NCBI GenBank assembly: GCA_945897825.1
Contig: CAMDGX010000003.1
Coordinates: 1-64,000, forward strand
DNA from: Asaia bogorensis
Lineage (GTDB): Bacteria; Pseudomonadota; Alphaproteobacteria; Acetobacterales; Acetobacteraceae
Length of the DNA: 64,000 nucleotides
Direction: 5' to 3'
Part shown: one piece after another, positions 1 to 64,000 of the stretch
Layout: each line of letters starts with the position of its first letter
Numbering within the stretch: the first letter of the stretch is position 1
Notes under the pieces: model-generated
What the model was told of the DNA's origin: nothing
Database searches by the model: none
What the model saw: the letters and a program-made list of their open reading frames with translations, nothing else
Made by a program: the position numbers and the translations under genes

Positions 1-21
1 AGACCCCCATCATTTGAGGGT

Positions 22-67
22 CCAGGGGGCTCGGCCCCCTGGTGGGGTCCAGGGGCGAAGCCCCTGG
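22..67. repeat. Two adjacent GC-rich palindromes (REP-like)
   Basis: Two perfect hairpins lie side by side. The first has arms CCAGGGGGC / GCCCCCTGG around a 3-nt loop (22-42). The second has arms CCAGGGGC / GCCCCTGG around GAA (49-67). Both are preceded by GGTCC, so the unit looks like a duplicated palindrome. It lies just past the 3' end of the MoxR gene on the minus strand and could act as an mRNA 3' stabiliser. No T-run follows, so it is not a classic terminator. No further copy was found in the window. Confidence 0.6.
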
Positions 68-73
68 CCTGTT

Positions 74-916
<843 letters not shown>

Positions 917-996
917 GTAGGGTTCCCCTCCAGTCGTTGCCGCAGTTTCACGCCTGGCGCGCCCGCCGGCAAGCCACCCGGTGCGCGCAACAGCCC

Positions 997-2403
997 TCAA
1001 CGCGGCGGGCGTGCGCCGATATCCCACCAGATTCCGGCCATCAGGCCGAGCCCGTCGCGGAACAGGCTGCCGAGGCCGTGCTCGTCCGGGCCGTGCTGGC
1101 CGCAGCCGCCGTAGGAATGCGGGATCCAGATGATCGGCGTGCCGAGCGTGGCCTTGAAGAATTCGCTGGGGCCGGAGGCGCCGATGTTGGGGATGATGTT
1201 CGGGCGCGCACCCGCGGTTTCCGCCATCGAGCCCGCCACAAGCTGCACCCAGGGGTCGTCGGGGTCGGTGCGCGAGGCGGGGAACAGGTCGCGCTCCACG
1301 ATCGGCTCGATGCCGATGTTGTGGAAGCCCTGCGCGTCCAGGTGCGCGCGCAGGGCGGGCACGATGGCCTCGCTCGACACGTCAACGGTGTGACGCACCT
1401 GGATGCGGGCGCGCGCCGTGCCGCCGACGGCGTTGACCGGGCTTTCCGGCTGGCCGCTGACGCTGGCGAGCACCACGGCGCTGGTCCAGGTGTAGATGCG
1501 CTCGGCGCGGGACATGTTCGGCTCGCCCCAGCCGAGATCGGGCACCGGCGCGCCCGGCTGGTCCTCGGCGACCACGCGCTGGGCGGCCGCGCGCACCGCG
1601 TCCGGGATGTGCTTCGGCAGCCAGCCATCGACGAGAATTCGTCCGTCGCGGGAGAAGATGCTGGTGATGGCGTAGGACAGCAGCACGCCGGGATCGGCCA
1701 GCAGCCCGCCCCAATGGCCGGAATGGTGGCTGCCCTCGCGCAGGTTCACCACCAGGTCGAACGCGACGCCGGCGCGGGTGCCGAGCGTGATGTCGGGCAC
1801 CGTCAGGCTGGTGCGCGGGCCGTCGAGTGCGATGAACACGTCGGCCGCGCAGAGGCCGCGATGGCGCTCCAGGAACTCGGCCAGGCCGGGCGAGCCTGCC
1901 TCCTCGCCGGTCTCGACGAACAGCGTCACGTTGAAGCCCAGCCGCCCGCGCTCGGCGATCACCGCGCGCAGGGCATCGAGCGCCAGCAGGTGCTGGCCCT
2001 TGTTGTCGACCACGCCGCGGCCGTAGATCCGGTCGCCCTCGACAGTGACGGAATAGGGGTCGAGCCCCGCGCGCCAGCGCTCCGGCATCGCGCGCACCAC
2101 GTCGCCATGGCCGTACAGCAGCACGGTCGGCAGCGCCGGGTCCTCGATCCGGCGCCCCACCAGCACCGGGCCGTGGATGGCAATCGGGTTGTCGAGCACC
2201 TGGATGGCGAAGCCCAGGGCTTCAGCCATCGGACCGAGCACGTCGCGGCAGTAGTGCTCGAGGTCGGCCTTGTGCTCCGGCGGATGGCTCTCGGTCGGCA
2301 CCGCGACCAGCGCGCGCAGGCGCTCCAGGTAGCTGCCATCGTCGAAATAGCCCTGCGCCCGCGCGATCGCCGCCGCGCGCGCCCCGCCCTGCCCTTCGTC
2401 CAT
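997..2403 (-). CDS. M20-family zinc metallopeptidase (dipeptidase/deacylase type)
   Basis: A 468-residue cytoplasmic M20 peptidase. The metal and catalytic motifs are visible in order: GHGDVV, GRGVVDNKGQ with the bridging Asp, ETGEEAGSPG with the catalytic Glu pair, and the late metal-binding His in WIPHSYGG. The length and the dimerisation insert between these halves fit the PepV/CNDP-like dipeptidase subgroup. The substrate is not readable from sequence. The ATG at 2403 has GGAGG about 8 nt upstream, so the longer N-terminus back to 2460 is unlikely. It is transcribed in the same direction as the MoxR gene with an 80-nt gap. Confidence 0.9.
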   Translation of the reverse strand: MDEGQGGARAAAIARAQGYFDDGSYLERLRALVAVPTESHPPEHKADLEHYCRDVLGPMAEALGFAIQVLDNPIAIHGPVLVGRRIEDPALPTVLLYGHGDVVRAMPERWRAGLDPYSVTVEGDRIYGRGVVDNKGQHLLALDALRAVIAERGRLGFNVTLFVETGEEAGSPGLAEFLERHRGLCAADVFIALDGPRTSLTVPDITLGTRAGVAFDLVVNLREGSHHSGHWGGLLADPGVLLSYAITSIFSRDGRILVDGWLPKHIPDAVRAAAQRVVAEDQPGAPVPDLGWGEPNMSRAERIYTWTSAVVLASVSGQPESPVNAVGGTARARIQVRHTVDVSSEAIVPALRAHLDAQGFHNIGIEPIVERDLFPASRTDPDDPWVQLVAGSMAETAGARPNIIPNIGASGPSEFFKATLGTPIIWIPHSYGGCGQHGPDEHGLGSLFRDGLGLMAGIWWDIGARPPR

Positions 2404-2504
2404 GCCACCACCTCCGACCTGCATCCGCGCATCGTGGCACTGCGCGCGCGTCGGCGCCACGGCAGGCGCCGGAACATCGATCGGTTGTCATCAAGGGGGG
2501 CGGA

Positions 2505-2579
2505 TGGTGGGCGCAACAGGGATTGAACCTGTGACCCCCACCGTGTCAAGGTGGTGCTCTCCCGCTGAGCTATGCGCCC
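2505..2579 (-). tRNA. tRNA-Val (GAC)
   Basis: A full cloverleaf reads on the minus strand. The acceptor stem GGGCGCA pairs with TGCGCCC, and the D-arm is GCTCAGCGGGAGAGC. The anticodon stem CCACC/GGTGG carries the loop TTGACAC (anticodon GAC). The T-arm is ACAGG-TTCAATC-CCTGT. The CCA tail (2505-2507) is encoded. The gene stands alone between the M20 peptidase and the N-formylglutamate amidohydrolase. Confidence 0.97.
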
Positions 2580-2678
2580 ATCCGCGGCGTTTCCATAGAA
2601 CGCCCAAACGGACCGCGCAAGCGCCGATACGGCGCAATCGCGATTGCCGCGCCCCGTCCAAGCCGCTTCAATGCCGCC

Positions 2679-3551
2679 ATGGACCTGCCGCTTCCCGACC
2701 TCGCCCTCACGGCGCCTCCCGTAACGGTGCTGCGCCCGCCGGCCGCGACCGCGCCGATCGTGTTCGCGTCGCCGCATTCCGGGCGCGACTACCCTTCCGA
2801 CTTCGTCGCCGCCTCGCGGCTGGATGCCCTGCGCCTGCGCCGCAGCGAGGACAGCTTCGTCGACGAGCTGTTCGCCGCGGTGCCGGCGATGGGCATGCCG
2901 CTGGTCTGCGCCACCTTCCCGCGCGCCTATGTCGATGCCAACCGTGAGCCGTGGGAGCTGGACCCGGCAATGTTCGCCGACGCCCTGCCCGCCTGGGTCA
3001 ACACTGCCAGCCCCCGCGTCGGCGCCGGGCTTGGCACCATCGCGCGCGTGGTGGCCTCCGGCGAGGCGATCTACCGCGGCAAGCTGCGCTTCGCCGAGGC
3101 GGAAGCCCGGGTGCGCGACTGCTGGGAGCCGTTCCACGCCGCCCTCGCCGCCGAGCTGGAAGCGACCCGCGCGCATTTCGGCGCCGCCGTGCTGATCGAC
3201 TGCCACTCCATGCCCGCCAGCTCCCTGCCGCCGCGCAGCCCGGTGGACATCGTGCTCGGCGACGCCCACGGCACCGCCTGCGCGCCCGCGGTGATGCAGG
3301 CCGTCGAGGAGGAACTTCTCGCCCTCGGCTTCACCGTGCGCCGCAACGACCCCTATGCCGGCGGCTTCATCACCCGCCACTACGGCCGGCCGCGCGACTC
3401 GGTGCACGCCGTGCAGATCGAGCTCAACCGCACGCTCTACATGGACGAGGCGCGCATCGAGCGCCTGCCGGGCTTCGACGGGCTGCGCGCCACCCTCTCG
3501 CGCGCCATCGCCGCCATTGCCGCGCGCATCGCGATCCTCAAGCTGGCCTGA
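2679..3551 (+). CDS. N-formylglutamate amidohydrolase family protein
   Basis: A 290-residue protein of the N-formylglutamate deformylase family, which releases glutamate and formate from N-formylglutamate at the end of histidine breakdown in many proteobacteria. Family hallmarks seen are SPHSGRDYP near residue 31, the block NREPWELDPAMF, the metal-binding DCHSMP, and ITRHYGRP near the C-terminus. No hut genes are nearby, so the physiological role could differ from histidine catabolism. The ATG at 2679 follows a short intergenic stretch after tRNA-Val with no strong Shine-Dalgarno sequence. Confidence 0.9.
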   Translation: MDLPLPDLALTAPPVTVLRPPAATAPIVFASPHSGRDYPSDFVAASRLDALRLRRSEDSFVDELFAAVPAMGMPLVCATFPRAYVDANREPWELDPAMFADALPAWVNTASPRVGAGLGTIARVVASGEAIYRGKLRFAEAEARVRDCWEPFHAALAAELEATRAHFGAAVLIDCHSMPASSLPPRSPVDIVLGDAHGTACAPAVMQAVEEELLALGFTVRRNDPYAGGFITRHYGRPRDSVHAVQIELNRTLYMDEARIERLPGFDGLRATLSRAIAAIAARIAILKLA

Positions 3552-3601
3552 GCCAACGCCCCGCGCCTTGGGCCCCGGGCCTCGGGCCTCGGGCCTCGGG
3601 C

Positions 3602-3688
3602 AAAAAAAAGGGCGGTGCCCGCAGGCACCGCCAAGTTTAGGGAGGAAACGTCCAAGAAGCAGAGGGCAACCGGAGCCGCCCTGCTGCG
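3602..3688 (-). ncRNA. Alpha-r8/MmgR-like (suhB family) small RNA
   Basis: Read on the minus strand, a 5' stem-loop (GCAG-GGC pairing with GCC-CTCTGC) is followed by a single-stranded stretch containing UUUCCUCCCU (3639-3648). Next comes a perfect 9-bp terminator stem GGCGGTGCC/GGCACCGCC (3611-3632) and eight U residues (3602-3609). The UUUCCUCCCU motif between a 5' hairpin and a strong terminator is, from memory, the hallmark of the alphaproteobacterial alpha-r8 RNAs (MmgR, first catalogued as suhB). A good promoter lies immediately upstream. The C/U-rich motif is complementary to Shine-Dalgarno sequences, which suggests post-transcriptional repression of mRNAs in trans. No protein gene on this strand could use the terminator. 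Confidence 0.82.
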
Positions 3689-3694
3689 ATGCAC

Positions 3695-3723
3695 AATCTA
3701 TGGCGCCGGTCGTTCGTGTGCAA
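3695..3723 (-). promoter_or_regulatory. Sigma-70-type promoter of the small RNA
   Basis: On the minus strand, TTGCAC (3718-3723) and TAGATT (3695-3700) are separated by exactly 17 nt. The predicted transcription start falls near 3688, at the base of the small RNA's 5' hairpin. The match to the -35/-10 consensus and the position both support a dedicated promoter. Confidence 0.7.
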
Positions 3724-3869
3724 GCGATATTTCGCATTGCAGCATTTCCCTCGTTGCGCAGGCAGCCCCCCTTGCCAACCCGGCAAGCGACCAACAGCCG
3801 GCACGACGCTCATACCCCTGGCAGGATTGTGATTCCCGCGGCCATCCCGGGCGCGATATGCAGGGCGCC

Positions 3870-4643
3870 ATGTTCCAGAAATCCTTTTCAGCCCTCGCCG
3901 CCCTTCTCGCCCTCGCCCTTTCGCCCGACGCCCGCGCATCCCAGCCGGCCGGGCTCGCGCCAGGCGACCAGTGCCGCCACGCCATCATCGCCGCCGAGCG
4001 CGCCGCCGCCATCCCGCCCATGCTCATGTCGGCCATCGCCCGCGTCGAAAGCGGGCGCCCCGACGGGCGCGGCAACGTTGCCCCCTGGCCCTGGACCATC
4101 AACGCCGAGGGCGCGGGCCAATATTTCCCCACCAAGGACGCCGCCCTCGCCGCCGTGCGCGCGCTGCAGGCCCAGGGCGTCCGCTCGATCGATGTCGGCT
4201 GCATGCAGGTCAACCTGCACCACCACCCGCACGCCTTCGCCACGCTGGAGCAGGCATTCGACCCGGCGACGAACGCCGCCTATGCTGCGCGCTTCCTCAA
4301 CGAACTGTATGCCGGCACCCGTGACTGGACCCGCGCCACCGCCTTCTACCATTCCCAAACCCCGGAGCGCGGCGAGGCCTACCAGCGCCGGGTCGCCGCC
4401 GCCCTGCCCGCGGAACTTCGCCGCGGCACCGGCCTTGGCCTGCACCAGGCCAATGTCTGGTCGGTGAATGCCTTCACCCGCAACGCCTGGAACACCACGG
4501 CCGGCCGCCCCGTCGGCCCCGCCACCGGCCCCCTCGCCCGGTCCGGCCGCCCCGTCGTCGCCGCCCGACCCACCCCTGTCCGCCCTGCCCCCGCCCGCCC
4601 CGCGACGGTCGCAACCCTGGCCGCCAGCGAAACCCGGTTCTGA
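3870..4643 (+). CDS. Secreted lytic transglycosylase (SLT domain)
   Basis: A 257-residue exported murein lytic transglycosylase. A signal peptide (MFQKSFSALAALLALALSP, with likely cleavage after ARA) precedes the SLT fold. The catalytic Glu sits in IARVESG, and the conserved GCMQVNLHHHP and AFYHSQTPE motifs follow. The last 60 or so residues are a Pro/Ala/Arg-rich low-complexity tail. An upstream in-frame ATG at 3858 would add MQGA; 3870 is preferred because CAGGG is placed 6-7 nt before it. The 3' end overlaps the next reading frame by 176 nt. It would cleave peptidoglycan in the periplasm. Confidence 0.88.
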   Translation: MFQKSFSALAALLALALSPDARASQPAGLAPGDQCRHAIIAAERAAAIPPMLMSAIARVESGRPDGRGNVAPWPWTINAEGAGQYFPTKDAALAAVRALQAQGVRSIDVGCMQVNLHHHPHAFATLEQAFDPATNAAYAARFLNELYAGTRDWTRATAFYHSQTPERGEAYQRRVAAALPAELRRGTGLGLHQANVWSVNAFTRNAWNTTAGRPVGPATGPLARSGRPVVAARPTPVRPAPARPATVATLAASETRF

Positions 4644-6048
4644 CCCCGGCCTGCCGGGCGGCATCGGCCCGGCCGCGCTGGCGCTGCTGCTCGCCCATGC
4701 CGCCCTCCTCGCCGCCCTCGCGCCGCACCGCCACTGGGACCCCGACGAGTTCCAGCACGCGCAGGCCGCCTGGCTGATCGGCCAGGGCCTCATCCCCTTC
4801 GTCGACTTCTTCGAGCACCACACCCCGCTCTGGCACCTCCTCGCCGCTCCCTTCGCGGCCCTGGTCGACCCGACCAGCCTCGACTCCGCCCTCCGCTTCC
4901 TGGTCGGCGCCCGCCTTGCAGGCCTCGCGCTGAGTGCGGCCCTCGTCGCCGCCACCTGGGGCCTCGCCCGCCACCTTGCCGGACCTGCTGCGGCTACCCT
5001 GGCCGCCCTCTTCCTGGCAGCCGAGGCGCATTTCCTGCTCAAGGCGGTCGAAATCCGCCCCGACCAACTGGCCGCCCTCGCGACCATCGTCGCCACCTAT
5101 GCGCTCGCCCGCGCCGCCGGGGCCCACCACGCCGCCCGCTGGGCCTTCGCGGCCGGCCTGGCCTTCGGCATCGCCCTGCTCGCCTCGCAGAAGCCGATCT
5201 GCGCCGCCCCCGGCCTCGCCCTCGGCCTGCTGCTGCTGACCGGACGCCGATTCCCCCGCCTCGCCGCCGCCGCCACCGCCGGCGCCCTGGTCGCCGCCCT
5301 GCCGGTGCTCGCCTGGTTCGCCGCCCACGGCGCCCTGTCCGCCCTGTTCGAGCACACCATCGCCGTCAACCTGCGCTGGACCCGCAACTTCGACCACCGC
5401 GTCTGGGACCACGCCGCGCGCATCCTGCGCCAGGACACGCTGCTCGCCGCCCTCGCCGCGGCCGGCGCCGCCCTGCTGCTCGCCCGCGCGCCCCGCACCC
5501 CGCTCGCCTGCCTGACCCTCCCGCCCCTGGCCACGCTCGCCATCGGCGCATTCGCCCTGCCGGTGATCCAGGAGCAATATGTCGTCCTCGCAGCACCTTA
5601 CGCCGCGATCCTCGCCGGCTGGGCCGCGGTCCACCTCGCCGCCCGCTCGCCGCGCCGCGCCGTGCTCGCCCTCGCCGCCCTACTGCTGCTGGCCACCGCC
5701 GCGCGCAACACGCAAATCGCCTTCCACCGCACCGACGCCGACACCCGCGCCCGCCTCGCCTGGCTCCTGGCCAACACCGCGCCCGACTCCACGGTCATGG
5801 GCGGCTGGACCCCCGGCCTCGCCTTCCGCCGCCCCGCCCTGTTCCACTTCGTCCTGCACGAGGAAATCCAGGCCGCCATCCCGCCGGAAACCTGGCACGC
5901 CCTCGCCCGCGACATCGCCGCCGGCACCCTCGCCCCCGCCGTGATCGACCTCGACCCCGCGCTCATGCGCCTGCCGCCCGAGCTGCTGGGCGCCATCAGC
6001 GCGCGATACACCTCAGGCGGGATGGGGACGTTCCTGGTTCCCAGGTAG
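4468..6048 (+). CDS. GT39/ArnT-like multi-pass membrane glycosyltransferase
   Basis: An integral membrane protein of up to 526 residues with about ten hydrophobic segments. The first periplasmic loop carries WDPDEFQHAQ, the Asp-Glu signature of PMT/ArnT-type (GT39/GT83) polyprenyl-phosphate-sugar transferases. Such enzymes move a sugar from a lipid carrier to a lipid, polymer or protein outside the inner membrane. The acceptor is not predictable. The N-terminus is uncertain: the only in-frame ATG (4468) lies inside the upstream gene and gives a Pro-rich leader. No GTG or TTG start exists before the first membrane segment, so either the long overlap or a CTG start is used. A palindromic A/T element begins directly after the TAG. 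Confidence 0.8.
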   Translation: MPSPATPGTPRPAAPSAPPPAPSPGPAAPSSPPDPPLSALPPPAPRRSQPWPPAKPGSDPGLPGGIGPAALALLLAHAALLAALAPHRHWDPDEFQHAQAAWLIGQGLIPFVDFFEHHTPLWHLLAAPFAALVDPTSLDSALRFLVGARLAGLALSAALVAATWGLARHLAGPAAATLAALFLAAEAHFLLKAVEIRPDQLAALATIVATYALARAAGAHHAARWAFAAGLAFGIALLASQKPICAAPGLALGLLLLTGRRFPRLAAAATAGALVAALPVLAWFAAHGALSALFEHTIAVNLRWTRNFDHRVWDHAARILRQDTLLAALAAAGAALLLARAPRTPLACLTLPPLATLAIGAFALPVIQEQYVVLAAPYAAILAGWAAVHLAARSPRRAVLALAALLLLATAARNTQIAFHRTDADTRARLAWLLANTAPDSTVMGGWTPGLAFRRPALFHFVLHEEIQAAIPPETWHALARDIAAGTLAPAVIDLDPALMRLPPELLGAISARYTSGGMGTFLVPR

Positions 6049-6161
6049 AAGCAAGCGGTTCTTTTTTGAAAAAAAGAACCAAAAAACTTTCCCAACTAAA
6101 TCGAGGCCAAATGGGAAAAGTCTTTTTGCTTCTTTTTCTTCAGAAAAAGAAGGCCTTGCTT
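6049..6161. repeat. A/T-rich nested palindromic element, copy 1
   Basis: Outer arms AAGCAAG (6049-6055) and CTTGCTT (6155-6161) enclose hairpin A (arms GTTCTTTTTT / AAAAAAGAAC, 6058-6079) and hairpin B (CTTCTTTTTC / GAAAAAGAAG, 6129-6152). The middle arms CTTTCCCA / TGGGAAAAG also pair. The whole element can fold as one imperfect palindrome or as separate hairpins with U-runs on both strands. It fills the gap between convergent genes: it starts directly after the glycosyltransferase TAG, and its right end supplies part of the TAA of the CoA-transferase gene. A bidirectional terminator function is inferred. Confidence 0.85.
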
Positions 6162-7290
6162 ATGCCCCGAACTCCGCCCGAATAGCGTCGCTATGGCTCC
6201 CGATCCCCGGCACCGCCCCATACGCGCGCGCGCCGTCGCTCAGGATCGCCGGCGGTGCCGCCACCGCGATCGGCCCCACGGGCGTCTCCACCGTGATCCT
6301 TTTCAGCGCCGGGTGCCGGCTGAATTCCGCCACCCCGTTCACGAACCCATACGCCGTCTTGGAAACCCGCAGCCGCGCCGCCGCCTCGTCGCGCGTCAGC
6401 GTCATGAACATCGCGCCGACATAGGCATCCACCTCGGCCCGGTTACCCACCCGCACCACGTTCGTCTCGAACCCGGGCCGCTTCGGCAGCTCCGGCTCCA
6501 GCATGAAATGCGTACAGAAATCAGCCCATTCCCGCTCGTTCTGGATGCTGATCAGCACCATCGACCCGTCCTTGGTCGGGAACGCGCCATAGGGCGAGAT
6601 CGACGGATGCGCGAGGCCCATCCGCTCCGGCGCCTTGCCCGTGCCTTCGAAGAACAGCAGCGGCACGTTCATCCAATCCGCCATCCCGTCGAACAGGCTG
6701 ACCTCGATGCCCTTGCCGCGCCCGCTGATCCCGCGCGCGATCAGCGCCTCCAGCACCGCCGCGTGCGCCGCCATGCCGCAGGCGATGTCACAGGCCGAAA
6801 CCCCGACCCGCCCTGGCCCCTCGGGACGCCCGGTCACCGCCGCGAGCCCCGATTCCGCCTGCACCAGCAGGTCATACGCCTTCATTTCGGCATACTCGCC
6901 GCGCTCGCCATATCCTGAAATATCAACGGTGATCAGCCGCGGATTCATCTCCCGCAGCGCCGCCGAACCCAGCCCCGCCCGCGCCGCCGCCCCCGGCGCC
7001 AGGTTCTGGATGAACACATCGGCCTTCGCCAGAACCGCCCGCAACAACGCCAGATCCTCAGGCTGCTTGATGTCGGCCACCAGGCTCTGCTTGCCGCGGT
7101 TCAGCCACACGAAGTAGCTGGACATCCCGTTGGCCGCCTTGTCGTAGCCACGCGCGAAATCCCCCTCCGCCCGCTCGATCTTGATCACCCGCGCCCCGGC
7201 ATCCGCCAGCCGCGACGAGCAATAGGGCGCAGCCACCGCCTGCTCCATGGCGACAACAAGCAACCCTTCCAAAGGCTTGGCAGCGGACAT
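6160..7290 (-). CDS. CaiB/BaiF-family CoA-transferase
   Basis: A 376-residue class III CoA-transferase. The family's N-terminal layout (MSAAKPLEGLLVVAMEQAVAAP, then DAGARVIKIE) is clear. The catalytic aspartate lies in the SACDIACGMAAHAAVLEAL block, and the later VSLFDGMADWMN and HPSISPYGAFPTKDG motifs are typical. Such enzymes move CoA between carboxylic acids such as formate/oxalate, carnitine or succinate/malate; the substrate cannot be named. GGGAG lies 9 nt before the ATG at 7290. An acyl-CoA dehydrogenase gene lies upstream on the same strand with a palindromic element between them, so the two may form one catabolic unit. Confidence 0.92.
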   Translation of the reverse strand: MSAAKPLEGLLVVAMEQAVAAPYCSSRLADAGARVIKIERAEGDFARGYDKAANGMSSYFVWLNRGKQSLVADIKQPEDLALLRAVLAKADVFIQNLAPGAAARAGLGSAALREMNPRLITVDISGYGERGEYAEMKAYDLLVQAESGLAAVTGRPEGPGRVGVSACDIACGMAAHAAVLEALIARGISGRGKGIEVSLFDGMADWMNVPLLFFEGTGKAPERMGLAHPSISPYGAFPTKDGSMVLISIQNEREWADFCTHFMLEPELPKRPGFETNVVRVGNRAEVDAYVGAMFMTLTRDEAAARLRVSKTAYGFVNGVAEFSRHPALKRITVETPVGPIAVAAPPAILSDGARAYGAVPGIGSHSDAIRAEFGA

Positions 7291-7305
7291 TGGTCGTCTC
7301 CCTTC

Positions 7306-7442
7306 AGCAAGCATGTTCTTTTTTGAAAAAAAGAACCAAAAAACTTTCCATCCATTCGCACCGCGCCCGAACGGCGCCCACTGTGCCAATGGATGAAAGT
7401 CTTTTTGCTTCTTTTTCTTCAGAAAAAGAAGATTCTTTCTTC
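7306..7442. repeat. A/T-rich nested palindromic element, copy 2
   Basis: Same architecture as copy 1: hairpin A (arms GTTCTTTTTT / AAAAAAGAAC from 7315) and hairpin B (CTTCTTTTTC / GAAAAAGAAG, to about 7432). The middle arms are different in sequence but still complementary (CTTTCCATCCATT against AATGGATGAAAG). The element ends next to the stop codon of the acyl-CoA dehydrogenase (7443-7445) and reaches almost to the ribosome-binding site of the CoA-transferase. In this copy it therefore lies in the 5' leader of a downstream gene and could terminate or attenuate read-through. Confidence 0.85.
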
Positions 7443-8612
7443 CTAGTAGCTCCGCGGCAACCCGAGCACATGCTCGGCCACGTACGACAGGATCAGGTTG
7501 GTGCTGATCGGCGCCACCTGATACAGCCGCGTCTCGCGGAATTTCCGTTCGATATCATACTCTTCGGCAAACCCGAAGCCGCCATGCGTCTGGATGCAGG
7601 CTTCCCCGGCCGCCCAGCTCGCCTCGGCCGCCAGCATCTTGGCCATGTTCGCCTCTTCGCCGCAGGGCTCGCCCGCATCGAACTTGCGGATGCCCTCGCG
7701 CACCAGGAGCTCCGCCGCCCGCATCTGCGCGTAGGCGCGGGCGATCGGGAACTGCACCCCCTGGTTCTGCCCGATCGGCCGGCCGAACACCTGGCGGTTC
7801 TTCGCATAATCAGTCGCCTTGGCGATGAACCACTTGGCATCCCCGATGCACTCGGCTGCGATCAGCAACCGCTCAGCGTTCATCCCGTCCAGGATGTAGC
7901 GGAACCCCCGCCCCTCCACGCCCACCAGCGAATCGGCCGGGATCACCATGTTGTCGAAGAAAACCTCGCACGAATTGTGGTTCATCATCGTGCGGATCGG
8001 CCGGATCTCCAGCCCCTTCCCGAGCACCTTGCGCATGTCGACGATGAAGGTCGACAGCCCCTCGGTCCGCTTCGCCGCCTGGTCCTTCGGCGTGGTGCGC
8101 GCGAGCAGCAGCATCAGGTCGGAGTGCTCGGCGCGCGAGGTCCACACCTTCTGCCCGTTCACCACGTACGTATCGCCCTCGCGCCGCGCGAAGGTCCGCA
8201 GGCTGGTCGTGTCCGTCCCGCTGGTCGGCTCCGTCACCCCGAAGGCCTGCAACCGCAACTCGCCGGTGGCGATCTTCGGCAGGTATTCCTTCTTCTGCGC
8301 GTCCGATCCATGCCGCAGGATCGTGCCCATGATGTACATCTGCGCGTGGCACGCCGCCCCGTTGCAGCCCTCGGCCTGCACCGTCTCCAGGATCGCCGCC
8401 GCGCCCGCCAGCGGCAGCCCCGCGCCGCCGAACTCCTCCGGGATCAGCGCGCCCAGGTAGCCCGACTCGGTCAGCGCCTGCACGAACGCCGTCGGATAGG
8501 CCCGCTCGGCATCCAGCTTGCGCCAGTACTCCCCGGGAAACCGCGCGCAGAGTTTCCGCACTTCCTCGCGGATTTCGGCATGCGGGTCGTTCGCGGGCAT
8601 AAACTGGTCCAT
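7443..8612 (-). CDS. Acyl-CoA dehydrogenase
   Basis: A 389-residue FAD-dependent acyl-CoA dehydrogenase of normal length. Signatures include AFGVTEPTSGTDTTSLRT in the flavin-binding beta domain, KVWTSRAEHSD, and the C-terminal YAKNRQVFGRPIGQNQ and QTHGGFGFAEEYDIERKFRE. It would introduce an alpha-beta double bond into an acyl-CoA and pass electrons to ETF. Start at 8612: GGAGG precedes it by about 8 nt, and the longer frame to 8684 is not conserved. The neighbouring CoA-transferase would supply its CoA thioester substrate. The acyl chain is not predictable from sequence. Confidence 0.93.
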   Translation of the reverse strand: MDQFMPANDPHAEIREEVRKLCARFPGEYWRKLDAERAYPTAFVQALTESGYLGALIPEEFGGAGLPLAGAAAILETVQAEGCNGAACHAQMYIMGTILRHGSDAQKKEYLPKIATGELRLQAFGVTEPTSGTDTTSLRTFARREGDTYVVNGQKVWTSRAEHSDLMLLLARTTPKDQAAKRTEGLSTFIVDMRKVLGKGLEIRPIRTMMNHNSCEVFFDNMVIPADSLVGVEGRGFRYILDGMNAERLLIAAECIGDAKWFIAKATDYAKNRQVFGRPIGQNQGVQFPIARAYAQMRAAELLVREGIRKFDAGEPCGEEANMAKMLAAEASWAAGEACIQTHGGFGFAEEYDIERKFRETRLYQVAPISTNLILSYVAEHVLGLPRSY

Positions 8613-8699
8613 GGCGGCGCCTCCGATCGTCCGCCGTGCATTAGGGCGCGTTTGCGCGACACGCAACGGCAAGGCAGATTGCACCTAGGAGGACCCCGA

Positions 8700-9230
8700 A
8701 TGACGACAACATCCTGGCAGGACGGCGTCTATGCCGCGCTCAAGGCCGCCGGCATACGCCAGATCGCCTACGTGCCCGACGCCGGCCACTCGCGCCTGAT
8801 CGAACTCGCCCACGCCGACAACGACATGCACGTCGTCGTTTGCACCACGGAGGAGGAGGGCGTGGCGCTCGCCGCCGGCGCCCATCTCGGCGGCCAGCGC
8901 GCCTGCCTGCTCATGCAGTCCTCCGGCGTCGGCAACACGATCAACATGATCGGCCTGCCCACCACCATGCGGGCACCGTTCCTCACCCTGATCACCATGC
9001 GCGGCGAATGGGGCGAGTTCAACGGCTGGCAGGTCCCGATGGGCCAGGCCACCGAGTCCGTGCTCAAGGCCATGGGCGTCACGGTCAAGCGCGCCGAGAC
9101 CAAGGAGGAGGTGGTCGACATGGTCGCCGCCTCCGCCGCCCTGGCCTTCGGCTCCATCATCCCCGTCGCCGTGCTGTTCAGCCAGAAGCTGATCGGCGCC
9201 AAGGTGTTCGTGAAACCGGAGGGCGAGTGA
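8700..9230 (+). CDS. ThDP-dependent decarboxylase, alpha (PYR-domain) subunit
   Basis: A 176-residue stand-alone pyrimidine-binding half of a thiamine-diphosphate enzyme. It resembles the ComD subunit of sulfopyruvate decarboxylase and the N-terminal half of phosphonopyruvate decarboxylase. The cofactor-activating Glu is in TTEEEGVALAAGAH (about residues 49-62), followed by LLMQSSGVGNTINMIGLPTT and the GEWGEFNGWQVPMG loop. TAGGAGGA lies just upstream of the ATG. The stop codon overlaps the start of the beta subunit (TGATG), so the two are translationally coupled. The substrate is inferred to be a 3-carbon 2-oxo acid but is unproven. Confidence 0.85.
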   Translation: MTTTSWQDGVYAALKAAGIRQIAYVPDAGHSRLIELAHADNDMHVVVCTTEEEGVALAAGAHLGGQRACLLMQSSGVGNTINMIGLPTTMRAPFLTLITMRGEWGEFNGWQVPMGQATESVLKAMGVTVKRAETKEEVVDMVAASAALAFGSIIPVAVLFSQKLIGAKVFVKPEGE

Positions 9231-9817
9231 TGTCCGATCTCGATCGCCGCGAAGTCGTCGCCGAGCTGCTGCGCGACCCCGCCGACTGCCCGGGCGGCGA
9301 GGTCCTGGTCGTCACCGGCCTCGGCTCCACCACCTACGACGCCGGCGCGGCCGGCGACCGGCCCGAGAATTTCTACCTCTGGGGCGCCATGGGCGGTGCC
9401 GCCATGATCGGTCTCGGCGTGGCCCTCGCCCAGCCCGACCGCCGCGTCCTGGTCCTGACCGGCGACGGCGAGGCGCTGATGGGCATGGGCGCGCTGTCCA
9501 CCCTCGCCGCCCGCGCACCCTCGAACCTCTCGATGGTGGTGATGGACAACGGCCAGTTCGCCGAAACCGGCCACCAGGCCAGCCACACGGCACTCGGCAC
9601 CGATCTCGCCGCCGTCGCCGCCGCCTGCGGCTGGAAAACCACGATGACGCTCTCCACCATGGACCAGGTGCGCGCCCTGCGCCCGCGCCTGCGCCGCGAG
9701 GTCATCTTCGCCGTGGTGAATATCTCCCCGGCCGACGTCCCGCGCTTCCTTCCCCCGCGCGACGCCGCCCACCTTTCGGTGCGCTTCCGCCAGGCCCTGG
9801 GCATCGCGCCGGACTGA
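9230..9817 (+). CDS. ThDP-dependent decarboxylase, beta (PP-domain) subunit
   Basis: A 195-residue stand-alone diphosphate-binding half of a ThDP enzyme, ComE-like. The ThDP/Mg motif begins GDGEALMGMG and ends in MDN about 28 residues later. FYLWGAMGGAAMIGLGVALA precedes it, as in phosphonopyruvate and sulfopyruvate decarboxylases. It pairs with the overlapping alpha subunit to form an active site at the interface. No coenzyme M or phosphonate genes are visible nearby. A broader role in decarboxylating a 2-oxo acid linked to the divergent acyl-CoA genes is possible. Confidence 0.85.
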   Translation: MSDLDRREVVAELLRDPADCPGGEVLVVTGLGSTTYDAGAAGDRPENFYLWGAMGGAAMIGLGVALAQPDRRVLVLTGDGEALMGMGALSTLAARAPSNLSMVVMDNGQFAETGHQASHTALGTDLAAVAAACGWKTTMTLSTMDQVRALRPRLRREVIFAVVNISPADVPRFLPPRDAAHLSVRFRQALGIAPD

Positions 9818-10135
9818 CGCTCCGCCGACCGCCCCGGCGCCCGCGTCCGGCGCATGACAGCCCATTGCATTACGCTCCTGTCATGTGCGATTGATGCAAC
9901 CGGGGCGGAGACGCGATGGCCGGCGGCAGCCGGCGAAGGGGGCGTCGTGGCGTCGCCTTCGCCCGGTTCGAACCTCGCCCGGGCCGAATCGCGGATGAAT
10001 CGTGGCCTCGCGGCCCTGTTCCATGCGATCCGGACTGGCGGGCTGCCGAAGAGACCCGATATCCACCTGGCGCCGATCCGCGCCGATCCACCGGCGTGCC
10101 CCGCGCGCTCCGGCAACAGGGACCGAAGAGCGACC
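9818..10135 (+). other. Intergenic region upstream of the RND efflux operon
   Basis: No convincing gene is seen in these 318 nt. The only notable structure is an 8-bp inverted repeat CATGACAG / CTGTCATG at 9853-9860 and 9878-9885, separated by 17 nt. It could be an operator or a promoter-proximal site for the efflux genes downstream. An open frame runs through from 9854 in phase with the adaptor gene, but its sequence does not look like an RND adaptor N-terminus. Confidence 0.4.
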
Positions 10136-11314
10136 TTGACCAGGCCATCCCTCCCTTGCGCGCGCCGCCTCGCAGCCGTCCTCGGCGCGGCCCTGCTGCT
10201 CGCCATGCCGGCCGCCCCGCCGGCCCAGGCCCAGGGCGGCCCCCCGCAGGGCGCCCAGCCCCCCCCGGTCCCCGTCACCGTCGTGGCCGCGGCGAAGGCC
10301 GACGTGCCGATCGTCCTGCGCAACATCGGCGCGGTCCAGGCCGGGCAGTCCGCCGCCATCCGCTCGCGCGTCGACGGCACGCTCGAGCAGCTCTTCTTCA
10401 CCGAGGGCCAGGAGGTCAAGCGCGGCGACCTGATCGCCCGCATCGACCCCCGCCCCTACCAGGCCGCCTTCGACCAGGCGACCGCCCGGCGCGCCGCCAC
10501 CGCCGCCACCCTGGCCAATGCCCGCCTCGACCTCGCCCGCGCCGCCGACCTCGCCCGCGGCCAGTTCGCCTCCCGCCAGCAGGTCGACACGCGCACCGCC
10601 CAGGTCGCCCAGCTCGAGGCCCAGCTGATGGCCGACGACGCCGCCATCGCCGCCGCCCGCGTCAACCTCGACTACACCAGCATCACCGCCCCTTTCGACG
10701 GCCGCCTCGGCCTGCGCACCGTCGACCCCGGCAACGTCGTCCGCTTCGCCAACGACAACGCGATCATCGTCACCATCAGCCAGATCCGCCCGGTCGTGGT
10801 CCTGTTCACCCTGCCCCAGGCCGCCCTGCCCGCCATCCAGGCCGGCATGGCCCGCGGCACCCTGCCCGTCACCGCGCTCTCGCCCGACGACAGCGCCGTC
10901 CTGGGCCAGGGCGAGCTGATCACCACCGACAGCAGCATCGACCAGACCACCGGCACCATCCGCCTCAAGGCCAGCTTCCCGAACGCCGACACCCGCCTCT
11001 GGCCCGGCCAGTTCGTCAACGTCCGCCTCCAGCTCGAAATCCAGCGCGGCGTCGTCGCCATCCCCTCCATCGCCGTGCAGCGCGGCCCCCAGGGGCTGTT
11101 CGTCTACACCATCAAGGACGACAACACGGTGGACCTCGCCCGCGTCGAGCTCGGCCAGGACGACGGCACCACGGCCGTCATCCGCCGCGGCCTGGCGGAA
11201 GGCGCCCGCGTCGTCGTGGCCGGCCAGTCCCGCCTGCGCGCCGGCGCCCGCGTCACCGTCAACACCCCGCCGCCGCCGACCGGCGCGCCCGCCGCCCCCC
11301 GCCCATCAGGCTGA
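10136..11314 (+). CDS. RND efflux periplasmic adaptor (MdtA/AcrA-like)
   Basis: A 392-residue membrane-fusion protein. After a signal peptide ending AQAQ come the first lipoyl half (RSRVDGTLEQLFFTEGQEVKRGDLIARID), an alpha-helical hairpin rich in Ala, Arg and Gln, the second lipoyl half (ARVNLDYTSITAPFDGRLGL), and the beta-barrel and membrane-proximal domains. It links an inner-membrane RND pump to an outer-membrane channel. The TTG start is chosen because the signal peptide begins right there; upstream ATGs at 9854 and 9992 would bury it. No outer-membrane channel gene is in the window, so a TolC-like protein must come from elsewhere. Confidence 0.88.
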   Translation: MTRPSLPCARRLAAVLGAALLLAMPAAPPAQAQGGPPQGAQPPPVPVTVVAAAKADVPIVLRNIGAVQAGQSAAIRSRVDGTLEQLFFTEGQEVKRGDLIARIDPRPYQAAFDQATARRAATAATLANARLDLARAADLARGQFASRQQVDTRTAQVAQLEAQLMADDAAIAAARVNLDYTSITAPFDGRLGLRTVDPGNVVRFANDNAIIVTISQIRPVVVLFTLPQAALPAIQAGMARGTLPVTALSPDDSAVLGQGELITTDSSIDQTTGTIRLKASFPNADTRLWPGQFVNVRLQLEIQRGVVAIPSIAVQRGPQGLFVYTIKDDNTVDLARVELGQDDGTTAVIRRGLAEGARVVVAGQSRLRAGARVTVNTPPPPTGAPAAPRPSG

Positions 11315-11393
11315 CCGCCCGCCTGCCTCGCCTCGCGTCCCGCCTTCGCTTCGCGTCCGGACTTCCATCCTTCGCACGTCAGGCATTACCGGC

Positions 11394-14300
11394 ATGAGCA
11401 TTTCGACCCCCTTCATCCGCCGCCCCGTCGGCACCTCGCTGCTCATGGCCGCGATGGTGCTGGTCGGCATCGCGGCCTTCCCGCTCCTGCCCGTCTCGCC
11501 GCTGCCGAAGGTGGAATTCCCCACCATCAGCGTGAACGCCACCTTCCCCGGCGCCAGCCCCGAAACCATGGCCACCGCCGTCGCCCAGCCGCTGGAGCGC
11601 CAGTTCGCCCAGATCCCCGGCGTCGCGCAGATGACCTCCACCTCCGTCCAGGGCCAGACCCAGGTCACCATCCAGTTCGACCTCGAACGCTCGATCGACG
11701 AGGCGGCACTCGACGTGCAGGCCCGCATCACCGCCGCCCAGGGCCAGCTGCCGCGCAACCTGCCCAGCCCGCCCACCTTCTGGAAGGTCAACCCCGCCGA
11801 CAGCCCGATCCTCATCCTCTCGGTCCAGTCCGACGAGCTGCCGATGATCGAGGTCAACGAATACGCCGACAACATCCTCGCCCAGCAGATCTCCACCATC
11901 TCCGGCGTCGGCCGGGTCTTCATCGGCGGCCAGCAGAAGCGCAGCATCCGCGTCCAGGTCGATCCCACGCGCCTGGCCGCCATGGGCCTCACCCTGGAGG
12001 ACGTCCGCGGCTCGCTGGCCACCTCCACCGCCAACGTGCCGAAAGGCAACATCGACGGCGCGCTGCGCAACTTCACCATCTACGCCAACGACCAGATGAC
12101 GACGCCGGAGGAATACGCCAACCACGTCATCGCCTACCGCAACGGCGCCCCGATCCGCGTGCGCGACGTGGGCCAGGCGATCGAGGCCGCCGACAACCTG
12201 CGCATCGCCGCCTACCAGAACGGCCGCCGCGGCGTGCAGCTGATCATCTTCAAGCTGGCCGACGCCAACATCCTGGACACCGTCGCGCGCATCCAGGCCG
12301 AGCTGCCCCGCCTGCGCGCCTCCATCCACCCCTCCGTCGAGGTGCGCGAGGTCGTCAACCGCACCAGCACCATCAAGCACTCGGTCGACGAGGTTCAGTT
12401 CCACCTCGCACTCGCCGTCGGCCTCGTGGTGATGGTGATCTTCCTGTTCCTGCGCAATCTCTGGGCCACCATCATCCCCAGCCTCACCGTGCCGATCGCC
12501 CTCATCGGCACCTGCGCTGTGATGTACCTGCTCGACTACAGCATCAACAACCTGACCCTCATGGCGATGATCATCGCCATCGGCTTCGTCGTCGACGACG
12601 CCATCGTCATGCTGGAGAACATCTACCGCCACATCGAGGCCGGCGAACGCCCGATGGAAGCCGCCCTCAAGGGCGCCTCCGAGATCGGCTTCACCATCGT
12701 CTCGATCTCCATCTCGCTGATCGCGGTGTTCATCCCGCTGCTGCTCATGGGCGGCATCGTCGGGCGCCTGTTCCGCGAATTCGCCATGACGGTCACCATC
12801 GCCGTCCTGGTCTCGATGGTCGTCTCGCTGACCCTCACGCCGATGATGTGCTCGCGCTTCCTCACCCACCACGCCGGCCGCCGGAACATCCTCTACCGCG
12901 GCATCGAGCGCGTCCTCGACGCCGTCCAGGCCGGCTACCGCCGCACGCTGGACATCGCGCTGCGCTTCCAGTTCGCCACCCTGATGCTGTTCTTCGCCAC
13001 CCTCGGCGCCACGATCTACCTGTTCATCACCATCCCCAAGGGCTTCTTCCCCGAGCAGGACAACGGCCTGCTCATGGGCATCGCCCAGGGCAGCCAGGAC
13101 ATCTCGTTCGAGGAGATGCAGCGGCGCGCCCTCATGGTCGGCCAGGTCCTCGGCGCCGACCCCGCCATCCAGGCCTGGTCCATGCAGGTCGGCGCCGGCC
13201 AGTTCGGCCAGACCAGCAACGACGCCCGGTTCTTCATCGCGCTCAAGCCCTGGGAGGAACGCAAGATCACCGCCCAGCAGGTCATCGCCCGCCTGCGCCC
13301 CCAGATGGCTCGGCTCGAAGGCGTGCAGATGTTCCTCTCCGCCGGGCAGGACATCCGCATCGGCGGCCGCATCTCGCGCACCCAGTACCAATATACGCTC
13401 CAGGGCGCGGACACCGGCGAACTCTATTCCTGGGCCCCGCGCATCCTCCAGCGCCTGCGCACCCTGCCCGAGCTGCGCGACCTCGCCACCGACCAGCAGA
13501 ACGGCGGCACCATCGCGATGCTCACCATCGACCGCGACCAGGCCGCCCGCTTCGGCATCAACCCCACCACCATCGGCGACACGCTCTACAGCGCCCTCGG
13601 CCAGCGCCAGGTCACCCAGTATTTCACCCAGGTGAACACCTACCGCCTCATCATCGAGGTCCCGCCCGAACTCCAGGGCGACCTCGCCGTGCTCGACAAG
13701 CTCTTCGTCCGCTCCAGCGCCGGAATCCCCGTCCCGCTCTCCACCTTCGTCAAGGTCGACACCACGAAAACCGCGCCGCTCTCCATCGGCCACCAGATGC
13801 AGTTCCCCGCCGTCACCCTCAGCTTCAACCTCGCCGAAGGCGTCGCCCTCGGCCAGGCCGTCGACTCGGTCAGCCGCGCCGTGCGCGAACTCGGCGTGCC
13901 CATCTCCGTCCAGGGCACCTTCCAGGGCACCGCCCAGGCCTTCCAGTCCTCGCTCGCCAGCCAGCCCTACCTGATCGCAGCCGCCCTGATCACGGTCTAC
14001 ATCATCCTGGGCATCCTCTACGAAAGCTACGTCCTGCCGCTGACCATCCTCTCCACCCTGCCCTCGGCCGGCCTCGGCGCCTTCGTCATGCTGATGGCCT
14101 TCGGCTACGACCTCTCGGTCATCGCCATCATCGCCGTCCTGCTGCTCATCGGCATCGTGAAAAAGAACGGCATCATGATGGTGGACTTCGCCATCAACGC
14201 CGAACGACGCGACGGCGCCACCCCGTTCGACGCCATCCGCGAAGCCTGCCTGCTCCGCTTCCGCCCGATCGTCATGACCACCCTGGCCGCCCTGCTCACC

Positions 14301-14519
14301 GGCCTGCCGCTCATGTTCGGCGAAGGCCCGGGCTCCGAACTTCGCCGCCCGCTCGGCTTCGCCATGGTCGGCGGCCTCGCCGTCAGCCAGGTCCTGACGC
14401 TCTACACCACGCCCGTCGTCTACCTCTACCTCGAACGCCTGCAGCGCCTGCTCATGCCCAAGCGCAGCCACGCCCTCCCCACCCTGGCCGAAAAAATGGG
14501 CACCGCGGCGGGGAACTAG
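11394..14519 (+). CDS. RND-family multidrug efflux pump (HAE1, MdtB/MdtC-like)
   Basis: A full-length 1041-residue RND transporter with the family's internal duplication. The N-terminus (SISTPFIRRPVGTSLLMAAM) forms the first membrane helix. TM4 carries the proton-relay Asp pair in GFVVDDAIVMLENI (about residue 401). FFPEQDNGLLMG marks the entry to the second half, and a second GxxVKKNGIMMVDFA-type helix follows. It is proton-driven and pumps drugs, detergents or similar compounds out through the adaptor encoded 79 nt upstream. The MdtABC family often uses two pump subunits; only one is present here. It ends just before palindromic element copy 3. Confidence 0.95.
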   Translation: MSISTPFIRRPVGTSLLMAAMVLVGIAAFPLLPVSPLPKVEFPTISVNATFPGASPETMATAVAQPLERQFAQIPGVAQMTSTSVQGQTQVTIQFDLERSIDEAALDVQARITAAQGQLPRNLPSPPTFWKVNPADSPILILSVQSDELPMIEVNEYADNILAQQISTISGVGRVFIGGQQKRSIRVQVDPTRLAAMGLTLEDVRGSLATSTANVPKGNIDGALRNFTIYANDQMTTPEEYANHVIAYRNGAPIRVRDVGQAIEAADNLRIAAYQNGRRGVQLIIFKLADANILDTVARIQAELPRLRASIHPSVEVREVVNRTSTIKHSVDEVQFHLALAVGLVVMVIFLFLRNLWATIIPSLTVPIALIGTCAVMYLLDYSINNLTLMAMIIAIGFVVDDAIVMLENIYRHIEAGERPMEAALKGASEIGFTIVSISISLIAVFIPLLLMGGIVGRLFREFAMTVTIAVLVSMVVSLTLTPMMCSRFLTHHAGRRNILYRGIERVLDAVQAGYRRTLDIALRFQFATLMLFFATLGATIYLFITIPKGFFPEQDNGLLMGIAQGSQDISFEEMQRRALMVGQVLGADPAIQAWSMQVGAGQFGQTSNDARFFIALKPWEERKITAQQVIARLRPQMARLEGVQMFLSAGQDIRIGGRISRTQYQYTLQGADTGELYSWAPRILQRLRTLPELRDLATDQQNGGTIAMLTIDRDQAARFGINPTTIGDTLYSALGQRQVTQYFTQVNTYRLIIEVPPELQGDLAVLDKLFVRSSAGIPVPLSTFVKVDTTKTAPLSIGHQMQFPAVTLSFNLAEGVALGQAVDSVSRAVRELGVPISVQGTFQGTAQAFQSSLASQPYLIAAALITVYIILGILYESYVLPLTILSTLPSAGLGAFVMLMAFGYDLSVIAIIAVLLLIGIVKKNGIMMVDFAINAERRDGATPFDAIREACLLRFRPIVMTTLAALLTGLPLMFGEGPGSELRRPLGFAMVGGLAVSQVLTLYTTPVVYLYLERLQRLLMPKRSHALPTLAEKMGTAAGN

Positions 14520-14521
14520 TC

Positions 14522-14632
14522 AAGCAAGCCCTTCTTTTTTGAAAAAAAGAAGCAAAAAACTTTCATCCTTTAAGCACGGCGCCATTGGATGAAGTTTTTT
14601 TGCTTCTTTTTGTTCACAAAAAGAAGGTCTTA
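14522..14632. repeat. A/T-rich nested palindromic element, copy 3
   Basis: Outer arm AAGCAAG begins 2 nt after the RND pump stop. Hairpin A here has arms CTTCTTTTTT / AAAAAAGAAG, where copies 1 and 2 have GTTC / GAAC: both sides changed together. Hairpin B is CTTCTTTTTG / CAAAAAGAAG, again a paired change. The middle arms are CTTTCATCC / GGATGAAG. The right end overlaps the stop codon (14630-14632) of the convergent minus-strand gene. Paired changes in two separate stems indicate that the fold itself is maintained. Confidence 0.87.
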
Positions 14633-14878
14633 CTTGTCGTCATCCTCATCGTCATCCTGCGCATAGTACCACTCGAGCATGTCGTCATGAAACTCGGGGT
14701 CCTTCAGCAGCCGCATCGCCAGCGCCAGCACGATCTCCGGCGCAGCACCGATCTCCTCGGATTCGTCCGTCACTTCCGTCGCCGACACGACGCGGACCGA
14801 CATCGCGCCGTCCTCCTCGCCGATGATCAGCGCAACTTCGTTCTCTTCCAGCGTGATCGAGGTGGTTCCGACAGCCAT
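14630..14878 (-). CDS. Small acidic conserved-looking protein, function unknown
   Basis: An 82-residue strongly acidic protein ending in an Asp/Glu tail (AQDDDEDDDK). It begins MAVGTTSITLEENEVALIIGEEDG and has a C-terminal helix-like stretch EIVLALAMRLLKDPEFHDDML. I do not recognise the family. GGAAC and AAAGGA lie in the 10-15 nt before the ATG. It converges on the RND pump gene, and its stop codon lies inside palindromic element copy 3. The ordered start and the sharp end of coding character at 14878 support a real gene. Confidence 0.75.
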   Translation of the reverse strand: MAVGTTSITLEENEVALIIGEEDGAMSVRVVSATEVTDESEEIGAAPEIVLALAMRLLKDPEFHDDMLEWYYAQDDDEDDDK

Positions 14879-15013
14879 GGGGTCCGTTCCTTTTCCGGTT
14901 GCGGGGAGGCTTAACCCGGATACTCCACCCCGGCCAGCCTCAGGGCCGACTTGCAGCCGCGCCGCGTGCGTGTAGCCTGGACCCCAACGTCCCAACGAGC
15001 GCGAAAGAGTCCC

Positions 15014-16066
15014 ATGGCCGCCAACACCAAGCGCGTCTTCTACGTCAAATACGTCGCGCACACCGTCTTCAACGAACTCCTCGAAGCCCGCCCAGACGTC
15101 CGCCTCGACAGGCTGGACAACGACTCCCCCGCCACGGAAGTTGCGCCCGTCCTCGAAGCCGCCCACGCCTTCCAGATCGGCGCCTCCCGCGACGAGCTCG
15201 CCCCCCAGTTCTTCGCCCACCCCGAATTCCTCGCCCGCTGCCCCAACCTCCTCCTCGTCTCCTCCAACGGCGCCGGCTACGACACCATCGACGTCGACGC
15301 CTGCACCGCCGCCGGCGTGCTGGCCGTCAACCAGGCCGGCGGCAACGCCGAAGCCGTCGCCACCCACGCCCTGGCCCTCCTGCTCAACCTCACCAAGCGC
15401 ATCGGCGAGATCGACCGCGCCATGCGCCGCGAACTCGTCTACGACCGCGCCGCCTATATCGGCCGCAACCCGCTCGAAAAAACCATCGGCATCATCGGCA
15501 TGGGCCATGTCGGCACCCGCCTGGCCGAACTCGTCCGCGCCATGTACCGCATGCGCGTCCTCGCCTACGACCCCTACCTCACCGCCGAACAGATCGCGGC
15601 CCGCGGCGGCGAGAAAACCGACCTCGACACCCTCTGCGCCCAGTCCGACTACGTCAGCATCAACTGCCCGCGCACCAAGGAAACCCTGGGCATGGTCGGC
15701 GCCGCCCAGTTCGCCCGCATGAAGCCCACCGCCTACTTCATCACCACCGCCCGCGGCGGCATCCACGACGAAACCGCCCTCGCCGAAGCCCTCCAGGCCG
15801 GCAAACTCGCCGGCGCGGGCCTGGACGTCTGGGCCAAGGAACCCCCCCCGCTCGACCACCCCCTCCTGGCCATGGACAACGTCATCGCCAGCCAGCACAC
15901 CGCCGGCGTCACCCGCGAAAGCCGCGAAAACATGGGCCGCATCGCCGCCCAGCAAATCCTCGACGTCCTCGACGGCAAACCCGCCACCCGAATCCTCAAC
16001 CCCGAAGTCTGGCCCGCCTTCGCCGCCCGCTTCGAAAAGGTGTTCGGCTTCGCGCCTCAAAGGTAA
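15014..16066 (+). CDS. D-isomer-specific 2-hydroxyacid dehydrogenase (NAD-dependent)
   Basis: A 350-residue oxidoreductase of the D-2-hydroxyacid dehydrogenase family. The Rossmann motif is GIIGMGHVGTRLAEL (about residues 158-172). The catalytic trio is recognisable: Arg in TTARGGIHDE, Glu in KEPPPLDHPL and His in SQHTAGVTRES. The VLAVNQAGGNAEAVATHALALLL block before the cofactor domain is typical of glyoxylate/hydroxypyruvate reductase and phosphoglycerate dehydrogenase-like members. No ACT domain is present, so it is not a regulated SerA. The ATG at 15014 opens the conserved sequence. Confidence 0.9.
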   Translation: MAANTKRVFYVKYVAHTVFNELLEARPDVRLDRLDNDSPATEVAPVLEAAHAFQIGASRDELAPQFFAHPEFLARCPNLLLVSSNGAGYDTIDVDACTAAGVLAVNQAGGNAEAVATHALALLLNLTKRIGEIDRAMRRELVYDRAAYIGRNPLEKTIGIIGMGHVGTRLAELVRAMYRMRVLAYDPYLTAEQIAARGGEKTDLDTLCAQSDYVSINCPRTKETLGMVGAAQFARMKPTAYFITTARGGIHDETALAEALQAGKLAGAGLDVWAKEPPPLDHPLLAMDNVIASQHTAGVTRESRENMGRIAAQQILDVLDGKPATRILNPEVWPAFAARFEKVFGFAPQR

Positions 16067-16067
16067 A

Positions 16068-16121
16068 AAGCAAGCGCCTTCTTTTTGTGAACAAAAAGAA
16101 GCAAAAAAACTTCATCCATAA
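16068..16121. repeat. A/T-rich palindromic element, copy 4 (half element, inverted)
   Basis: Outer arm AAGCAAG follows the dehydrogenase TAA by 1 nt. It is followed by a single hairpin (CTTCTTTTTG / CAAAAAGAAG around TGAA, 16078-16101) and CAAAAAAACTTCATCCA. About 42 nt here are identical to the reverse complement of the right half of copy 3. The second half is absent. It looks like a half element, either decayed or the ancestral single-hairpin form, and could still terminate the + strand gene. Confidence 0.8.
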
Positions 16122-16131
16122 GAAATCTTCT

Positions 16132-16153
16132 CTCCCCCCGTGCAACGGGGGAG
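16132..16153. repeat. GC-rich inverted repeat in an intergenic gap
   Basis: Arms CTCCCCC and GGGGGAG pair around an 8-nt loop, followed by GCCGGAGGGGGG. It lies between the half palindromic element and the 26-bp dispersed repeat, so this 266-nt convergent gap (16067-16332) is a small pile-up of repeats. No U-run follows, so a terminator role is doubtful. Confidence 0.45.
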
Positions 16154-16193
16154 CCGGAGGGGGGCAGCACAACCCAAACTCCCAACGCCGTAC

Positions 16194-16219
16194 GTCGGAT
16201 AAGCGAAGCGCCATCCGAC
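16194..16219. repeat. 26-bp dispersed palindrome, copy 1
   Basis: Arms GTCGGAT and ATCCGAC (7 bp, perfect) flank the core AAGCGAAGCGCC. The reverse complement matches the sequence at 25822-25847 in 24 of 26 positions, and the two differences are a paired change within the arms (T-A to G-C). It resembles the widespread proteobacterial intergenic palindromes of the form GTAGG-TCGGAT-AAGCG. It is non-coding here, between convergent genes. Confidence 0.7.
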
Positions 16220-16332
16220 TCTTCCTTCAATTCTTCTCCCTTGCCTTGCTTCTCCGTGCCTCCGTATCTCCGTGTTGAATCTGAACTTCCCTCCGCACCC
16301 CAGCGCGCACCATCACGCCCCACACCCCACCT

Positions 16333-17166
16333 TCAAGGCACCACCTCCCACCCCCCCGGCGTCCAGCGCAGCACGACATCCGACAGCGGACTGCGCGACC
16401 GACCGGCAATCCGCCGCGTCAACGCCCGCAGCGCATCCACCGCCGCCGGCGATGCCTCCGCGCCATAGATCACACCGTCCGTCGTCGGAACCGCCACCAC
16501 CAGCACGCCATTCTGCCGCGCCGCCACCTCAGCCCAGGCCTCGTGACGGATCACCCGGCTGGAATCATAGGCATCGCCACCAATCGTCCCGAACTGCCCC
16601 GCCGACACCGGCCGCGCCACCTCGGCCAACGGCTTGAGGTTCCGCTCCGTATTCGCCAACCCCAGCGCAGAAACTTCGTCCGCGCTCAGCCCCAGCTTCC
16701 GGTTGTCCTCCTCGCTCAACATCCGGATCGTCCGCGGCAAATCCAGCGCCGGCAGGATCACCAGACCGGGCACCAATGGCCGAGGCTGCAGCGCAATCCC
16801 TGCCTGCCGAAAACTCTGCACATAGGCATCCGACCGCACCACCAGTCGAACGGCCTCCCGCGTCGGCGGCGCCCCCGCATTCTGAACCGCTTCCGCAAAG
16901 CCCTCCACATAGCGATCCACCGCGCCGGCACACTGCCCGGCCACCTGCTTGCAGGCGGCAAACGTCCGATCCAGCGCCCCCGTGATACTGCCCACTCCAA
17001 CCGTCAAAGGCCCCTTGACCACGACCTCCGGCAAGTTGCCCCGGGCACGCAACCGCTGCGCCACATGCTCCGTGAACCCCGCCTCATCCATCGGGATCGG
17101 CGGACCAGAAGGCGCCGCGCATCCCACCAGCCCATACAGCAACATAGCCGCCGCCAAAGACCGCAT
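16333..17166 (-). CDS. Lipoprotein with a DUF1444 (YtpQ)-like domain
   Basis: A 277-residue predicted lipoprotein. The signal sequence MRSLAAAMLLYGLVGC puts the lipobox Cys at residue 16. The remainder is soluble. The stretch LSEEDNRKLGLSADEVSALGLANTERNL looks like the core of the DUF1444/YtpQ family, whose function is unknown. The family match is by eye and tentative. GGGAGAG precedes the ATG at 17166 by a few nucleotides, and the longer frame to 17415 lacks a signal peptide start. It faces the 2-hydroxyacid dehydrogenase across a repeat-filled gap. Confidence 0.8.
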   Translation of the reverse strand: MRSLAAAMLLYGLVGCAAPSGPPIPMDEAGFTEHVAQRLRARGNLPEVVVKGPLTVGVGSITGALDRTFAACKQVAGQCAGAVDRYVEGFAEAVQNAGAPPTREAVRLVVRSDAYVQSFRQAGIALQPRPLVPGLVILPALDLPRTIRMLSEEDNRKLGLSADEVSALGLANTERNLKPLAEVARPVSAGQFGTIGGDAYDSSRVIRHEAWAEVAARQNGVLVVAVPTTDGVIYGAEASPAAVDALRALTRRIAGRSRSPLSDVVLRWTPGGWEVVP

Positions 17167-17438
17167 CGCCGTCTCTCCCTCGGACCACGGGGCAACGATA
17201 CGAAAATTTTCTGATTGCATACATATCCTTGCAGCAATGTGTTGCACGATCCCGCCCGACCCTGCACACCGCGAAGTGCGCCGCAAACCACCCCGCCTGT
17301 CCTTCTCTCGTGCGTGCGTCTCCAAGTCCCCCCGTCGAACGTCAACGCCGCTCCACCTGCCGGCGCCCGGTCGGAAACCCCGGCCCACCGGAGCCTCAAC
17401 CCCACGCAACCTCACGCACGTCCGCGCCCCGAGGCCCC

Positions 17439-18137
17439 ATGCCCCACCCCGCGCCGGCCCTCAACTTCCCGCCCGCCTGCCTCACCCCCCTGCACCCTCA
17501 GGACCTCCGCGCCCTGGAAGCCCTGACCGCCGGCTGGTCCATGCCCGACCCGGCGCGCGGCATCACCGCCACCACGCTGGGCCCTGCCGCCTATCGCCGC
17601 CTCCGCCTGCGCCGCGCCGCCCTCAGCGCCGGCTACGCACTCGCCGTGATCGTCATCCCCTGCACCCTCATCGTCGCCCTCCTCATCCTCACCGACGACC
17701 CCGCCTGGCACAGCGGCCGCGGCCTCACCGTCGTCGCCTGGTTCCTCGCCGGCGGCCTCGTGCTCATCCCCGCCGCCGCCGCGATCGGTTGGCACGCCAC
17801 CGGCGGCAAGCGCCGCACCACCGCCGGCGACGAACCGGCGAGCCAGCTGACCTTCACCGCCACCCCCGATGGCCTGACCGTCACCAACGCCGCCGGCTGG
17901 CACCGTACCGGCCCGTGGCGGCGCTGGCGCTTTTCCCACGTCCGTTCGGAGGTGATCCATATGAGGCGCGGCCGCATGTACCTCTTCGAAGCCGCCACCC
18001 TGGTGCATTACGCCGATGACGGCACCCCCGACGGCCGTGTCACCCTCGATCCCATCACCCTCGCCAACGGCCGCGAAACCAGCGCCCCCATCATCGCCCT
18101 GATCTGCCTGGCCGTGACCGACACCCGCCCCGCCTGA
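17439..18137 (+). CDS. Two-helix membrane protein, YcxB-like C-terminal part
   Basis: A 232-residue protein with two adjacent transmembrane helices (AGYALAVIVIPCTLIVALLIL and, after a short loop, VVAWFLAGGLVLIPAAAAIG) and a cytoplasmic C-terminal domain. That domain (LTFTATPDGLTVTNAAGWHR ... WRRWRFSHVRSEVIHM) follows the pattern of YcxB-like beta-rich domains. No enzymatic motif is visible. The frame is open upstream to 17229, but the coding pattern starts at the ATG at 17439, which follows GAGG. The function is unknown; a membrane-anchored sensing or scaffolding role would be a guess. Confidence 0.7.
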   Translation: MPHPAPALNFPPACLTPLHPQDLRALEALTAGWSMPDPARGITATTLGPAAYRRLRLRRAALSAGYALAVIVIPCTLIVALLILTDDPAWHSGRGLTVVAWFLAGGLVLIPAAAAIGWHATGGKRRTTAGDEPASQLTFTATPDGLTVTNAAGWHRTGPWRRWRFSHVRSEVIHMRRGRMYLFEAATLVHYADDGTPDGRVTLDPITLANGRETSAPIIALICLAVTDTRPA

Positions 18138-18276
18138 CCCGGCCCGGCCTGCATCCGTGTGGATGTTCTTCCTCATCGACACGGACCGGCGCGTATTGCA
18201 CCCGCCGCGTGGACACCCCACAACCCACAAGCCACGCGCCGGCACACAAGCCCGCGCCCCATAAGGAACCATACCC

Positions 18277-18645
18277 ATGATCGGCTTCGTCACCGTCGGC
18301 ACCAATGACATGGACCGCGCGAGCGCCTTCTACGACGCACTCTTCGCCACCATCGGCGCCAAGCGACTCTCCGACAACGAGCGCTTCAAGGCCTGGGGCA
18401 TGGCCCCCGGCACTCCCCGCGTCGCCGTCGTGAAGCCCTATGACGGCAGCGCCGCCACCGTCGGCAACGGCACCATGGTCGCCCTCGCCATGGAAAGCCG
18501 CGACCAGGTCAACGCCATGCACGCCAAGGCCCTCGCCCTCGGCGGCGCCGACGAAGGTGCCGTCGGCCTGCGCGGCGAAACCTTCTACGCCGGCTACTTC
18601 CGCGACCTCGACGGCAACAAGTTCGTCGCCTTCAAGGTCGGCTGA
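18277..18645 (+). CDS. VOC-family (glyoxalase/bleomycin resistance fold) protein
   Basis: A 122-residue single-domain vicinal-oxygen-chelate protein. It starts MIGFVTVGTNDMDRASAFYD, the usual first beta-alpha unit, and ends GYFRDLDGNKFVAFKVG, where the family's metal-binding Glu is often found but here reads Lys/Phe. AAGGAAC lies before the ATG. Members include lyases, dioxygenases and drug-binding proteins; the precise activity cannot be read from sequence. It is monocistronic, with short gaps on both sides. Confidence 0.88.
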   Translation: MIGFVTVGTNDMDRASAFYDALFATIGAKRLSDNERFKAWGMAPGTPRVAVVKPYDGSAATVGNGTMVALAMESRDQVNAMHAKALALGGADEGAVGLRGETFYAGYFRDLDGNKFVAFKVG

Positions 18646-18755
18646 CCCGACGCCACCTGGCAGGGCCGGGCCCCGCGCCCGGCCCCGCTGCATCCGGCGA
18701 AAAAATTTCCTATCCGCCCTTGCAGCGGCGCTTGAAACTAACTAAATTAACATCG

Positions 18756-19382
18756 ATGCTAACAATCGGTACCCGCCTCGCCTGGATCATCACCCAACTT
18801 CGCGGCGCCCTTGAGGCGTTCGCGGTGCGGGAGTCGCGCGTCCAGCCCGCCGTCTGGCTCGGCACCCGCCTCTTCGCCCCCGTCCCGGCGCCCAACCAGC
18901 CGCCGAAACTGCCCAACGCCGCCTGGCGCCTGTTCTGGGACCGCATCGGCCGCCTGTCCGCCCGTTTCGAAACCCTGTTCATCCGCTGGCGCGAAAACCG
19001 CCTCCCCGCTCCGCGCGCGCCCCGCCCCCATCGCGACCGCGCCCCGGCAAAACCCCTCCCGCGCCTGCCGCGCGCCCATGGCTGGGTGCTCCGCCGCGTT
19101 CGCGAAGCCGCCCCCTCCGCTGGCCAGCTTGCCGCCATGCTCGCCGATCCCGAAATCCGCGCCTTCGTCGCCGCCGCCCCCCAGGCCGGCCGCCTCCTGC
19201 GCCCCCTCTGCCGCGCCCTCGCCATCCCCCAGCCGGACTGGCTGCGCCTACCGCGTCGCCCTCGCCCTCCGCGCAAACCCCGCGCGCCACGCCCCCGCCC
19301 CCCGGCGCTGACCGACCCAACCCTGCGCCTGCCCCGCAATGTCATCGCCGCCGCACGCGCCTGGAACAAAAAATCGCGCTGA
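18756..19382 (+). CDS. Basic proline-rich hypothetical protein
   Basis: A 208-residue, very Arg/Pro/Ala-rich protein with no signal peptide or membrane segment. The N-terminal 70 residues (MLTIGTRLAWIITQLRGALE ... WRLFWDRIGRLSARFETLFIRW) look helical. The centre is a Pro/Arg linker, and a region around GWVLRRVREAAPSAGQLAAML and the C-terminus looks folded again. I do not recognise the family. The ATG at 18756 is preferred over the TTG at 18720 because the upstream 40 nt are A/T-rich leader. High charge could mean nucleic-acid or membrane-surface binding, but this is a guess. Confidence 0.68.
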   Translation: MLTIGTRLAWIITQLRGALEAFAVRESRVQPAVWLGTRLFAPVPAPNQPPKLPNAAWRLFWDRIGRLSARFETLFIRWRENRLPAPRAPRPHRDRAPAKPLPRLPRAHGWVLRRVREAAPSAGQLAAMLADPEIRAFVAAAPQAGRLLRPLCRALAIPQPDWLRLPRRPRPPRKPRAPRPRPPALTDPTLRLPRNVIAAARAWNKKSR

Positions 19383-19445
19383 CCGGATCAAGGGCAGACC
19401 GCCGCCCTTATCATTGCGATCACAAAACTAATAGCTACAGCCAAC

Positions 19446-19573
19446 AGAAAGAACGTTCTTTTTTGAAAAAAAGAACCAAAAAACTTCCCCCCATTCGCGC
19501 CGCGTTAGCCCCGGCGCCATGGATAAAAAGTCTTTTCGCTTCTTTTTCTTCAGAAAAAGAAGACCCTTCCTTC
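19446..19573. repeat. A/T-rich nested palindromic element, copy 5
   Basis: Hairpin A (GTTCTTTTTT / AAAAAAGAAC, from 19455) and hairpin B (CTTCTTTTTC / GAAAAAGAAG) are the same as in copies 1 and 2. The middle arms are weaker (CTTCCCCCCAT against ATGGATAAAAAG). The right end abuts the stop codon of the minus-strand GST gene (19574-19576). The left end is 63 nt from the + strand stop, the loosest fit of the family. Confidence 0.83.
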
Positions 19574-20194
19574 CTAGTCTCCCCGCAATGCAAACGCCGC
19601 CTTAGCCGCCGGCCGCGCCATGGCGGCTGCGTACCAGTCGCGGATCGCCGGCTTGTCCAGCAGCGCTTCCGGGTTCATCCGCAGGTAGAACACGCAGCAC
19701 GCCAGGTTCAGGTCGGCCACCGTGAATCGCCCGCCCATCACGAACCCATCGCCTTTCGCCAGCGCCCCCTCCAGCACCAGCAGCGGCGCCTCCACCTGCT
19801 GCAACGCCGCCGCCTTCAGCCCCGGCACCCGGTCCGGCTCCGGCAGCATGAACGTGTGATACATCGCCTGCGCCGCCGGCGGCTCCAGCTCGCTCACCGC
19901 CCAGACAGTCCACATCGCCGCCAGCGACTCCTCTTCCAGCCCGGCCGGCGCCAGCGGGCCCCCATGCTTGCGCGCCAGGTGCAGGTTGATCGCCAGCGAC
20001 TCCCACAGCACCAGCCCGTCATCCTCGACGAACGGCACATGCCCGTTCGGATTGATCGCCAGGAACTCCGCCTTCCGGCTGCCATCCGCCCCCGGCGCCA
20101 CCTCCACCAGCCGGTAGTCGAGGCCCAGCTCATGCGCCATCCAAAGCGTCCGGATCGCCCGCGAGCGCGGAATGCCATAGATCGTGAGCGCCAT
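19574..20194 (-). CDS. Glutathione S-transferase family protein
   Basis: A 206-residue cytosolic GST. The N-terminal thioredoxin-like domain starts ALTIYGIPRSRAIRTLWMA, with Ser rather than Tyr at the likely glutathione-activating position. It includes NPNGHVPFVEDDG with the cis-proline before the glutathione loop, and LWESLAINLHLA. The all-alpha C-terminal domain carries GGRFTVADLNLA, the N-capping box motif. GGAGG lies upstream of the ATG at 20194. A clear paralogue is encoded at 46197-46847, also with a palindromic element at its 3' end. The substrate is unknown. Confidence 0.92.
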   Translation of the reverse strand: MALTIYGIPRSRAIRTLWMAHELGLDYRLVEVAPGADGSRKAEFLAINPNGHVPFVEDDGLVLWESLAINLHLARKHGGPLAPAGLEEESLAAMWTVWAVSELEPPAAQAMYHTFMLPEPDRVPGLKAAALQQVEAPLLVLEGALAKGDGFVMGGRFTVADLNLACCVFYLRMNPEALLDKPAIRDWYAAAMARPAAKAAFALRGD

Positions 20195-20248
20195 TGCTGC
20201 CTCCATCGAATGCCACCCGACCCTACCGGTCGGCCCCCCGCGAGACAA

Positions 20249-21250
20249 TCAGCCGCAGATCGCCTCGCCCACACGAACCCGCAACCCGGCGATCCCGCTG
20301 TCGAAATGCCGGTTCGGATGCACCCGGTTGGTCAGCAGCGTCCACGCCCGCCCCCGTTCGCGATCGATCCACAGCCCGGTGCCGGTGAACCCGGTATGCC
20401 CAAGCGTTCCCGCCGAGCACCGATCCCCGCCATGCCACCCCGACGTCGCCAACTGCCACCCCAGCCCGCGCCGCACGCCTTGAAGCAAATGCTGCTCCGT
20501 CCCCATCGCCGCCACGCTCGCGTTTGAAAGGACCTGTCCCTCCAGCAACGCCCCCGCGAACCCCAGCAACGCCCCCGCCGTCCCGAACAGCCCCGCATGC
20601 CCCGCCGACCCGCCCATCGCGAACGCATTCTCGTCATGCACCTCGCCCCGCATCACCCGCCCGCGCCACGAACACCGCTCGGTCGCCGCACAGTCGGCAG
20701 CATCGGGCCGAAAGCTGAACCCCGCCGGCGCCTGCTCCGCCAACGCGGTCCCCGTCAGCCGCTCGATCGCAATCCCGAGCAGCAGGAAGTTGATGTCCGA
20801 ATAGGCCGGCGGGCAGTACCGCCACTCGCGCTGCAGAATGAACGCCCGCAGCGTCTGCGGATCCTGCCCATACGTGTACAACGGCTCCACCGCCGGCAGG
20901 TGCGTGGCATGCGACAGGCACTGCCGGAACGTCAGGCGCCGCTCCGCCGCCCCGGCCACGTCGTATTGCCGCAGGTCCGGAATCGCCACCGTCAACGGGT
21001 CGTCCAGCCCGATCCGCCCCAGTTCCACCAGGCGCAGGATCGCCGTCGTCGTGAACACCACCTTGGTCAGGGAGGCGAGATCGAACACCGTCGCCTCCCG
21101 CATCGCCACATGCTCCGGCTCCAGCACCGCATGCCCGACGGCCCGCACGGTGACCGCGCCATCCTCCAGCAACCCGAGCACGCCGCCCGGTATCTTCCCC
21201 GCCGCGACGGCATCGCGAACATGGCCAAAGGCAGCATCGAACCTGATCAT
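20249..21250 (-). CDS. Serine hydrolase, class C beta-lactamase/esterase (S12) fold
   Basis: A 333-residue cytoplasmic S12-type hydrolase without signal peptide. The nucleophile motif SLTK is in DLASLTKVV, the second motif is YSD in PPAYSDINF, and the third is HTG in GHTGFTGTG. The start overlaps the stop of the ABC ATPase gene upstream (ATGA), so it is the last gene of the anmK-ABC-ABC-hydrolase unit. A cytoplasmic member encoded with a peptide importer and anhydro-MurNAc kinase suggests hydrolysis of an imported peptide or murein fragment. An ordinary esterase role is the alternative. Confidence 0.9.
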   Translation of the reverse strand: MIRFDAAFGHVRDAVAAGKIPGGVLGLLEDGAVTVRAVGHAVLEPEHVAMREATVFDLASLTKVVFTTTAILRLVELGRIGLDDPLTVAIPDLRQYDVAGAAERRLTFRQCLSHATHLPAVEPLYTYGQDPQTLRAFILQREWRYCPPAYSDINFLLLGIAIERLTGTALAEQAPAGFSFRPDAADCAATERCSWRGRVMRGEVHDENAFAMGGSAGHAGLFGTAGALLGFAGALLEGQVLSNASVAAMGTEQHLLQGVRRGLGWQLATSGWHGGDRCSAGTLGHTGFTGTGLWIDRERGRAWTLLTNRVHPNRHFDSGIAGLRVRVGEAICG

Positions 21251-22200
21251 GCTTCCTCGTATAGGTGGCACGCCGCCTCGCGCACCCCGCCTTGTGTTTG
21301 CCGCGGCACCAATGCCGGGCGGTCGATCGCGCAGCGCGGCATGGCGTGGCGGCAGCGGCCGTGGAAGGCGCAGCCGGGCGGCGGGTCGGTCGGGTCGGGC
21401 AGGTCGCCCTCCAGGATGATCCGCTCCCGCCGCGCCACCCCCGGCGGCTGCGGCACCGCGGACAGCAGCGCCTGGGTGTAGGGATGCGCCGGCTGCTCGA
21501 ACACCTCTGCCTCCGGCCCAATCTCCACGATGCGGCCGAGATACATCACCGCGATGCGCTGGCTGACATGGCGCACGACCGAGAGGTCGTGGCTGATGAA
21601 CAGCATCGCCATTCCCATCCGCCGCTTCAAGTCGGCGATCAGGTTGATGATCTGCGACTGGATCGACACGTCGAGCGCCGAGACCGGCTCGTCCGCCACC
21701 AGCAGCTTCGGCGCCAGCGCCAGCGCCCGCGCGATCGCGATCCGCTGCCGCTGCCCGCCGCTGAACTCATGCACGTAGCGCCGCCCGCTGTCCGGCGGCA
21801 ATCCCACGAGATCAAGCAGCTCCGCGACGCGGGCGTCCCGGTCCGGCAACCCATGGATGGTCAGCGGCTCGCCGATCAGTGTCGACACCCGGTGGCGCGG
21901 ATTGAGGGCGCCGAACGGATCCTGGAACACGATCTGCATGTCCCGCCGCCGTCGGCGCAACGCTGCGCGCGGCAGGCGCAGGATGTCCTCGCCCTCGAAC
22001 AGCACCGCGCCGGCGGTCGGCTCCACCAGCCGCAGCACGGCGCGGCCGAGGGTGGACTTGCCGCAGCCGGACTCGCCCACGATGCCCAGCACCTCGCCAT
22101 GCGCCAGCGTGAAGCTCGCCTCCTCCAGCGCCCGCAGCGTGCCGCCACCCTGGGTGCGGTAGTGCTGGGTCAGTCCGCGGACGTCCAGCAACGGCGTCAT
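21247..22200 (-). CDS. Oligopeptide/dipeptide ABC transporter ATP-binding protein (DppF/OppF-like)
   Basis: A 317-residue ATPase. Walker A is GESGCGKST, the signature is FSGGQRQRIAIARALA, and Walker B is LLVADEPVSALD. The C-terminal oligopeptide-transporter extension PTDPPPGCAFHGRCRHAMPRC carries the Cys cluster that binds a [4Fe-4S] centre in Dpp-type ATPases. It overlaps its upstream neighbour by 4 nt (ATGA) and the downstream hydrolase by 4 nt. It energises the permeases encoded on the other strand at 25827-27601. Confidence 0.95.
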   Translation of the reverse strand: MTPLLDVRGLTQHYRTQGGGTLRALEEASFTLAHGEVLGIVGESGCGKSTLGRAVLRLVEPTAGAVLFEGEDILRLPRAALRRRRRDMQIVFQDPFGALNPRHRVSTLIGEPLTIHGLPDRDARVAELLDLVGLPPDSGRRYVHEFSGGQRQRIAIARALALAPKLLVADEPVSALDVSIQSQIINLIADLKRRMGMAMLFISHDLSVVRHVSQRIAVMYLGRIVEIGPEAEVFEQPAHPYTQALLSAVPQPPGVARRERIILEGDLPDPTDPPPGCAFHGRCRHAMPRCAIDRPALVPRQTQGGVREAACHLYEEA

Positions 22201-23138
22201 GCGGCCGGGTTCCAGCACGCGGCCGGATGCGGCGCGCCGGCCAGGTCAGGCCGGGTGGCGCAGCTTGGCAACGGCGCGTCGCAGCGCGGGGCGAAGGTGC
22301 AGCCTGGGCCGCGCGCACCGGGCGGCGGCACCTGGCCGGGGATGGCGGGGAGCAGTTCGCCCGGCGGATTGCGCGCCGGCATGGTGCGCACCAGGGCGTG
22401 GGTGTAGCGATGGCGCGGCACGGCGAACACCGCCTCGGCCGGGCCGGTCTCGACGATGCGGCCGGCATACATCACGGCGGCACGGTCGCAGTATTCGGCC
22501 ACAACCCCCAGATCATGCGTGATCAGCAGGCAGGCCATGTCGAGCTGGCGGCGCAGGCGGTCGATCAGGGCGAGGATCTGGGCCTGCACGGTGACGTCGA
22601 GTGCCGTCGTCGGTTCGTCGGCGATCAGCAGGCGCGGCTCGCAGGCCAGGGCGATGGCGATCATCACCCGCTGGCGCTGGCCGCCCGACATCTGGTGCGG
22701 GTAGCGCGGCAGTTGCCGGCGTGGGGTTGGCAATCCCACGAGATCCAGCAGTTCGGCGGCTCGGCTGAGGGCGGTGGCGGCGGAGAGGCCGCGGTGCAGG
22801 CGCAGCACCTCGGCGATCTGCTCGCCGATGGTGAAGACCGGGTTCAGGCTGGTCATCGGCTCCTGGAAGATCATGCCGATCCGGTGGCCGCGCAGGCGGC
22901 GCATCGCCTCGTCGTCCAGGGTGGCGAGGTCGGTGCCGTCGAACAGGATGCGCCCGGCGGTGGGGCGGATGGCGGGCGCCAGGAGGCGCATGATGGCAAG
23001 TGCCGTGACCGATTTGCCGCAGCCGGATTCGCCGACCAGGGCGAGCATCTCCCCGGGTGCGAGGGTGAAGGATACCTCCTCCACCAGCTTCGCGCCAACG
23101 GTCGCCAGCGTCAGGTTCTCGACCGAAAGCAAGGTCAT
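22197..23138 (-). CDS. Oligopeptide/dipeptide ABC transporter ATP-binding protein (DppD/OppD-like)
   Basis: A 313-residue ATPase with Walker [10 protein letters not shown], the signature [16 protein letters not shown], and Walker [13 protein letters not shown]. It ends in the Cys-containing extension [17 protein letters not shown] expected of the OppD partner. It would form a heterodimer with the product of the overlapping downstream gene. Both its start (with anmK) and its end (with the DppF-like gene) are ATGA overlaps, so the four-gene unit is tightly coupled. The frame is open upstream to 23270, but the conserved sequence starts at MTLLSVEN. Confidence 0.95.
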
Positions 23139-24223
23139 GCGCGCCAGAGCTCGCCGCCGGGCATCGGATGCGGCGCGCCGGTGGTGGTAGGCAGGCTGAG
23201 CGGCAACCCGACGGCGCTGCGCACGGCGAGGTAGGCGAAGCACTGGGCTTCGAGGAAATCGCCGTCCCAACCCACTGATTCCACGGGATCGACCGGCACG
23301 AGCAGCGCTTGGCGCAGCCCCTCCATGATGGCGAGGTTGTGCCGCCCGCCGCCGGTGACCAGCCAGCGCCGCGGCACTCCGGGGACCAAGCTGGCGGCGG
23401 AGGCGACGGAGGCGATGGTGAAGGCGGCGAGCGTCGCGGCGCCGGCGGCGTCGTCGTTGATGCGGTCGATCGCCGCCGCCCAGGCGTGGAAGGCGTTGCG
23501 GTCGAGCGACTTCGGCGCGGGGCGGGTGAAGTAGGGGTGGGACATCAGCTGCGAAAGCAACGCGATATCGGGCGCGCCCGCGGCGGCAAGCGCACCATCG
23601 CGGTCGAACGGCTCGCCGCGGCGCTTGAGCAGGAAATCGTCGAGCAGGGCGGAGGCGGGGCCGGTGTCGAAGGCGACGACCGTATCGCCTTCGAGGTAGG
23701 TGACATTGGCGACGCCGCCGAGGTTGAGGACCATCAGCGGCTGGTCGAGTTCGGCGGCCAGCGCCTTGTGGTAGAGGGGGGCAAGCGGCGCCCCTTCGCC
23801 GCCGGCGGCGATATCGGCGTGGCGGAAGCGGTTGACGACGTCGATGCCCAGCGTGGCGGTGATGCGGCGTCCGTCGCCGAGCTGGCGGGTGAAGCGGGCT
23901 TCCGGCTTGTGGAAGATGGTCTGGCCGTGGATGCCGACGAGGTCGACCGCGTCGGCGGGAATGGCCAGGTCGTCGAGGAAGGCGAGCACGGCGCCGGCAT
24001 GGGCGTCGCTGACTTCGGCCTCCAGCTCCGCGAGCGGATCGTGCTCGGCGCGGGCGGCATCGGCGATGACGGCGAGCAGGCGGGCGCGCAGGGCGGGGGT
24101 GTAGGGATAGGCGCGGGCGGGTCCGGTCTCGACCGTGTCGCGGCCATCGGTGCGCAGGATGGCGACGTCGATCGCGTCCATGGAGGTGCCGCTCATCACG
24201 CCGATCGCGGTGGTCAACGCCAT
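23135..24223 (-). CDS. anmK: Anhydro-N-acetylmuramic acid kinase
   Basis: A 362-residue sugar kinase. Family motifs are GVMSGTSMDAIDVA at the N-terminus (ATP phosphate loop), GIHGQTIFHKP, LNLGGVANVTYL, and FDTGPASALLDD. AnmK hydrolyses and phosphorylates 1,6-anhydro-MurNAc to MurNAc-6-phosphate, the entry step of cell-wall amino-sugar recycling. It is first in the unit with two peptide-ABC ATPases and a serine hydrolase, an informative neighbourhood. A 91-nt gap separates it from the divergent substrate-binding protein gene. No murQ etherase is in the window. Confidence 0.95.
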   Translation of the reverse strand: MALTTAIGVMSGTSMDAIDVAILRTDGRDTVETGPARAYPYTPALRARLLAVIADAARAEHDPLAELEAEVSDAHAGAVLAFLDDLAIPADAVDLVGIHGQTIFHKPEARFTRQLGDGRRITATLGIDVVNRFRHADIAAGGEGAPLAPLYHKALAAELDQPLMVLNLGGVANVTYLEGDTVVAFDTGPASALLDDFLLKRRGEPFDRDGALAAAGAPDIALLSQLMSHPYFTRPAPKSLDRNAFHAWAAAIDRINDDAAGAATLAAFTIASVASAASLVPGVPRRWLVTGGGRHNLAIMEGLRQALLVPVDPVESVGWDGDFLEAQCFAYLAVRSAVGLPLSLPTTTGAPHPMPGGELWRA

Positions 24224-24239
24224 GCAGGCACCCGAATCC

Positions 24240-24268
24240 TTGTCACGATTCGTATAGGGCCATAGCTT
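24240..24268 (+). promoter_or_regulatory. Candidate promoter for the dppABC-like unit
   Basis: TTGTCA (24240-24245) and TAGCTT (24263-24268) are spaced by 17 nt in the divergent gap between anmK and the substrate-binding protein gene. The region is short enough that both directions probably share control elements. No clear operator was seen. Confidence 0.45.
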
Positions 24269-24314
24269 CCGCGGGAACAGGAAGCCCCGCGTCGCGGCGG
24301 CGCAGGAGGCCCAC

Positions 24315-25814
24315 ATGGCACGGTTGTCGTTCCGCTCGATGTTGCTCGCTGGCGTGCTGGCCTCCGGTGTCGCCTCGGCGCAGGTGCTGGAGGTGGCGGT
24401 GGATGCCTCTCCGGTCGGGCTCGATCCGCACCGGGCGACGGCGTTCTCGACCTTCCAGATGATCAACGGGACGATCTACGAGGGGCTGACGGCGATCGAC
24501 AAGGACCTGCGGGTGAAGCCGGGGGTGGCGGAATCCTGGACCGTGTCGGCGGACGGGAAGACCTATACATTCAAGCTGCGGGCGGGGATGACCTTCCACG
24601 ATGGCTCCAAGGTGGAGGCGGCCGATGTGGTGGCCACCATCAACCGGGTGCTGAGCAAGGAGATTGCCTCGCCGTTGGCCTCGCGGCTGGCGGCGCTCGA
24701 CACGGCGACGGCGCCGGATGCGACGACGGTGGTGCTGCAGCTGAAGGAGCCGGCCGCGCCTCTGCTGGTGTCGATCGCGACCATCGCCATCGTGCCGCGC
24801 AGCATGGAGGCGGAGAAGGAGGCGCTGCAGCGGGCGCCGGTCGGCACCGGGCCGTTCAAGTTCAAGGAGTGGCAGGCGAACGGGTTCGTGGCGCTGGAGA
24901 AGCATGCCGGCTACTGGCGGGCGGGGGCGCCGAAGCTGGACGGGATCAAGTTCAACATCGTGCCCGAATCGGCGACGCGGCAGGTCGGGTTGGCGAGCGG
25001 GCAGTATGCGATGCTGCCCAACATCGACGCGGCGACGGCGATGCAGCTCAAGGGGCGGCCGGGGGTGAAGCTCGCGGAGACGCTGGAGCTGGCGTATTCG
25101 TTCGTCGGCGTGAACACGTCGCGGCCGCCGTTCAACAACGCGAAGGTGCGCCAGGCGGTGAACTACGCGCTGGACCGGCAGCAGATCATCGTCGCCGCGC
25201 TGTTCGGGGCCGGGGTGCCGGGCGGGCCGCTGTCGCCGGCGCTGAAGGACTGGGCGACGCCGGTGGCGCAGTTCGGTTGCTACAAGCATGACCCCGCGAA
25301 GGCGCAGGCGCTGCTGAAGGAGGCCGGGCATTCCGGGCCGGTGGCGATCACCATCAACGTGCTGCCGCGGCAGGATATCCGCGACATCGCGCAGGTGGTG
25401 CAGGCGCAGCTGAACAAGGCCGGGTTCAAGGTGGAGCTGAAGAACCAGGAGCTTGGGCAGTTCATCCAGGATTGGCGCAACAGCAATTTCGACATGTTCG
25501 CCAGCACCAACGCCGGCAGCGCCGACCCGGACGACTATTTCTTCCGGACGTTCCGCACCGGGGGGTCGACCAACGTGTTCAAGTATTCCGACGGGGCGCT
25601 GGACGGGCTGCTGGATTCGGCGCGGACGATGCAGGACCCGGCGGCGCGCAAGGCGGCGTATGACAAGGCGCAGGCGATCCTGGCGTGCGACGGGCCGATC
25701 ATGCACATCGCCTACGGGCAGCTGTTCACAGCGACGCGGGCGAATGTGAGCGGGTTCGAGATCATCGCGAACCGGTCGCTGTCGACGCTGGCCGATACGT
25801 CGATCGGGCGCTGA
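24315..25814 (+). CDS. Peptide ABC transporter substrate-binding protein (DppA/OppA family 5)
   Basis: A 499-residue periplasmic binding protein with signal peptide (MARLSFRSMLLAGVLASGVASA). Family-5 features include GLDPHRATAFSTFQMINGTIYEGL, YTFKLRAGMTFHDG, PVGTGPFKFKEW and the C-terminal DPDDYFFRTFRTGG. GGAGG precedes the ATG. It delivers substrate to the permeases encoded immediately downstream. Family members bind peptides, nickel, glutathione or murein peptides; the divergent anmK unit makes a cell-wall-derived ligand plausible. Confidence 0.93.
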   Translation: MARLSFRSMLLAGVLASGVASAQVLEVAVDASPVGLDPHRATAFSTFQMINGTIYEGLTAIDKDLRVKPGVAESWTVSADGKTYTFKLRAGMTFHDGSKVEAADVVATINRVLSKEIASPLASRLAALDTATAPDATTVVLQLKEPAAPLLVSIATIAIVPRSMEAEKEALQRAPVGTGPFKFKEWQANGFVALEKHAGYWRAGAPKLDGIKFNIVPESATRQVGLASGQYAMLPNIDAATAMQLKGRPGVKLAETLELAYSFVGVNTSRPPFNNAKVRQAVNYALDRQQIIVAALFGAGVPGGPLSPALKDWATPVAQFGCYKHDPAKAQALLKEAGHSGPVAITINVLPRQDIRDIAQVVQAQLNKAGFKVELKNQELGQFIQDWRNSNFDMFASTNAGSADPDDYFFRTFRTGGSTNVFKYSDGALDGLLDSARTMQDPAARKAAYDKAQAILACDGPIMHIAYGQLFTATRANVSGFEIIANRSLSTLADTSIGR

Positions 25815-25821
25815 TCGAGAC

Positions 25822-25847
25822 GGCGGATGGCGCTTCGCTTATCCGCC
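25822..25847. repeat. 26-bp dispersed palindrome, copy 2, overlapping a start codon
   Basis: Arms GGCGGAT / ATCCGCC with core GGCGCTTCGCTT. It is the inverted counterpart of the copy at 16194-16219, with one paired arm change. The ATG at 25827 lies inside the left arm, so the repeat encodes the first seven or so residues (MALRLSA) of the permease gene. The repeat therefore contributes both the translation start and a possible hairpin over it. Confidence 0.72.
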
Positions 25848-26795
25848 CTACAGCGGTTGCTGCTGGCTCGGCTGGTCGATCTGGCGGTGGTGCTGGTCGC
25901 CGTGTCGATGATCGTGTTCGCGATGATCCGGCTGATCCCGGGCGATGCGGTGGCGATCATGCTGGGGGCGAACACCGAGGTGACGCCGGACAAGATCGCG
26001 GCGCTACGGGCACAGATCGGGTTGGACCAGCCGATTTACGTGCAGTATTTCGGTTGGATTTCCAAGGTTCTGCAGGGGGACCTTGGAACCTCGCTATGGA
26101 CCGGGAAGCCGGTGGCCGGGGAGATCCTGGTGCATGTCTGGCCGACGGTGCAGCTGACGGTGCTGGCGCTGGTGCTGGGGGCGGGGCTGGCGGTGCCGGC
26201 GGGGTGCCTGATGGCGCGGCTGCGCGGGCGCGGGGCGGATGCGGCGATGCGGATCGTGACGGTCGCCGGGTTGACGATTCCGTCCTTCTGGCTCGGGATC
26301 GTGATGATCCTGGTGCTGGCGATGGTGGCGCCTTCCCTGCAGTTGCTGGGGTATGTGGCGTTCCTCGATGACCCCGTGGGGAACCTGACGCGGCTGGCGC
26401 TGCCGGCCTTCGCGTTGGGGTTGCCGATCCTGGCGAACCTGTCGCGGCTGGTGCGCTCGGCGATGCTGGATGCGTTGGGGCAGGACTACATCCGCACGGC
26501 GCGGGCCAAGGGGGTGCCTGAGCGCGGCGTGGTGTATCGGCATGCGCTGCGCAATGCGTTGATTCCGTTCGTGACGTCGGTCGGGATCATGACCGGGTAT
26601 CTGCTCGGCGGTGCGATCGTGGTGGAGCAGGTGTTCGCCATTCCGGGGCTCGGGCGGCTGATCCTGGGGGCGATCGCCGAGCGCAACTACCCGCTGCTCC
26701 AGGCGACGATCCTGATGGTGACGCTCGGGTTCGTGGTGGTGAACTTCGTGGTCGACCTGCTGTACTTGGCGATCGATCCGCGGGTGCGGGCATGA
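25827..26795 (+). CDS. Peptide ABC transporter permease (DppB-like)
   Basis: A 322-residue inner-membrane permease with about six helices. The DppB-type N-terminus VSMIVFAMIRLIPGDAV and the EAA loop region (DYIRTARAKGVPERGVVYRHALRNALIP) are clear, as is GGAIVVEQVFAIPGLGRLI. The start codon and first codons fall inside a 26-bp dispersed palindrome. No better start exists before the first helix, so this start is probably real. The stop overlaps the next permease by ATGA. It forms the channel with the DppC-like subunit. Confidence 0.94.
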   Translation: MALRLSALQRLLLARLVDLAVVLVAVSMIVFAMIRLIPGDAVAIMLGANTEVTPDKIAALRAQIGLDQPIYVQYFGWISKVLQGDLGTSLWTGKPVAGEILVHVWPTVQLTVLALVLGAGLAVPAGCLMARLRGRGADAAMRIVTVAGLTIPSFWLGIVMILVLAMVAPSLQLLGYVAFLDDPVGNLTRLALPAFALGLPILANLSRLVRSAMLDALGQDYIRTARAKGVPERGVVYRHALRNALIPFVTSVGIMTGYLLGGAIVVEQVFAIPGLGRLILGAIAERNYPLLQATILMVTLGFVVVNFVVDLLYLAIDPRVRA

Positions 26796-27601
26796 ACCGG
26801 CTGCTGACGTTCTCCGTGGCGCTGGTCGTGGTGCAGGTGTTGGTGGCGGGCGGCGCCGCGTTTGTGGCGCCCTATGATCCCGTGGCGCAGGACATCCTGG
26901 CGCGGATGCAGGGGCCGTCGGCGGCGCATTGGCTGGGAACGGACCAGTTCGGGCGCGACGTGCTGAGCCGGATCATCCATGGCAGCCGGACCTCGCTGTT
27001 CGTCTCGGCGCTGGCGGTGGGGGTGGCGCTGGTGCTGGGGGGCACGCTGGGGCTGGTGGCGGCGTTCTACCGCGGGTGGACGGACCGGCTGGTGATGCGG
27101 GCGATGGATGTGCTGTTCGCGTTTCCGGTGATGCTGCTGGCGATCGGGGTGGTAGCGGTGCTGGGGCCGCGGCAGGAGACGGCGGCGGTGGCGATTGCCG
27201 TTGTGTACACGCCGATCTTCGCGCGGCTGCTGCGCGGGCCGGCGCTGGTGGTGTGCGAGAGCGACTACGTGACCGGGGCGCGGGCGGCCGGGGCGACCGA
27301 TGCGCGCATCATCTTCCTGCATGTGCTGCCGAACCTGGCGAGCGTGGTGCTGGTGCAGACCTCGCTGCTGCTGTCCGCGGCGATCCTGGTGGAGGCGAGC
27401 CTGTCGTTCCTGGGGCTCGGGACGCAGCCGCCGACGCCGTCGCTGGGGCTGATGCTGGCCGAGGGGCGCAACTTCCTGATGCTGGCGCCGTGGCCGGCGG
27501 TGTTCTCCGGCGTGGCGATCCTGCTGCTGGCGTTCGGGCTGAACCTGCTGGGCGACGCGCTGCGGGATACGCTCGACCCCCGGCTGCGGGGGCAGCCGTG
27601 A
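26792..27601 (+). CDS. Peptide ABC transporter permease (DppC-like)
   Basis: A 269-residue permease with the DppC features HWLGTDQFGRDVLSRIIHGSR after the first helix and the EAA loop DYVTGARAAGATDARIIFLHVLPN. SLSFLGLGTQPPTPSLG lies near the C-terminus. It starts within the end of the DppB-like gene (ATGA) and its TGA overlaps the GTG start of the acetyltransferase gene (GTGA). The tight coupling puts the acetyltransferase in the transporter unit. Confidence 0.94.
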   Translation: MNRLLTFSVALVVVQVLVAGGAAFVAPYDPVAQDILARMQGPSAAHWLGTDQFGRDVLSRIIHGSRTSLFVSALAVGVALVLGGTLGLVAAFYRGWTDRLVMRAMDVLFAFPVMLLAIGVVAVLGPRQETAAVAIAVVYTPIFARLLRGPALVVCESDYVTGARAAGATDARIIFLHVLPNLASVVLVQTSLLLSAAILVEASLSFLGLGTQPPTPSLGLMLAEGRNFLMLAPWPAVFSGVAILLLAFGLNLLGDALRDTLDPRLRGQP

Positions 27602-28053
27602 TCGTGCGGGCGGCTTCGGCGGCGGAGGATGTGGCGGCGGCGGCGGAGGTGGCCAGCGCGTCGTATCGGGCGGCGTTCGCGCCGATCCTGGCGGGGGAGG
27701 AACTGGCGCGGCGGACGCCGGACTCGTTCGTGCCGCGGTTCGCCGGCAGCCTGGCGCGGCTGCGCGTGGCGGAGGATGGCGGGCGGATCGTCGGGTTTTC
27801 GCTGGTGAGCGGGACGCACCTGGACATGCTGTTCGTCGACCCGGCGGCGCAGGGGAGCGGGGCGGGACGGGCGTTGCTGGCCGCGGCGGTGGCGCGCGGG
27901 ACGTGCAGCCTGGAGTGTTTCCGGGCGAACCTGCCGGCGCGGCGGTTCTATGAGCGGGCGGGATGGGTGCTCACGCGCGGGTACAGCCGCCCGTTCGCGG
28001 GGCAGCTGCACGACTTCGTGTTCTACGAGCGGAACGCCGACCGGGCGGGCTAG
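27598..28053 (+). CDS. GNAT-family N-acetyltransferase
   Basis: A 151-residue GCN5-related acetyltransferase. The core motif A reads HLDMLFVDPAAQGSGAGRALL, with the acetyl-CoA pyrophosphate loop QGSGAG, and the C-terminal RRFYERAGWVLTRGY is typical. The GTG start overlaps the permease stop by 4 nt. The acceptor may be the amine of an imported amino sugar, peptide or peptide antibiotic (the operon context suggests this), but family members also acetylate protein N-termini and small amines. Confidence 0.9.
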   Translation: MIVRAASAAEDVAAAAEVASASYRAAFAPILAGEELARRTPDSFVPRFAGSLARLRVAEDGGRIVGFSLVSGTHLDMLFVDPAAQGSGAGRALLAAAVARGTCSLECFRANLPARRFYERAGWVLTRGYSRPFAGQLHDFVFYERNADRAG

Positions 28054-28054
28054 G

Positions 28055-28285
28055 TCAGCCCTTGGCCGGGCTGCGGGCGAGCGAGCGGATGGCCGGGCGG
28101 GGCTTGCCGGAGGCCTGGCCGATTTCCTGGTCCTGCGCCTCGATGATCGGCAGGGCGGCTTCGTCGCCGTCGAGGCCGGTCAGGGCGGTGGCGGGGACGC
28201 GGCGGTTGGAGCTGCGGGTGCCGTCGACATAGGTGACGTCGAAGGCGACGAAGCTGGTCTCGATGCGGCGCCTAGGGGGTGCCAT
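28055..28285 (-). CDS. Small hypothetical protein (76 aa)
   Basis: A 76-residue basic protein starting MAPPRRRIETSFVAFDVTYVDGTRSSNRRV, with a central acidic stretch (GLDGDEAALPIIEAQDQEI) and a basic tail. I do not recognise it. The start overlaps the end of the preceding small gene by 14 nt, which suggests translational coupling. The regular amino-acid composition and the compact arrangement of four small genes (28055-28970) support coding. Confidence 0.68.
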   Translation of the reverse strand: MAPPRRRIETSFVAFDVTYVDGTRSSNRRVPATALTGLDGDEAALPIIEAQDQEIGQASGKPRPAIRSLARSPAKG

Positions 28286-28454
28286 CAGCGGGCTCGCTCG
28301 GGTCGCGCGGGACCTCGTTTTCCTGCGGGGCATACTGGGCGTTGCGGCGGCGAGTGAGCTCCGCCTCCTGCTCGCGCAGCTTGGCATCTTTCTTGGCCTG
28401 CTTGGCGCGGTCGCGCTCGGCACGCTGCTGGTTGTAGTTGACCTTGAATGCCAT
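28272..28454 (-). CDS. Small charged hypothetical protein (60 aa), coiled-coil-like
   Basis: A 60-residue protein, MAFKVNYNQQRAERDRAKQA followed by KKDAKLREQEAELTRRR, that should form a single highly charged helix, with an acidic/Pro tail. GAGAGG lies just before the ATG at 28454. The longer frame to 28535 adds only low-complexity sequence. The function is unknown; small Lys/Arg/Glu helices of this sort are common and uncharacterised in alphaproteobacteria. Confidence 0.72.
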   Translation of the reverse strand: MAFKVNYNQQRAERDRAKQAKKDAKLREQEAELTRRRNAQYAPQENEVPRDPSEPADGTP

Positions 28455-28552
28455 GGCCTCTCTGCTTGTCGGAATGGGGCCTGCCGGGGTTGGCCGGGAT
28501 GATGTTTCGGCCGCGCGCCCGACTGGCCCGAACATGCCGGGCCGGGACGCGG

Positions 28553-28753
28553 CTAGCCGCGGCGCATCTGGCTTTCGCTGGCCACGCGTTCGTGCTGGTC
28601 GCGGGCGTGCTTCAGCCGGTATTGGTAGCCGCCGCCTTGCCAGGGCATCAGCCGCGCGATGGTGTAGATCCCCGGCGGCGACTGGGGGTCGGAGCGACCG
28701 GGGGTAAGCTCCACCCGGTCGCCGACGGCAAATCTGCGGGGGGGCGGGGGCAT
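28553..28753 (-). CDS. Small conserved-looking protein (66 aa)
   Basis: A 66-residue protein with FAVGDRVELTPGRSDPQSPPGIYTIARLMP, then GGGYQYRLKHARDQHERVASES. The GDRVEL ... YQYR ... HERV pattern suggests a small SH3/KOW-like beta barrel, as in several short stress-associated proteins. No function can be assigned. It is encoded 13 nt after the cold-shock protein gene in the same direction and is probably co-transcribed with it. Confidence 0.75.
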   Translation of the reverse strand: MPPPPRRFAVGDRVELTPGRSDPQSPPGIYTIARLMPWQGGGYQYRLKHARDQHERVASESQMRRG

Positions 28754-28766
28754 GGCCCGCGCCCGC

Positions 28767-28970
28767 TCAGCTCGCCTTGAGGTTGACCGCCGAGATCTTT
28801 CCCTGCTGGCCGCGCTCGAGGTCGTAGCCGACCTTCTGCCCTTCCTTCAGGGTGATGCCCGCACGTTCCACCGCCGAGATGTGCACGAACACATCCTTGG
28901 ACCCGTCATCGGGCTGAATGAAGCCGTATCCCTTGGTGGTGTTGAACCACTTCACCGTACCAGTCGCCAT
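28767..28970 (-). CDS. Cold-shock protein (CspA family)
   Basis: A 67-residue single cold-shock domain. RNP1 is KGYGFIQP and RNP2 is VFVHIS, and the overall start [18 protein letters not shown] is the canonical Csp sequence. It binds single-stranded RNA/DNA and melts RNA structure. AAGGAG lies upstream of the ATG. A gap of roughly 400 nt upstream leaves room for the long structured leader often seen on csp mRNAs, but I could not identify a specific thermosensor fold. Three small genes follow in the same direction. Confidence 0.96.
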
Positions 28971-29399
28971 CGCATGTCTCCTTGACCCGGCGCCCCACCT
29001 TCAAAGCGGGCCGGAATTGATTTTCGAAGCAGGGGGAGAACCAGTGCGAAGACGCGGCTTGCGGAGGCGTTCAGCCCAGGACGAAAAGCGCCAGGACCGG
29101 CTATATGGGCCAGACCGGCGGGAAAGGGTAGCCCCCGCGGGCAAAATTCTGCGCCATGCCGGGTTGCGTGGATTTGACATGCGCGTGTGCGGCGGATGGA
29201 CGGCAAGAGAAGCAGACCGGTGTAAGCGCATCGTAGGGATTGCGTGGCAGAGTGTTTCGCAGCGAAACCGGTTGCAATGATTGGCTTCCACACGCGGGCG
29301 TTCCTGTTTCCTTTATGCTTCGGATTGCATTCATTGGTACGATTTGAGCGTCATCGGCCGGTCTTGCGCGATGGCGCCGGCACGTCGGGGCTAGGGGCG
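28971..29399 (-). other. Long intergenic region between the cold-shock gene and the Flp pilin gene
   Basis: These 429 nt contain no convincing gene. A perfect 7-bp palindrome GTTTCGC-A-GCGAAAC lies at 29254-29268. The stretch from about 29230 to 29350 is less GC-rich than the surroundings. The left part would be the leader of the cold-shock mRNA and the right part the promoter of the pilin gene. A frame open from 29244 into the pilin gene lacks pilin-like sequence in its first 50 codons. Confidence 0.4.
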
Positions 29400-29549
29400 G
29401 TGGTGCGCCGCGCGCTGGGGGACGACCGGCGCGGTGTGACGGCGGTGGAGTATGCCGTGGTGATCGGCGCGGTGGCGCTGGCAATCGCGGCGGGGTTCGC
29501 GACGCTGTCGGTGAAGCTGATGGCCACGGTGGAGGTTCTGCCGATATAG
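29400..29549 (+). CDS. Flp/Fap-type pilin (TadA-dependent), stand-alone
   Basis: A 49-residue Flp-type prepilin. The prepilin-peptidase site and Flp motif read RRG-VTAVEYAVVIG, with cleavage expected after Gly and the conserved Glu-Tyr pair at +5/+6. One hydrophobic helix (AVVIGAVALAIAAGFATL) follows. The GTG at 29400 is chosen because it gives the normal Flp length and a GGGGCTAGGGG tract precedes it; upstream TTG (29364) and ATG (29277, 29244) starts give unusually long leaders. No tad/cpa assembly genes are near, so assembly would depend on a distant locus. Confidence 0.75.
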   Translation: MVRRALGDDRRGVTAVEYAVVIGAVALAIAAGFATLSVKLMATVEVLPI

Positions 29550-29696
29550 CCGCCGGGGAATCGGCGCCGGGACATCGGCGTCGGTGAGATCGGCGGAGGC
29601 GGGAACGCGCGCGGGGTTGCGGTCTTGTCCGAAGGGTGGCTCAACGTCGCCGCAGGCACAGCATGACCGGAGCGGCAGCATGATTGCGGCAAGGCG

Positions 29697-30587
29697 ATGA
29701 TCGCGGTCGATTGGGGCACCAGCAACCTTCGCGCCTATCGGCTGGATGCGGCGGGGCAGGCGGTGGACCATGTCGCCTCGGCGGACGGCATCACGCGCGT
29801 GGCGGCCGGGGCCTTTCCCGAGACCTTGATGCAGGCCGTGGGCGACTGGCTGCGCGACGGCGAGACGCGGGTGCTGATGTGCGGGATGGTCGGCAGCCGG
29901 CAGGGCTGGGTGGAGGCGCCGTACCTCCCCTGCCCCGCTTCCCCGGCCTCGATCGCCGGCGGGCTGGTGGAGGTGCCCTTCGCGGCGCATCCGGGGGTGC
30001 AGGTTCTGCTGGTGCCGGGACTGTCGAGCCGCGACGCCTCGGGCGTGCCGGAGGTGATGCGCGGCGAGGAGACCAAGCTGGTCGGGCTGATCGAGACGGT
30101 CGGCGGCGAGGGCCTGGTGTGCATGCCGGGCAGCCACACCAAGTGGGCGCGGCTGGAGGGCGGGCGGATCGCGGGGTTCGCCACCTATTTCACCGGCGAG
30201 GCCTTCGCGGCACTGCGCGACGGCACGATCCTCGGGCGTATGATGCGCCGGGAGGGGAAGGTGGACCCGGAGGGGTTCCGGCGCGGGGTGGCGCGGTCCG
30301 GCGATGCGGGGCACCTGTTGCATCACCTGTTCGGCGTGCGGGCGCTGGCGCTGTTCGGCGAACTGGACGAGGCGGCGGGGGCGGGGTTCCTCTCCGGCTT
30401 GTTGATCGGCCACGAGGTGCGCGCGGCGATGCGGGATGGGGCGCAGGTTCGGCTGGTTGGCGATGCGACGCTGGTGGGGCTGTATGCGACGGCGATCGGG
30501 CAGTGCGGCGGGCATGCCGTGGTGGTCGACACGGATGCCGCCCTGGCGGGGCTGGTGCTGATCGGGGAGCAGGCGGGATGGCGGTGA
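29697..30587 (+). CDS. dgoK: 2-dehydro-3-deoxygalactonokinase
   Basis: A 296-residue sugar-acid kinase. DWGTSNLRAYRLD at the N-terminus is the DgoK ATP phosphate loop. MCGMVGSRQGWVEAPY, PEVMRGEETKLVG and PGSHTKWARLEGG are family blocks. It phosphorylates 2-keto-3-deoxygalactonate to KDPGal in the De Ley-Doudoroff galactonate pathway. The end overlaps dgoA by 10 nt. No galactonate dehydratase gene is in the window, although nearby dehydrogenases could feed the pathway. Confidence 0.93.
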   Translation: MIAVDWGTSNLRAYRLDAAGQAVDHVASADGITRVAAGAFPETLMQAVGDWLRDGETRVLMCGMVGSRQGWVEAPYLPCPASPASIAGGLVEVPFAAHPGVQVLLVPGLSSRDASGVPEVMRGEETKLVGLIETVGGEGLVCMPGSHTKWARLEGGRIAGFATYFTGEAFAALRDGTILGRMMRREGKVDPEGFRRGVARSGDAGHLLHHLFGVRALALFGELDEAAGAGFLSGLLIGHEVRAAMRDGAQVRLVGDATLVGLYATAIGQCGGHAVVVDTDAALAGLVLIGEQAGWR

Positions 30588-31201
30588 CGCAGATGGGGCT
30601 TCGGGACTGGCTGGCGCGGTGCGACCTGGTGGCGATCCTGCGCGGGGTGAAGCCTGACGAGGTGGTGGCGATCGGCGAGGCGCTGGAGGCCGAAGGCATC
30701 GCCATCGTGGAGGTGCCGCTGAACTCGCCGGATCCGATCGAGAGCATCCGCCGGCTGGCCGCGCATTTCGGCGACCGGCTGCTGATCGGCGCGGGCACGG
30801 TGATGACGCCGGCGCAGGTGGTGACGGTGGCGGGCGCGGGCGGTCGGCTGGTGGTGACGCCGCATGCCGCGGAGCCGGTCGTGCGCGCGGCCAAGGGGCA
30901 CGGGATGCTGGCGGTGCCGGGCTTCTTCACGCCGAGCGAGGCCTTCGCGATGCTGGCGGCGCGCGCGGACGGGCTGAAGCTGTTCCCGGCCGAGGCGGCG
31001 AGCCCGGCGGTGCTGAAGGCGATGCGCGCGGTGCTGCCGGCGGCCGCCGCGGTGCTGCCGGTGGGTGGCATCGACGCGGGCAACATCCCGGCCTGGCGGG
31101 CGGCGGGGGCGGCGGGGTTCGGGATCGGCTCGTCGATCTACAAGCCTGGCGACACGCCGGCGGTGGTGGCGGCCAAGGCGCGGGCGTTGCGCGGGGCCTG
31201 A
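30578..31201 (+). CDS. dgoA: 2-dehydro-3-deoxy-6-phosphogalactonate aldolase
   Basis: A 207-residue class I aldolase of the KDPG/KDPGal type. The Schiff-base lysine is in ADGLKLFPAE. The catalytic Glu is in AIVEVPLNSPDPIESI, with LNSP being the galactonate-aldolase form of the motif. GAGTVM and TPHAAEPVVRAAK follow. It cleaves KDPGal to pyruvate and glyceraldehyde 3-phosphate. It overlaps dgoK and is translationally coupled to it. Confidence 0.93.
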   Translation: MAVTQMGLRDWLARCDLVAILRGVKPDEVVAIGEALEAEGIAIVEVPLNSPDPIESIRRLAAHFGDRLLIGAGTVMTPAQVVTVAGAGGRLVVTPHAAEPVVRAAKGHGMLAVPGFFTPSEAFAMLAARADGLKLFPAEAASPAVLKAMRAVLPAAAAVLPVGGIDAGNIPAWRAAGAAGFGIGSSIYKPGDTPAVVAAKARALRGA

Positions 31202-31263
31202 GCGGGCTCTTGCGCGGCCGGAGATCCTGAGGCACCCCGGGGGAAAGCCCCGGAGGTGCGCCG

Positions 31264-32622
31264 ATGCCCGTCAATCTCGCCGACAGCCCGATCTTCGGGA
31301 CGCTGTACGGGTCCGACGCCATGCGCGCGGTGTTCGACGACCTGGCGTTCTGCCAGCGCATGCTGGACGTGGAGGCGGGGCTGGCGCGGGTGCAGGCGCG
31401 GCTGGGAATCATCCCGGCGGAGGCGGGGGCGGCGATCACGGCGGCCGCACGGGTGGAGAACCTGGACATCGCTGCGATGGCGGCGAGTGTCGCCAATGTC
31501 GGCTATCCCGTGGTGGGGTTGGTCGCCGGGCTGTCGGCGGCGGCCGGCGACCATGGTGGCTGGACGCATTGGGGGGCGACGACCCAGGACATCATGGATT
31601 CGGCGACCGCTTTGCAGGTGCGCGACGGGCTGGCGCTGGTGCGCGGCGACCTTGTGGCGCTGGTGGGGGCGCTGGCGCGGCAGGCGGCGGCGCACCGCGA
31701 CACGCTGATGGCGGGGCGGACGCATCTGCAGCACGCGCTGCCGGTGACGTTCGGGCTGAAGCTGGCGACCTGGCTCGCGCCGCTGGTGGCGCATGTGGAG
31801 CGGCTGGACCAGCTCTCGGCGCGGGCCTGCGTGGTGCAGTTCGGTGGGGCGGCGGGCACGCTGGCCTCGCTCGGAGTGGATGGGCTGGCGGTGATGGAGG
31901 GGCTGGCCGGGGAGCTCGGGCTCGGAGTGCCGGACGCGCCCTGGCATGTCGGGCGGGACGGGCTGGCCGAGGCGGTGTCGTTCCTGGGGCTCCTGTGCGG
32001 CAGCCTGGCCAAGATCGCGACGGACGTGATCCTGCTGGCGCAGAACGAGGTGGCGGAGTTGACCGAACCCTATGTGCACGGACGCGGGCAGAGCTCGACG
32101 ATGCCGCAGAAGCGCAACCCGATCGCCAGCGAGTATATCCTGGCCAGCGCGCGCGGGGTGCAGGCGCTGGTGCCGCTGATCCAGGGGGCGATGGCGCAGG
32201 ACCATGAGCGGGCGACCGGGCCGTGGCAGGCGGAGCCGCTGGCGATCGGGCAGGCCTTCGTGCTGGCGCACGGGGCACTGGGACATGCGCGGGCGATCGC
32301 CGAGGGGATGGTGGTGGACGTGGCGCGGATGCGGGCGAACCTGGACCTCACCGGCGGGTTGATCGTGGCCGAGGCGGTGATGATGGGGCTGGCGCCGGTG
32401 CTGGGGCGGGAGGCGGCGCATCACGTGGTGAAGCATGCCTGCGACCTCGCCCTCGCCGAGGGGATCGGGCTGGCGGAGGCGCTTGGGCGCGACTCGGCAG
32501 TGGCGGCGCGGCTGGATGCGGCGGCGATCGGGGGGATGGTGGACCCGGCCGGGTATCTTGGCAGCGCGGGGGCGTTCGTCGATCGGGTTGTTGCACGGGC
32601 GGATCGCGTGGCGCGCAATTAA
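31264..32622 (+). CDS. 3-carboxy-cis,cis-muconate cycloisomerase-like lyase (fumarase/ASL superfamily)
   Basis: A 452-residue member of the fumarase/adenylosuccinate-lyase superfamily, closest in look to PcaB. The signature loop GQSSTMPQKRNPIASEYI holds the catalytic Ser. HWGATTQDIMDSA and GRTHLQHALPVTFG are the other two conserved blocks. PcaB lactonises carboxymuconate in protocatechuate degradation. No pca genes are nearby and it sits behind dgoKA, so another beta-elimination or lyase reaction on a dicarboxylate is possible. GGAGG lies before the ATG. Confidence 0.82.
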   Translation: MPVNLADSPIFGTLYGSDAMRAVFDDLAFCQRMLDVEAGLARVQARLGIIPAEAGAAITAAARVENLDIAAMAASVANVGYPVVGLVAGLSAAAGDHGGWTHWGATTQDIMDSATALQVRDGLALVRGDLVALVGALARQAAAHRDTLMAGRTHLQHALPVTFGLKLATWLAPLVAHVERLDQLSARACVVQFGGAAGTLASLGVDGLAVMEGLAGELGLGVPDAPWHVGRDGLAEAVSFLGLLCGSLAKIATDVILLAQNEVAELTEPYVHGRGQSSTMPQKRNPIASEYILASARGVQALVPLIQGAMAQDHERATGPWQAEPLAIGQAFVLAHGALGHARAIAEGMVVDVARMRANLDLTGGLIVAEAVMMGLAPVLGREAAHHVVKHACDLALAEGIGLAEALGRDSAVAARLDAAAIGGMVDPAGYLGSAGAFVDRVVARADRVARN

Positions 32623-32657
32623 CGACCTTTGCGACTGCCTTGCGGCGCATCAATGCG

Positions 32658-32687
32658 TTGCCTGTTGCGGGGCAATGTGCCTAGAAT
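32658..32687 (+). promoter_or_regulatory. Candidate promoter of the sugar ABC transporter unit
   Basis: TTGCCT (32658-32663) and TAGAAT (32682-32687) are separated by 18 nt in the 159-nt gap between the lyase gene and the solute-binding protein gene. The leader then runs about 90 nt to the GGGAGG ribosome-binding site. No operator was identified. Confidence 0.45.
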
Positions 32688-32781
32688 TGCGACAGCAGGG
32701 CCGCCTCCGGGCGTGTCGTGTCGAAACTGCAACCAGCAGCCGGTTTCAAGCCGGCGCGCAGATGGGAGGCTTGATATCCTG

Positions 32782-34131
32782 ATGACCAGGAACATTCTGT
32801 CCACGCGGCAGGCGACCCGCCGCAAGGTGCTGAAGTATGGTGCCGCGGCCTCGGCGCTCCCTTGGGTTCATATTCGCACCGCGGGTGCTGCCGGCACCGT
32901 GTCGATCTTCTTCTGGGACCATTGGGTTCCGGCGGGCAACGACGAGGTTCGCAAGCAGGTCGCCGCGTTCTCGCAGAAGACCAAGACCGAGGTGAAGGCT
33001 GACTTCATCACCTCGCAGGGCAACCAGACCCTGCTGACCATCAACGCGCAGGCCCAGGCCCGCCGCGGGCATGACATCATCACGATTGCCAACTGGAACG
33101 TGCGTGACCATGCCGACAAGCTCGAGAACGTCGACGACGTGGTGAAGCGGCTCGAAGCACAGAGCGGCCCGGCCAACGCGGTGGCGAACTATCTCGGCAA
33201 GGAGAAGAACGTCTGGCGCGCCGTGCCGTCGAGCTGGGGCACGCAGAACAAGGGCCCTGTCGCGCGCATTTCCATGTTCAAGGAAATGGCCGGCCTCGAT
33301 GTCCAGAAGATGTATCCGGGCCCCGGCGGGGCGCTGGACGACAAGAACTGGACCCTGGACACCATGCTGAAGGCCGCCGAGGCCATTCAGAAGGGTGGCA
33401 AGGTGTTCGGCCTGGGCTGCGGCACCACGGCGGACAACGTGGACACCTGGGGCGCGATCTTCGCGTCGTTCGGTGCCGAGCTGGTGGATGAGGGCGGCAA
33501 GATCCAGATCAAGTCGGCCGCTGTTCGTCAGGCGCTGGAGTATGCGCAGAAGCTGGTGAAGTTCATGCCGGCGGACTCGCAGAGCTGGGACGACAGCTCG
33601 AACAACCGCGCGCTGATCTCCGGCAACGCGGCGTTCATCTACAACCCGCCGTCGGCGTGGGCCGTGGCGACGCGCGATGCACCGGCCGTGGCGCAGGACA
33701 CTTGGCACATGCCGCCGCCGTCTGGCCCGAAGGGCCGGTTCATGCCGCACAGCATGAACTTCTGGGGCATCTGGCAGTTCGCGCAGAACAAGAGCGCGGC
33801 CAAGGAACTGATCGAGTTCCTGATGCAGCCGGAGAACGTCGACGCCCGCTCCGCCTCGGTGCTGGGCTACGACCTGCCGCCGTATGCGAAGATGGCCGCC
33901 TCCAACGTGTGGGACAAGATCGGCCCGCCGCCGGGCACCGTGTACCACTACCCGGTGCGCGCCAACCATGGAGCGCGGGAGCATCTGGCGCACATGCCGG
34001 CGCCGGCGGAAATCGCGGTGCAGATCTACAACCGCGGCACGCTGCCGACCATGGTGGCCAAGCTGAAGGCCGGCGAGACGATCGACCAGGTGATCACCTG
34101 GGGCAATCGCGAGCTGGAAGGCTTCCTGTAA
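32782..34131 (+). CDS. ABC transporter solute-binding protein, family 1 (sugar type), Tat-exported
   Basis: A 449-residue binding protein. The leader RQATRRKVLKYGAAASALPW has the twin-arginine pattern, so folded export by Tat is predicted. The mature part begins VSIFFWDHWVPAGNDEVRKQVAAF, as in family-1 carbohydrate-binding proteins, and contains SNNRALISGNAAFIYNPPSAW and a long C-terminal domain. GGGAGG precedes the ATG. It is followed by a strong terminator hairpin and then by two permease genes and an ATPase gene. The ligand is unknown; the dgo genes upstream suggest a sugar or sugar acid. Confidence 0.92.
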   Translation: MTRNILSTRQATRRKVLKYGAAASALPWVHIRTAGAAGTVSIFFWDHWVPAGNDEVRKQVAAFSQKTKTEVKADFITSQGNQTLLTINAQAQARRGHDIITIANWNVRDHADKLENVDDVVKRLEAQSGPANAVANYLGKEKNVWRAVPSSWGTQNKGPVARISMFKEMAGLDVQKMYPGPGGALDDKNWTLDTMLKAAEAIQKGGKVFGLGCGTTADNVDTWGAIFASFGAELVDEGGKIQIKSAAVRQALEYAQKLVKFMPADSQSWDDSSNNRALISGNAAFIYNPPSAWAVATRDAPAVAQDTWHMPPPSGPKGRFMPHSMNFWGIWQFAQNKSAAKELIEFLMQPENVDARSASVLGYDLPPYAKMAASNVWDKIGPPPGTVYHYPVRANHGAREHLAHMPAPAEIAVQIYNRGTLPTMVAKLKAGETIDQVITWGNRELEGFL

Positions 34132-34145
34132 GCCTTGCGACCCTG

Positions 34146-34186
34146 CCCTGCCGATGCCCCCCTCGCGGGCATCGGCAGGGTTTTTT
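34146..34186 (+). terminator. Rho-independent terminator between binding-protein and permease genes
   Basis: A 14-bp perfect stem CCCTGCCGATGCCC / GGGCATCGGCAGGG with a 7-nt loop is followed by six T. It lies right after the solute-binding protein gene and 65 nt before the first permease. Partial termination here would give far more binding protein than permease, a common arrangement in ABC importer operons. Confidence 0.88.
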
Positions 34187-34250
34187 CCTTGTGACGGCGC
34201 GAACGCTTCCTTGGGGCGCTCAGGCCGCATCCGCTTGATGGAGAGCCTTC

Positions 34251-35198
34251 ATGGCAGACGGTAGCACCATGGTGGTCGGGGCGGCATCGTCCACCTCGCC
34301 CGGGCCGCGCCAAGCCAGCAGCATGAAACAACTGGCGCGCCGCCGGTCGATGGCGGCACTTGCGCTGTGCGCGCCGCTGATCCTGCTGATCGTCTGCCTG
34401 AAGGTGTATCCGACATTCTACGCCGTGTTCCTGAGCATGCTGGACCGGCGGATGAACAACTTCGTCGGGCTGGACAATTTTGCCTTCATGCTGAGCCGGC
34501 CGAGCTTCCAGCTGGTGATCTTCCAGTCGGTGCTGTTCGCCGTTTCGGCGGTGATCCTCAAGGCGTTCCTGGGCTTCGTCCTGGCGCACCTGATGCACAA
34601 CATCCGCGGCCGCCACGAGCGCGTGTGGCGCGGCCTGCTGCTGGTGCCGTGGGTAATTCCGCTGTCGCTGTCGACGCTGACGTGGTGGTGGCTGTTCGAC
34701 CCCTCCTATTCCGCGTTCAACTGGACGCTGGCCATGATGGGCTTCGACGAGATCCCCTTCCTCGGCACGGTGTGGAACGCGCGGTTCTCGGTGATCGCGG
34801 TGAATGTCTGGTTCGGCGCGCCGTTCTTCATGATCATGTATCTTGCGGCCCTGAAATCGGTGCCGGAGCAGCTGTATGAGGCCGCCTCGATCGATGGCGC
34901 CACGGCGGTTCAGCGGCTGTTCTTCATCACCATTCCGATGATGCGCAACATCATCCTGATCACGGTTCTCTACAGCCTGATCGTGACCTTCGCCGACTTC
35001 GACATCGTGCGCATCCTGACCAACGGCGGCCCGCAGGACGGCACGCACCTGTTCGCGACCTACGCATTCACGGTCGGCATCCAGTCGGGCAACATCCCGC
35101 GCGGCGCCACGGTCAGCCTGTTCATGTTCCCCATTCTCGCGACGCTCGCCTTCTTCGTGTTGCGCGACGTGATGAAGCGCAACAAGGAGATGGCGTGA
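34251..35198 (+). CDS. Sugar ABC transporter permease (MalF/UgpA-like)
   Basis: A 315-residue permease with six helices. The EAA loop is EQLYEAASIDGATAVQRLFFITIP, and TNGGPQDGTHLFATYAFTVGI near the C-terminus is characteristic of MalF/UgpA-type subunits. The N-terminal 30 residues are a Ser/Gly-rich cytoplasmic tail. The stop overlaps the start of the second permease (TGATG). It forms the translocation pore with that subunit. Confidence 0.94.
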   Translation: MADGSTMVVGAASSTSPGPRQASSMKQLARRRSMAALALCAPLILLIVCLKVYPTFYAVFLSMLDRRMNNFVGLDNFAFMLSRPSFQLVIFQSVLFAVSAVILKAFLGFVLAHLMHNIRGRHERVWRGLLLVPWVIPLSLSTLTWWWLFDPSYSAFNWTLAMMGFDEIPFLGTVWNARFSVIAVNVWFGAPFFMIMYLAALKSVPEQLYEAASIDGATAVQRLFFITIPMMRNIILITVLYSLIVTFADFDIVRILTNGGPQDGTHLFATYAFTVGIQSGNIPRGATVSLFMFPILATLAFFVLRDVMKRNKEMA

Positions 35199-36094
35199 TG
35201 AGCGCTTCCGCCACCGCGGGCAACGTGCCGGTCCCGAAAGCCAAGGTCGGCAGCATGGAGCGCCAGCGCCGACTGGCGCTGTGGGGCAGCTACATCGCGC
35301 TGACCATCTTCGTGATCATCTTCCTGGTGCCGCCGTTCTACATGATCGTCACCAGCCTGAAGACGTCGGCCGAGATCTCGGCCCAGGCAGGCAACCCCTG
35401 GATCGTGAAGGACCCGACCTTCGAGAACTACTGGGAGCTGATGACCAATGCCGCGTTCCAGCGGTATTTCATCAACTCGGTCTGGGTCACGGCCGTGACC
35501 GTGACGCTCAGCATGACGATCGCGATCCTGGCCGCCTTCAGCCTGTCGCGCATGGGGTTCAAGGGCAGCCAGGTGCTGTCGACAGGCGTGTTCCTGACCT
35601 ACCTGGTGCCGCCGTCGCTGCTGTTCATCCCGCTGTTCCAGATCCTGGGCTGGCTGGGGCTGATCAATTCCACCTGGTCGCTGGTGCTGCTGTTCCCGAC
35701 GCTGGCGGTGCCGTTCTGCACCTGGATCATGATCGGCTATTTCAGCTCGATCCCGAAGGAGCTGGACGAGGCGGCGCTGATCGACGGGGCGAGCTATCCG
35801 CAGATCCTGGTGCAGATCTTCATTCCCGTGGCGATGCCGGGCATCATCGCGGCGACGATCTTCGCCTTCACCGTGGCCTGGGGGGCGTTCCTCTATCCGC
35901 TCGCCTATCTCTACAGCGCCGACCAGGCGACGCTGACCGTCGGCATCGTGCGTGAGCTGATCAAGGGCGACGTGTTCGCCTGGGGCATGATCATGGCCGC
36001 TTGCGCCATGGCCGCCGCCCCGCCGATCATCATCTACACCTTCCTGATGGACTACTACATCGCTGGCCTCACCGCCGGCGCCACCAAGGGCTGA
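35198..36094 (+). CDS. Sugar ABC transporter permease (MalG/UgpE-like)
   Basis: A 298-residue permease with six helices and the EAA loop KELDEAALIDGASYPQILVQIFIP. FAFTVAWGAFLYPLAYLYS near the C-terminus marks the MalG type. The ATG at 35198 overlaps the previous stop; a GTG directly before it (35195) is possible but adds nothing. It is the second pore subunit of the importer, with the ATPase gene 70 nt downstream. Confidence 0.94.
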   Translation: MSASATAGNVPVPKAKVGSMERQRRLALWGSYIALTIFVIIFLVPPFYMIVTSLKTSAEISAQAGNPWIVKDPTFENYWELMTNAAFQRYFINSVWVTAVTVTLSMTIAILAAFSLSRMGFKGSQVLSTGVFLTYLVPPSLLFIPLFQILGWLGLINSTWSLVLLFPTLAVPFCTWIMIGYFSSIPKELDEAALIDGASYPQILVQIFIPVAMPGIIAATIFAFTVAWGAFLYPLAYLYSADQATLTVGIVRELIKGDVFAWGMIMAACAMAAAPPIIIYTFLMDYYIAGLTAGATKG

Positions 36095-36164
36095 CCGCGC
36101 ACCGCGGGTTTGGACCATAAGATAGCCGCGCGGTGCTGCGGCTCAACGAGGAGAAGTGACGGCA

Positions 36165-37262
<1,098 letters not shown>

Positions 37263-37296
37263 TCGATATCCTTCGGGGGTCCTGCCCTCTTGCGTC

Positions 37297-37330
37297 GCGG
37301 CCGATCGGGCGCCACCGTCCGATCGGCCGC
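37297..37330. repeat. Perfect 12-bp inverted repeat upstream of an SDR gene
   Basis: GCGGCCGATCGG (37297-37308) and CCGATCGGCCGC (37319-37330) are exact inverted copies around a 10-nt spacer. The structure lies in the 114-nt gap between the MalK-like and SDR genes. It is followed by TTCGCGTTT rather than a clean T-run. It could be an operator for a dimeric regulator, or a weak terminator for the transporter operon. Confidence 0.65.
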
Positions 37331-37376
37331 TTCGCGTTTCGGTGGCCACGTTGCACATGACGAGGAGGACGGCGCC

Positions 37377-38147
37377 ATGCCGGCATTGGATGGCACGACG
37401 GCCTGGGTGACCGGCGCCGGAACAGGCATCGGTCGCGCCGTGGCATTGTCCCTGGCGCGGGCCGGGGCGCGGGTGGGCCTCAGCGGGCGGACGCGCGGCA
37501 CGCTGGAAGAGACGGCGGCGGCGATCCATGCCGAGGGCGGCGTGTGCACGATCGCCCCCTGCGACGTGGCGGCACCCGACCAGGTGGAACAGGCCTGGAG
37601 CACCGTGGTGGCGGAGTTCGGCGAGGTCGATATCCTGGTGAACAACGCCGGGTGGAACACGCCGCAGCGCGCCTGGAAACAACTGACGCCGGAGATCGTG
37701 CAGCAGATGGTGGGGGCGAACCTCACCGGGCCGTTCCTGTGCACGATGAAGGTGCTGCCGGGGATGCGGGCGAAGGGGGGCGGGATGGTGTTCAACGTCG
37801 CTTCGCTGGCGGCGACTGGGATCTTCATGGTGTCGGGTGTGGCCTACACCGCAACCAAGCACGCCGCGCGGGCCATGAGCCTGAGCCTGAACGCCGAGGA
37901 AGGCATCCATGGCGTGCGCGCCGTGTGCATCAACCCGGGCGAGGTCGAGACGCCGATCATGGACAAGCGGCCGCAGCCGCCCTCGGCCGAGGCGCGCGCG
38001 CTGATGGTGCAGCCGGAGGACGTGGCGGCCGCGGTGCTGTTCTGCGCGTCGCTGCCGCCGCGCTCCTGCGTGAGCGAACTGACGCTGGTGCCGACCGACA
38101 ACAATTTCTACCGTGCCGACGCAAAGGCGATTGCGGCACGGGGATAG
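37377..38147 (+). CDS. Short-chain dehydrogenase/reductase (SDR)
   Basis: A 256-residue classical SDR. The cofactor motif is TGAGTGIG (about residues 12-19), followed by VNNAG, and the active-site Tyr-Lys is in AYTATKHAARAM with the catalytic Ser in NVASLAA. The C-terminal INPGEVETPIMDKRP fits the family. GAGGAGG lies upstream of the ATG. Position after a sugar importer and before an LDH2-type dehydrogenase suggests oxidation of an imported polyol or sugar acid. Palindromic element copy 6 starts 1 nt after the stop. Confidence 0.92.
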   Translation: MPALDGTTAWVTGAGTGIGRAVALSLARAGARVGLSGRTRGTLEETAAAIHAEGGVCTIAPCDVAAPDQVEQAWSTVVAEFGEVDILVNNAGWNTPQRAWKQLTPEIVQQMVGANLTGPFLCTMKVLPGMRAKGGGMVFNVASLAATGIFMVSGVAYTATKHAARAMSLSLNAEEGIHGVRAVCINPGEVETPIMDKRPQPPSAEARALMVQPEDVAAAVLFCASLPPRSCVSELTLVPTDNNFYRADAKAIAARG

Positions 38148-38148
38148 G

Positions 38149-38287
38149 AAGGAAGGCGTTCTTTTTTGAAAAAAAGAACCAAAAAACTTTTTCCATTTGT
38201 ATCGGCGAGTCCGTGTAGGGCACGGCGCAAAGTGGAAAAAGTCTTTTTGCTTCTTTTTCTTCAGAAAAAGAAGGCCTTGCTTTCCTT
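38149..38287. repeat. A/T-rich nested palindromic element, copy 6
   Basis: Outer arms AAGGAA / TTCCTT, then hairpin A (GTTCTTTTTT / AAAAAAGAAC) and hairpin B (CTTCTTTTTC / GAAAAAGAAG). The middle arms CTTTTTCCA / TGGAAAAAG differ from all other copies yet pair fully. The element begins 1 nt after the SDR stop and ends 33 nt before the next ATG on the same strand. It is the only copy between two + strand genes. Confidence 0.87.
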
Positions 38288-38320
38288 AAACAAAACAACG
38301 CGTTGCTTGAGGATCCGACC

Positions 38321-39421
38321 ATGGCCGACCTTCCGCCCCATCTGATTGCCGTCGACACGCTGCAGCGCTTCGTGGGCGACATCTTCACCAAGGCGGGCAC
38401 GACGCGGGAGGAGGGCGACCGCATCGCCCACCACCTGATCGGCGCGAACCTGACCGGGCATGACAGCCACGGGGTGATCCGCGTGCCGCGCTACGTGCAG
38501 AACCTGCAGGATGGCGACGTGGTGGCCGGGCAGACGATTGAAATCGTCACCGAGGGCCCGACCCATGCGGTGATCGACGGCAGGATGGGCTTCGGCCAGA
38601 CGGTGGGGCCGCAGGCGGTGGATTTCGGCATCGCCAAGGCGAAGCAGGCCGGCATGTGCATCATTGCGCTGCGCGGATCCGGCCATATCGGGCGCATCGG
38701 CGACTGGGGCGAGCGGGCGGCGGAGCACGGTCTGGTGTCGCTGCATTTCGTGAACGTGTTCCAGGGCCAGCTGGTGGCGCCGTTCGGCGGCGTAGACCGG
38801 CGGTTCTCCACCAATCCCGTTTGCATCGCGATCCCGATGGAAAACGGCCAGGCGCCGCTGCTGCTGGATTTCGCGACCTCGGTGGTGGCGGAAGGCAAGG
38901 TGTTGGTGGCATCCAACGGCGGCAAGAAGCTGCCGGACGACGCGCTGATCGGGCCGGACGGCAAGATCTCGGCCGATCCGGCGGTGCTGTATGGGCCGCT
39001 GACGCCGGGCGGGCCGCGCAGCGCGGGCAACGGGCCGGGCTCGATCCGCGCCTTCGGCGACCACAAGGGCAGCGGCATCGCCTTCATGTGCGAGATCCTT
39101 GCCGGCGTGCTGACCGGGGGCGGCACCTCCGGGCCGGTCGATCCGGACCGCACGCGGCGGCGGATCGCCAACGGCATGTTCTCGATCTACCTCGACCCCA
39201 ACCGCTTCGGCTCGTCGAACTTCGTCGCCGAGGCGCGGGAGTATGCCAACTATGTCAAGGCGTCGCGCCTGGCCGAGGGGGTGGACGAGGTGCTGGTGCC
39301 GGGCGAGCCCGAGGCGCGCGCGCGGGCGGACCGGTTGGCCAATGGCGTGCCGCTGCAGGTGGACACCTGGGCGAGCATCGTGGCAACGGCGCGGTCGTTG
39401 GGGTTGAACCCGCCGAACTGA
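38321..39421 (+). CDS. LDH2/malate dehydrogenase family oxidoreductase (YbiC/YlbC type)
   Basis: A 366-residue NAD(P)-dependent dehydrogenase of the LDH2 family, which lacks a Rossmann fold. HDSHGVIRVPRYVQNL holds the catalytic His, GSGHIGRIGDWGERAA is the second conserved block, and FGDHKGSGIAFMCEIL contacts the cofactor. Members oxidise malate, lactate, ureidoglycolate or sugar-derived 2-hydroxy acids. The region suggests a hydroxy acid produced during sugar-acid breakdown. The ATG at 38321 is preferred over an upstream TTG at 38303. Confidence 0.92.
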   Translation: MADLPPHLIAVDTLQRFVGDIFTKAGTTREEGDRIAHHLIGANLTGHDSHGVIRVPRYVQNLQDGDVVAGQTIEIVTEGPTHAVIDGRMGFGQTVGPQAVDFGIAKAKQAGMCIIALRGSGHIGRIGDWGERAAEHGLVSLHFVNVFQGQLVAPFGGVDRRFSTNPVCIAIPMENGQAPLLLDFATSVVAEGKVLVASNGGKKLPDDALIGPDGKISADPAVLYGPLTPGGPRSAGNGPGSIRAFGDHKGSGIAFMCEILAGVLTGGGTSGPVDPDRTRRRIANGMFSIYLDPNRFGSSNFVAEAREYANYVKASRLAEGVDEVLVPGEPEARARADRLANGVPLQVDTWASIVATARSLGLNPPN

Positions 39422-39457
39422 GCGGGCACTCTGCTTCTGTAACGGAAGGAGACGATC

Positions 39458-40138
39458 ATGCGCGCAGCCTGGGCCATGGGCGTGGCATTGGCTGTGGCAT
39501 CAGCACCTGTCGGGGCTGTCGTCGTGACAACCGGCGCCGGAACCGCGGTTCCGGTGGCCGATGCCTCGGCGTCGTTCGAATCCCACGTTTCCCTGTCACT
39601 GAACCCCTACCTGGAAGACGGGCTGCGCTTTCAGCGGGTTGGCCTCACTCTCAACAACAATGGCTGCGGCTTCGCCGGGTGTGGGTTTCCGTATTTCTCG
39701 GGGAACTACTTTCTCGGCGCGACACCCGGCTTCGGCCCCGGCGGCGGCGGCTACCTCAACATCTTCTCGGACGCGGCGTTGTTCGTGGACTCCGTGATGT
39801 ACGGCATCGAGTTCGTCGCGGGCTCGGGTGTCGGCGAACCCGTCCACTATGCCTGGGCGGCGTTCCTGGGCGGCGCAATGGTGGGCGAGGGCACCGGCGT
39901 GACCGATGGCGGCACCGTGCTGGGATTCAAGGATGCCGGCGGCTTCACGCATCTGCACTGGACGGCAAGCAGCACCGCCGACGTGACGCTCGACACGACT
40001 CTCAACGCGCCGGCGATCGACGATGTGCGCGTAACCTACGCGCCGCCGCCCGCCCCGATCCCGGCGCCGGCGATGGGTGGATTGCTGATGGTCGGTGCGT
40101 TGGGCCTCGCCGCGATTCGCCGTCGCGGGACAGCCTGA
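39458..40138 (+). CDS. Exported protein with variant PEP-CTERM-type sorting tail
   Basis: A 226-residue secreted protein. A signal peptide (MRAAWAMGVALAVASAPVGA) precedes a Gly- and beta-rich body (GFGPGGGGYLNIFSDAALFVD). The C-terminus PIPAPAMGGLLMVGALGLAAIRRRGTA has the tripartite layout of exosortase substrates: a short Pro-Ala-Pro motif, one hydrophobic helix and a basic end. The motif reads PAPA instead of PEP, a known variant type. GGAG precedes the ATG. The body resembles no enzyme I know. The protein probably reaches the outer surface or extracellular matrix if an exosortase exists elsewhere. Confidence 0.8.
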   Translation: MRAAWAMGVALAVASAPVGAVVVTTGAGTAVPVADASASFESHVSLSLNPYLEDGLRFQRVGLTLNNNGCGFAGCGFPYFSGNYFLGATPGFGPGGGGYLNIFSDAALFVDSVMYGIEFVAGSGVGEPVHYAWAAFLGGAMVGEGTGVTDGGTVLGFKDAGGFTHLHWTASSTADVTLDTTLNAPAIDDVRVTYAPPPAPIPAPAMGGLLMVGALGLAAIRRRGTA

Positions 40139-40145
40139 CGCGCCG

Positions 40146-40727
40146 CTACGCCAACCGGCGGAGTGCGCGCGCCACCAGTTCGATGCAAGCCTCGAACGCA
40201 ACCAGATCGGTCCAGGCGTCGTCGCGCGGGATGGCGCGGGTGACAAGGGTGCCCCCAGAGGCGACGATCGCGCCGTCGATCATCAGGTTGTCGGCCAGCG
40301 GGGCGAAATCCTCGACCAGCAGGCCCTCCGCATCGCGCCATGTGCCGTCCGGCTGGGCGGCGGCACCGGCGCAGAAGGCGCGGGTGCGGGCGGCGAAGGG
40401 CTCGGCGCAGTTTGACCAGCCGAAAACCGGGCGGCCGAGGGCGCGCATGAAACCCAGCTCGAACACCGTGCCGGCATCGGCGCTGGGGCCGCGGAACGGT
40501 GTCAGGTTTGCGACCAGGGTGGCGCAGCCGGCGATATGGGCCTCGTTGCGGCGGGCGATGCGGTAGGCTTCGTCCAGGCCCGACCATTCCGGCGGGTCGC
40601 CGCCGTCGAGCGCGTCGAGCGGCGACACGCCGGCAAGCCCGTGGCGGGCGCAGATCGCCTTCAGCGCGGCGGCGCGGGCCAGCGGGTCGGGCAGGAACAC
40701 GTCGGGACCGGCAAGATAGACGCGCAT
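40146..40727 (-). CDS. Nucleoside 2-deoxyribosyltransferase family protein
   Basis: A 193-residue protein with the family start MRVYLAGPDVFLPD and the catalytic block GPSADAGTVFELGFMRALG, in which the Glu acts as nucleophile. Members exchange bases between 2-deoxyribonucleosides or hydrolyse deoxynucleotides (DNPH1-like). A nearby upstream ATG at 40736 adds three residues and is equally possible. The gene runs convergently with the PEP-CTERM-type gene, with only 7 nt between their stops. Confidence 0.88.
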   Translation of the reverse strand: MRVYLAGPDVFLPDPLARAAALKAICARHGLAGVSPLDALDGGDPPEWSGLDEAYRIARRNEAHIAGCATLVANLTPFRGPSADAGTVFELGFMRALGRPVFGWSNCAEPFAARTRAFCAGAAAQPDGTWRDAEGLLVEDFAPLADNLMIDGAIVASGGTLVTRAIPRDDAWTDLVAFEACIELVARALRRLA

Positions 40728-40768
40728 GGGTCCCATGGTGCCGCAGGTGGGACGGGAACAGAAGGGTG

Positions 40769-42145
40769 TCACGCCGGGGTGGGCAGCCAGGCGAGCAAGG
40801 CGGTGCGGCTGCGGGAAAAGGCGTCGTCGATGCCGTGAGCGGCGGCGCGGGCGGCTGCGAGGTCGCGGCAGCGCACGGCGGCCAGGATGGCCCGGGCCTG
40901 GCGCTCCATGTGGCCAAGGGCGTAACTGCCGGCCATGCCGGCCAGGGCGTGGGCCTCGCGCTCGACCGCCTCTGCGTCGCCCCCTTCCAAGGCGGCGGCG
41001 AGGCTGGCAAGGCGCTGGACCATGTCGTCGATGCATTGGCGGCAAAGAATCGCCAGGGTCGCTGCGGGGAGTTCACGGCGCAGTTCGGCGAGGCGGGCTG
41101 CGTCCAGCACATCGGCCACGGGCGGCTCCACGGCGGGGGACGGCGCGGCCGCCAGCAGCACCTCCCGCAGGGCGGCCGCCGGGACGGGCTTGGTGAGCAT
41201 GCCCTGCATGCCGGCGGCGAGGCAGCGGACGCGTTCCTCCTCGCCCATGTTGGCCGTGAGGGCAAAGATCGGCGTCCGACCAGCCGGCCCTGGCAGGGCG
41301 CGCAGGCCCCGCGCCACGTCGTAGCCGCTCATTCCCGGCATCATGAGGTCCATCAGCACCAGGTCGTAGAGTGTGGTGGTGGCCAGTCGCAGGGCGGCGG
41401 CGCCCGATTCGGCGACATCGACGCGGTGCCCCTCGCGGCGGAGCTGGGTTGCGGTGACGACCTGGTTCACCTTCATGTCCTCGACCAGCAGGACGAGGCA
41501 GCGGCGGGGGCGCGGCGCGAAGGCGAGGGGGGCTGCTTGCGGTGGCGTGGCGACCGCGGTCGCGGTCGCGGGGCCTGCGGCTTGCTGGCGGGCGGTGACG
41601 TCGGAACAGCGCAACAGAATGCCGCCGCCAGGGAGTTCGGCTAGGTGGACCTCCACGATCGCGCCATCAGGGCGGTGGCGCAGCTGCGGGAAGGCGGCAG
41701 GGCCGCGCGCGAGGAGGGCCAGCTGGCTCGCGACCTCCAGGTCGACGTCGACGAGGCCGAACTCGCCGGCCTCGGCCGAGAGGCGCAACAGGGACCCGAG
41801 GGTGGCGCCGTCGCGCGGCAGGTCGTCGGGCAGGCCCGTGAGCGCGGCAAAGTGCGCATTCCAGTGGATGACGCGCAGGGCGGCATCGGCGACGAGGATT
41901 CCCTCCGGCTGCTGCTCCAGGGCGGCCTCCATCCAGTCGGCGCGGGCGGTGGCGCGCTGGCGGGCGGCGGCGGCATCCTCCTGGGCGCGGAGCAGCCCGG
42001 CGAGCGCCCAGCGCTGGGTGGCTTCGCGCCGCGCGAGCCATACCCCGGCGGCCAGGGCGGCGAGCACCAGAAAGGCGGCGAGGATCAGCACGGCAGGTGC
42101 CTCGGCCGCGCCCGCGGACTTGCCGAGGGGCGGCGCAGGTGCCAT
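40769..42145 (-). CDS. PAS-REC-HPt phosphorelay protein without histidine kinase core
   Basis: A 458-residue membrane-anchored signalling protein. One N-terminal helix (about 18-37) and a charged linker lead to a PAS domain (about 72-185, RVIHWNAHFAALTGLP). A receiver domain follows (about 217-331: VEDMK, phospho-acceptor Asp 266 in LVLMDLMMPGMSG, Lys 319 in TKPV). A C-terminal HPt domain carries His 399 in AHALAGMAGSY. The HisKA and ATP-binding domains that normally sit between PAS and REC are missing; residues 186-216 are only a Pro/Ala linker. It must receive phosphate from another kinase. The long open frame upstream to 43318 is antisense to icd and not coding. Confidence 0.85.
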   Translation of the reverse strand: MAPAPPLGKSAGAAEAPAVLILAAFLVLAALAAGVWLARREATQRWALAGLLRAQEDAAAARQRATARADWMEAALEQQPEGILVADAALRVIHWNAHFAALTGLPDDLPRDGATLGSLLRLSAEAGEFGLVDVDLEVASQLALLARGPAAFPQLRHRPDGAIVEVHLAELPGGGILLRCSDVTARQQAAGPATATAVATPPQAAPLAFAPRPRRCLVLLVEDMKVNQVVTATQLRREGHRVDVAESGAAALRLATTTLYDLVLMDLMMPGMSGYDVARGLRALPGPAGRTPIFALTANMGEEERVRCLAAGMQGMLTKPVPAAALREVLLAAAPSPAVEPPVADVLDAARLAELRRELPAATLAILCRQCIDDMVQRLASLAAALEGGDAEAVEREAHALAGMAGSYALGHMERQARAILAAVRCRDLAAARAAAHGIDDAFSRSRTALLAWLPTPA

Positions 42146-42208
42146 TGAATGCCCGCATTCGGACGCGGGCCGCAACGGGCGGCTGGAACGGCACAGGACG
42201 AGGATGGC

Positions 42209-43423
42209 ATGGCGAAAATCAAGGTGAAGACCCCGGTCGTTGAGCTGGACGGGGATGAGATGACCCGCATCATCTGGGGCTTCATCAAGGACAAGCTCAT
42301 CCTGCCCTACCTGGACGTGGACCTGAAGTACTACGACCTCGGCATCGAGTATCGCGACCAGACCGACGACCAGGTCACCGTCGACGCCGCCAACGCCATC
42401 AAGCAGTACGGCGTCGGCGTCAAGTGCGCCACCATCACGCCCGACGAGCAGCGCGTGGAGGAGTTCGGGCTGAAGAAGATGTGGCGCTCGCCCAACGGCA
42501 CCATCCGCAACATCCTCGACGGCACGATCTTCCGCGAGCCGATCATCTGCAAGAACGTGCCGCGCCTGGTGCCGCACTGGAGCCAGCCGATCGTGATCGG
42601 CCGCCATGCCTATGGCGACATCTATCGCGCCACCGAGACCAAGATCCCCGGCCCCGGCAAGGTGACGCTCACCTACCAGCCGGCCGACGGCTCGCCCGCG
42701 CAGGTGATGGACGTGCATGACTTCAAGGGCCCGGGCGTGGCGATGGGCATGCACAACACCAACGCCTCGATCACCGGCTTCGCCCGCGCGAGCTTCAACT
42801 ACGGGCTGGCGCGCAAGTATCCGGTGTACCTGTCGACCAAGAACACCATCCTCAAGGCCTATGACGGCACCTTCAAGGACATCTTCGAGGACGTGTTCAA
42901 CAAGGAATTCGCCGCGAAGTTCAAGGAAGCCGGCCTGACCTACGAGCATCGCCTGATCGACGACATGGTCGCCTGCGCGCTCAAGTGGGAAGGCGGCTAT
43001 GTCTGGGCCTGCAAGAACTACGACGGCGACGTCGAGAGCGACATCGTGGCGCAGGGCTTCGGCTCGCTGGGCCTGATGACCTCGGTGCTGCTCAGCCCCG
43101 ACGGCAACACGGTGGAGAGCGAGGCGGCGCACGGCACCGTCACGCGCCACTATCGCGAGCACCAGAAGGGCCGCGAGACCAGCACCAACCCGATCGCCTC
43201 GATCTTCGCCTGGACGCGCGGCATCGCCTATCGCGGCAAGTTCGACAACACGCCGGACGTCACCGCCTTCGCCGAGACGCTGGAGCGCGTGTGCATCGAG
43301 ACGGTCGAGGCCGGGCACATGACCAAGGACCTCGCGGTGCTGATCGCCAAGAACCAGCCCTTCCTGAACACCCAGGATTTCCTCGGCAAGATCGACGAGA
43401 ACCTGAAGAAGGCGATGGGCTGA
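42209..43423 (+). CDS. icd: Isocitrate dehydrogenase (NADP+)
   Basis: A 404-residue eukaryotic-type (subfamily II) NADP-dependent isocitrate dehydrogenase, the form usual in alphaproteobacteria. [17 protein letters not shown] starts the fold. [20 protein letters not shown] binds substrate, and [19 protein letters not shown] and [17 protein letters not shown] bind metal and NADP. It converts isocitrate to 2-oxoglutarate in the TCA cycle. The ATG at 42209 follows GAGG. A strong terminator follows the stop. Confidence 0.97.
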
Positions 43424-43438
43424 CCCTTGCCCGACGGC

Positions 43439-44629
43439 ATGACTGCGAAAGGCCCGCCACCTGGCGGGCCTTTTTCGTCTGAGCCCGCTGCCGCTCCGGC
43501 GGTGGCATGGAGCACCCGAGTCGCGTTCCTGATGATCGGTGTCGGCATCGCCGTCTGGGCGCCGCTGGTGCCGGACGCGAAAGTGCGGCTGGGCCTCGAT
43601 GACGGGCAGCTCGGCACGCTGCTGCTCGGGCTGGGCATTGGCGGGCTAGTGGCGCTGCCGCTCGCGGGCCCGCTGGTGCAGGCGCGCGGGCCGCGGGGGG
43701 TGATGCTGGGCGCGGGGCTGGTGTTCTGCGCGCTGCTGCCGATGCTGGCCGTCGCGCCCTCGATCGTCTGGCTGGCGGCAGCCTTGGTGCTGCTGGGCGC
43801 CTGCACCGGGGCGGTGGACATCGCGATGAACGCCCAGGCGGCCGAGGTGGAGCGCGCCACCGGACGGACGCTGATGAGCGGGTTCCACGGTGCCTACTCG
43901 GTGGGCGGAATCCTGGGCAGCCTGGCAATGGTGGGGATGCTGGCCGTCGGGGTCGCGCCCTGGCTCGGGGCGGCGACGCTGGGGCTGGGCTGCGCCGTGG
44001 CGCTGGTGGGGCAGGCGGGCGCCATGCTGCCGCGCGCCGATGGCGCCGAGCCGCCGCGCCTGATCCTGCCGCGCGGGCGGCTGGCGGTGATCGGCGGGCT
44101 GTGCTTCGCCGCCTTCCTGCTGGAAGGCACGATCTTGGACTGGAGCGGCGTGTTCATCCGCTTCGTGCTCGGCGGCGACGCCTCCCGCGCCGGGCTCGGC
44201 TTCGCGGCGATGTCGGTGGCGATGGCAGTGGGACGGCTCTCGGGCGACGCCGTGATGCGGCGCGTCTCGCCGCTGCCGGTCCTGGTGTGCGGCGCGACGC
44301 TGGCCGCCTGCGGGTTCATGCTGGCGGCGCTGGTGCATGCCCTGCCCGCTTTCGTGGCGGGGTGTGCGATGGTCGGGCTCGGGATCGCCAACATGGTGCC
44401 GATCCTGTTCAGCGCCGCGGGACGCACGCCGGACATGCCGGCCGGGGTGGCGATCGCGGCGGCGGCAACGCCGGGCTATGCCGGGCTGCTAGCGGGGCCG
44501 GTGGCGGTCGGGTGGATGGCCGACGCCACGTCGCTGCCCTTCGCCTTCGCGCTGCTCGGCGGCCTGGCGCTGGCGATGGTGGCATTTGCAGGCGTCGTGC
44601 GCCCTTCCGCTTCCGGCGCGACTCGATAG
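43439..44629 (+). CDS. MFS transporter (YbjJ/FucP-like)
   Basis: A 396-residue major-facilitator protein with about twelve helices. Residues after about 27 (STRVAFLMIGVGIAVWAPLVPDAKVRL) match the YbjJ-like group, whose substrates are poorly known. AMNAQAAEVERATGRTLMSGFHGAYSVGG is the loop 4-5 region typical of that group. The start is uncertain: TTG 43427, ATG 43439 or GTG 43502. The icd terminator lies at 43451-43475, inside the first codons if the ATG is used, which slightly favours the GTG. The next gene follows after 29 nt. Confidence 0.85.
   Translation: MTAKGPPPGGPFSSEPAAAPAVAWSTRVAFLMIGVGIAVWAPLVPDAKVRLGLDDGQLGTLLLGLGIGGLVALPLAGPLVQARGPRGVMLGAGLVFCALLPMLAVAPSIVWLAAALVLLGACTGAVDIAMNAQAAEVERATGRTLMSGFHGAYSVGGILGSLAMVGMLAVGVAPWLGAATLGLGCAVALVGQAGAMLPRADGAEPPRLILPRGRLAVIGGLCFAAFLLEGTILDWSGVFIRFVLGGDASRAGLGFAAMSVAMAVGRLSGDAVMRRVSPLPVLVCGATLAACGFMLAALVHALPAFVAGCAMVGLGIANMVPILFSAAGRTPDMPAGVAIAAAATPGYAGLLAGPVAVGWMADATSLPFAFALLGGLALAMVAFAGVVRPSASGATR
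43451..43475 (+). terminator. Rho-independent terminator of icd
   Basis: A 9-bp perfect stem GGCCCGCCA / TGGCGGGCC with a 2-nt apparent loop (opening to a larger loop in practice) is followed by five T. It begins 27 nt after the icd stop. It overlaps the 5' end of the MFS open frame, which bears on the choice of that gene's start. Confidence 0.8.
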
Positions 44630-44658
44630 GCTGCGGCTTTCCGCCGGAGCACGCCCGC

Positions 44659-46062
44659 ATGACCGCCATCCGCCTGATCGAGACCGCGTTGCCGGAATTA
44701 GGCGAGCCGACGGTGCAGCCCGAGATTCCCGCAGCCACCTATGCCGCGCGGATGCAGGCGGCGCTGGCGCGGGCCAAGGCGGCGGGGATGGATGCTCTGG
44801 TGGTGTATGGCGACCGCGAGCACAGTGCGAGCATCGCCTACCTCACCGGCTACGATCCCCGTTTCGAGGAGGCGCTGCTGGTGGCGCCAACCGCCTCCTG
44901 GCCGCGCCAGGCGCCGCACCTGTTCGTGGGCAACGAGGGCTGGAGCTACGCCGCGATGGCGCTGGGCAGCTTCGAGCGGGTGCTGTGCCAGACCTTCTCC
45001 CTGCCGGGCCAGCCGCGCGACCGGCAGAAGCCCCTGCCCCGGCTGCTGGCCGAGGCGGGGCTGAAGGGGGGCATGACGGTCGGCGCCGTCGGCTGGAAAT
45101 CGTTCGGGCCCGGCGACCACGGCGCCGACGAAACCTGGCTCGACCTGCCCGAGTTCATCGCCCGCGCGGTGCGCGAGGTGGCCGGCGAAACGGGGCGGGT
45201 GGTGAATGCGACCGACCTGTTCATCAACCCGGCCGACGGGCTGCGCACGATCAACGACGTGGACCAGCTGGCGGTGTTCGAGTTCGTGGCGACCTATGCC
45301 AGCCAGGGGTTGCGCAATGTGATGTTCGGCCTCCGCCCGGGCATGACGGAGATGCAGGCGGCGCGGCTGATGGCGATTCCGGGCATTCCCTTCTCCGCCC
45401 ACCTGATGCTCTCGACAGGCGAGCGGGCGGCGCTCGGCCTGCCCAGCCCCTCGGCGCGGGTGATGCGCGAGGGCGACACGTTCACGATGGCCTGCGGGCT
45501 GCAGGGCGGCCTGTCGGCCCGCGCCGGCTTCCTGGTGCGCGACGCTACCGGGCTCCCCGATGGGATCGGCGACTATGTGGAGAAGCTGGTGGCACCCTAC
45601 TTCGCCGCCGTCGCCGAGTGGTATGCGGAAGTGGGCATCGGCGTGACCGGCGGCGACCTGCATGCGATCATCGCCCGCCACCTGGGCGACCCGTTCTTCG
45701 GCGTGGGGCTGAACCCCGGGCACCTGATCCATCTCGACGAATGGCTGCACTCGCCGGTGTTCGCCGGCAGCACGATCCCGCTGCGCGCGGGCATGGCAAT
45801 CCAGGTCGACGTGATCCCGGCGACGCATTCGCCCTGGTTCACCACCAACATCGAGGACGGCATCGCCCTGGCCGACGCGGCGATGCGCGCGGAGTTCGCG
45901 GCACGCTACCCGGAGGCGTGGGAGCGGATCACGCGGCGCCGCGCGTTCATGGCCGACGTGCTGGGCATACGGCTGAAGCCGGAAGTGCTGCCGTTCAGCA
46001 ACATCCCGGCCTACCTGCCGCCGTTCCTGCTTTCGCCGACGCGGGTGCTGGCGCTCGGATAG
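44659..46062 (+). CDS. M24 (creatinase/aminopeptidase P) family protein, metal site apparently degenerate
   Basis: A 467-residue protein with a creatinase-type N-terminal domain (ALARAKAAGMDALVVYGDREH) and a pita-bread M24 C-terminal domain. The usual first metal Asp pair is not visible: the strand reads GDTFTMACGLQGGLSARAGF, where active enzymes have D-x-G and S-D-x-T-R. The His region (NPGHLIHLDEW) and the final IEDGIALAD are present, but the expected Glu reads as AIQVDVIPA. It may be a non-hydrolytic M24 relative or use another chemistry. It is probably co-transcribed with the MFS gene 29 nt upstream. Confidence 0.8.
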   Translation: MTAIRLIETALPELGEPTVQPEIPAATYAARMQAALARAKAAGMDALVVYGDREHSASIAYLTGYDPRFEEALLVAPTASWPRQAPHLFVGNEGWSYAAMALGSFERVLCQTFSLPGQPRDRQKPLPRLLAEAGLKGGMTVGAVGWKSFGPGDHGADETWLDLPEFIARAVREVAGETGRVVNATDLFINPADGLRTINDVDQLAVFEFVATYASQGLRNVMFGLRPGMTEMQAARLMAIPGIPFSAHLMLSTGERAALGLPSPSARVMREGDTFTMACGLQGGLSARAGFLVRDATGLPDGIGDYVEKLVAPYFAAVAEWYAEVGIGVTGGDLHAIIARHLGDPFFGVGLNPGHLIHLDEWLHSPVFAGSTIPLRAGMAIQVDVIPATHSPWFTTNIEDGIALADAAMRAEFAARYPEAWERITRRRAFMADVLGIRLKPEVLPFSNIPAYLPPFLLSPTRVLALG

Positions 46063-46064
46063 AA

Positions 46065-46198
46065 AGGAAGCACGTTCTTTTTTGAAAAAAAGAACCAAAA
46101 AACTTTCACCCCTTTGCACTGCGCCAAGCAGGAAAGCAAGGTACAGAGGGGAAAAATTCTTTTTGCTTCTTTTTCTTCAGAAAAAAAAGTGCTTCCTT
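46065..46198. repeat. A/T-rich nested palindromic element, copy 7
   Basis: Outer arms AAGGAAGCAC (46065-46074) and GTGCTTCCTT (46189-46198) are a perfect 10-bp inverted pair, different in sequence from copy 1. Hairpin A is the standard GTTCTTTTTT / AAAAAAGAAC. Hairpin B is slightly decayed on its right arm. The middle arms CACCCCTTTG / CAGAGGGG pair with sequence unique to this copy. It starts 2 nt after the M24 gene stop and its right end overlaps the stop codon of the convergent GST gene (46197-46199). Confidence 0.87.
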
Positions 46199-46847
46199 AC
46201 GCCGGCTCCTTCTCGCGCTCGGCCATCATTTCGCGAAAGGCCGGACGCGACTGGCACGCGCCGATCCAGGCCTTGACGGCCGGGTAGGCATCGATCAGGG
46301 CCGGGGCAGCCTGGGCGTAGCGGATCACCTCGGCGACGTTGATGTCGGCGACCGTGAAGCGCCCGCCCACCAGCCAACCACCACCTGTCACCAGCGCTTT
46401 GTCGAGCGCGGCGAGCGGGCGGGCAAGGCCGTCGATCGAGGCCTGGCGGAGCGCGGCATCCCCGGTAGGGCCACTGTTCTGCATGATTGCCAGCGCCTTG
46501 GTTTCGGCCGATGTGGCGGCCCAGAGGGTCCACTGCACCATGCTGGCGTTCTCGCGCTCATCGCGCGGAGCAAGCGGGCCGCCATGCTTGCGGGCCAGGT
46601 AAAGTGTGATGGCCAGGCTTTCGTGCAGGATGAAGCCGTCATCGTCCATCGTGGGCACCTGGCCGGCCGGGTTCACCGCCAGGAAGGCCGGGCTGGCCGT
46701 ATGCAGTGGCGCCCCGGGGGCGTTCGGGTCCGGCAGGCGGTAGACCTGGATGACCGGGATCTGCTCATAGGCGAGGCCCAGTTCCTTCGCGAGCCAGATC
46801 GGTCGCGTCGCCCGCGACCGCATCACGCCATAAATCTTCAGACTCAT
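46197..46847 (-). CDS. Glutathione S-transferase family protein
   Basis: A 216-residue cytosolic GST, paralogous to the one at 19574-20194. It starts SLKIYGVMRSRATRPIWLAKELGL, with Ser in the activating position. The cis-proline loop is NPAGQVPTMDDDG, LHESLAITLYLARKHGGPLAP is almost shared with the paralogue, and the C-terminal N-cap motif is GGRFTVADINVAEV. An insert after the second strand (VYRLPDPNAPGAPLHTASP) distinguishes it. GGAG lies close before the ATG at 46847. Confidence 0.92.
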   Translation of the reverse strand: MSLKIYGVMRSRATRPIWLAKELGLAYEQIPVIQVYRLPDPNAPGAPLHTASPAFLAVNPAGQVPTMDDDGFILHESLAITLYLARKHGGPLAPRDERENASMVQWTLWAATSAETKALAIMQNSGPTGDAALRQASIDGLARPLAALDKALVTGGGWLVGGRFTVADINVAEVIRYAQAAPALIDAYPAVKAWIGACQSRPAFREMMAEREKEPA

Positions 46848-47088
46848 CTCCGGTGCTCCCCGTTGGTTCATTCGGCACGTATCCGCCGCGGCGCCATCCG
46901 GCAAGGGGCCGCAGTCCGGGGAGTGACTGCACAAGCGTTCTGCCGGCGCAAATTGCGGATGCTGTCGCGCTGCGGAATGCAGTCGTGACCAAGTTGATAC
47001 GTATTAAATTTTCATTCACCACACCACAATCAAAAATGTTTCGGGGTGTTCGAAGTAGTTTTTGCTCCCATCCTTTGGAGTATCACAA

Positions 47089-47877
47089 GTGAATCTTAAA
47101 TATTTTCGCACCATTCTCGCTGCCGGAACAGCATTTGGCCTGTCGGCAGCTGCGGTCGACGTCCAGGCCGCACCGATCCTGTTTACCGGAAGCACCGGAA
47201 GCCTTGCCGCCTCGGTGAGCTTCGACGTCGTCGACACGACGCTGACGATGGTGCTGTCAAACACGTCCAGCGCCGACGTGCTGGTTCCGGCCGACGTGCT
47301 GACGGGCGTCTACTTCAGTGGGCTGAGTTCGGCCCAGTCGCTCTCCGCAGTGCTGACCTCGGGCAGCACAGTGATCTACGACACCCAGCCGCCCGGCGGG
47401 ATCGTGGGCGGCGAGTGGAGCCTCGGCACCGGGCTATCGGCGCCCAATGGGGCCACCGCGGCACTGACCAGTACCGGCGCAGGCAGCCTAGTGGGGCAGC
47501 CGACCTTTCCGGGCGACAACCTCGGCGGGCCCGTCGGCCTTGACGGGCTTCAGTACGGCCTCGTGTCCGCGGGCGACAACCCCGCGACCGGCAATGGCGG
47601 CGTGACCGGGGCAGAGGGGCTGATCCAGAACTCGGTGACCTTCACCCTGGGGGTCGCACAGGGCTTCTCGGCCTCGAACATCGGTAACGTCTCGTTCCAG
47701 TACGGCACGAGCTTCGCCGAGCCGATCGTGCCTGGCACTGGCCAGTGCCCGAACGGGGCGCCGAACTTCCCGATTTGCAGCCAGCAGCAAACCAGCACGC
47801 CGGAGCCGATGAGCATGGGGTTGCTCGGGACCGGCATGGTGGCCCTGGGGCTGCTGCGTCGCCGCCGTCGCGCCTGA
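47089..47877 (+). CDS. PEP-CTERM sorting-domain protein
   Basis: A 262-residue exported protein. The signal peptide MNLKYFRTILAAGTAFGLSAAA ends near VQA. The body is Ser/Thr/Gly-rich and beta-like without Cys except one near the C-terminus. The tail TPEPMSMGLLGTGMVALGLLRRRRRA is a classic PEP-CTERM signal: the Pro-Glu-Pro motif, a hydrophobic helix and an Arg cluster. Exosortase is expected to process it. The GTG at 47089 has GGAG 10 nt upstream. The leader (about 47000-47085) is strikingly A/T-rich for this genome. Confidence 0.9.
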   Translation: MNLKYFRTILAAGTAFGLSAAAVDVQAAPILFTGSTGSLAASVSFDVVDTTLTMVLSNTSSADVLVPADVLTGVYFSGLSSAQSLSAVLTSGSTVIYDTQPPGGIVGGEWSLGTGLSAPNGATAALTSTGAGSLVGQPTFPGDNLGGPVGLDGLQYGLVSAGDNPATGNGGVTGAEGLIQNSVTFTLGVAQGFSASNIGNVSFQYGTSFAEPIVPGTGQCPNGAPNFPICSQQQTSTPEPMSMGLLGTGMVALGLLRRRRRA

Positions 47878-47928
47878 CGGGAGAGGCCGGGGCCTGGCAG
47901 CCCCGGCCACCCTGCCTTGCCGGGGCGC

Positions 47929-48969
47929 TCAGGCGAAGGCCAGCACCCGCGCTGGCGTATGGACCATGATCTGGTCGATCTCCACCTCGCTGAAGCCGCG
48001 CTCGCGCATCAGCGGCAGGATGTTCTTGAAGATGTGGGTGTACCCGTGCCCGCCGAGCTTGGTCAGGCGGGTGCAGTAGCAAATGTCGTGGCTGATCGCG
48101 ATCCGGTCGAGATTGCCGTGCTCGATCAGCAGGCGGATCCACTTGAGGCGCATGCCGTCATTGGGCATGTCGACGTTGGAGATGCCGTAGTAGGTGGTCT
48201 CCTGGCCGAACAGGTCGAACTCCACGATCACCCCGGTATCGGCCAGGCGGAGCAGGCGCTCGGCGTCGAAGATGGTGCGGTCGATGTGGCTGATCACCAC
48301 CCGGCCGAGATCGACGCCACGGGCGCGAAGGAACTCGGCGACCTCCTGCGGCTGGTCGGGATGCCGGCCGGGATGGACGTTGATGGCCGCCCCGGTGTGC
48401 TGCTGGGCGATGATGGCGGCTTCCATCACCTGCTTCTCATGGTCGGTCCAGGGCGACTGGCAGCCGACCTCGCCGATGATGCCGCTGCGGATGTCGGTGC
48501 CCCAGGCGCCCTCGGTCAGCTGCGCGATCATCTCGGCAGCATAGGAGTCGACCCCGCGGCCGAAGGTGGCGTCCTGCTGGTATTCCTCGACATAAAAGCC
48601 GCAGCCCATGACGATATGAGTGTCGGTCGCCTCCGAGATGGAAAGCAGGCCAGACGGGTTGGGCTTCAGCCCCTCGCAGGTGAGCTCGACAATCGCTCGG
48701 CCGCCGGCGGCATGCATCTTGGCTACCTCGTCGGTGATCAGCTCCGGGATGACCAGCTTGTATTTCCCGGCATGCGGCACGCGGCCATAGACGATCTCGT
48801 GGTAGTTCTCGAGCGTGATCTCGGGCCAGGGCTGGTTCAGCGCGGCGAGCTTCGGCGGGGTGATGTCGCACAGCAGGTGCTCATGCATCAGCGTCGGGCC
48901 GAGCTCGGACGGCGCGATCAGGCCGCGGACGGTCTGGATCCGGCCCTTGAGGTCGCTGCGTGTCACCAT
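47929..48969 (-). CDS. Phosphotriesterase-family metallohydrolase
   Basis: A 346-residue amidohydrolase-superfamily protein. The metal ligands are visible: HEH at 29-31, bridging Glu 167 in GIIGEVG (as in the PHP branch, where Lys is replaced by Glu), His 199 in INVHPGRH, His in VVISHIDRT and Asp in IAISHDICY. Natural substrates of this branch include lactones and phosphorylated sugar lactones; organophosphate hydrolysis is usually incidental. The gene ends 51 nt from the convergent PEP-CTERM gene. Confidence 0.92.
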   Translation of the reverse strand: MVTRSDLKGRIQTVRGLIAPSELGPTLMHEHLLCDITPPKLAALNQPWPEITLENYHEIVYGRVPHAGKYKLVIPELITDEVAKMHAAGGRAIVELTCEGLKPNPSGLLSISEATDTHIVMGCGFYVEEYQQDATFGRGVDSYAAEMIAQLTEGAWGTDIRSGIIGEVGCQSPWTDHEKQVMEAAIIAQQHTGAAINVHPGRHPDQPQEVAEFLRARGVDLGRVVISHIDRTIFDAERLLRLADTGVIVEFDLFGQETTYYGISNVDMPNDGMRLKWIRLLIEHGNLDRIAISHDICYCTRLTKLGGHGYTHIFKNILPLMRERGFSEVEIDQIMVHTPARVLAFA

Positions 48970-49032
48970 GTCGCATCTCCTGTCGCTGGGCGCCAGTATG
49001 GCGATCGGCCAGCTTCGGGGAATGCAGAAAAT

Positions 49033-49109
49033 TGGTCGGAGCGGCGGGATTCGAACCCACGACCCCCAGTCCCCCAGACTGATGCGCTACCAGGCTGCGC
49101 TACGCTCCG
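49033..49109 (-). tRNA. tRNA-Pro (GGG)
   Basis: A 77-nt cloverleaf on the minus strand. The acceptor stem is CGGAGCG / CGCTCCG, and the D-arm is GCGCAGCCTGGTAGCGC. The anticodon stem TCAGT/ACTGG has loop CTGGGGG (anticodon GGG). The T-arm is GTGGG-TTCGAAT-CCCGC, and the CCA is encoded (49033-49035). It lies between the phosphotriesterase-family gene and the merR-like gene. Confidence 0.97.
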
Positions 49110-49184
49110 ACCGTGGGGAGGCATCGTGTAGCAGCGACCGCACCGCTCTGCAATGCGCCGCGTGGACGGGGATAGCGGCAGGGG

Positions 49185-49820
49185 TCAGGGCAGCAGCGCG
49201 CGCAGGGCTTCCAGTTCGCGCAGCGTATGCGACAGCACGGCCCGCAGTTGCGCCGCCTCGGCGGCCAGCTCGGCGGCGCGCGGGTCAACGGAAGGGTCCT
49301 CTTGCCGGTTGGCGCTGCGCGCGGGCGCGCGTTTCGCGGCGGCGGCCGCCGCCTGGGCCGGCGCGGGCGGGGTCAGGCCAGGCATCGGCAGTTCGGGCGC
49401 CATGGACCCGGGGTCGGCGTCCCCGTCGGATTCAAGACGCTCCTGGCCGTCGAGCGCCTCCTCGCGCTCCTCGGGCGGTGCGGGAGGAATGTCATCGGAC
49501 AGCTTGCCGCCACCTTCGCGAAGCAAGCGCTGCACGCCCTTGATCGTATAGCCCTGGATGTAGAGCAGGTCGGAGACGCGGCGCAGCAGCGCGATGTCGT
49601 CGGGGCGATAGTAGCGCCGGCCGCCGCCGCGCTTCAGCGGCTTCACCTGGGGGAACTTCGTTTCCCAGAAGCGCAGTACGTGCTGCGGGATATGAAGTTC
49701 GTCCGCCACCTCGCTGATGGTGCGAAAGGCATTGGGCGCCTTCTTCGGTTTTCCACGCCCCCCATCGGCGCCGTCCTCGCCGTCATCGGCGATCGCGGCC
49801 ATTGCCGCGCGGCCGCTCAT
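49185..49820 (-). CDS. MerR-family transcriptional regulator
   Basis: A 211-residue regulator with an N-terminal winged-helix MerR DNA-binding domain ([28 protein letters not shown], then [19 protein letters not shown]). A Pro/Ala/Glu-rich linker and a C-terminal coiled coil ([26 protein letters not shown]) follow. It lacks the metal-binding Cys residues of classical MerR. It overlaps ihfA by ATGA, the conserved alphaproteobacterial ihfA-merR arrangement. A second in-frame ATG at 49802 is possible. Confidence 0.93.
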
Positions 49821-50131
49821 TCGTCGTCTCCGCCAACCGGCGGCGCCATGTGGTTGACATGGGCGCGCAGCACTTGGCTCGGGCGGAACACCAGGACGCG
49901 CCGCGGCAGGATCGGAACCTCCACGCCCGTCTTGGGATTGCGGCCGATGCGACGGCCCTTCTGGCGCACGGAGAATGTCCCGAAGCCACTGATCTTGACG
50001 GATTCCCCGGCTTCCAGTGCGGCACTCATCCGCGCCAGCACAACCTCCAGCAGGTCGGCCGATTCGTTCCGGGAGAGGCCCACCTGGGTGTAGATGGTCT
50101 CGGTCAGGTGGGCGCGGGTGACAGTGTTCAT
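49817..50131 (-). CDS. ihfA: Integration host factor subunit alpha
   Basis: A 104-residue HU/IHF-family protein. [21 protein letters not shown] begins the helical body, and [28 protein letters not shown] is the beta-arm with the minor-groove-intercalating Pro and the IHF-alpha consensus. It bends DNA together with IHF-beta, which is encoded elsewhere. It is placed between fabH and merR as in most alphaproteobacteria. Confidence 0.97.
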
Positions 50132-50242
50132 CGCGGCACGCTATGCAGAGTGCGCGGCGACGTCAAGAATACTTTGGCATCAACCTCTTGCCCCGGCCCG
50201 ATCGCAGCGCCTTGCAGCCGCGGGCCGGATGTTTCGCCTAGG

Positions 50243-51250
50243 CTAGAGCCGCACCAGGGCGCTGCCCCAGGTAAGGCCGCCGCCCAGCGCCTCCATCAGC
50301 ACCAGATCGCCGCGCTTGATCCGCCCGTCGCCCCAGGCCTGGGCGAGCGCCAGCGGGATGGAGGCGGCGGAGGTGTTGGCGTGCTGGTCAACGGTGACCA
50401 CCACACGGCCGGGCGGCAGGTGCAGCCGCTTGCCGATCGCCTCGATGATGCGCAGGTTGGCCTGGTGCGGCACCAGCCAGTCCACGTCGGCATGGGTCAG
50501 GCCATTGGCCTCCAACGCCTCGGTCACCGCGCCGGCAAGCTTGGCCACCGCATGGCGGAACACCTCGTTGCCCTTCATGACGAGATGGCCCGGCTTGTCC
50601 GGCTGGCCCACGGCGCCATCGACATAGAGGATGTCCCCCAGGTCACCCTGTGCGTGCAGATGGGTGGACAGGATGCCGGAGTCCGGCGTCCCGGCCCCGT
50701 CGCCCGCATGCTGGCCCGCGCGCAACAGCACGGCGCCGGCGCCGTCGCCGAACAGCACGCAGGTGCCGCGGTCCTCCCAGTTCATGATGCGCGAATAGAC
50801 CTCGGAGCCGATCACCAGCATGCAGCGCGCCTGTCCGGCGCGGATCATGCCGTCGGCGACCGACAGGGCGTAGATGAAGCCGCTGCAGGCGGCAGACAGG
50901 TCGAAGCCGAACCCCCCTGCCCCCAGCGCGGCCTGCACCCGGACCGCGGCGGCGGGGAAGGCCTGGTCGGGGGTTGCGGTGGCGACGATGATGCCGTCCA
51001 CCTCGGCCGCGGCCACCCCGGCATCGGCCAGCGCCGCGCGTCCGGCCTCGGTGGCCATGAAGGCGCAGGTTTCGTGTGGTGCGGCCAAGTGGCGCTGGCG
51101 GATGCCGGTGCGCTCGCGGATCCACTCGTCGGAGGTGTCGACGCGCTCGGCCAGCTCTGCATTGGTCACGATGCGCGCCGGCAGGTAGGCGCCGATGCCG
51201 ACAAGCTGGGTCCGGACGGGCACGCGCCCCGCAGGCCGGTGCCCTGTCAT
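50243..51250 (-). CDS. fabH: 3-oxoacyl-[acyl-carrier-protein] synthase III
   Basis: A 335-residue KAS III. The catalytic Cys is in DLSAACSGFIYAL (about residue 122), the His in VPHQANLRIIEAIG, and the Asn in HANTSAASIPLAL. It condenses acetyl-CoA with malonyl-ACP to start fatty acid synthesis. The ATG at 51250 lies 1 nt beyond the end of plsX, and the conserved fold begins about 13 residues later, so an internal GTG start is possible. It is the third gene in rpmF-plsX-fabH order. Confidence 0.96.
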   Translation of the reverse strand: MTGHRPAGRVPVRTQLVGIGAYLPARIVTNAELAERVDTSDEWIRERTGIRQRHLAAPHETCAFMATEAGRAALADAGVAAAEVDGIIVATATPDQAFPAAAVRVQAALGAGGFGFDLSAACSGFIYALSVADGMIRAGQARCMLVIGSEVYSRIMNWEDRGTCVLFGDGAGAVLLRAGQHAGDGAGTPDSGILSTHLHAQGDLGDILYVDGAVGQPDKPGHLVMKGNEVFRHAVAKLAGAVTEALEANGLTHADVDWLVPHQANLRIIEAIGKRLHLPPGRVVVTVDQHANTSAASIPLALAQAWGDGRIKRGDLVLMEALGGGLTWGSALVRL

Positions 51251-51251
51251 C

Positions 51252-52415
51252 TCAGCGCGCGGTGGCGAGGTGTGGTCCGCCGCCGTCCCCGGGGGTGATG
51301 CTCCCGGGCGTGCCGCTGCCGGCGCTGGCGGGGTCTGCTGGTCCATCCGTTGCGTTTCCTGTCGTTCCCGGCGTGGGGGGTGCCGCCCCGACGGTGGGGG
51401 ACAGGGCGGCGATGCGGCCCAGGCCGTCGCGAATCCCATCGTTGAAGCGGTGCACCACCATGTCCATAGCGACGTCCAGCGCGTGCGCGAAGCCCTGCGC
51501 ATCCGTTCCGCCATGCGATTTCACCACGACACCGCCCAGGCCCAGCATGACCGCGCCGTTGTAGCGCCGTGGATCAAGCCACTCGCGCAGCCGCTCCAGC
51601 CCCGGCCGGACCAGGAGGTAGCCGAGCTTGGCGGAGATCGATGAGGAAAACACCTCGCGCAGCATGGTACCGACCAGCTTCAGCGCGCCTTCGCCGGTCT
51701 TCAGCGCGACATTGCCGGTGAAGCCGTCGGTCACCACCACGTCGGTGGTTCCGGCTGCAATATCATGGCCTTCCACGAAACCGTGGAACTGCGCAGCGAG
51801 GTGCGACTGGCGCAGCGTCTCGGCCGCTAGGCGCAGCGTGTCGCTGCCTTTCAGCTCCTCGGACCCGACGTTCAACAGGCCGATCGTGGGCGCGGTCAAG
51901 CCGAGCACGGTGCGGGCGAAAACGTCGCCCATGACCGCGAATTCCACCAGGTTGCGCGTGTCGCACACCACATTGGCGCCGAGGTCGAGCATCACCACGT
52001 CGCCGCGCGCCGACGGGCCGATCGCGGCCATGGCGGGGCGGTCGATGCCCGGCAGGGTCTTGATGACAATCTTGGCCAGCGCGAGCAACGCGCCGGTGTT
52101 TCCGGCCGAGACGACGCCGGAAGCCTCGTGCGCCGCCACCGCATCGATCGCCACCCGCATGGAGGCGCCGCGCAGCCGCAGTGCCGCCGTCGGCTTCATG
52201 TCGCCGCCGATCACGTCCGGTGCGTGGCGAACCGTGCACAGCGCCTGTGCGCGCTTGTATCGGGCCAGAAGTGGCGCCAGCCGGGCCTCGTCGCCTACCA
52301 GCAGGAAGCGCGCGCCGGGGTGGCGTTCGGCCGCGATATCCAGGCCGGCGACCACCACATCCGGCGCGTTGTCGCCGCCCATCGCATCGACCGCGAGGGT
52401 GAATCCGACACTCAT
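51252..52415 (-). CDS. plsX: Phosphate acyltransferase PlsX
   Basis: A 387-residue acyl-ACP:phosphate acyltransferase. Motifs are LAVDAMGGDNAPDVVV at the N-terminus, ASGVVSAGNTGALLALA, and NGAVMLGLGGVVVKSHGG. The last 50 residues are a Pro/Gly/Ser/Thr-rich tail not needed for the fold. It makes acyl-phosphate for phosphatidic acid synthesis (PlsX/Y route). The ATG at 52415 is fixed by homology; the frame is open to 52493 through low-complexity sequence. Confidence 0.96.
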   Translation of the reverse strand: MSVGFTLAVDAMGGDNAPDVVVAGLDIAAERHPGARFLLVGDEARLAPLLARYKRAQALCTVRHAPDVIGGDMKPTAALRLRGASMRVAIDAVAAHEASGVVSAGNTGALLALAKIVIKTLPGIDRPAMAAIGPSARGDVVMLDLGANVVCDTRNLVEFAVMGDVFARTVLGLTAPTIGLLNVGSEELKGSDTLRLAAETLRQSHLAAQFHGFVEGHDIAAGTTDVVVTDGFTGNVALKTGEGALKLVGTMLREVFSSSISAKLGYLLVRPGLERLREWLDPRRYNGAVMLGLGGVVVKSHGGTDAQGFAHALDVAMDMVVHRFNDGIRDGLGRIAALSPTVGAAPPTPGTTGNATDGPADPASAGSGTPGSITPGDGGGPHLATAR

Positions 52416-52572
52416 GCCGCCAGGACCTTCAGGACGGGATTCGCCATTGGGCCGGCGCTCCCCTCTTCGGTGCCCCATTCGTCGGTGCCCCAATCGCCGG
52501 TGCAGCAGCCCTTGCCGCGCATTCGCTGCCCGCGCCCGAGTATCCGAAGCCGCCGCTTGCCCGAGGGCAGGC

Positions 52573-52776
52573 TCAGGCTCGGACGGTGCCCTTCAGGGCC
52601 TTGCCAGCCACCGACACCTCGCGGCCGTCGTAGTGACCGCAATGGCTGCACACATGGTGCGGGCGCTTCAGCTCGCCGCAATTCGAGCACTCGGCGTGGG
52701 CCGAAGCAACCAGCGCGTGGTGGCTGCGCCGCATGCCGATGCGCGAGGGGGAGGACTTCTTCTTCGGTACGGCCAT
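52573..52776 (-). CDS. rpmF: 50S ribosomal protein L32
   Basis: A 67-residue L32 starting [23 protein letters not shown] zinc-ribbon-like set [20 protein letters not shown] keeps all four Cys, so this is the zinc-binding C+ form. It lies upstream of plsX with a 157-nt gap that contains a short tandem repeat around CGGTGCCCCA. Confidence 0.97.
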
Positions 52777-52982
52777 GGGACCACGCAACTCCGGGCAGCG
52801 TGACGATCCGTTCGGTCCGAAAGGGCGACACAAACGCGACGGACGGGACCTTCAGGGGCCAGGCCATGCACGAGGACGTCGCCATTGCGGCGGATGCGTT
52901 CACATAGGGGCAAAAACGCGAGGCGCGCCAACTAGCAGAGGTACCAGCCCCCCGCAAGCCATGGCGCGACATGGACACCATT

Positions 52983-53573
52983 CTACCCATCCTGTCGGCG
53001 TCGCGCCAGCGCTGCGAAGGGCGAGGGGCGCTGAATCTGCGCGGGCTCATCCGACGCGGCTTCGGCACCGGCATCGTCGTCTGCCATGGGCGACAGGGCA
53101 CCGGGCATGCGCGGATAGGGGTCGAGCGCCAAGGCCAGCTGCTGCACCGTCGACTCTCCCAGGTCGAGATGGGCGCCGCGATACGGCAGCTCGTCATCGG
53201 CGTCGAGATCGATCGGCGCGTCCTCGAAATCGTCGAACTGCTCCTCCGGCACGAAGCGGATGCGGAACGTCTCGCGCAGGTCGACGCCGAACGGCTCGGC
53301 GGTCACGATGCATTCCTGGGTGACCTGCGCCACCAGTTCCCCTTCCGCCACCACCACGCCGCCGCCGACCGCGGCAAGGCGATAGTGACACGACAGCGCG
53401 CCCACCGCCGGAATGCGCAGCCGGGCGGCGATGGAAACGCATTCCTGGGGCGTTGCCACCACATCGCGCACGGTGCCGGCGGTGCCGATCTGGGCGAGGG
53501 CGACCGGGCGGTGCAGTTCGGGCTCCGCAATGGGCGCGAACGATTCGGGGCCGCTGACGGGCGGGCGGGTCAT
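52983..53573 (-). CDS. YceD (DUF177) family protein
   Basis: A 196-residue DUF177 protein. Conserved blocks are CHYRLAAVGGGVVVAEGELVAQVTQECIVTAEP and the acidic DDFEDAPIDLDADDELPYRG before the C-terminal helix (DLGESTVQQLALALDPYPRMPG). YceD is linked to 23S rRNA accumulation and is normally encoded just before rpmF, as here. It overlaps the upstream gene by ATGA. Confidence 0.93.
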   Translation of the reverse strand: MTRPPVSGPESFAPIAEPELHRPVALAQIGTAGTVRDVVATPQECVSIAARLRIPAVGALSCHYRLAAVGGGVVVAEGELVAQVTQECIVTAEPFGVDLRETFRIRFVPEEQFDDFEDAPIDLDADDELPYRGAHLDLGESTVQQLALALDPYPRMPGALSPMADDDAGAEAASDEPAQIQRPSPFAALARRRQDG

Positions 53574-54196
53574 GGCAGGGCCTCCTCCGGGGCTTCGAAA
53601 CGCAGCCGGGCCGCCAGCAACGCCTCTGCCGGCAACGCCTCCAGCATGGCCACCTGCCGTCGCACCAGCTCGGCAAGGCGGCGCGGCGACTCGGGTTCGG
53701 GAACCTGGCCACGCCAGACATTGCGCGCCAGCGCGTCGGCCAGCGCCGCGTCGTCGCTGTCGGCGATGGCCGCGGCATAGGCGCTGGCGCGGCCGTGGAA
53801 CGCCTCCCACATCGCCTTCACCCGCTTGCCCACCGCCAGGTCGCTCACCCCCATCTCGCGCAGGTTGATGTCCATGTCGGAGAACATCGCGTCGAACACC
53901 GCCTGTGCCACCTCTGGCCCCGGCGGCGGCAGGGCGGTCAGGCGCCGGATCACCAGGAAAGCATGCAGGCCGACAAGGTCGAACCGCCCGTCCAGCGTGT
54001 CGGGCACGCCGAGGTCGCGATAGAAAAACGGCGCGCGCGCCGCGGCGACGATCATGCCGTACAGTTCGAACCCAAGCCGCTCATGGCGGCGCCGCCGCAG
54101 GAAACCCAGCACCTTGCTCTCCAGCCTCTCCGAAGCTGCGGCCACGCGATGGCGCGTGTCCGCTGGACATGCTAGCACGTAGGCGCGGTGCGCCAA
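53570..54196 (-). CDS. Ubiquinol-cytochrome c chaperone family protein (Cbp3-like)
   Basis: A 208-residue protein of the Cbp3/UQCC1 family. GFELYGMIVAAARAPFFYRDLGVPDTLDGRFDLVGLHAFLVIRRL and the block MFSDMDINLREMGVSDLAVGKRVKAMWEAFHGR are diagnostic. In mitochondria Cbp3 assists cytochrome b assembly; the bacterial proteins are presumed to act similarly. The first 20 residues are not conserved, so a start nearer to residue 20 is possible. It lies divergently from bamE. Confidence 0.9.
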   Translation of the reverse strand: MAHRAYVLACPADTRHRVAAASERLESKVLGFLRRRRHERLGFELYGMIVAAARAPFFYRDLGVPDTLDGRFDLVGLHAFLVIRRLTALPPPGPEVAQAVFDAMFSDMDINLREMGVSDLAVGKRVKAMWEAFHGRASAYAAAIADSDDAALADALARNVWRGQVPEPESPRRLAELVRRQVAMLEALPAEALLAARLRFEAPEEALP

Positions 54197-54315
54197 CCTG
54201 CCAGCCTCGCTGGCCCGGCACGCCGCGACGTCGCGACGGACATCTGCAACCTGACCGCTCTGCGATGACCGCCCGCACGCCTTCGACTTCCAGCACCCGG
54301 ACCAAGGACCACGCT

Positions 54316-54825
54316 GTGTCGCCTGCCCGCCTGCTCTCCCCCGCCCTGCTGTCGCTCGTTGTGCTGCTCGCCGCGGCGCCTCTGGCCGGCTGCGACACGA
54401 CCGGCTTTCTCAGCCATCCGATCCAGGCGCGCGGCAACCGCATCGACCCCGACCAGCTGGCGCAGCTGGTCGCCGGCACCTCGACGCGGGCCGATGCCCT
54501 GGCGCTGATGGGCTCGCCCACCGCGCGGGCCACGTTCGACGACAACACCTGGCTCTACATCTCCGAGATGACCAAGCCGGTGATCGGCGCGACCAACCGA
54601 GTGGCGGACCAGCAGGTCGTGGCGCTGGTGTTCGACCCGGCCGGCGTGCTGCGGCGGATCGACCTCAAGGGCGCGGAGGATGCGGTGGCCGTGGACGTGG
54701 CCACGCGCACCACGCCCACCCCCGGCAACGAGACCAGCTTCCTCCAGCAGTTGCTGGGCAATGTCGGCCGGTTCAACCCAGGCGGCCCATTGGGCGGATC
54801 GTCCGCGCCGCGCAGCAACTACTGA
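54316..54825 (+). CDS. bamE: Outer-membrane assembly lipoprotein BamE (SmpA/OmlA)
   Basis: A 169-residue lipoprotein. The signal MSPARLLSPALLSLVVLLAAAPLAGC ends in a lipobox Cys. The fold starts GNRIDPDQLAQLVAGTSTRADALALMGSPTARATFDDNTWLYISE, the BamE signature, and a Gly/Pro-rich tail follows. It is a component of the beta-barrel assembly machine. The GTG at 54316 has AAGGA about 10 nt upstream and gives a clean signal peptide; the ATG at 54265 would add 17 polar residues. Confidence 0.93.
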   Translation: MSPARLLSPALLSLVVLLAAAPLAGCDTTGFLSHPIQARGNRIDPDQLAQLVAGTSTRADALALMGSPTARATFDDNTWLYISEMTKPVIGATNRVADQQVVALVFDPAGVLRRIDLKGAEDAVAVDVATRTTPTPGNETSFLQQLLGNVGRFNPGGPLGGSSAPRSNY

Positions 54826-54857
54826 GCCGCACGCGCTCAGCCGCACGCGGGCGCCCC

Positions 54858-55829
54858 TCAGGCGAAGTGGCTCCAGCCCCTCGCGGCCAGTGGCATGGGC
54901 TGCCCATCCACCCCAGTAACCACGACCTCCGCTGCCCCGGCGGCGAAGGCTCCGATCCGCGTGACAGCAACGCCACACGCCGCCGCCGCCTCGCGAAGCG
55001 CCGCGGCGTGCGACTCCGGCACCGCCAGCAACAACTCGTAGTCGTCGCCCCCGGCCAGGCAGCGCGCCAGCAGGCCCGGCTCCGCCGTCACCGCCCCCCG
55101 TGCCGCCGCGGACAACGGCACCAGTGCCGCCTCGATCGTGGCCGAAACGCCTGCGCCGCGGCAGAGATGGCCGAGGTCCTGCACCAACCCATCCGAGACA
55201 TCCATCGCCGCCGTGGCGATCCCGGACAGGCGCAGGCCAAGCGCCACGCGCGGCTGCGGCAGACGGTAGCGCCCGGCGAGGTATCCCCCGGCATCCGCCA
55301 GGCGCCCGGTCGCCGCCAGCAGGCCCAGCGCCCCGTCGCCGATCGTGCCGGTGACCCACACGCCATCACCCGGGCGGGCACCGGTGCGGCGCAGCGCGGT
55401 GCCGGGGGCCACGGTGCCGAGGATGGTCAGCGACAGGCTGGTCGGCCCTGGCGTGGAGGTCGTGTCCCCCCCGAGCAAAGCGATGGCAAACTCCGCCTGA
55501 TCGGCGGCGAGCCCGGCGGCGAAGCCCGCGAACCACGCATCCGGCGTGTCCCGCCGCACCGAGACGGTCAGCAGGTAGCCAAATGGAGTCGCGCCCATCG
55601 CGGCAAGATCGGAGAGGTTGGTGCGCAATAGCTTGCGCGCGATGAGGCCGGGCGGGTCGTCGGGCAGGAAATGCACGCCCTCGACCATCGCATCGGCCGC
55701 GATCACCATCTCGCGCCCCCGAGGGGGCGTGAACACTGCCGCATCGTCGCCGAGGTCGAGCGCACCGGGCCCGGCCAGAGGTCGAAAATGCTTGTATATC
55801 AATGAAAATTCAGCAGGGATGGATGTCAC
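54858..55829 (-). CDS. thiL: Thiamine-monophosphate kinase
   Basis: A 323-residue ThiL. LDLGDDAAVFTPP near the N-terminus and MDVSDGLVQDLGHL bind Mg and nucleotide, and LAGGDDYELLLAV is the C-terminal signature. It makes thiamine diphosphate, the cofactor needed for instance by the split decarboxylase encoded at 8.7-9.8 kb. It is the last gene of the glyA-to-thiL unit, 30 nt after nusB. Confidence 0.96.
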   Translation of the reverse strand: MTSIPAEFSLIYKHFRPLAGPGALDLGDDAAVFTPPRGREMVIAADAMVEGVHFLPDDPPGLIARKLLRTNLSDLAAMGATPFGYLLTVSVRRDTPDAWFAGFAAGLAADQAEFAIALLGGDTTSTPGPTSLSLTILGTVAPGTALRRTGARPGDGVWVTGTIGDGALGLLAATGRLADAGGYLAGRYRLPQPRVALGLRLSGIATAAMDVSDGLVQDLGHLCRGAGVSATIEAALVPLSAAARGAVTAEPGLLARCLAGGDDYELLLAVPESHAAALREAAAACGVAVTRIGAFAAGAAEVVVTGVDGQPMPLAARGWSHFA

Positions 55830-55859
55830 GTCTGATCCCCTACCCCGGTGCGCCGAGGT

Positions 55860-56390
55860 TCAGGCCGATGCCTCGCCGGGGAATTCGCCGGGCCGCAGGC
55901 GCCGGGCGAGGCGATCCAGCACGCCGTTGGCCATGTTCGGGATCTCGCCATCGAAGAAGCCGTGCGCGATGTCCAGGTACTCGTTGATCACCACGCGGCC
56001 CGGCGGCCCGTCGCTCATCCACAACTCCGCCGCGCCCGCGCGCAGCAGGGCGCGCAACACCGGGTCCAGCCGCTCCATCGGCCAATCCGCCGCCAGCGTC
56101 GCGGCCAGCATGCCGTCGATCTCGTCCTGCTGTGTGGTGGCGGTGCGCACGATGCGGGCAAACAGCGGCACGTTGGCATCCGGCGCCCGACCATCCTCAA
56201 AGCCGCTGCCGGGCTCGGCACCCAGGCGATGGCGCACGAACTCGTCGATCACCCGCTCAGCGGAAATCTGCGTCTGCTCCGACTGGAACAGCGCCTGCAC
56301 CGCGGCCACACGGGCCGAGGTGCGCGGCCGCCCGCCGGGGCCGGCAGGGCGCGCGGGCGTCCGGGATTTCGGCGCATCAGGGCTGGGCAT
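55860..56390 (-). CDS. nusB: Transcription antitermination protein NusB
   Basis: A 176-residue NusB. After a 20-residue Pro/Gly-rich lead, RTSARVAAVQALFQSEQT starts the helical fold. FARIVRTATTQQDEIDGMLAA and LDPVLRALLRAGAAELWM are typical, and VINEYLDIAHGFFDGEIPNMANGVLD is the C-terminal signature. It acts with NusE in rRNA antitermination. It is separated by 2 nt from ribH, the usual linkage. Confidence 0.96.
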   Translation of the reverse strand: MPSPDAPKSRTPARPAGPGGRPRTSARVAAVQALFQSEQTQISAERVIDEFVRHRLGAEPGSGFEDGRAPDANVPLFARIVRTATTQQDEIDGMLAATLAADWPMERLDPVLRALLRAGAAELWMSDGPPGRVVINEYLDIAHGFFDGEIPNMANGVLDRLARRLRPGEFPGEASA

Positions 56391-56392
56391 GG

Positions 56393-56878
56393 TCAGGACG
56401 CGGCCCCCAGGAATCGCGCGGCGCCGATCTGCAGCAGCGCAGCCGCGGCGGCCTCGGCGCCCTTGTTGTGCCCGTCAGCCCCCGAGCGCGCGATCGCCTG
56501 CGCCTCGGTCGCCACGGTCAGCAGGCCGTTGCCCAGGCAAAGCGTGTGGTCCAGCGCGACCCGGGTGAGCGCCTGCATCGCCTCGCGGCAAACATGCTCG
56601 TAGTGGTCGGTCTCGCCCTTGACCACGCAGCCCAGCGCCACGAACCCGTCATAGGCCCGGTCGCCCTTCACCGCGAACTGGATCGCCGCCGCCAGTTCGA
56701 GCGCGCCGGCGACATCCAGCACATCGGCGGTGCCGCCCGCCTCGGCGATGATGCGCAGCGCCCCGTCGCGCAGCCCGTCGACGATCTGCGTGTAGTACGG
56801 CGCGCGCACCACCAGCATGCGCGGCGGGCGCCCGGCGATGCTGGGTGCTGTGGGCAGCTTGGCGTCGACGGTGCTCAT
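56393..56878 (-). CDS. ribH: 6,7-dimethyl-8-ribityllumazine synthase
   Basis: A 161-residue lumazine synthase. Motifs are VRAPYYTQIVDGLRDGA, DVAGALELAAAIQF, the catalytic His region GCVVKGETDHYEHVC, and GLLTVATEAQAIAR followed by HNKGAEAAAAAL. It condenses the ribB product with the ribD product in the penultimate riboflavin step. Confidence 0.97.
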   Translation of the reverse strand: MSTVDAKLPTAPSIAGRPPRMLVVRAPYYTQIVDGLRDGALRIIAEAGGTADVLDVAGALELAAAIQFAVKGDRAYDGFVALGCVVKGETDHYEHVCREAMQALTRVALDHTLCLGNGLLTVATEAQAIARSGADGHNKGAEAAAAALLQIGAARFLGAAS

Positions 56879-56908
56879 CGCATGGTGCTCATTGGAACTG
56901 GCCTCGTC

Positions 56909-58027
56909 TTACAGGTCGTCGATCGGGCGTTGGTCGACGATGTTCAGGCCGTAGCCCTCGATGCCGATGATCGTGCGCGGGTGGTTGGACAGCAGGACCA
57001 GGTCGCGCACGCCGAGATCCAGCAGGATCTGCGCGCCGATGCCATAGTCGCGCAGCTCGTTGCGCGGGCGCTCCGCGGCCGAAAGCTGGCGCACACGCTC
57101 CGAAATGGTCGTGGCCCGCATCTCGCGCAACAGCACCACCGCTCCCCGGCCCTCGCGCGCGATGAATTCCATCGACTTGGTCAGCGCCCCGCGCGTCGAA
57201 TCGCCCAGCAGGTCGTTCAGCAGGTCCACGCCATGCATGCGCACCGGCACCGGCCCGGGCGCGGCAAGGTCGCCCTTCACCAGCACCAGGTGCTCGGCAT
57301 GCTCGATCGTGTTCACATAGACGATCAGTTTCCACTCGCCGCCCACCGCATGGGTCAGCATCCCCTCCGTCACCCGGCGCACCAGCCGCTCGGTGCGGCG
57401 CCGATGGGCGATCAGGTCGGCGATGGTGCCGAGCTTCAGGTTGTGGTGCTGCGCGAAGGTCACCAAGTCCGGCAGGCGGGCCATGGTGCCGTCGTCATTC
57501 ATGATCTCGCAGATCACCCCCGCGGGGCTCAGCCCGGCGAGGCGGGAGATGTCCACCGCCGCCTCGGTGTGCCCGGCGCGGACCAGCGTGCCGCCCTCGC
57601 GCGCCATCAGCGGGAACACGTGCCCAGGCGTGACAATCTCCTCCCGCCGGCTCTCCGCGTTGATCGCGACCGCAATGGTCCTCGCCCGGTCATGCGCGGA
57701 AATCCCGGTGGTCACCCCGTCGCGCGCCTCGATCGATACCGTGAAGGCAGTGGTATGGCGCGTGCCGTTCGACTGGCTCATCAGCGGCAGGCCAAGCTGC
57801 TCTACCCGCTGGCGGGTCATCGCGAGGCAGATCAGGCCGCGGGCATGGCGGGCCATGAAGTTCACCGCGTCAGGCGTCGCGAACTGGGCGGGGATCACCA
57901 GGTCGCCCTCGTTCTCCCGGTCCTCGTCATCGACCAGGATGAACATGCGCCCGGCGCGCGCCTCCTCGATCAGCTCCTCGGCGGAAGCGAGGTATTGCGA
58001 GAGGGATTTGGTCAGGATCTGGCTCAT
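56909..58027 (-). CDS. ribB: 3,4-dihydroxy-2-butanone-4-phosphate synthase with degenerate GTP cyclohydrolase II-like domain
   Basis: A 372-residue two-domain protein. Residues 1 to about 205 are a complete DHBP synthase (RMFILVDDEDRENEGDLV, HARGLICLAM, GHTEAAVDISRLAG). The C-terminal half keeps the RibA fold by sequence pattern but lacks the HSEC and RCDC zinc-binding cysteines. The stretch reads VRMHGVDLLNDLLGDSTRGALTKSM, so GTP cyclohydrolase II activity is not expected. This matches the proteobacterial RibBX type. A separate GTP cyclohydrolase II must exist elsewhere in the genome. Confidence 0.93.
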   Translation of the reverse strand: MSQILTKSLSQYLASAEELIEEARAGRMFILVDDEDRENEGDLVIPAQFATPDAVNFMARHARGLICLAMTRQRVEQLGLPLMSQSNGTRHTTAFTVSIEARDGVTTGISAHDRARTIAVAINAESRREEIVTPGHVFPLMAREGGTLVRAGHTEAAVDISRLAGLSPAGVICEIMNDDGTMARLPDLVTFAQHHNLKLGTIADLIAHRRRTERLVRRVTEGMLTHAVGGEWKLIVYVNTIEHAEHLVLVKGDLAAPGPVPVRMHGVDLLNDLLGDSTRGALTKSMEFIAREGRGAVVLLREMRATTISERVRQLSAAERPRNELRDYGIGAQILLDLGVRDLVLLSNHPRTIIGIEGYGLNIVDQRPIDDL

Positions 58028-58037
58028 CGCGTCTGCC

Positions 58038-58646
58038 TCAGGAGGAATAGGCCGCAAGCCGGGCCACATAGCGCGCCACGGTGTCGATCTCGATATTGAC
58101 CCGGTCGCCCGGCTTGAGAAGGCCGAAACCCGTCACCTCTGCCGTGTGCGGGATGATGTTCACGCCAAATGTGTCGCCATCGACCTCGTTCACAGTCAAG
58201 GATACACCGTCGATCGCCACCGACCCCTTCGGCGCGATGAACCGCGCGATCGCGGACGGAACGCGGAACGTCCAGCGCGTCGAGCCCTGGTCCGCCACGG
58301 CTGACAGCACCTCGCCCAGACCATCGACATGCCCGGCAACGATATGCCCGCCCAGCTCGTCGCCGACCTTCAGCGGGCGTTCGAGGTTCACCCGCGTGCC
58401 GGGCTTCCAGCCGCCCAGCGTGGTCTTGGACAGCGTCTCGGCCGAGGCGGTCACCGCGAACCAGTCGGCCCCCAGCTCGACGGCCGTGAGGCAGCAGCCA
58501 TTGCAGGCGATCGAGGCGCCCAGCGGAATGCTCGCCATGTCGGCCCAGCCGGCCGGCACACCGACCACCAGCCGCATGTCCTGCCCGCCGCCGATCGGCG
58601 TGACGGCGCGGACCTCGCCGAGTCCGGTGACGATTCCGGTGAACAT
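58038..58646 (-). CDS. ribE: Riboflavin synthase, alpha subunit
   Basis: A 202-residue riboflavin synthase with the two-fold lumazine-binding repeat. The N-terminal [14 protein letters not shown] and GASIACNGCCLTAVEL form the first repeat, and HIVAGHVDGLGEV and GSVAIDGVSLTVNEVDG the second. It dismutates two lumazines to riboflavin. It overlaps the end of ribD by 1 nt (its start A is the last base of the ribD stop). Confidence 0.96.
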   Translation of the reverse strand: MFTGIVTGLGEVRAVTPIGGGQDMRLVVGVPAGWADMASIPLGASIACNGCCLTAVELGADWFAVTASAETLSKTTLGGWKPGTRVNLERPLKVGDELGGHIVAGHVDGLGEVLSAVADQGSTRWTFRVPSAIARFIAPKGSVAIDGVSLTVNEVDGDTFGVNIIPHTAEVTGFGLLKPGDRVNIEIDTVARYVARLAAYSS

Positions 58647-59776
58647 CAGACCTTCGCTCCCCCTGCCGCGTCGCTCGCGCGAACATACTCGCTGAGCAGG
58701 TCCGCGCCCACCGCCCGGCTGCTGACCCGCTCGAAGCGCTGCATCTGCGCCAGGCGCTCCACCCCGAAGGCCTGCGCCGCCGGCCACCCATCGCCGCCCA
58801 TCACGGAGGGGGCATGGAACCAGGCCAGCCGGTCCACCAGGTCGTCGCGCAGCAGCGCCGCCGCCAACTGCGCGCCGCCCTCCACCAGCAGCCGGGTGAC
58901 GCCGCGCTCGGCCAGCGCCGAGAGCCCCTGGCGCAAATCCACCCCCGCCGGCGAATCGCCCACGCGGACCACCGCCACCCCGGCGGACTCCAGCGCCGCG
59001 GCGCGGTGCGGATCGATGCGCGCGCCCGCCAGCACCCAAGTCGGCACCGACGCCGCCGTGGCCACCAGCCGGCAGGTCAGCGGCAGGCGCAAATGGCTGT
59101 CGGCCACCACGCGCACCATCGGCACGCTCTTGAAACCGGGGATGCGGCAAGTGAGGTCAGGATTGTCGGCCAGCACCGTGCCCACGCCGACCAGGATCGC
59201 GTCATGCCGCCCGCGCAGCGCGTGGGACATGCGCCGCGCCGGCTCGCCGGTGATCCACTGGCTCTCGCCGCCGCGCGTGGCAATCCGCCCGTCGAGCGTG
59301 GAGGCAAGCTTCAGCGTCACCAGTGGACGGCTGCGCTGCACGCGGCTGAAGAACCCGGCGACCACGTCGCCCGCCTCCTCCTCCAGCACGCCGACCTCGA
59401 CGGCAACCCCCGCCGCCCGTAGCCGCGCCAGCCCCGCCCCGTTCACCCGCGGATCGGGATCGCGCACCCCCACCACCACCCGCGCCACCCCGGCGGCGAT
59501 CAGCGCATCAGTGCACGGAGGCGTGCGGCCATGGAAACAGCACGGCTCCAGCGTCACATAGGCCGTCGCCCCGCGCGCCGCCGCCCCGGCCATGGCCAGC
59601 GCCTGCGGCTCGGCATGCGGCCGGCCGCCCTGGGCCGTCGTCGCCCGCCCGACCACCCGCCCATCCTTGACGATCACGCAGCCGACCGACGGGTTCGGCC
59701 AGGTGCGCCCGTTGCCCCGGCGGGCCAGCGCCAGTGCCGCGCGCATATGCCCGATATCATCGGCCGGCGCGCTCAT
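58646..59776 (-). CDS. ribD: Bifunctional riboflavin deaminase/reductase RibD
   Basis: A 376-residue enzyme. The N-terminal deaminase domain has the zinc motif PHAEPQAL and [14 protein letters not shown]. The C-terminal reductase domain (from about residue 150) has [29 protein letters not shown] and [15 protein letters not shown]. It performs the second and third steps of riboflavin synthesis. It overlaps nrdR by ATGA. Confidence 0.97.
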
Positions 59777-60261
59777 GGCTTCGGGGCAGGCTCCGCCGCG
59801 CCATCGCCCTCCTCCGCGCCGAGCCTGTCCAGGAAGGTCTCGAAGTCCTTGGCCTCGCGGAAATCTCGATACACCGAGGCGAAGCGGACATAGGCCACCT
59901 CGTCCACCTCGCGCAGCGCCGCCATCACCGCCTCGCCGATCTGCTTGGACGCCACGTCGCTCTCGCCGGACGCCTCAAGCTGGCGCACGATGCCGTTTAC
60001 GATCCGCTCCAGCCGTTCCTCGCCCACCGGCCGCTTGCGCACCGCCACGCGCACCGAGCGCACCAGCTTGTCGCGGTCGAACGGCACCCGCCGCCCATCG
60101 GCCTTCACCACCACCAGCTCGCGCAGCTGCACGCGCTCGATCGTGGTGAAGCGCTGGGTGCAGGCGGGGCAGAAACGGCGCCTTCGGATCGTCATGCCGT
60201 CGTCGCTCGGCCGGCTGTCCTTCACCTGGGTCTCGTCATGGCCGCAGAAGGGACAGCGCAT
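59773..60261 (-). CDS. nrdR: Transcriptional repressor NrdR
   Basis: A 162-residue NrdR. The zinc ribbon is [17 protein letters not shown] ... [15 protein letters not shown], followed by an ATP-cone domain ([30 protein letters not shown]). It represses ribonucleotide reductase genes in response to ATP/dATP. Its position between glyA and ribD is the conserved alphaproteobacterial order. Confidence 0.97.
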
Positions 60262-60270
60262 CGGCGTGGC

Positions 60271-61572
60271 TTACCGGGCGTAGATCGGAAAGCGGGCGCA
60301 CAGTTCCTTCACCCGCGCGCCGACAGCTGCCTCGACAACCGCATTGCTGCCGTCGTTGGAGGCGGCGAGCCCGTCGAGCACCTCGCCGATCATCCGCCCG
60401 ATCTCCTGGAACTCCGCCACGCCGAACCCGCGCGTCGTCCCGGCCGGCGTGCCAAGCCGCACGCCCGAGGTGATCGCCGGCTTCTCCGGGTCGAACGGGA
60501 TCGCGTTCTTGTTCGCCGTCATGTGCGCCCGTTCGAGCGACGCCTCGGCCGCCTTGCCGGTCACCCGCTTGGGCCGCAAATCGACCAGCATCAGGTGGCT
60601 GTCCGTCCCGCCGGTCACGATCGCCAGCCCCTGCTCCACCAGCGTCGCCGCCAGCGCACGGGCATTGTCGATAACGGCTTGCTGATAGATCTTGAACTCC
60701 GGCCGCAGCGCCTCGCCGAACGCCACCGCCTTGCCGGCGATCACATGCATCAACGGCCCGCCCTGCAGCCCCGGGAACACCGCCGAGTTGAACTTCTTCC
60801 CCAGCGCCTCGTCGTTCGAGAGGATCATCCCCCCGCGCGGCCCGCGCAGCGTCTTGTGCGTCGTCGTCGTCACCACATGCGCGTGCGGCAGCGGGCTCGG
60901 GAACACCCCGGCTGCCACCAGTCCGGCGAAATGCGCCATGTCCACCATGAACAGCGCGCCCACCTCGTCGGCCACCCGGCGGATGCGCGCGAAATCGATC
61001 ACCCGTGGATAGGCCGAGCCGCCCGCGATGATCAGCTTCGGCTTCTCCGCCCGCGCCAGCGATTCGAGCTGCTCATAGTCCAGCAGCCCGTCCTCGCGCC
61101 GCACGCCGTACTGCACCGCGCGGAACCACTTGCCCGACAGGTTCGGCGCCGCCCCATGCGTCAGGTGCCCGCCCGCATCCAGGCTCATGCCCAGGATGGT
61201 ATCGCCGGGCTTCACCAGCGCCAGGAACACCGCCTGATTCGCCTGCGCGCCCGAATGCGGCTGCACATTGGCATAGGCGCACCCAAACAGCTGCTTCGCC
61301 CGCTCCATCGCCAGCGTCTCGGCGACATCTACCTCGACGCACCCGCCGTAATATCGCCGTCCAGGATACCCCTCGGCATACTTGTTGGTCAGCACCGAGC
61401 CCTGTGCCTCCATCACCGCGGCGGAGACGATGTTCTCGCTGGCGATCAGCTCGATGCCGTCCTGCTGGCGCACCAGCTCGCGCCCGATGGCGGCCGCCAG
61501 CTCGGGGTCGGTCTCGGCGAGGCTGGCGCCGAAGAAGCGCTGCAACGAGCCATGATGTGCGCGGTCGTTCAT
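60271..61572 (-). CDS. glyA: Serine hydroxymethyltransferase
   Basis: A 433-residue PLP enzyme. [44 protein letters not shown], and the PLP-lysine block [19 protein letters not shown] are canonical. It interconverts serine and glycine with tetrahydrofolate. GAGGAG precedes the ATG at 61572, and the open frame continuing to 61923 is antisense to rpiB sequence and not coding. Confidence 0.97.
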
Positions 61573-61607
61573 GCCCACTCCTCTGGGTGCGGAGAAAGAG
61601 CCGCGTT

Positions 61608-62087
61608 CTAGACGGTTGTGCCCTGGACGGCGAGCATTATGGCTGGGGCCAGCTTGTCCAGCCGCTGCATGTGCCGCCCGCCCTCGAACGCGGTGCCGAG
61701 GAACACGCGCAGGATCTCCCGCGCCGTCGCCTCGTCGATCAGCCGCGCGCCCAGGGCAATGACGTTGGCGTCGTTGTGCTCGCGGCAGAGTCGCGCCGTG
61801 GTGGTCTCGCTGGCCACCGCGCAGCGGATGCCGGGATGGCGGTTGGCGGCGATCGCCATCCCCACGCCGGACCCGCAAATCAGCACGCCACGCTGCGCCC
61901 GCCCCTCTTCCACCGCTGCGCACACCGCATGGGCGAAATCGGGATAGTCGACGCGGCTGTCGTCATGCGTGCCCATGTCCAGCACCGCATACCCCGCGCC
62001 ACGCAGCGCATCGGCCAGGGCGCGCTTCAGCGCGGGTCCGGCGTGGTCGCAGCCGATGGCGATCGTGGGCAGGGGCTCTGTATCCAT
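61608..62087 (-). CDS. rpiB: Ribose-5-phosphate isomerase B
   Basis: A 159-residue Rpi[16 protein letters not shown] is the N-terminal signature, followed by [15 protein letters not shown]. The catalytic Cys and anion-hole loop are in [16 protein letters not shown], with [24 protein letters not shown] after them. It interconverts ribulose 5-phosphate and ribose 5-phosphate, supplying the RibB substrate. It lies 35 nt upstream of glyA. Confidence 0.95.
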
Positions 62088-62233
62088 GATCGTCACTTAT
62101 CACGCGCCCGTGCGCGCCGGGAATTGCCCGCGCCGTCCCGCGCCGCAATGCCGCCATGTTCGGGCGTGGGGCGCGGTTGGCAAATCCTGCCTCCCTGGCC
62201 AGTATGCCGCCGCATCCAGGGGGACCACACCAC

Positions 62234-63157
62234 ATGCGCATTCTCGTGCTCGGCGCCGGCGGCATCGGCGGCTACTTCGGCGGACGCGCGGCCGCCGGCG
62301 GCGCAGACGTCACCTTCCTCGTCCGCCCCCGGCGCGCCCAGCAGATCGCCGCCAACGGCCTGGTGATCAAGAGCCCGCTCGGCGACGCCACCATCGCCGC
62401 CAAGACCGTTCTCGCCGAGACCGTGAAGCCCGGCTGGGACGCAATCATCCTGTCCTGCAAGGCCTACGACCTCGACAGCGCCATCGCCGCCATCCGCCCC
62501 GCCGCCCCCGGCGCGAAGGTCATTCCGCAGCTCAACGGCATGAAGCACCTGGACCGCCTCGAATCCGAGTTCGGCGCCGACGCCGTCCTCGGCGGCATGA
62601 CCGGCATCGCCGTGACGCTGGATGACGACGGCACCGTGCGCCACCTCAACAACATGGCCAGCTTCGCCTACGGGCCCCGCCTGCCCGCCCAGGCCGAATT
62701 CTGCAACGCCCTCCAGCCCCACCTCGCGAAAGGCGGCTTCGACCTCGCCAACTCGCCCGAGATCATGCAGGTCATGTGGGAGAAATGGGTCTTCCTCTGC
62801 TCCATCGCCGGCATGAACTGCCTGTTCCGCGGCAATGTCGGCAGCATCGTCAGCGCGACGGACGACGCCGCCGGCCTGATGCTCGCCATGGTCGATGAAT
62901 GCACCGCCGTCGCCACCGCCGCCGGCTTCAAGCCCCGCCCCGCCGCCGACGCCCGCGCCCGCACCCAGCTCTCCGACCCCAAGGGCCAGTGGATGGCCTC
63001 CATGCTGCGCGACCTGCAGAAGGGCGGCGCGGTCGAGGCCGACCACGTGGTCGGCGACATGCTGGCCCGCGCCAAGGCATTCGGCACGCCGCACACCATG
63101 CTCGCGACCGCCTACACCCACCTCAAGGTCTACGAGGCGTCGCGCCCCGCCCGCTAA
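62234..63157 (+). CDS. 2-dehydropantoate 2-reductase family protein (PanE/ApbA)
   Basis: A 307-residue NADPH-dependent ketopantoate reductase-type enzyme. The Rossmann motif is VLGAGGIGGYFGGRAA (residues 4-19). LSCKAYDLDSAI holds the conserved Lys, and PQLNGMKHLDRLE the conserved Asn. The C-terminal domain contains EKWVFLCSIAGMNCLFRGNVG, with the family's Lys-to-Glu variation nearby, and PSSMLRDL appears as KGQWMASMLRDLQKG. Many paralogues exist, so a role in pantothenate synthesis is likely but not certain. Confidence 0.88.
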   Translation: MRILVLGAGGIGGYFGGRAAAGGADVTFLVRPRRAQQIAANGLVIKSPLGDATIAAKTVLAETVKPGWDAIILSCKAYDLDSAIAAIRPAAPGAKVIPQLNGMKHLDRLESEFGADAVLGGMTGIAVTLDDDGTVRHLNNMASFAYGPRLPAQAEFCNALQPHLAKGGFDLANSPEIMQVMWEKWVFLCSIAGMNCLFRGNVGSIVSATDDAAGLMLAMVDECTAVATAAGFKPRPAADARARTQLSDPKGQWMASMLRDLQKGGAVEADHVVGDMLARAKAFGTPHTMLATAYTHLKVYEASRPAR

Positions 63158-63191
63158 AGGGCGGCTCCACCGCCCGGCGCGCCGGCAAAGC

Positions 63192-63377
63192 CTACTTCCC
63201 CACGGCCTTGCCCACCGCCGCCTTGCCCACCGCCGCCTTGCCCACCGCCGCCTTGCGCAGGGCCGCCTTGCGCTTGCGGCGCTCTTTCAGCCAAGGGCCG
63301 TAGTACTTCCGCGTATAGACCAAGGTCGTCAGCAGCCAGATCGCCAGTGCACCCAGCGCGATGTACCACGACAGCAT
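63192..63377 (-). CDS. Small membrane protein with Lys-Ala-Ala-Val-Gly repeat tail
   Basis: A 61-residue protein with one N-terminal transmembrane helix (SWYIALGALAIWLLTTLVY), then TRKYYGPWLKERRKRKAAL and a tail of KAAVG units repeated three to four times and ending KAVGK. The repeat is encoded by a 15-bp tandem repeat. The strongly basic tail would face the cytoplasm and could bind nucleic acid or lipid head groups. The family is not recognised. It is encoded 8 nt downstream of the hydrolase gene. Confidence 0.72.
   Translation of the reverse strand: MLSWYIALGALAIWLLTTLVYTRKYYGPWLKERRKRKAALRKAAVGKAAVGKAAVGKAVGK
63197..63249. repeat. 15-bp tandem repeat inside a small gene
   Basis: The unit GCCCACCGCCGCCTT occurs about three and a half times in a row and encodes the KAAVG repeats on the minus strand. 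Copies are nearly identical, which suggests recent slippage and probable length variation between strains. Confidence 0.85.
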
Positions 63378-63385
63378 GACCCCTC

Positions 63386-64000
63386 CTATCGCGCCGCGGG
63401 CAGTGCGGCGAGGAACGCCGGCACGCGGGCCAGCGCATCCTCCCGCGCCGCCCGATCGCCGCCCACATGCACCACCCCATCGCCGCGCTGGCTGGACGGG
63501 ATGTTGCGCATTTGCCGCACCGGGATATCGACGTCGAAATTGTGCCACGCACCGGGATAGGCGACGAAACTCACCACCGTTCCCGCCTCCTCCGCCAGCG
63601 CCCGGCACGGCCTGATCGGCGTCCAGTCGTCCGCCTCGCCATGCAGCAGCAGCATCGGCGCCACCGGCTGCCACCCGCCCAGTCGCGCCGCCGCCCCGCA
63701 TCCGGGATAGAATGCCACCAGCCCGCGGATCAACCCGCGCCGAGTCGGGTGGTCGCGCCCGGCCGCCAGCACCGTGCTGCCGCCATGCGACCATCCCATC
63801 AGCACCACGCCGCCGGGCGGCGTCCCTGGCCGGTCGGCAAGCCACTGCGCCGCCGCCAGCGCATCGCGCCGCCGCAGCCCCACGGCCGACACAGCGCGTT
63901 GCGATTCCCGGCACTGCGAACCCAGCCCGCGCGAGCCGAAGCTGTCGGGGAACAGCACGATATGCCCGCGCCCGCGCAGCAACTCCCCCCATTGCGCGTC
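63386..64000 (-). CDS. Dienelactone hydrolase-like alpha/beta hydrolase (5' end beyond the window)
   Basis: At least 204 residues of an alpha/beta hydrolase, open to the right edge, so the N-terminus is missing. The nucleophile elbow is GWSHGGS, the acid is in HGEADDWTP, and the His is in YPGAWHNFDVD, giving a Ser-Asp-His triad. The order and the GEADDWTP motif fit dienelactone-hydrolase-type enzymes that use Ser in place of Cys. Signal peptide status cannot be judged. Confidence 0.88.
   Translation of the reverse strand, partial: DAQWGELLRGRGHIVLFPDSFGSRGLGSQCRESQRAVSAVGLRRRDALAAAQWLADRPGTPPGGVVLMGWSHGGSTVLAAGRDHPTRRGLIRGLVAFYPGCGAAARLGGWQPVAPMLLLHGEADDWTPIRPCRALAEEAGTVVSFVAYPGAWHNFDVDIPVRQMRNIPSSQRGDGVVHVGGDRAAREDALARVPAFLAALPAAR

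Follow-up and report, generated by a model that had tools for sequence, protein, structure and literature searches.

MmgR, a known bacterial regulatory RNA, limits phasins and the plastic-like carbon reserve PHB in S. meliloti (PMC8401924). Its promoter is bound and repressed by PhaR, which is in turn sequestered by PHB, and in EMSA the protein bound its site at this promoter, CAATTGTGCACCGCAGCATTA (PMC12542648). In Caulobacter, a wide range of mRNAs is repressed by SisA, an RNA that pairs via its core together with Hfq; linkage to an N-formylglutamate amidohydrolase (FGase) gene and a 10-mer are given as the hallmarks of alpha-r8 RNAs (PMC12559287). The alpha-r8 family, its FGase linkage, and the PhaR control of one of its members are already known. 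For S. meliloti mmgR, Ceizel Borella et al. reportedly noted in 2018 that the PHB-related promoters of other alpha-proteobacteria share a conserved dyad. No description of a PhaR operator pair at fixed spacing, mostly missing from paralogs, was found in the literature cited here.

The window, i.e., the whole 64-kb stretch of Asaia bogorensis DNA analysed, harbors on its minus strand a locus which belongs, practically beyond doubt, to the alpha-r8 (RF00519) family. The covariance model search with Rfam RF00519 (suhB/mmgR, alpha-r8), proposed as a check by the sequence-only reading that had recognized an alpha-r8/MmgR-type small RNA here, matched positions 3674-3596 of the minus strand with 57.7 bits (E 2.9e-9), clearly passing the gathering cut-off of 41 bits; the identification is borne out further by the usual FGase neighbor and by the PHB machinery and Hfq of the same genome. 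Our own model R1 gave 95.8 bits for the window sRNA, which is itself in the R1 training set. For the window RNA, the fold energy is -44.3 kcal/mol (z -4.6), which none of 200 dinucleotide shuffles equalled. Minus-strand ORFs spanning the sRNA exist mechanically in the ORF list. The features of the locus are the following:

3602..3688, minus strand: alpha-r8/MmgR sRNA, whose transcript is estimated to run from 3688 (+/- 2) to the U-run
3659..3687, minus strand: 5' stem-loop of the MFE fold, with a 5' arm that starts within GCAGCA, the inner half of the proximal operator
3639..3648, minus strand: anti-Shine-Dalgarno seed UUUCCUCCCU, part of the conserved block CUUGGACGUUUCCUCCCUAAACUUGG
3602..3632, minus strand: Rho-independent terminator from the terminator scan (9-bp stem, 4-nt loop, C, 8 T)
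3718..3724, minus strand: putative -35 element CTTGCAC, read from the sequence, with CTTGC kept in relatives
3695..3700, minus strand: putative -10 element TAGATT, read from the sequence, with TAnnTT kept in relatives
3727..3747, minus strand: distal PhaR/AniA-like operator AAATGCTGCAATGCGAAATAT, 25.5 bits, immediately upstream of -35
3679..3699, minus strand: proximal PhaR/AniA-like operator AGATTGTGCATCGCAGCAGGG, 16.9 bits, which overlaps both -10 and the start site
2679..3551, plus strand: FGase-family gene (PF05013, 259.5 bits), convergent with the sRNA
3864..4643 (start approximate), plus strand: SLT-domain lytic transglycosylase-like gene (PF01464, 35.2 bits), divergent from the sRNA

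The estimated transcript is ~87 nt long vs. 77 nt in S. meliloti MmgR (SmelC689), with which it shares the seed UUUCCUCCCU and the terminator layout. The motif (TTTCCTCCCT at 3648-3639 on the minus strand), the perfect 9-bp terminator stem (arms GGCGGTGCC/GGCACCGCC, 3632-3611), and the eight U residues (eight T at 3609-3602) picked out by the sequence-only reading are all exact in the minus-strand sequence, and the 5' hairpin that it described is present at 3687-3659 in the MFE fold. A 5' hairpin folds in relatives as well, but 70% of shuffles meet the same energy threshold, so this test of the hairpin is uninformative. In the relatives' alignment, five pairs of the terminator stem display two-sided changes preserving the pairing, and the seed block is nearly invariant across 23 relatives. 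In the MFE fold of the window RNA, a 3-bp helix with GGA takes up UCC, three bases of the 10-nt seed; at least eight of the ten seed bases are unpaired in the MFE fold of only 19 of 60 sequences. Short tandem GGGCCTC units occupy positions 3570-3601, directly after the sRNA terminator and before the FGase stop codon.

The FGase linkage, usual but non-obligatory for alpha-r8, is present at the window locus (PF05013), and both the FGase and the SLT neighbors recur beside the sRNA in relatives (on the SLT side, as documented by tblastn synteny). Such family-wide linkage, reported also in PMC12559287, would be explained if the transcript or its terminator protected the 3' end of the convergent FGase mRNA or interfered with it. 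Still, a cis effect of this kind is very improbable, since ~50 nt separate the end of the sRNA from the FGase stop codon, the seed is invariant and the spacer is not, the U-run terminator works on the minus strand only, and the paralogs are located elsewhere.

The putative promoter consists of TTGCAC (3723-3718), a 17-nt spacer, and TAGATT (3700-3695) on the minus strand. The sequence-only reading was right about the spacer, whereas its description of the promoter as consensus-like needs qualifying: the hexamers agree with the E. coli consensus at only 3/6 and 4/6 positions, and no promoter was listed at the sRNA locus by the sigma-70 scan. The arrangement CTTGC-N17-TAnnTT is conserved among relatives, between the two PhaR-like sites. 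Judging from these alignments, the predicted sRNA promoter is better supported by conservation in relatives than by the E. coli consensus.

The two PhaR/AniA-type palindromes around the promoter were absent from the sequence-only reading. Scored with a matrix of 19 S. meliloti PhaR sites from PMC12542648 (the mmgR site left out), the distal and the proximal site are ranks 1 and 2 of all 21-mers in the window, rank 3 being 12.2 bits. The predicted operators lie 48 bp apart and flank the sRNA promoter. The proximal one scores only 16.9 bits in the window, which was counted against the PhaR-gated reading; its sequence nearly equals the S. meliloti mmgR PhaR site (TTGTGCACCGCAGCA in S. meliloti vs. 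TTGTGCATCGCAGCA here). One PhaR site is listed for S. meliloti mmgR (PMC12542648), whereas two are predicted at the window locus. Two PhaR palindromes flank a promoter element in the S. meliloti phaP1/phaP2 promoters as well; PhaR-repressed phasin promoters differ, however, in serving protein-coding genes and in their spacing, e.g., ~56-60 bp in several phasin promoters of the relatives. Phasin promoters of relatives often carry two PhaR-like sites ~56-58 bp apart (L139-L142, L162, L153, L157).

The Asaia genome itself encodes one PhaR, two phasins, one PhaC, and one Hfq (PF17209, 111.7 bits), and PhaR-like sites are found upstream of its phaR (23.8 bits) and phasin 1 (24.5 and 18.3 bits) genes. 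The palindromes might bind another regulator instead of PhaR, e.g., NtrC, which has been reported as an activator of S. meliloti mmgR (PMC7143759). This is improbable: the sites fit the PhaR matrix, comparable ones precede phaR and a phasin gene, and the alpha-r8 copy (L025) of G017, a genome in which phaR was not found, is without a PhaR site (best score -2.8). Control of the window sRNA by PhaR is highly probable.

A model built from 23 relatives and applied to the FGase loci of named genomes revealed the alpha-r8 RNA in 58 of 80 loci, some of the other 22 ending near the gene. The RNA-bearing loci belong mostly to Acetobacteraceae and Rhodospirillales, including Roseomonas-type bacteria, Elioraea, Acidocella, and Azospirillum. 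Judged by its closest named FGase relatives, the genome of the window falls within Acetobacteraceae or close to them. At least one PhaR-like site (at least 11 bits) is present upstream of alpha-r8 in 57 of these 58 named FGase-linked relatives; the background is ~1 such site per 3,200 positions, as counted on loci containing true sites. In the relatives, TGCTGCANTGCAAAAA is situated upstream of -35 and TTGTGCATCGCAGCA over -10 and the start site. The site pairs are spaced 47-49 bp in 21 of the 57 site-bearing named relatives, plus the window; elsewhere, the spacing is ~120 bp (Azospirillum-type loci) or ~19 bp (Acidocella-type loci). Whether a fixed two-operator PhaR clamp, with the operators 48 bp apart and covering the stretch from immediately before -35 up to the start site, is the lineage-wide control of the FGase-linked alpha-r8 of Acetobacteraceae appears evenly balanced. 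It is hardly credible that the window locus represents a degenerate or unexpressed sRNA copy, since its seed, terminator, hexamers, and operators are all intact and conserved.

The co-occurrence of phaR and alpha-r8 points in the same direction as the operators: in 59 sampled genomes, an over-cut-off alpha-r8 match was found in 37 of 42 relatives with phaR vs. 1 of 17 without it (Fisher p 2.8e-9, uncorrected for kinship and genome size). Within the family, the corresponding figures are 28/30 and 1/5.

Two further, weaker alpha-r8-like loci exist in the genome, whereas a single alpha-r8 gene is ascribed to S. meliloti (PMC12559287). The first (L002 1501-1581, G000:C27; RF00519 37.4 bits, below the cut-off of 41) keeps GTTTCCTCCC just upstream of a prolyl-tRNA synthetase-like (proS-like) ORF named from its sequence, and it is taken as a putative alpha-r8 paralog. 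The second (L003 1501-1578, G000:C65; 30.6 bits, also below 41) has GAAGCCTCCCT, sits between a LysR-like ORF and another ORF, and is a less certain alpha-r8 copy. Caulobacter crescentus SisA, which shares the core and the FGase linkage with the window RNA, likewise has several siblings in its genome, and their promoters differ; unlike here, no PhaR control is reported for SisA in the passages cited from PMC12559287.

No PhaR-like site was found upstream of either weaker locus. Among relatives, the copies with the core TGACTGGCGTTTCCTCCC, to which the proS-linked locus of the Asaia genome also belongs, are mostly without PhaR-like sites, and so is a third, more divergent alpha-r8 type; the exceptions among these site-poor types are L182, L183, and L202. 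A main-type copy without an FGase gene nearby (L015) likewise has no PhaR-like site. As separate observations, a PhaR-like palindrome (21.2 bits) is located at L002 1653-1673, downstream of the putative paralog and ~80 bp before the proS-like ORF, and a TTGTGCATCGCAGCA site equal to the proximal mmgR operator is present between two ORFs at around position 1500 of L043 (G000:C134:6617-6631).

Taken as a whole, the window RNA is quite probably a PhaR-gated, presumably Hfq-dependent, trans-acting alpha-r8 sRNA. It would be driven by its own sigma-70-type promoter, held between the two PhaR operators. At low PHB, PhaR (AniA) would sit on both operators, blocking the -35 and the -10/start region; upon the formation of PHB granules, PhaR would be titrated onto them and the promoter released, so the sRNA would be made together with other PhaR-repressed genes, e.g., that of a phasin. 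The Hfq-dependent sRNA would then pair via UUUCCUCCCU with the ribosome-binding sites of several mRNAs and decrease their translation, holding back both storage and the use of carbon. Both the release on PHB accumulation and the translational repression at ribosome-binding sites should be expected by analogy with MmgR and SisA.

Repression by anti-Shine-Dalgarno pairing is probable, and the earlier reading's prediction of many mRNA targets from the motif is plausible. There are nine perfect seed complements in the genome, one of which is the sRNA gene itself; one candidate target is L209, whose complement precedes a possible GTG start. Four others (L206, L208, L212, and L213) lie inside an intergenic repeat and L207 in a sequence resembling it, so they were rejected and not counted as targets. 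The start region of phasin 1 of the same genome pairs with the sRNA at -20.1 kcal/mol and ranks among the best 2% of 45 gene starts, although the starts were set by a simple GC-frame rule, making this ranking weak, and the z value vs. shuffled cores is only about -1. The phasin leaders of more distant relatives mostly show no enrichment of pairing.

A palindromic repeat, GGTTCTTTTTTTCAAAAAAGAACC, has six copies in the window (6057-6080, 7314-7337, 14530-14553, 19454-19477, 38157-38180, and 46073-46096), none being expected by chance. Most copies follow GAAAGTTTTTT or a similar sequence on the same strand; the repeat also occurs on several further contigs and looks like a terminator-like intergenic element.

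The target data bear on another reading, in which the window RNA is an alpha-r8 regulator of the general, SisA-like kind whose main targets are mRNAs for uptake and carbon use, with the PhaR control real and PHB not the main output. This is a serious possibility, if not the one we favor. SisA itself represses a broad mRNA set (PMC12559287); no phasin-specific pairing signal was found here; and G017 keeps an alpha-r8 RNA, with neither phaR nor a Phasin_2 protein found there. Two observations tell against this reading: phaR and one phasin gene share the operators, and S. meliloti contains more PHB and phasins once the core is deleted (PMC8401924). A net effect of the sRNA on PHB in the host organism is, on balance, slightly favored.

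Overall, the PhaR-gated reading extends, by sequence, the S. meliloti PhaR-MmgR circuit to most of the FGase-linked alpha-r8 copies examined, covering Acetobacteraceae and other Rhodospirillales-type bacteria. It predicts that the PHB sensor gates one alpha-r8 gene per genome but not the siblings of that gene. The two-operator clamp, if true, would tie the FGase-linked RNA to the PHB sensor and leave the sibling alpha-r8 copies on other signals; one seed would serve several inputs per genome.
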